NCBI GenBank assembly: GCA_002686955.1
Contig: NYZA01000025.1
Coordinates: 1-13,807, forward strand
Reading direction: 5' to 3'
Length of the DNA: 13,807 nt
Source of the DNA: Gemmatimonadota bacterium
GTDB lineage: Bacteria; GCA-2686955
The translations under genes were made by a program, and so were the position numbers. Positions 1-13,807 of the stretch are shown piece after piece; position 1 is the first letter of the stretch; each line of letters starts with the position of its first letter. The notes beneath the pieces were generated by a model. That model worked only from the letters and a program-made list of their open reading frames with translations, was not told where the DNA came from and made no database searches.

Positions 1-1
1 G

Positions 2-655
2 CCTCCCTCGACCTTGGTGTTGATCGAGACCGCCAAGCTCACTCCAACGGAGAAGAAGAAGGCCCTAGTGCTGGAGCGCGCGCTATTCGTTTCCGCCGAG
101 CGCCCGAGTGTGAGAGACGCGCTCAGGGCGATCGAGCGGGAGGTCGCCCGGCACGAGATCGAGATCGACCCCCGGGCCGCCGATGCTCTCCTCGCCGCGC
201 GGGGAGAGGACCTCACGGCGCTCGCGCTCGAGATCGAGAAGCTGGCCGACTACGTCGGGGAGCGCCGCCGAATCGAGAAGGCCGATGTGGTCGCCTTGGT
301 GCCGGCCGCCCGGGAGCCGAACGTATTCGAGCTGGTCGATACGATGGCGCGCTCGGAGCTCGACAGGGCGCTCGATCTCTACGATCGCCTGTGTGCGGGC
401 GGAGAGGACCCCCTGGCCGTGGTCGGAGCGGCCGCTTGGCGCTTTCTGGGCATGTGGAAGAAAGGTCCGCGTGGTCGGCGCGATATCGACCGACTGCACT
501 TCGTGCTGGCGGAGCTTCTGTCGGCCGATCTCGATCTGAAGAGCACCGGCGGGGGAGCCCTTGCGCGACGTTCCCGGGGGCGTGAGATGGTCGTGCGGAT
601 CTGCGCGGGCGGCGGCGCTCGACGATCGCGTAGGCCGGCGAGGGGACGCAGCTGA
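2..655 (+). CDS. holA: DNA polymerase III delta subunit, 3' part (5' end outside window)
   Basis: The delta subunit drives the clamp-loader complex that opens the beta sliding clamp at the replication fork. The frame is open from base 2, before the first possible start, so the N-terminal part lies outside the window. What remains (about 217 residues) fits the family from the end of the RecA-like domain onward: an LVLIETAKL strand, the helical lid containing EDLTALALEIEKLADYVG, the AREPNVFELVD stretch, and the C-terminal collar domain with DPLAVVGAAAWRF and a late ADLDLKSTG motif near residue 180. The last ~30 residues are arginine-rich and less typical. The stop codon shares a base with the mtaB start (TGATG), so the two are probably co-transcribed. 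Identification is by family motifs read by eye; the order of domains is consistent throughout. Confidence 0.85.
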   Translation, partial: PPSTLVLIETAKLTPTEKKKALVLERALFVSAERPSVRDALRAIEREVARHEIEIDPRAADALLAARGEDLTALALEIEKLADYVGERRRIEKADVVALVPAAREPNVFELVDTMARSELDRALDLYDRLCAGGEDPLAVVGAAAWRFLGMWKKGPRGRRDIDRLHFVLAELLSADLDLKSTGGGALARRSRGREMVVRICAGGGARRSRRPARGRS

Positions 656-2079
656 TGCGAACCGTCGCCTTCGCGACGCTGGGCTGCAAGCTCAACACCT
701 ACGAGAGCCACGCGCTCGGTGAGGCTTTCGAGGCGCGTGCCTACGAGATCGTGCCCCTCGGGTCGCCGGCCGACGTGGTCGTGATCAACAGCTGTACCGT
801 GACGGCCCGTTCGGACTACAAGTCGCGCCAGTTGGTCCGCCGCGTGCTGCGAACGACACCGCACGCGAGGGTGGTCGTCACCGGCTGTTATGCCGAGCGA
901 GAGGCCCAGGCGATCGTCGAAATCCCCGGCGTCTATCTCGTGGTGGGGAATCGCGCGAAGCTGGCGATTCCGGAGCTCTTGGAGGGCGATGCGGAGGGTG
1001 GGACGGTCCTCGATGTCGAAAGCGAGGGATCGACGTTCGCCCGGACGCCGCTGACAGGCTTCGGCGATCAGAGCCGCGCCTTCTTGAAGATCCAGGACGG
1101 CTGCGACTATCGGTGCACCTTTTGCATCGTGAAGTCGGTGCGCGGCGCGAGTCGATCGCTCGACGAGGAGAGCGTGACGACGCATGCCCGCGCCCTCGTC
1201 GATTCGGGCTACGCCGAGATCTCGCTCACCGGTGTCGATCCGGGCGCCTGGGGACGAGACATCGAGGGGCGGCCGACCATGGCGCGTCTGGTCGAGTCCC
1301 TGGCGAAGATCGACGGCCTCGAGAGGATCCGGCTGAGCTCGGTGGGGCCGCAGGACTACGACGACCACTTGATCGAGCTCGTCGGTGGGCACCCGAAGCT
1401 CGCGCGGCACGTCCACATTCCGGTTCAGAGTGGAGATGATCGCATCTTGAGCCGGATGAAGCGCGGATCGAGGCGGGCGCGGATCGACCGCCTGGTAGAC
1501 CGTCTCTATGCGGTCGATTCGTCGATTCGCGTGGGCGGCGACTTTCTGGTCGGTTTTCCGGGGGAAGATGAAGAGGCCTTCGATGCGACCCGCCGTATGC
1601 TGAGCGAGGGGCCGTGGAGCTATGGCCACGTCTTCCCATTCTCCGCGCGGCCCGGAACCGAAGCCGCGGCCATGACGGATCAGGTGGCGGATCGAACGAG
1701 GACGGAGCGGGCGGCCTTGCTGCGTTTTTTGCTGGCGCGGAAAGACCGTACCTACGCGGCGACGTTCGTGGGGCGGCGAATCGGAGTGCTGATCGAGGGC
1801 CGCGGCGAGCCCGAGACCAGGTATGCTCCCGGACTCTCCTCGCACTATCTTCGGGTCGCTATCCGCGGCGGCGGAGCGCGGGCGGGGAAGATCGCGATGG
1901 TCGACGTGACCGGGGCCGATGGCAACCGCCTCATCGGCCGACTGGCCGAACCGATGGAAACGAGCGATGGAACATTTCCTGGAAATCGTGACGAAGCCGG
2001 ACAACATCCCGATCGTGGGCATGCTCTTCGTTCTGGGATTCGCGACCTGGTGGGGGCTCTCCCAGGCCTTCGCCAATGA
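655..2079 (+). CDS. mtaB: tRNA t6A37 methylthiotransferase, MtaB type (radical SAM)
   Basis: MtaB-family enzymes use two iron-sulfur clusters and SAM to add a methylthio group to N6-threonylcarbamoyladenosine-37 of tRNAs in the cytoplasm. The N-terminal UPF0004 domain starts TLGCKLN and supplies Cys11, Cys47 (NSCTVT) and Cys78 (TGCYAE). The radical SAM CX3CX2C motif is Cys150, Cys154, Cys157, inside QDGCDYRCTFC. Later motifs include HVHIPVQSGDDRILSRMKR and GGDFLVGFPGE, and a TRAM-like RNA-binding domain from about residue 365 to 435. MtaB is favoured over MiaB or RimO by the GCKLN start, by CTVT, and by the 'LTGV...GRD' segment. Oddities: that segment reads DPGAW, and Lys stands where Pro usually follows CIV. 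The last ~37 residues are read from DNA that also encodes the next gene and look like frame-shadow sequence, so a functional end near residue 437 would make sense. Confidence 0.88.
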   Translation: MRTVAFATLGCKLNTYESHALGEAFEARAYEIVPLGSPADVVVINSCTVTARSDYKSRQLVRRVLRTTPHARVVVTGCYAEREAQAIVEIPGVYLVVGNRAKLAIPELLEGDAEGGTVLDVESEGSTFARTPLTGFGDQSRAFLKIQDGCDYRCTFCIVKSVRGASRSLDEESVTTHARALVDSGYAEISLTGVDPGAWGRDIEGRPTMARLVESLAKIDGLERIRLSSVGPQDYDDHLIELVGGHPKLARHVHIPVQSGDDRILSRMKRGSRRARIDRLVDRLYAVDSSIRVGGDFLVGFPGEDEEAFDATRRMLSEGPWSYGHVFPFSARPGTEAAAMTDQVADRTRTERAALLRFLLARKDRTYAATFVGRRIGVLIEGRGEPETRYAPGLSSHYLRVAIRGGGARAGKIAMVDVTGADGNRLIGRLAEPMETSDGTFPGNRDEAGQHPDRGHALRSGIRDLVGALPGLRQ

Positions 2080-2134
2080 TCGTCACCTCGAGAGGGGCGA
2101 AGAGCAGAAGATCATCGACGACATGATCCGGTGA
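1967..2134 (+). CDS. small single-pass membrane protein (55 aa), unknown function
   Basis: The product starts MEHFLEIVTKPDNIPIVG, has one hydrophobic helix at about residues 16-33 (GMLFVLGFATWWGLSQAF), and ends in a charged cytoplasmic-looking tail (NDRHLERGEEQKIIDDMIR). The ATG at 1967 is preferred over an upstream in-frame ATG because the protein then begins like a compact membrane peptide. It overlaps the end of mtaB by 113 bases in another frame, and its stop overlaps the GTG start of the following Mrr-like gene (GTGA), which suggests coupled translation. From memory, short proteins with a KPDNIPI...G then helix then ND...EEG pattern recur beside electron-transport genes in deltaproteobacteria-like genomes. 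I cannot verify that here, so no function is assigned. Confidence 0.72.
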   Translation: MEHFLEIVTKPDNIPIVGMLFVLGFATWWGLSQAFANDRHLERGEEQKIIDDMIR

Positions 2135-2655
2135 CCCTGCTCGTTCTCGTCGCGATCGCCTCGTTGATCGGGCTCGCGGTCATCGCCCTCGCGCGGCGAG
2201 GGGCCGTTTCCGTCTCGACCGAGCGCGATCGAGTCATGGCCGGACGGCAAGACGAGATCAGTACCCGGCTGGGCCGGCTCGACGCCGAGCGCCTCGAGGG
2301 GATCGTGCGGCGCGTGCTGGACAAGATCGGTCTCGATCCCCTCTCATCGGAGCAGGTGTCGGACGACGCCTTCGACATCTTGGCGCGAGACGAGCGTCCT
2401 CTGGTTGGGGGCGTCTACCTCTTCCATTGCATAGCGTCGGGGGAAGAAACGGTGGATGGTCCGCAAGTGGTCGGGCTCGGCGACACATTGCGTGCGGTCC
2501 AGGCGAACAAAGCCGTGCTCGTGAGCACCGGCTTCTTCACCGACGAGGCGGTTCGCGTCGCGGCCGATTACCCGATCGAGCTGATAGGGCGGGAACGGCT
2601 ACGAGAGCTGCTTTTCGAGCAGCAGTTGCTGATTCTGGTCGAGCTCGACGGATGA
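2131..2655 (+). CDS. membrane-anchored Mrr-like (restriction endonuclease-fold) protein
   Basis: A 174-residue protein with an N-terminal membrane helix (residues ~2-21) followed by a soluble domain that resembles the Mrr_cat / PD-(D/E)XK fold. The visible homology is the second half: GLGDTLRAVQANKAVLVSTGFFTDEAVRVAADYPIELIGRERLREL matches the Mrr pattern in which a helix precedes 'A..VLVT.GFT..A..A....I.LIDG..L'. The catalytic signature is not convincing. Where Mrr enzymes show D...QCK, this reads GGVYLFHCIAS with no matching lysine, so it may be an inactive or binding version of the fold. The GTG start overlaps the stop of the 55-residue membrane protein, so the two probably act as a pair. 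It is convergent with the zinc-ribbon gene, 16 bases away. DNA cleavage should not be assumed. Confidence 0.65.
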   Translation: MTLLVLVAIASLIGLAVIALARRGAVSVSTERDRVMAGRQDEISTRLGRLDAERLEGIVRRVLDKIGLDPLSSEQVSDDAFDILARDERPLVGGVYLFHCIASGEETVDGPQVVGLGDTLRAVQANKAVLVSTGFFTDEAVRVAADYPIELIGRERLRELLFEQQLLILVELDG

Positions 2656-2671
2656 GATCTTCACACCCCGT

Positions 2672-2851
2672 TCAAGGACCTCCGCAGCCACGCCCCAGGC
2701 CGGCGAAAAGGAAGAGCGCGAAGCCCGCCAGGGCCGCGACCGTCAAGATCCGGAATCGGGCCGGATGACGCGGGAACTCGTAGCCGCAGATGGGACAGGT
2801 CGAAGTGTCTCGTTCGATGGTGACGGCGCAGCCGGGGCATTCGGTGGACAC
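2672..2851 (-). CDS. zinc-ribbon single-pass membrane protein (59 aa)
   Basis: A short protein with two CXXC knuckles, ECPGC near residue 5 and TCPICGYEF near residue 18, which together form a zinc-ribbon-like finger. A basic linker (PRHPARFR) follows, then one hydrophobic helix (ILTVAALAGFALFLFAGL). It should sit in the inner membrane with the finger in the cytoplasm. The GTG at 2851 is chosen because a perfect AGGAGG lies 9 bases before it. The alternative ATG at 2875 would place that AGGAGG inside the gene. The Shine-Dalgarno overlaps the stop codon of the sulfatase remnant, so this gene was once, or still is, downstream of a sulfatase gene. Function unknown. Confidence 0.62.
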   Translation of the reverse strand: MSTECPGCAVTIERDTSTCPICGYEFPRHPARFRILTVAALAGFALFLFAGLGRGCGGP

Positions 2852-2860
2852 GCGCGACAG

Positions 2861-2866
2861 CCTCCT
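2861..2866 (-). promoter_or_regulatory. ribosome binding site AGGAGG for the zinc-ribbon protein
   Basis: On the minus strand AGGAGG is followed by 9 bases and then GTG at 2851. This perfect anti-16S match fixes the start of the zinc-ribbon gene at the GTG and not the earlier ATG at 2875. It overlaps the TAG stop of the upstream sulfatase tail. Confidence 0.6.
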
Positions 2867-3119
2867 AATCCACATATCCGAGCGCGCGCAGGCGCTCGAT
2901 ATCTTCTTCCGGCATGGGGGCGTGTGACCCGGAGCCGGGGTCGCTGATGCGGCGAGAGAGAATCGCGAGCATCCGCTCACGCACTCCGTCCTTAGAGGCT
3001 ACGAGGTTCGTCAGCTCGCCGGGATCGTCCCGCAGGCTGTAGAGCTCGTGCCGGAGACCCCCCTCGTGGTGGATGTACTTCCATGGGAAATCGACGATCG
3101 ACAGGTTCGAGCCCACCGC
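2865..3119 (-). pseudogene. sulfatase C-terminal remnant
   Basis: About 84 residues match the end of alkaline-phosphatase-superfamily sulfatases: PWKYIHHEGG, then HELYSLRDDPGELTNLV, a helix with RERMLAILSRR, and the closing EEDIERLRALGYVD. The 'ELY.L..DPGE..NL' and terminal 'LRALGYV' patterns are characteristic. The catalytic N-terminal two thirds, including the formylglycine CXPXR motif, is absent. The frame is closed by a TGA at 3122-3120, just upstream of the homology, and the DNA beyond it belongs to a different gene family. This is therefore a truncated tail and not a functional enzyme. The junction with the nucleotidyltransferase remnant falls at about 3115-3120 and marks an old deletion or rearrangement. 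Confidence 0.6.
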
Positions 3120-3533
3120 TCAGCAGTTCCTTGAGCGCATACTAGGTCTTTTGAGGAAGATGCCTCTTCTCGAAATAGTGGAGCACGATCGCCTCGGCCT
3201 CTTCATATCGTTCGATGTTGAGGCAGCGCGGTAGAAAGCGCACGTCGGCCTCATCCCGGAAACCTTCGCCGATTCGGAATGCAGCGCATTTCATCGCCAG
3301 CAGGTACTGCGGCGTGGCTGTGAACACCCGCAAATGCTCGAGGTCCGAGATAGGGATCGAAGTCGCCCCGAGGGCTCAGGAAGCCCTTGACGCCATCATT
3401 GAGCCATGTCTCGGGCAGCCCCTCCCGCCGGGCTACTCCGGCCGCGGCCCGCCGCAACTCGGAGGTGGGCCGAAGCCAGGCGTCTACATCGCGCGTCGAT
3501 GGCCTTTGCGTCCCCATGCCGACCCCGCCGAGA
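3117..3533 (-). pseudogene. nucleotidyltransferase-like (DUF6036/AbiEii-type) pseudogene with frameshift and TAG
   Basis: Reading on the minus strand from about 3533, one frame gives GGVGMGTQRPSTRDVDAW, then a segment ending GLPETWLNDGVKGFL. This resembles the N-terminal half of small nucleotidyltransferase-fold proteins with a 'TRDVDA' motif and 'LP..WLND.VKGFL'. Around 3350-3365 the homology shifts frame and continues as DLEHLRVFTATPQYLLAMK, a DEADVRFL segment, LNIERYEEAEAIV and HLPQKT. It then meets TAG (3144-3142) and goes on in the same frame as YALKELLSG until the sulfatase junction. The gene thus carries at least one frameshift and one nonsense codon, and the usual VVGGAA N-terminus is also damaged. 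Relatives are often parts of toxin-antitoxin or abortive-infection modules. No partner gene is seen. The family label is from memory of conserved motifs; the interruptions are seen directly. Confidence 0.58.
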
Positions 3534-3594
3534 GAGGAAAGGGCCGGAGAGGAGAAACGCGACCACTCTTTAACGCCCGCAATCCGCTCTTTCC

Positions 3595-3622
3595 TTGCCA
3601 CGAGCGACCCCCGTGATAGTCT
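3595..3622 (+). promoter_or_regulatory. candidate sigma70-like promoter for the ccm operon
   Basis: TTGCCA (3595-3600, five of six matches to TTGACA) is followed after 16 bases by TAGTCT (3617-3622), preceded by TGA. It lies 38 bases before the ccmE ATG, in the gap between the divergent pseudogene zone and ccmE, where a promoter is expected. The -10 match is weak, so this is a suggestion only. Confidence 0.3.
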
Positions 3623-3659
3623 GATCGGCTGCATCGAACGACGCTTGGAGAGGCCTGCC

Positions 3660-4100
3660 ATGCCCGCACGCAGACGATTCGCCGCCGGTAGTCTGATCAT
3701 CACGTTCTTCCTTGGGCTGCTCGCCTACAACCTCTACCGAACAGTCGATGAGGGGGTGGGCACCTTTACCTACTACACCACCGTGTCGGAATGCTGGACG
3801 GGGCTCGAGAGCGGACAGATCGCGGCCGGAAACGGGGTGCGGATCAATGGAAGTGTCATGGCCGGGTCGATTCGTCGGGAGGACGCCGAAACCCGGGTTC
3901 ATTTCACCATCACCGACGGAGAGCGCTCCTTTCCGGTGACCTACGGGTCGATCGACCTTCCCGATCTCTTTCGGGACGGTGCCGACGTGGTCGTCGAGGG
4001 GAGGTTCACGGGCGAGCGGCATTTCGATGCCACGAGCGTGATGGCGAAGTGCCCCACCAAGTACGAAACAGCGGAATCGGCATCCGCCGGCGAGGCCTGA
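3660..4100 (+). CDS. ccmE: haem chaperone CcmE, CXXXY variant
   Basis: CcmE is a membrane-anchored periplasmic chaperone that binds haem covalently and hands it to CcmF for cytochrome c assembly. The 146-residue product has an N-terminal anchor (residues ~6-24), then the OB-fold core: YTTVSECW, an NGVRINGSVMAGS strand corresponding to the usual 'VRVGG.V..GS', VHFTITDG, FPVTYGSIDLPDLF and VVVEGRF. In classical CcmE the haem ligand is a His in HXXXY after 'VLAK'. Here the site reads VMAKCPTKY, so Cys131 replaces His and Tyr135 is kept. This CXXXY form is established for archaeal and some bacterial systems. The ATG at 3660 is chosen because GGAGAGG lies just upstream and the anchor starts immediately after. 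It is followed by ccmF after 27 bases. The call is strong because of the core motifs and the ccm context. Confidence 0.93.
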   Translation: MPARRRFAAGSLIITFFLGLLAYNLYRTVDEGVGTFTYYTTVSECWTGLESGQIAAGNGVRINGSVMAGSIRREDAETRVHFTITDGERSFPVTYGSIDLPDLFRDGADVVVEGRFTGERHFDATSVMAKCPTKYETAESASAGEA

Positions 4101-4127
4101 TCCAGGCCCGACGAAAGAGATCTCCCA

Positions 4128-6335
4128 ATGGCTGAGCTCGGGCAATATGCCCTCCTCTCCGCTCTGGTGCTCTCCGTTTTCGCGCTGATCGCGGCGCTGA
4201 TCGCCGGCTTCGATGCACGGGACCGACCGCGGTCGCGCGGTAAGGGTTCGTCGGTCGGGATCGCGGTCCTCGCGGGGGCTGTTGTCGCGGCGATTCCGGG
4301 CTTGACCGAGTTCGACTGGACCGGCCGAGCCGCCTTCGCCTGCCTGGGACTCGTGCTCTGCGGCATGGTGTGGACGCGTCTGGCGCCCTGGCGAGGGGAT
4401 CCGCGCCTCCTCGCCGTCGCGGAGCGGGCGAGCCACGGGGTCTTCGCGGCTCTGAGCCTGGCGATCGCGGGGTTGGCCTGGGCCTTCTACAGCAACGACT
4501 TCAGCCTGGAGTACGTGGCCCATCACTCCAGCAGCGCGCAGCCGAGACTCTATGCGGTCACCGCCGTCTGGGGCGGCATGGCCGGCTCGCTTCTGCTCTG
4601 GAGCTGGATCCTCGCCGCCTACGCATCGATCATCCTGCTCCGCAACCGCAGCAAGAATCGCGATCTGATGCCATGGGCGACGGCCACTTTCGCCTTCGTG
4701 AACCTCTTCTTCCTCGGCGTGATCACCTATCTCTCGAACCCTTTCGATGCCTTCGCGCCGAGTGCGGTGCCTTTCGACGGAATGGGGCTGAATCCGCTGC
4801 TCCAGAACCCGGGCATGGTCATCCACCCGCCGCTGCTCTACATCGGCTTCGTTGGAACGACGGTGCCGATGGCTTTCGCGGTCGGTGCGCTGGCGACGGG
4901 GCGTCTGGACGAGCGCTGGATACGGATTTCGCGCCGTTGGACCCTGACGACCTGGGCCTTTCTGGGCGCCGGCATTCTGCTCGGTGCGTGGTGGGCGTAC
5001 GAGGAGCTCGGCTGGGGCGGCTACTGGGCTTGGGATCCGGTCGAAAATGCGTCGTTGATGCCCTGGCTGACCGGAACGGCCTATCTGCACTCGGTGATGA
5101 TTCAAGAGAAGCGCGGCATGCTGAAGATCTGGAACATGATCCTGGTGTTCCTGACCTTCTGGCTCTCCGTTTTCGGCACTTTTCTTACGCGCTCAGGCTT
5201 CGTTCAGTCTGTACACACTTTCGCCCAGTCACCGATCGGCTGGTGGTTCCTCGGCTTTCTGATTCTCTGCCTCATCCTCTTTGTTTGGATCATGATTCGG
5301 CGGGCGCCGATGCTCGGAAGTGTGAATCGTCTCGAATCGGTTCTCTCGAAAGAGGCGAGCTTCGTTTTCAACAACTGGCTTTTCGTGGCGGCCTGCTTCG
5401 TGGTGTTTCTGGGGACGGTGGGTGAGCCGATCAGCCGTGCGTTTACGGGTGTTTCCACCACATTTCGCGCTCCCTACTATAACGAGCTCGAGATCCCTAT
5501 CTTTTTGATGGTGCTCGCGCTCGCCGGGATCGCGCCCCTGATCTCGTGGCGGCGGGCGTCGGCGGCGAATTTGAGGCGGAGTTTCACGGTGCCGGCGGTG
5601 GTCGGAGTCGGTGGAATGGTGTTGTTCGTTGCGTGGGGGATCGGTGGGGGATGGGTGGATGCGTCCGAGAAGCCACATATTTATGCGATGTTGACGCTTG
5701 GCGCCGGCGCCTTCGTGCTGGCCACCGTGGTGCAGGAGTTCGTTCGCGGGGCGCGGACGCGCAAGAGGGCGCACGGCGAGACGATCGGGCGGGCCTTTGT
5801 TTCCTTGGTGGCGCGAAATCGGCGGCGCTATGGGGGTTATGTAGTGCACGTGGGGGTCACCGCGATGTTCGCCGGGATCGCCGGCTCGGCCTTCGATGAA
5901 GAGGCGGAAGCGCTCCTGAAATCGGGTGAGAGTCTTGCCGCCGGGGGGTACGAGATCCGCTTCGTCTCCAACCATGCCGTCGACCGGCCAGACTACAGTG
6001 CTCGGCGGGTCGAAGCGGAGCTCTACAAGGATGGCGAGGGGTTGGCGGTCATGATGCCGGAGCGGCGCTTCTATGAGCGACAGAACCAGCCGACGACCGA
6101 GGTGTCGATTCACTCGCGTCTCTTCGAAGATGTGTATCTGATTCCCGGCGGCTTCACCGACAATTCGGACGAGGCGATTCTCAAAGTGCATATCAATCCG
6201 CTCGTGGGCTGGGTTTGGGCCGGAGGGCTCATCATGCTGATCGGTTCGGCGGTGAGCCTGTGGCCGGAGAGGGGTCGGCGCGGGGAGCCGCATGCGGCCG
6301 TGGCGAAGAGCGAGGGGCTGGTTCATGCGGGCTAG
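4128..6335 (+). CDS. ccmF: cytochrome c haem lyase subunit CcmF
   Basis: A 735-residue polytopic inner-membrane protein that attaches haem from CcmE to apocytochrome c. The WWD haem-handling motif is GWGGYWAWDP at residues 295-304, followed by VENASLMPWL. The four histidines expected for b-haem and WWD-haem ligation are present: His233 (IHPPLLYIGF), His321 (AYLHS), His363 (SVHTF) and His574 (VVHVG). Early conserved segments are YSNDFSLEYVAHHSSS and WGG.AGSLLLW, and the last helix is GWVWAGGLIMLIGS. Compared with E. coli CcmF (647 aa) it carries about 60 extra residues between the first helix and the ERASHG region, with one or two added hydrophobic stretches, plus about 23 more between the second periplasmic and last ligand histidines. 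It ends in TAG, overlapping the following gene by 11 bases. Confidence 0.95.
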   Translation: MAELGQYALLSALVLSVFALIAALIAGFDARDRPRSRGKGSSVGIAVLAGAVVAAIPGLTEFDWTGRAAFACLGLVLCGMVWTRLAPWRGDPRLLAVAERASHGVFAALSLAIAGLAWAFYSNDFSLEYVAHHSSSAQPRLYAVTAVWGGMAGSLLLWSWILAAYASIILLRNRSKNRDLMPWATATFAFVNLFFLGVITYLSNPFDAFAPSAVPFDGMGLNPLLQNPGMVIHPPLLYIGFVGTTVPMAFAVGALATGRLDERWIRISRRWTLTTWAFLGAGILLGAWWAYEELGWGGYWAWDPVENASLMPWLTGTAYLHSVMIQEKRGMLKIWNMILVFLTFWLSVFGTFLTRSGFVQSVHTFAQSPIGWWFLGFLILCLILFVWIMIRRAPMLGSVNRLESVLSKEASFVFNNWLFVAACFVVFLGTVGEPISRAFTGVSTTFRAPYYNELEIPIFLMVLALAGIAPLISWRRASAANLRRSFTVPAVVGVGGMVLFVAWGIGGGWVDASEKPHIYAMLTLGAGAFVLATVVQEFVRGARTRKRAHGETIGRAFVSLVARNRRRYGGYVVHVGVTAMFAGIAGSAFDEEAEALLKSGESLAAGGYEIRFVSNHAVDRPDYSARRVEAELYKDGEGLAVMMPERRFYERQNQPTTEVSIHSRLFEDVYLIPGGFTDNSDEAILKVHINPLVGWVWAGGLIMLIGSAVSLWPERGRRGEPHAAVAKSEGLVHAG

Positions 6336-6786
6336 CGTGTTCTTTTTGGCAACCGTCGTCGCCCTCGCTCTGCTCTCGGTGTCACCAGTTTCAGCACGGG
6401 CCCCTCGCGTGAGCGAGGTGGCCGGCGAGGTGATCTGCCCCTGCCCCGACGATTGCATGCGGGTGCTGGGCGATTGTGTCTGCGGCTACGCCGAAGGGTA
6501 CAGGAGCGAGATCGACAGCTTGCTGAGCTCGGGGCTCGACGCGGGCCAGGCGAAGGAGGCATTCTTGGCCACGCATGGCGAGCGCTTCAGGGCCTCGCCG
6601 AAGTTCAGCGGAGCGGGGCTTCTGCTCTGGGTGGTGCCGCCTATGATCGTGATCCTCTCGCTGGCCGGACTGGTTCGGGTCGTGCGACGGTGGTCGATTG
6701 CTCCGGCACCGGCGGCCGGGGGGGCATCGGTGAGCGAGGAGGAGGCGGCGCGATTCGAAGCGGATCTGGAGGAGCTCGATGCGTAG
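6325..6786 (+). CDS. ccmH: divergent CcmH-like protein with a five-cysteine cluster
   Basis: CcmH normally holds apocytochrome thiols reduced through LRCXXCQ. This 153-residue protein has a signal peptide (residues 1 to ~24, ending VSA), a short periplasmic domain, then a membrane helix (residues ~93-117) and a cytoplasmic acidic tail. The second half of the domain is CcmH-like: a helix with EGYRSEIDSLL, 'GLDAGQAKEAFLATHGERF', and SPKFSGAGLLLWVVPP, equivalent to the family's 'YG..VL..PP....LLW..P'. The LRCXXCQ motif is missing. Instead the cysteines are Cys38, Cys40, Cys44, Cys51 and Cys53 in a CPCPDDC...CVC arrangement, which could bind a metal or act in thiol exchange. The ATG at 6325 is preferred over the one at 6292 because it starts the signal peptide. 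It overlaps ccmF and the next gene. The symbol reflects position and partial homology, not proven equivalence. Confidence 0.75.
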   Translation: MRASVFFLATVVALALLSVSPVSARAPRVSEVAGEVICPCPDDCMRVLGDCVCGYAEGYRSEIDSLLSSGLDAGQAKEAFLATHGERFRASPKFSGAGLLLWVVPPMIVILSLAGLVRVVRRWSIAPAPAAGGASVSEEEAARFEADLEELDA

Positions 6787-8062
6787 AGTAGAAGTCGTCG
6801 CTTGCGCGTTTCTCGTCGCGGGATCGGCGCTGGGCACACCGAACGACGGCACCATCGTGGGACGGATGGAGAATCGCACACCGGGCGGTGCGCCGGTCGC
6901 CGGCATCGAAGTGAACCTTCTCTCTCCCCGGCAGTCGGGCGACGAACCGGCCCTGAACGCCCGGACCGACAACGCCGGATCGTTCGTGTTCAAAGGGCTT
7001 GATCGCGATCCCGATGCCTCTTATGTGGTCGGAGCTCGCTTCGAGGGCGTTCCCTATATCACCGATTTCGCGAGCTTCGAAGAGGGGGAGAGCAGCCTCG
7101 ATCTCGATATTCGGGTCTACGATGCGACGAGCGATCCCTCTGAAATCGAGATTGCGCGCGTTCACACCGTAATCGAGCGCTCCGATGAGGGCGGGCATCA
7201 CGTTCGAGAGTCGATCGCCTTTCGCAATTCGGGAGATCGCGCTTTCATGCCGGCCGAGCCGGGGGCGGTGAGCTTCGGGCTGGCCCTTTTCCCGGGGGCG
7301 GGCGATCTGCACCATGGTGGCGGCTTTCTGACCGGGTTGATCGAGGCGGTCGACGGACGAGCGAGCTACCACGGGCCCCTCTATCCGGGTGAGACCACCG
7401 GGCTGATCGGCTATTCGCTGCCGGCTGGGGCGCCCCTCGCTCCGCTCACGCGCAGCTTCGACTACCCGGTGGAGCGCCTCGATCTGCACGTGGCGGAGGG
7501 GGTTGGCGGGCTGGTCGGCGAGGGCTGGGTATCGCTCGAGGCTCCGGAAGGGGTGCACGGTGTTCCCTATTCCTCTTGGTCGCGGGCGGGAGCGCGGGCC
7601 GGGGAGAGGGTGCGAATCGCCTTCTCGGATTCCGCGCGCGCGCGGCGGGCGGGGGCCGATCCTCTCGTCGTGCTGAGCATTGGAATTGGCGCCTTGGCGC
7701 TCGTACTGCTCTGGGTGCTCGCGCCTTTCCGCGGTGGGATCGAAGCGGCGGCGGAGATACGGATCGATCCGCTGGCGGACCTCGAACGGGAACGGGCGGC
7801 GCTTCTGCGCTCGGTCCGCGATCTCGATTTCGATCATCAGATGGGCAAGCTCTCGGACGAGGACTACCGGCCGCTCAGGGACGAGCTGAGGGCGCGGGGG
7901 GTGGCGATCACCAAGGAGCTCGATGCCCGCCGCTCCGCCGGGGCGAAGAAGAGGGGAGCCTCCGCGCCGGTCTGTTCCGAATGTGGCGCCACGGTGCGGC
8001 GCAAGGACCGCTACTGCGCCTCGTGCGGAGCGTCGCTCGCGCAACCGGCGGCGCGGGGGTGA
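6779..8062 (+). CDS. CcmI-like membrane protein with outer carboxypeptidase-regulatory-like domain and cytoplasmic zinc ribbon
   Basis: A 427-residue single-pass protein between ccmH and ccmA. Order of parts: signal peptide (1 to ~20); a carboxypeptidase-regulatory-like beta sandwich (residues ~22-115: GTIVGRMENRT, then the 'TDNAGSFVFKGL' pattern); a second beta-rich periplasmic region to ~290; a membrane helix (~295-316, VVLSIGIGALALVLLWVL); a charged coil (~330-380) with LRSVRDLDFDHQMGKLSDEDY, very like the start of CcmI-type subunits; and a C-terminal zinc ribbon with Cys399, Cys402, Cys413 and Cys416. CcmI normally presents apocytochrome to CcmF/H through periplasmic TPR repeats. Here no TPR is seen and the beta domain may do the presenting, which is inference. 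The ATG at 6779 overlaps the ccmH end by 8 bases, and the stop overlaps the GTG of ccmA. Confidence 0.75.
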   Translation: MRRVEVVACAFLVAGSALGTPNDGTIVGRMENRTPGGAPVAGIEVNLLSPRQSGDEPALNARTDNAGSFVFKGLDRDPDASYVVGARFEGVPYITDFASFEEGESSLDLDIRVYDATSDPSEIEIARVHTVIERSDEGGHHVRESIAFRNSGDRAFMPAEPGAVSFGLALFPGAGDLHHGGGFLTGLIEAVDGRASYHGPLYPGETTGLIGYSLPAGAPLAPLTRSFDYPVERLDLHVAEGVGGLVGEGWVSLEAPEGVHGVPYSSWSRAGARAGERVRIAFSDSARARRAGADPLVVLSIGIGALALVLLWVLAPFRGGIEAAAEIRIDPLADLERERAALLRSVRDLDFDHQMGKLSDEDYRPLRDELRARGVAITKELDARRSAGAKKRGASAPVCSECGATVRRKDRYCASCGASLAQPAARG

Positions 8063-8778
8063 GCGCCTCGCATCTGCGGATCGATGGACTGACGAAGCGC
8101 TTCGGCCCGCACCGCGTCTTGGAGTCGATCTCCTTCGATCTTCGCACGGGCGAGGTCGCGGCGCTGCTCGGGGCGAACGGGGTCGGCAAGACGACTACCC
8201 TGAACTGCCTCGCCGGCCTGGCGCGGATCGACGGCGGCCGAATTCTGATGCGAGGGGCGCCTTTCGATCGCCGCGACCCCGGCCACCGCTCCCGCATCGG
8301 TGTCGTCTCTCACGACACCTTTCTCTACTCGGAGCTGACCGTCCGGGAGAACTTGCTCCTCCATGCCCGCATTCACCGTCTGCCCGATGCGCGCGTCGAC
8401 GAGGTGATGGCCGAGCTGGAGTTACGCCGCTTCGGCGACACCCGCATTGGCCACCTTTCGCGCGGATGGAGACAGCGCAGCGGCGTGGCGAGAGCGATTT
8501 TGCACCGCCCCGAGCTCCTGCTGCTCGACGAGCCTTTCAGCGGTCTAGACCTACGCGCGACTCGGCTTCTGCGCGAGCTTCTGGCCCGCCTCAAGAACGC
8601 CGATCGCTCGATCCTCTTGACCACCCACGATCTCGGCGCGACCCGGGAGCTGGCCGATCGGGTCATCGTGCTCGATCGACGCAGCATCGCCTTCGACGGG
8701 CCGACAGCCGAGCTCTCCGCCGCCGACCTCGACGCGCTTCTCGCCGGACCACCACGGGCCGAGGCGGCCCCCTCATGA
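8059..8778 (+). CDS. ccmA: haem exporter ATP-binding subunit CcmA
   Basis: The ATPase of the CcmABCD complex, which releases holo-CcmE. The 239-residue product starts at a GTG overlapping the previous stop (GTGA). Walker A is GANGVGKTT (residues 38-46), the ABC signature is LSRGWRQR (from residue 133), Walker B is LLLLDEPFSG with Asp157/Glu158, and the switch histidine is His190 in LLTTHDLG. The D-loop SGLDLRA is present. The usual Q-loop glutamine is replaced: the segment reads GVVSHDTFLYSELTVREN, the shape typical of CcmA ('H.T.LY..LT..ENL'). Context with ccmB and ccmC directly downstream makes CcmA much more likely than a generic ABC transporter. Confidence 0.93.
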   Translation: MSASHLRIDGLTKRFGPHRVLESISFDLRTGEVAALLGANGVGKTTTLNCLAGLARIDGGRILMRGAPFDRRDPGHRSRIGVVSHDTFLYSELTVRENLLLHARIHRLPDARVDEVMAELELRRFGDTRIGHLSRGWRQRSGVARAILHRPELLLLDEPFSGLDLRATRLLRELLARLKNADRSILLTTHDLGATRELADRVIVLDRRSIAFDGPTAELSAADLDALLAGPPRAEAAPS

Positions 8779-9458
8779 CCGAGCTGCTCCGAGACATCCG
8801 CCTCATCGCCGCCAAAGACCTGGCGGTCGAGCTTCGCTCCAAACAGATGCTCACCGCAGCCGGCGTATTCGGCGTGCTGATCCTGGTCGTCTTCAACCTC
8901 GGATTCCACCCCGACGAGCGCGATCCGATCGCGATGACCCCCGGCGTGCTCTGGGCGGCCTTCCTCTTCGCGGGCAATCTGGCGCTCGAGCGCAGCCTCT
9001 CGATGGAGCGGAACGACGGGTGCATCCTAGGGCTGCTCGTGAGCCCGATCGATCGCGGTGCGATCTACCTCGGGAAGTTCGCCGCCAATCTCGCGGTGCT
9101 GCTCGTCGTCGAGGCCTTCTTGCTCACCCTCCATCTGCTCTTCTTCTCGATGGTGCTGAGCCCGCAACAGTGGCTGCTTCTCGCCTCGCTCGCGTTCCTC
9201 GGCAGCGCGGGCTACGTCGCGGTCGGCACTCTGATGACCGCGGTGGCCGGCGGAACCGGGCACAAAGAGCTCGTTCTGCCTCTGCTCCTCATCCCCCTGG
9301 CGGCCCCGATCCTGATCGGCGCCGTGCGAGCGACCACCGCCCTGCTCCACGGGGCGGGCTGGGGCGATCTGCTCTTCTGGTTTCAACTGATGCTGGCTTA
9401 CGATGGCGTCTTTCTGACCGCCGGTTTTCTTCTTTTCGAATTCGCCCTAGAGGAGTGA
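8775..9458 (+). CDS. ccmB: haem exporter membrane subunit CcmB
   Basis: A 227-residue membrane protein that forms the ABC complex with CcmA. About six hydrophobic helices can be counted. The N-terminal cytoplasmic helix AAKDLAVELRSKQML precedes the first span (GVFGVLILVVFNLGF). The conserved block ALERSLSMERNDGCILGLLVSP corresponds to the CcmB pattern 'LER.F..D...G.LE.LL..P'. LPLLLIPLAAPILIGAVRAT is the typical fifth-helix region. The start overlaps the ccmA stop (ATGA) and the stop lies one base before the GTG of ccmC, so the three subunits should be made in step. Confidence 0.93.
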   Translation: MTELLRDIRLIAAKDLAVELRSKQMLTAAGVFGVLILVVFNLGFHPDERDPIAMTPGVLWAAFLFAGNLALERSLSMERNDGCILGLLVSPIDRGAIYLGKFAANLAVLLVVEAFLLTLHLLFFSMVLSPQQWLLLASLAFLGSAGYVAVGTLMTAVAGGTGHKELVLPLLLIPLAAPILIGAVRATTALLHGAGWGDLLFWFQLMLAYDGVFLTAGFLLFEFALEE

Positions 9459-9459
9459 C

Positions 9460-10149
9460 GTGGACTCCAACCCCTTCCTGAATCTGCTGAAACGAGGCAG
9501 CAATGTCGCGGGGAGTGCCGCCCTCGTTCTCCTCTGCGTGCATCTCTACGCGGCCTTCTTCGTGGCGCCCGAGGAGGTGGTGCAGGGTGCGATTCAGCGA
9601 ATCTTCTATGTGCACGTGCCCGCGGCCGTCAACGCCTTCCTCGCCTTTATCGTTGCCGGCATCGGCAGCGTCGCCTACCTCTGGAACCGCGGCCGCGCGT
9701 GGGACGCGACCGCCGTGGCGTCGGCCGAAGTCGGCGTATTCTGGGGCGCGATCGTATTGATCACCGGTCCCCTCTGGGCGAAGCCGGTCTGGGGCGCCTG
9801 GTGGACGTGGGACGCCCGCCTCACATCGACCCTGATCCTCTGGCTGACCTTCGTCGCCTACCGCCTCGTGCGGGAGCTGGCCGGCGGGGGGGAAAAGGGC
9901 GCCCGCTTCGCCGCCATCCTGGCGATCGTCGGCACCCTCAACATCCCCTTCGTGAGGATCTCGACCGAGAAGTTCCGCACCCTGCATCCCGGCAACGTCG
10001 CCAAAGCGGGCCTCGACCCGACGATGCACAAGGTCCTCTTCCTCGGCATGGGGACCTTCTTCCTCTTCACCCTTTTCCTCCTCGGCAAACGGATCCTGCT
10101 CGAAGAGCTGCGGGACCGGCGGCTCGCGATCGAGCTGGAGGGCTCCTGA
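9460..10149 (+). CDS. ccmC: haem export/CcmE-loading protein CcmC
   Basis: CcmC positions haem for covalent attachment to CcmE. The 229-residue product has six predicted helices and the WWD motif WGAWWTWDARLTSTLILWL, with the core at residues 111-118. Two ligand histidines are visible: His52 in FYVHVPAA and His176 in FRTLHPG. NIPFVRISTEKFRTLH matches the conserved stretch before the second histidine ('N.PIV..SV..W.TLHQ'). The start is GTG at 9460, preceded by AGAGGAG that also overlaps the ccmB stop. Length and motifs are normal for the family. CcsA/CcsB of System II also has a WWD motif but is longer, and the neighbours exclude it. Confidence 0.94.
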   Translation: MDSNPFLNLLKRGSNVAGSAALVLLCVHLYAAFFVAPEEVVQGAIQRIFYVHVPAAVNAFLAFIVAGIGSVAYLWNRGRAWDATAVASAEVGVFWGAIVLITGPLWAKPVWGAWWTWDARLTSTLILWLTFVAYRLVRELAGGGEKGARFAAILAIVGTLNIPFVRISTEKFRTLHPGNVAKAGLDPTMHKVLFLGMGTFFLFTLFLLGKRILLEELRDRRLAIELEGS

Positions 10150-10307
10150 TGGAAACGACCGGCAGAATCGCGTGCCATGTTGCGCTCTCGTACGGCGTGA
10201 CGGTGGTGGGTCTGGCCCTCTATGCGTGGTCGGTGCTGAGGCGGATCCGGGGGGAGGGGGAGAAGATCGACGCGCTGGGGAGGCAGGCCGGGACTGACGC
10301 GCGATAG
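10149..10307 (+). CDS. ccmD: small haem exporter subunit CcmD
   Basis: A 52-residue single-pass protein whose ATG overlaps the ccmC stop (TGATG). The helix spans about residues 12-30 (ALSYGVTVVGLALYAWSVL) and is followed by a basic-acidic cytoplasmic tail, RRIRGEGEKID. CcmD proteins are poorly conserved in sequence; the assignment rests on size, one helix ending in 'Y.....' then RR, and position directly after ccmC. In E. coli CcmD stabilises the CcmABC complex and helps release holo-CcmE. It ends the tight operon; the next gene starts 39 bases later. Confidence 0.82.
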   Translation: METTGRIACHVALSYGVTVVGLALYAWSVLRRIRGEGEKIDALGRQAGTDAR

Positions 10308-10345
10308 CTCGCCCGGCCGCCGCTCGCCGAGCGCATTCTCTCCCC

Positions 10346-10636
10346 ATGTCGATACTGTGCCCCACGCCCCCCGAGCATCTGATCGACGTGCGCGAGCTCC
10401 TCGCCCGAGGCGGAGACCTGCTTCGTGCCCTCGGCGACGCCCCGAGAAAGGACGGAGGATTCTTACCATTGACGCTCGTCTGGCTCCTCGGGCAGCTCTC
10501 GATCGAAGCGATTGGAAAAGCCGAGGGTCTGACCCCGGATGAGACCCGAGGGCTCGAGCGGTTTCGAGATCGGCTAGTGGAGACCCTGAGCGAGCTGACC
10601 CTCCCCGACGACGATCGAGGAGCGTCTCACCGATAG
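10346..10636 (+). CDS. unknown small protein (96 aa), possibly frameshifted at its 3' end
   Basis: A soluble-looking protein starting MSILCPTPPEHLIDVRELL, with a long helical middle (LTLVWLLGQLSIEAIGKAEGL) and a C-terminal helix RGLERFRDRLVETLSELTLPDD. I do not recognise the family. It has no clear Shine-Dalgarno but sits 39 bases after ccmD on the same strand, so it may be a passenger of the operon. The ending DRGASHR is unlike the rest. In a neighbouring frame the DNA stays open with the same GC-rich third positions to a TGA at 10705-10707, encoding IEERLTDRAQLPLELNAYF and more. A single indel near 10605-10615 would join the two into a ~120-residue protein. Confidence 0.45.
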   Translation: MSILCPTPPEHLIDVRELLARGGDLLRALGDAPRKDGGFLPLTLVWLLGQLSIEAIGKAEGLTPDETRGLERFRDRLVETLSELTLPDDDRGASHR

Positions 10637-10836
10637 AGCCCAGCTCCCCCTCGAGCTCAATGCGTACTTCCTGAGAATCAAGAAGGGGGGGAGGATCGCG
10701 CACTGATTCGCTGGTCTCCGCCTCTCGCGGCCAGGCATGCCCCGCGGCTCCGCGTCCCCGAACCTGTGATTCAGTTTTGCTCGTCGGCGTGATGCGAGAT
10801 CTCTCGGGTGCAGCGTTTGGTGTCGCCCCTTTGTCT
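10637..10836. other. convergent intergenic region with a coding-like remnant
   Basis: Lies between the unknown + strand gene and the convergent metallo-hydrolase. The first ~70 bases look like the out-of-frame tail of the upstream gene (codons ending mostly in G or C until TGA at 10705). From about 10708 to 10836 I see no gene. A short GC palindrome near 10742-10754 has a loop too small for a good hairpin and no T-run, so no terminator is called. The AT-richer stretch just before 10837 may contain the transcript end. Confidence 0.4.
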
Positions 10837-11670
10837 TCAATAAACCCCAAGATCCCGCCCAAAGACCACCGGCCCGCCGAACTCTCGCTTTACTTCGGCC
10901 ACGAGCTGCTCCGGTGAGCATCCCCACATGAGCTGGTGGTACAGCACCAATTGCCCGGGTCGAATCCGTTGGGCGAGCCGGCCTAGCTCCGCGGCGGAGG
11001 TGTGGAAGCTGCTGTGGTAGGTCCGCCGGGGGGCGGGCTGGGCCTGGAGGGTCGCGTCGCAGTAGACCTCGTGGACCAGAACGTCGCAACCGCGGGCGGC
11101 GGCTACCAGCGACTCGGACGGGGCGGTGTCGCCCGAGACGACGATCGACCGGTCGGCCGCGTCGAAGCGGTAGCCGTAGGCGTGCTCCCAGCTGCCGTGC
11201 TCGACCTCGAAGGCCGTGACGCGCACCCGCTCGTCCTCATGAACGACTCCGGGCGCCACTTCGTGGACCACGACACCCGCGCCGGCCGGATCGGCGCGCT
11301 CCAATCCGGTCGTGCGCACGCCGATATCTTCGGCGTAAGCGGCACGGATCAGCTCCGCCATCTTTTGTGTGCCCGGCGGCCCCCACACTTCGAGCGGCGT
11401 TCGGCGGCCTAGCACCCAGGGCGTCAGGAGCGCGTCGGGGAGGCCGACCGTGTGGTCGGAGTGCAGGTGGGTGAGGAAGGCGCGGGTCAGTCGCCCCGGG
11501 GCGAGCTGCGCGATTCCGGCGGCGAACGCGGCCGAGGCCCGGCGGACCACGCCCGCGCCGAGGTCGACGAGATATGCCCGGTCACCGGAGACGATCGCGG
11601 TGGCCGCGCCGGCCCGGTCCGGCTCCGCGTTGGGGGTGCCGGTTCCCAAGAGGACGACTCGGGTGTTCAA
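10837..11670 (-). CDS. metallo-beta-lactamase-fold hydrolase, RNase Z-like
   Basis: A two-metal hydrolase of about 277 residues. The metal motif HLHSDH is at residues 68-73 (counted from the TTG at 11670), with further ligands likely at His158 (VEHGSWEHAYGYR), Asp181 (VVSGDTAPSE) and His245 (LVLYHQL). VLLGTGTPNAEPDRAG at the start is typical of RNase Z / arylsulfatase-like MBL proteins. The long exosite arm of true tRNase Z is not evident and the later motif is SFHTSAAELG, so the substrate may be a small molecule and not pre-tRNA. The start is uncertain. TTG at 11670 overlaps the stop of the upstream secreted-protein gene (TTGA) and begins right at the first beta strand; a GTG at 11736 would add 22 residues of unlikely sequence. 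No good Shine-Dalgarno precedes either. Confidence 0.8.
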   Translation of the reverse strand: MNTRVVLLGTGTPNAEPDRAGAATAIVSGDRAYLVDLGAGVVRRASAAFAAGIAQLAPGRLTRAFLTHLHSDHTVGLPDALLTPWVLGRRTPLEVWGPPGTQKMAELIRAAYAEDIGVRTTGLERADPAGAGVVVHEVAPGVVHEDERVRVTAFEVEHGSWEHAYGYRFDAADRSIVVSGDTAPSESLVAAARGCDVLVHEVYCDATLQAQPAPRRTYHSSFHTSAAELGRLAQRIRPGQLVLYHQLMWGCSPEQLVAEVKREFGGPVVFGRDLGVY

Positions 11671-12230
11671 TGGGCGGTTCGATTCGGCAATGTGCCGTAG
11701 ATACGAAACGCCATCTCCCAATTGCCGACCCCCCACTCGTCCGCATCATCGACCCGTCGGAACGAGGCCGATTCACAGCCGTCCTCGCAACTGGCCGACC
11801 AGAACCAGTCGATGCCGGCGCCCTGCTCGACGATCGAGATGGCGTACTCACCCGCGGGCACGCGGCGCCGGGGCAGGTCCACGCTGTACTCGTAGACCGG
11901 ACCGCCGCCGAAGCTCACCTCTCGACCCTCGACCTCGCCGAGGTTCAGATCGATTCGTGGAGTCGACTCCGGAAGGCCGTGCCGGGTCCGAAAGCCCCGC
12001 AGGCGGAAGCTGTTCCCTTCTCCGGTGCCCCACCACTCGATGCGCTCGACCCACACGCTCTGGTCGATGGCGACATCGTCGCCCGCTTGATTGTGCGCGT
12101 TCAGCTCGCTCAGAACGGCGACTCCGTAGCCGAGACTGGGATCTCCGTTGTCGAATATCAGCTCTTCGCCTCTGGCGGCGCTGAGCGCCAGAAGGAGGAT
12201 CGTCGAGGTCAGGATCGTCGTCCGCTGCAT
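11667..12230 (-). CDS. secreted beta-sandwich protein, unknown function (187 aa)
   Basis: Begins MQRTTILTSTILLLALSAARG, a good signal peptide with probable cleavage near residue 20-21. The mature part starts ELIFDNGDPSLG and continues with a pattern common in exported proteins of environmental bacteria: 'DNG.P......DDV.....V..I..WG.G' and a closing EMAFRIYGTLP. This suggests a single jelly-roll-like domain, usually with no catalytic assignment. One cysteine pair (SCEDGC near residue 150) could form a disulfide. The ATG at 12230 is preceded by GGAGCAAGAG, a reasonable ribosome site, and is preferred to an upstream in-frame start at 12284. It is followed by the metallo-hydrolase with overlapping stop/start. 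The domain comparison is from memory and moderate in strength. Confidence 0.68.
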   Translation of the reverse strand: MQRTTILTSTILLLALSAARGEELIFDNGDPSLGYGVAVLSELNAHNQAGDDVAIDQSVWVERIEWWGTGEGNSFRLRGFRTRHGLPESTPRIDLNLGEVEGREVSFGGGPVYEYSVDLPRRRVPAGEYAISIVEQGAGIDWFWSASCEDGCESASFRRVDDADEWGVGNWEMAFRIYGTLPNRTAH

Positions 12231-12287
12231 CTCTTGCTCCGGGTTTCGGGAGTGCGTCTCGCAATGCCCGTCCATATGCTCCATACA

Positions 12288-12557
12288 CTAATGATAAGAG
12301 CACGCGCAAAGACAACTCGCCACGGGGTCTCCAACCACGATGTCTTTTGCGAATCCGAAGCCCCAAAGACCTTTGTAGATGAGTGCTGCGGTTCGGCCCC
12401 GGTGAGTGCGGTCGAGCATTACCACCAGAACATCGAGATCGCTATTGGCGCGCATCTCGCCGCGGGCGGCCGATCCGAAGAGAACGATCCGCATGGGGCG
12501 GGCGATCGCCCCGAACCGAGCGCGGAGCTATTCGAGCGTGGAACCTCTGGGCTGCAA
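12288..12557 (-). pseudogene. MNT-type minimal nucleotidyltransferase remnant
   Basis: The frame from ATG 12494 reads MRIVLFGSAARGEMRANSD and LDVLVVM. This contains the pol-beta superfamily signature GSxxxGxxxxxSDxDxxV with both catalytic aspartates. It continues RTAALIYKGLWGFGFAKDIVV as in MNT proteins, but then departs from the family into DPVASCLCACSYH and stops, so the C-terminus is lost or frameshifted. Upstream, the same frame keeps family-like sequence (LRARFGAIARP) but is preceded by an in-frame TAG at 12530-12528; before that LQPRGSTLE reads back to a TTG at 12557. The natural N-terminus is thus interrupted. MNT proteins usually pair with HEPN proteins as toxin-antitoxin systems. No HEPN gene is visible here. 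A shortened product from ATG 12494 cannot be excluded, but it would be incomplete. Confidence 0.6.
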
Positions 12558-12619
12558 GGCAAGCCTTCAAGACCGCCTCGTCGTATCACGCGTGCAGAGA
12601 CAAGCCCGCCCTTCGTCTC

Positions 12620-13807
12620 TCACTCCCAAGCATGCGGCTGCTCGGCGAGCAGAGGAAAGCGGGTTCTCGTTGTGAGCATCCAGCGGTCGATTACGATCGG
12701 TAGCTTCGGGGCGCGGACGCGCAGGTCGTGCACACCCGCCCTCAGCGGCAAACGCCCCATCTCGAACCACACCCAGGGCCCGGGAGAGCCCGCGACGCGG
12801 TGACCGCCGCCGACGCGTTTGTCGCCGTCGATCATGATGGCGAGATCGGGGCGGGCCTTCGAAGCGTCATCGCGCCGGATGCGGACCCAGAGGCTGTACT
12901 CCTCCCATACGGGGACTTCGGTACGATAATAGAGGGTGGCGGGCACTTTGATCTCTGTCGTCGATGTGATCGCCTTGGTGCGCGCGCCCTCGGCCGCGAA
13001 GCGGATGGCGCCGTGGCCCCAGGCGGAAGTGTCGGCGACGGTTTCGAAGCCGATCATCGAGTTGGCAGACTCGGCCTCGCGGTAGAGATCTTTGTGGTAG
13101 GAGCCGGTGTGCCAGTTGTCGTAGAGCCAGGTGCCGCACTCGATCCGTTTGTAGTCCCAGATGCCGGCGGTGTCGAAGACGTGGATCAGTTGGTCGTAGC
13201 CTTGGAAAACGATATCGGTGTCGCCATCTTCGTCGAGGTCGGCCAGGGTGCCTGAGCCGAAGTTTTGGTCGTCGGAGTAGTAGGGCCAGCCTTCTACGTT
13301 CGAGCCGTCTTGTTCGAGAGCCCAGATGTAGGGGCGGCTGCCGCCGGCGAAGATCTCCAGATCGATGTCGCCGTCGAGGTCGGCGACGAGGGGTTGACAC
13401 TGAAAACCGACTCTGCCGTAGCCCAGCGGCCATGGAGAATAGAACTCCCCGTAGGGGTCGTAGATGGCGACATTGCCGGAGTACGCGTTCACGACGATCG
13501 CCTGGGCCACTCCGTCGATCGCGTCGATGGCGACCGGCATGTTTTCGACGGCACCGATGCTGGGCGGAGGCCAGCCTTCGATCGGCTGCCCGTCGACGGA
13601 GAAGGCGTGGAGGTGGGGACGATCGCAGCTGACCATGATTTCGGGGCGGCGGTCTCCCTGCAAGTTGGCGATGGCGACTTGGAATGGACCTATTCCGCGG
13701 TCGATTTCCACAAGAACCGTGTCCGCAGCGAATGGCGTACCATCATGGTGGAACGCGTAGAGCCATCCCGACGTGTAGAAATCACTGTACCTGCCGCTTC
13801 CAATCAC
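12620..13807 (-). CDS. large secreted FG-GAP/VCBS-repeat protein, C-terminal part (5' end outside window)
   Basis: At least 395 residues, open through the window end. The first visible residues VIGSGRYSDF look like the middle of a repeat, so the start lies beyond 13807. Repeats of ~50 residues follow the FG-GAP/VCBS type: VAIANLQGDRRPEIMVSCD, PLVADLDGDIDLEIFAGG, TLADLDEDGDTDIVFQG, each followed by 'LHAF..DG..I.GWP'-like strands (HAFSVDGQPIEGWP, WALEQDGSNVEGWP). The DLDGDIDLE and DLDEDGDTD loops are calcium-binding. A C-terminal beta domain (from about residue 245, starting REAESANSMIGFETVAD) resembles a carbohydrate-binding or adhesion module, with a tryptophan-rich close. No sorting signal of the T9SS type is evident at the end (LLAEQPHAWE). 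Probably extracellular or outer-surface; ligand unknown. Confidence 0.78.
   Translation of the reverse strand: MIGSGRYSDFYTSGWLYAFHHDGTPFAADTVLVEIDRGIGPFQVAIANLQGDRRPEIMVSCDRPHLHAFSVDGQPIEGWPPPSIGAVENMPVAIDAIDGVAQAIVVNAYSGNVAIYDPYGEFYSPWPLGYGRVGFQCQPLVADLDGDIDLEIFAGGSRPYIWALEQDGSNVEGWPYYSDDQNFGSGTLADLDEDGDTDIVFQGYDQLIHVFDTAGIWDYKRIECGTWLYDNWHTGSYHKDLYREAESANSMIGFETVADTSAWGHGAIRFAAEGARTKAITSTTEIKVPATLYYRTEVPVWEEYSLWVRIRRDDASKARPDLAIMIDGDKRVGGGHRVAGSPGPWVWFEMGRLPLRAGVHDLRVRAPKLPIVIDRWMLTTRTRFPLLAEQPHAWE

Follow-up and report, generated by a model that had tools for sequence, protein, structure and literature searches.

The ccm operon of the window

The window, as we call the whole stretch of DNA analyzed (13,807 nucleotides, contig NYZA01000025.1 of a Gemmatimonadota bacterium), carries a ccm operon whose overlapping genes follow the order ccmE(CPTKY)-ccmF-ccmH-orf-ccmA-B-C-D (Table 1). 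The genes from ccmA to the ccmD-like gene are joined by overlaps or by a 1-nt gap. Translation of ccmE bears out the statement of an earlier note on this DNA that the companion CcmE is of the CXXXY type. The 427-residue protein encoded directly downstream of ccmH consists of a carboxypeptidase-regulatory-like N-terminal part, a membrane helix, a coiled segment and a C-terminal zinc ribbon; to judge from sequence, the coiled segment resembles the N-terminus of CcmI, and the protein may be a CcmI equivalent. Upstream of the ccm genes, nucleotides 2131-2655 encode a membrane segment followed by an Mrr_cat domain, which resembles restriction endonucleases (42.8 bits against a cut-off of 21).

Table 1. 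Features of the ccm operon in the window
Feature	Position	Strand	Basis and remarks
ccmE, CXXXY type	3660..4100	+	PF03100, 93.2 bits
CPTKY haem-binding motif of CcmE	4050..4064	+	Translation; His in place of Cys in E. coli
ccmF, cytochrome c synthetase core	4128..6335	+	PF16327, PF01578; 11-nt overlap with ccmH
ccmH-like gene, 153 aa	6325..6786	+	ORF; PF03918; AlphaFold2 model; PDB fold matches 2hl7 and 2kw0
Codons of C38, C40, C44, C51 and C53 (CXC-X3-C-X6-CXC)	6436..6483	+	Translation
Membrane protein, 427 aa	6779..8062	+	Pfam matches weak, all below cut-off; 8-nt overlap with ccmH
ccmA, ABC ATPase	8059..8778	+	PF00005, 115 bits; GTG start at 8059
ccmB	8775..9458	+	PF03379, 85.3 bits
ccmC	9460..10149	+	PF01578, 94 bits, over cut-off; TIGR01191, 138 bits, under cut-off of 186
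ccmD-like, short membrane protein	10149..10307	+	PF04995, 13.9 bits, and TIGR03141, 15.9 bits, both below cut-off

Translation of nucleotides 6325-6786 on the plus strand yields a protein of 153 residues, MRASVFF...VICPCPDDCMRVLGDCVCGYAEGY..., which is made up of a signal or anchor segment, a domain with five cysteines, a C-terminal membrane helix and a tail. The LRCXXC motif occurs nowhere in these 153 residues, and VICPCPDDC...DCVC stands in its place. The cysteine positions reported earlier (38, 40, 44, 51 and 53, without LRCXXC) match the translation exactly, and the membrane helix said to be retained is predicted at residues 97-124. Assuming a cysteine content of 1.2%, the chance of finding at least five cysteines in a given 16-residue stretch is about 1e-6. 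Conservation in relatives, described below, is a stronger test of the cluster than this calculation, and it rules out a chance origin.

A CcmH-family protein without the canonical exchange site

CcmH is one of the subunits of the cytochrome c haem-attachment machinery. The window protein scores 47.8 bits against PF03918, for which the curated cut-off is 25, and in profile-profile comparison the five-cysteine profile matches that of canonical LRCXXC CcmH at 98.7% (E 1.6e-15). An AlphaFold2 model of the window protein (mean pLDDT 89) has two CcmH structures, 2hl7 (Z 7.8, rmsd 3.5, 68 aligned) and 2kw0 (Z 7.0, rmsd 4.4, 69 aligned), as its top PDB fold matches, the next row having a Z of 3.0. Both matches fall under Z 8 and are supportive jointly with the sequence match; searching the PDB by sequence yielded no relative. 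Moreover, in three survey genomes (G132, G248 and G375) the C-terminus of CcmF is fused to a five-cysteine CcmH domain.

By its profile matches, its predicted fold, its position in the operon and the CcmF fusions elsewhere, the window protein is a CcmH-family subunit. The homology claimed in the earlier note is thereby confirmed, the predicted fold being CcmH-like and not an unrelated one. An unrelated protein occupying the place of CcmH is ruled out by the same profile, fold and fusion evidence, and NrfF (TIGR03147) was rejected because its match is weak and far below cut-off (19.2 bits against 159.2). With the known CcmH/CycL/Ccl2 proteins (PF03918; 2HL7 from P. aeruginosa and 2KW0, the N-terminal domain of the E. 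coli protein) the window protein shares the profile, the three-helix periplasmic domain, the membrane helix and the ccmF neighbour. However, those proteins possess the LRCXXC exchange site, whereas the window protein has five conserved cysteines and no arginine before the first of them. With LRCXXC replaced, it is therefore filed as a non-canonical subclass of the CcmH family, devoid of the canonical exchange site.

Conservation of the five cysteines

The five-cysteine profile recovered about 119 distinct relatives that could be read, and 116 of them retain every one of the five cysteines although they share only about 20-35% identity with the window protein; two additional phylum searches mainly served to enlarge this sample. 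The relatives follow the pattern C-x-C-x(1-3)-C-x(6-7)-C-x(1-4, rarely more)-C. One relative, in genome G049, has lost Cys53 alone, leaving a set of four cysteines, and Cys51 is also kept by the SPxCPG form of CcmH. Outside the cluster, Gly70, Gly85, Pro92 and Pro105 are conserved, in agreement with the earlier view that the CcmH-like second half is retained, and Pro105, together with the likewise conserved Trp123, lies within the predicted membrane helix.

Distribution of CcmH forms over CcmE types

A profile search of 386 genomes recovered CcmH-family proteins in 96 and CcmE in 125. The HXXXY type of CcmE was found in 26 genomes from 15 family groups, all of which carry an (L/I/F)RCXXC CcmH with arginine before the first cysteine. 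The remaining 99 of the 125 genomes, representing 70 family groups, have CXXXY CcmE. Five-cysteine CcmH amounts to 38 proteins in 25 family groups with a readable CcmE, a few of them second copies. Its readable CcmE companion is CXXXY for all 38 survey proteins, and none of the 26 HXXXY genomes contains the five-cysteine form. Among the 18 survey cases with both genes on the same strand within 8 kb, 17 have ccmE 2.0-2.4 kb upstream of the five-cysteine ccmH, which is the room taken by ccmF.

A set of 50 named loci, drawn with a narrower alignment that reaches mainly Nitrospinota, gave the same picture: 49 are labelled Nitrospinota, Nitrospina or Nitrospirae/Nitrospirota and one Lindowbacteria, the ccmE-ccmH arrangement is that of the window, and where ccmE is in view it is of the Cys type (CPSKY) in 47 of 47. 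Apparent HPGKF matches at these loci proved to be an artefact of the search pattern, all 47 CcmE being of the Cys type. The constant co-occurrence of five-cysteine CcmH with CXXXY CcmE, which the earlier note proposed as a check, thus holds wherever CcmE is readable, and the form is spread over many bacterial lineages, the ocean's nitrite oxidisers included.

The association runs one way, as CXXXY genomes also carry other forms of CcmH or none. Those found with CXXXY CcmE are SPxCPG..LxxC (10), APCC (12), (M/L)CPxC (7) and a few others. Nearly all (R/K)CXXC proteins, 26 out of 28, come from HXXXY genomes; one of the two assemblies that combine this form with CXXXY CcmE consists of 650 contigs with 5% contamination and contains the five-cysteine form as well. 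The few CXXC-type CcmH proteins in CXXXY genomes mostly have methionine or leucine before the first cysteine. By the survey profile 35 CXXXY genomes lack CcmH, and PF03918 adds just one over its cut-off. A CcmH-family protein is present in 65 of the 99 CXXXY genomes, and 34 have no recognisable CcmH.

Several genomes possess a second five-cysteine CcmH-like paralogue away from ccmE-ccmF (L089, L086, L238, L082, L083 and L168), some of these being short and devoid of the C-terminal membrane helix. Natural CcmF-CcmH fusions occur at L041, L146, L240 and L224, three with the five-cysteine form and one with RCPTC.

A distant relation to PCYCGC proteins

The PF13798 (PCYCGC) profile gave no match to the window protein at E <= 1, and the relation appears at the profile-profile level only, where PCYCGC matches the five-cysteine profile (87%, E 4.5e-7) and a reversed control gives 0.06%. 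In this alignment the C-x-C-x-C, LxxC and further cysteine of PCYCGC fall on the five cysteine positions. The helices also resemble those of CcmH, a PCYCGC model matching 2hl7 with a Z of only 5.2, too low to be decisive. We consider the support for this link moderate. PCYCGC proteins form a separate family with a longer insert and a CxxC/UxxC motif.

At the position aligned with C53, 12 of 21 PF13798 hits (L310-L330) have an in-frame TGA, which we read as selenocysteine, giving UxxC, and SelB was found over cut-off in 10 of 11 genomes with a TGA-bearing PCYCGC gene. These proteins look like selenoproteins distantly related to CcmH, a description of which was not found in the literature searched. 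The TGA codons and the accompanying SelB therefore make it plausible, on sequence grounds, that the C53 position is used in redox chemistry.

Proposed role of the five-cysteine protein

According to the literature, canonical CcmH joins CcmF and either reduces the CXXCH motif of the apocytochrome or holds it (PMC3884852; PMC3601427). We propose, with a probability of roughly 0.6, that the window protein is a non-canonical CcmH subunit of the CcmF synthetase that performs thiol exchange within a System I* machine. The component of this proposal that we consider very likely is that the protein is the CcmH partner of CcmF, as position, fusion and fold together make a CcmH-like station at CcmF likely. 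There it would dock on the periplasmic face, in the manner of CcmH, and would handle the thiols of the apocytochrome CXXCH motif. That its cysteines carry out thiol-exchange chemistry is a reading to which we lean slightly. C38, C40, C44 and C51 would then form the constrained core of a thiol-disulfide site, with C53, perhaps together with C51, as the exchanging thiol; the choice of C53 is a guess. C53 could be recharged by reductants of the DsbD/CcdA type, or by thioredoxin-like ones, whose genes lie elsewhere. Of 32 five-cysteine genomes, 29 encode DsbD/CcdA-type proteins; the source genome is among them and also has thioredoxin-like relatives of CcmG, below cut-off. However, no DsbD/CcdA was detected in G109, G245 and G372, three near-complete five-cysteine genomes of one family group, and a DsbD-fed relay is therefore not universal. 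Furthermore, since CcmH could not be recognised in 34 of 99 CXXXY genomes, no CcmH thiol site can be indispensable in such systems.

The main rival to thiol exchange is a metal site, in which four or five of the cysteines would bind structural zinc or another metal and stabilise the loop between helices 1 and 2, making the protein a non-redox holder of apocytochrome for CcmF. The CXC-X1-3-C-X6-7-C-X1-4-C arrangement would suit a metal as well, which counts against thiol exchange, and the near-invariance of all five cysteines points the same way. So do the short bridge predicted between residues 36-37 and 47 in the AlphaFold2 model and the fact that the sole clean natural loss, in G049, spares four cysteines. 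Yet the characterised CcmH homologues use their cysteines for thiol exchange (PMC3884852), the inter-cysteine spacing varies, and the position of C53 is often selenocysteine in PCYCGC proteins, which would be unusual for a structural metal ligand. On balance, we regard a metal site as possible but rather unlikely.

Alternatively, the cluster might serve the chemistry of Cys-bound haem, helping to break the CcmE-haem bond or accepting haem transiently, and might have co-evolved with CXXXY. The exclusive company of CXXXY CcmE, the part of the earlier note's co-evolution suggestion that stands, agrees with this idea. Against it, CXXXY CcmE also accompanies other forms of CcmH or occurs without any, the Desulfovibrio operon functions in the absence of CcmH (PMC3601427), and the CcmE tree offers a single independent contrast. 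This tree, computed with the ligand position masked, is unrooted, with few columns and many unresolved forks; HXXXY is set apart by a single branch with support (SH-aLRT 97) and requires one change, and only one independent pair is available for the H/C contrast. With HXXXY forming a single clade, the co-occurrence therefore represents one evolutionary contrast, and statistical co-evolution cannot be claimed. A dedicated Cys-haem chemistry is, in our judgement, improbable. A lineage effect, with HXXXY and LRCXXC as marks of one clade outside which CcmH simply varies, is a likely account of the co-occurrence and fits the 31 changes of CcmH type, 19 for the five-cysteine form, needed over the whole tree; by itself, however, it leaves the conservation of all five cysteines unexplained. 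It concerns the co-occurrence only and is compatible with the other explanations, including thiol exchange at CcmF. Since the tree has no root and CXXXY predominates in the sample (99 of 125 genomes), the earlier wording that LRCXXC was lost and the cluster gained finds no support as to direction, and the E. coli-like type could just as well be the derived state.

A broader idea is that five-cysteine CcmH and selenocysteine PCYCGC proteins represent separate branches of a single thiol/selenol module with the CcmH fold, and that in System I* the cluster performs a step absent in E. coli, for instance freeing haem from the CcmE cysteine or reducing apocytochrome without CcmG. We think this improbable.

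Relation to System I*

The CXXXY CcmE systems of Desulfovibrio, archaea and others, known as System I*, resemble the window in their Cys-type CcmE and in the absence of CcmG from the operon (PMC3601427; PMC9084895). Such systems were first described without CcmH, which was later reported in about one-third of bacteria (PMC3601427), and an archaeal Cys-type system lacks CcmH (PMC9084895), whereas the window encodes a CcmH-family subunit with a different cysteine set. Since CcmH was already reported in about one-third of bacteria (PMC3601427) and occurs in 65 of 99 genomes here, its absence is not a defining mark of System I*. The usual picture of System I* is one without CcmH, while about two-thirds of the bacterial CXXXY genomes in our survey have a CcmH-family protein, nearly always with an altered cysteine set. 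The five-cysteine form, of which no description was found in the literature searched (which is not proof of absence), is a widespread and apparently undescribed variant of a known protein family. Adjoining ccmF in Nitrospinota and many other lineages, it provides a defined, testable protein with which to ask how these systems deal with the thiols of apocytochromes and with Cys-bound haem.

Additional observations

In the source genome, clusters of CXXCH-like DNA motifs occur outside the window (e.g., on contigs 24, 28 and 110); they suggest multihaem cytochrome clients, the overall excess over a reversed-pattern control being modest. On the minus strand of contig C73 of this genome (G000, positions 136-521, L002) lies another ccmH-like gene, of the APCC form (ELMAPCCWQGVV...), which is broken: an in-frame TAG and a change of frame interrupt it close to a contig end. 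It may be a relic, result from an assembly error or belong to a foreign contig. Elsewhere, five-cysteine CcmH-like and PCYCGC domains are joined in one ORF (L160, contig C43 of G195), and a PCYCGC gene lies directly upstream of an SPxCPG-form ccmH (L320, contig C16 of G228).
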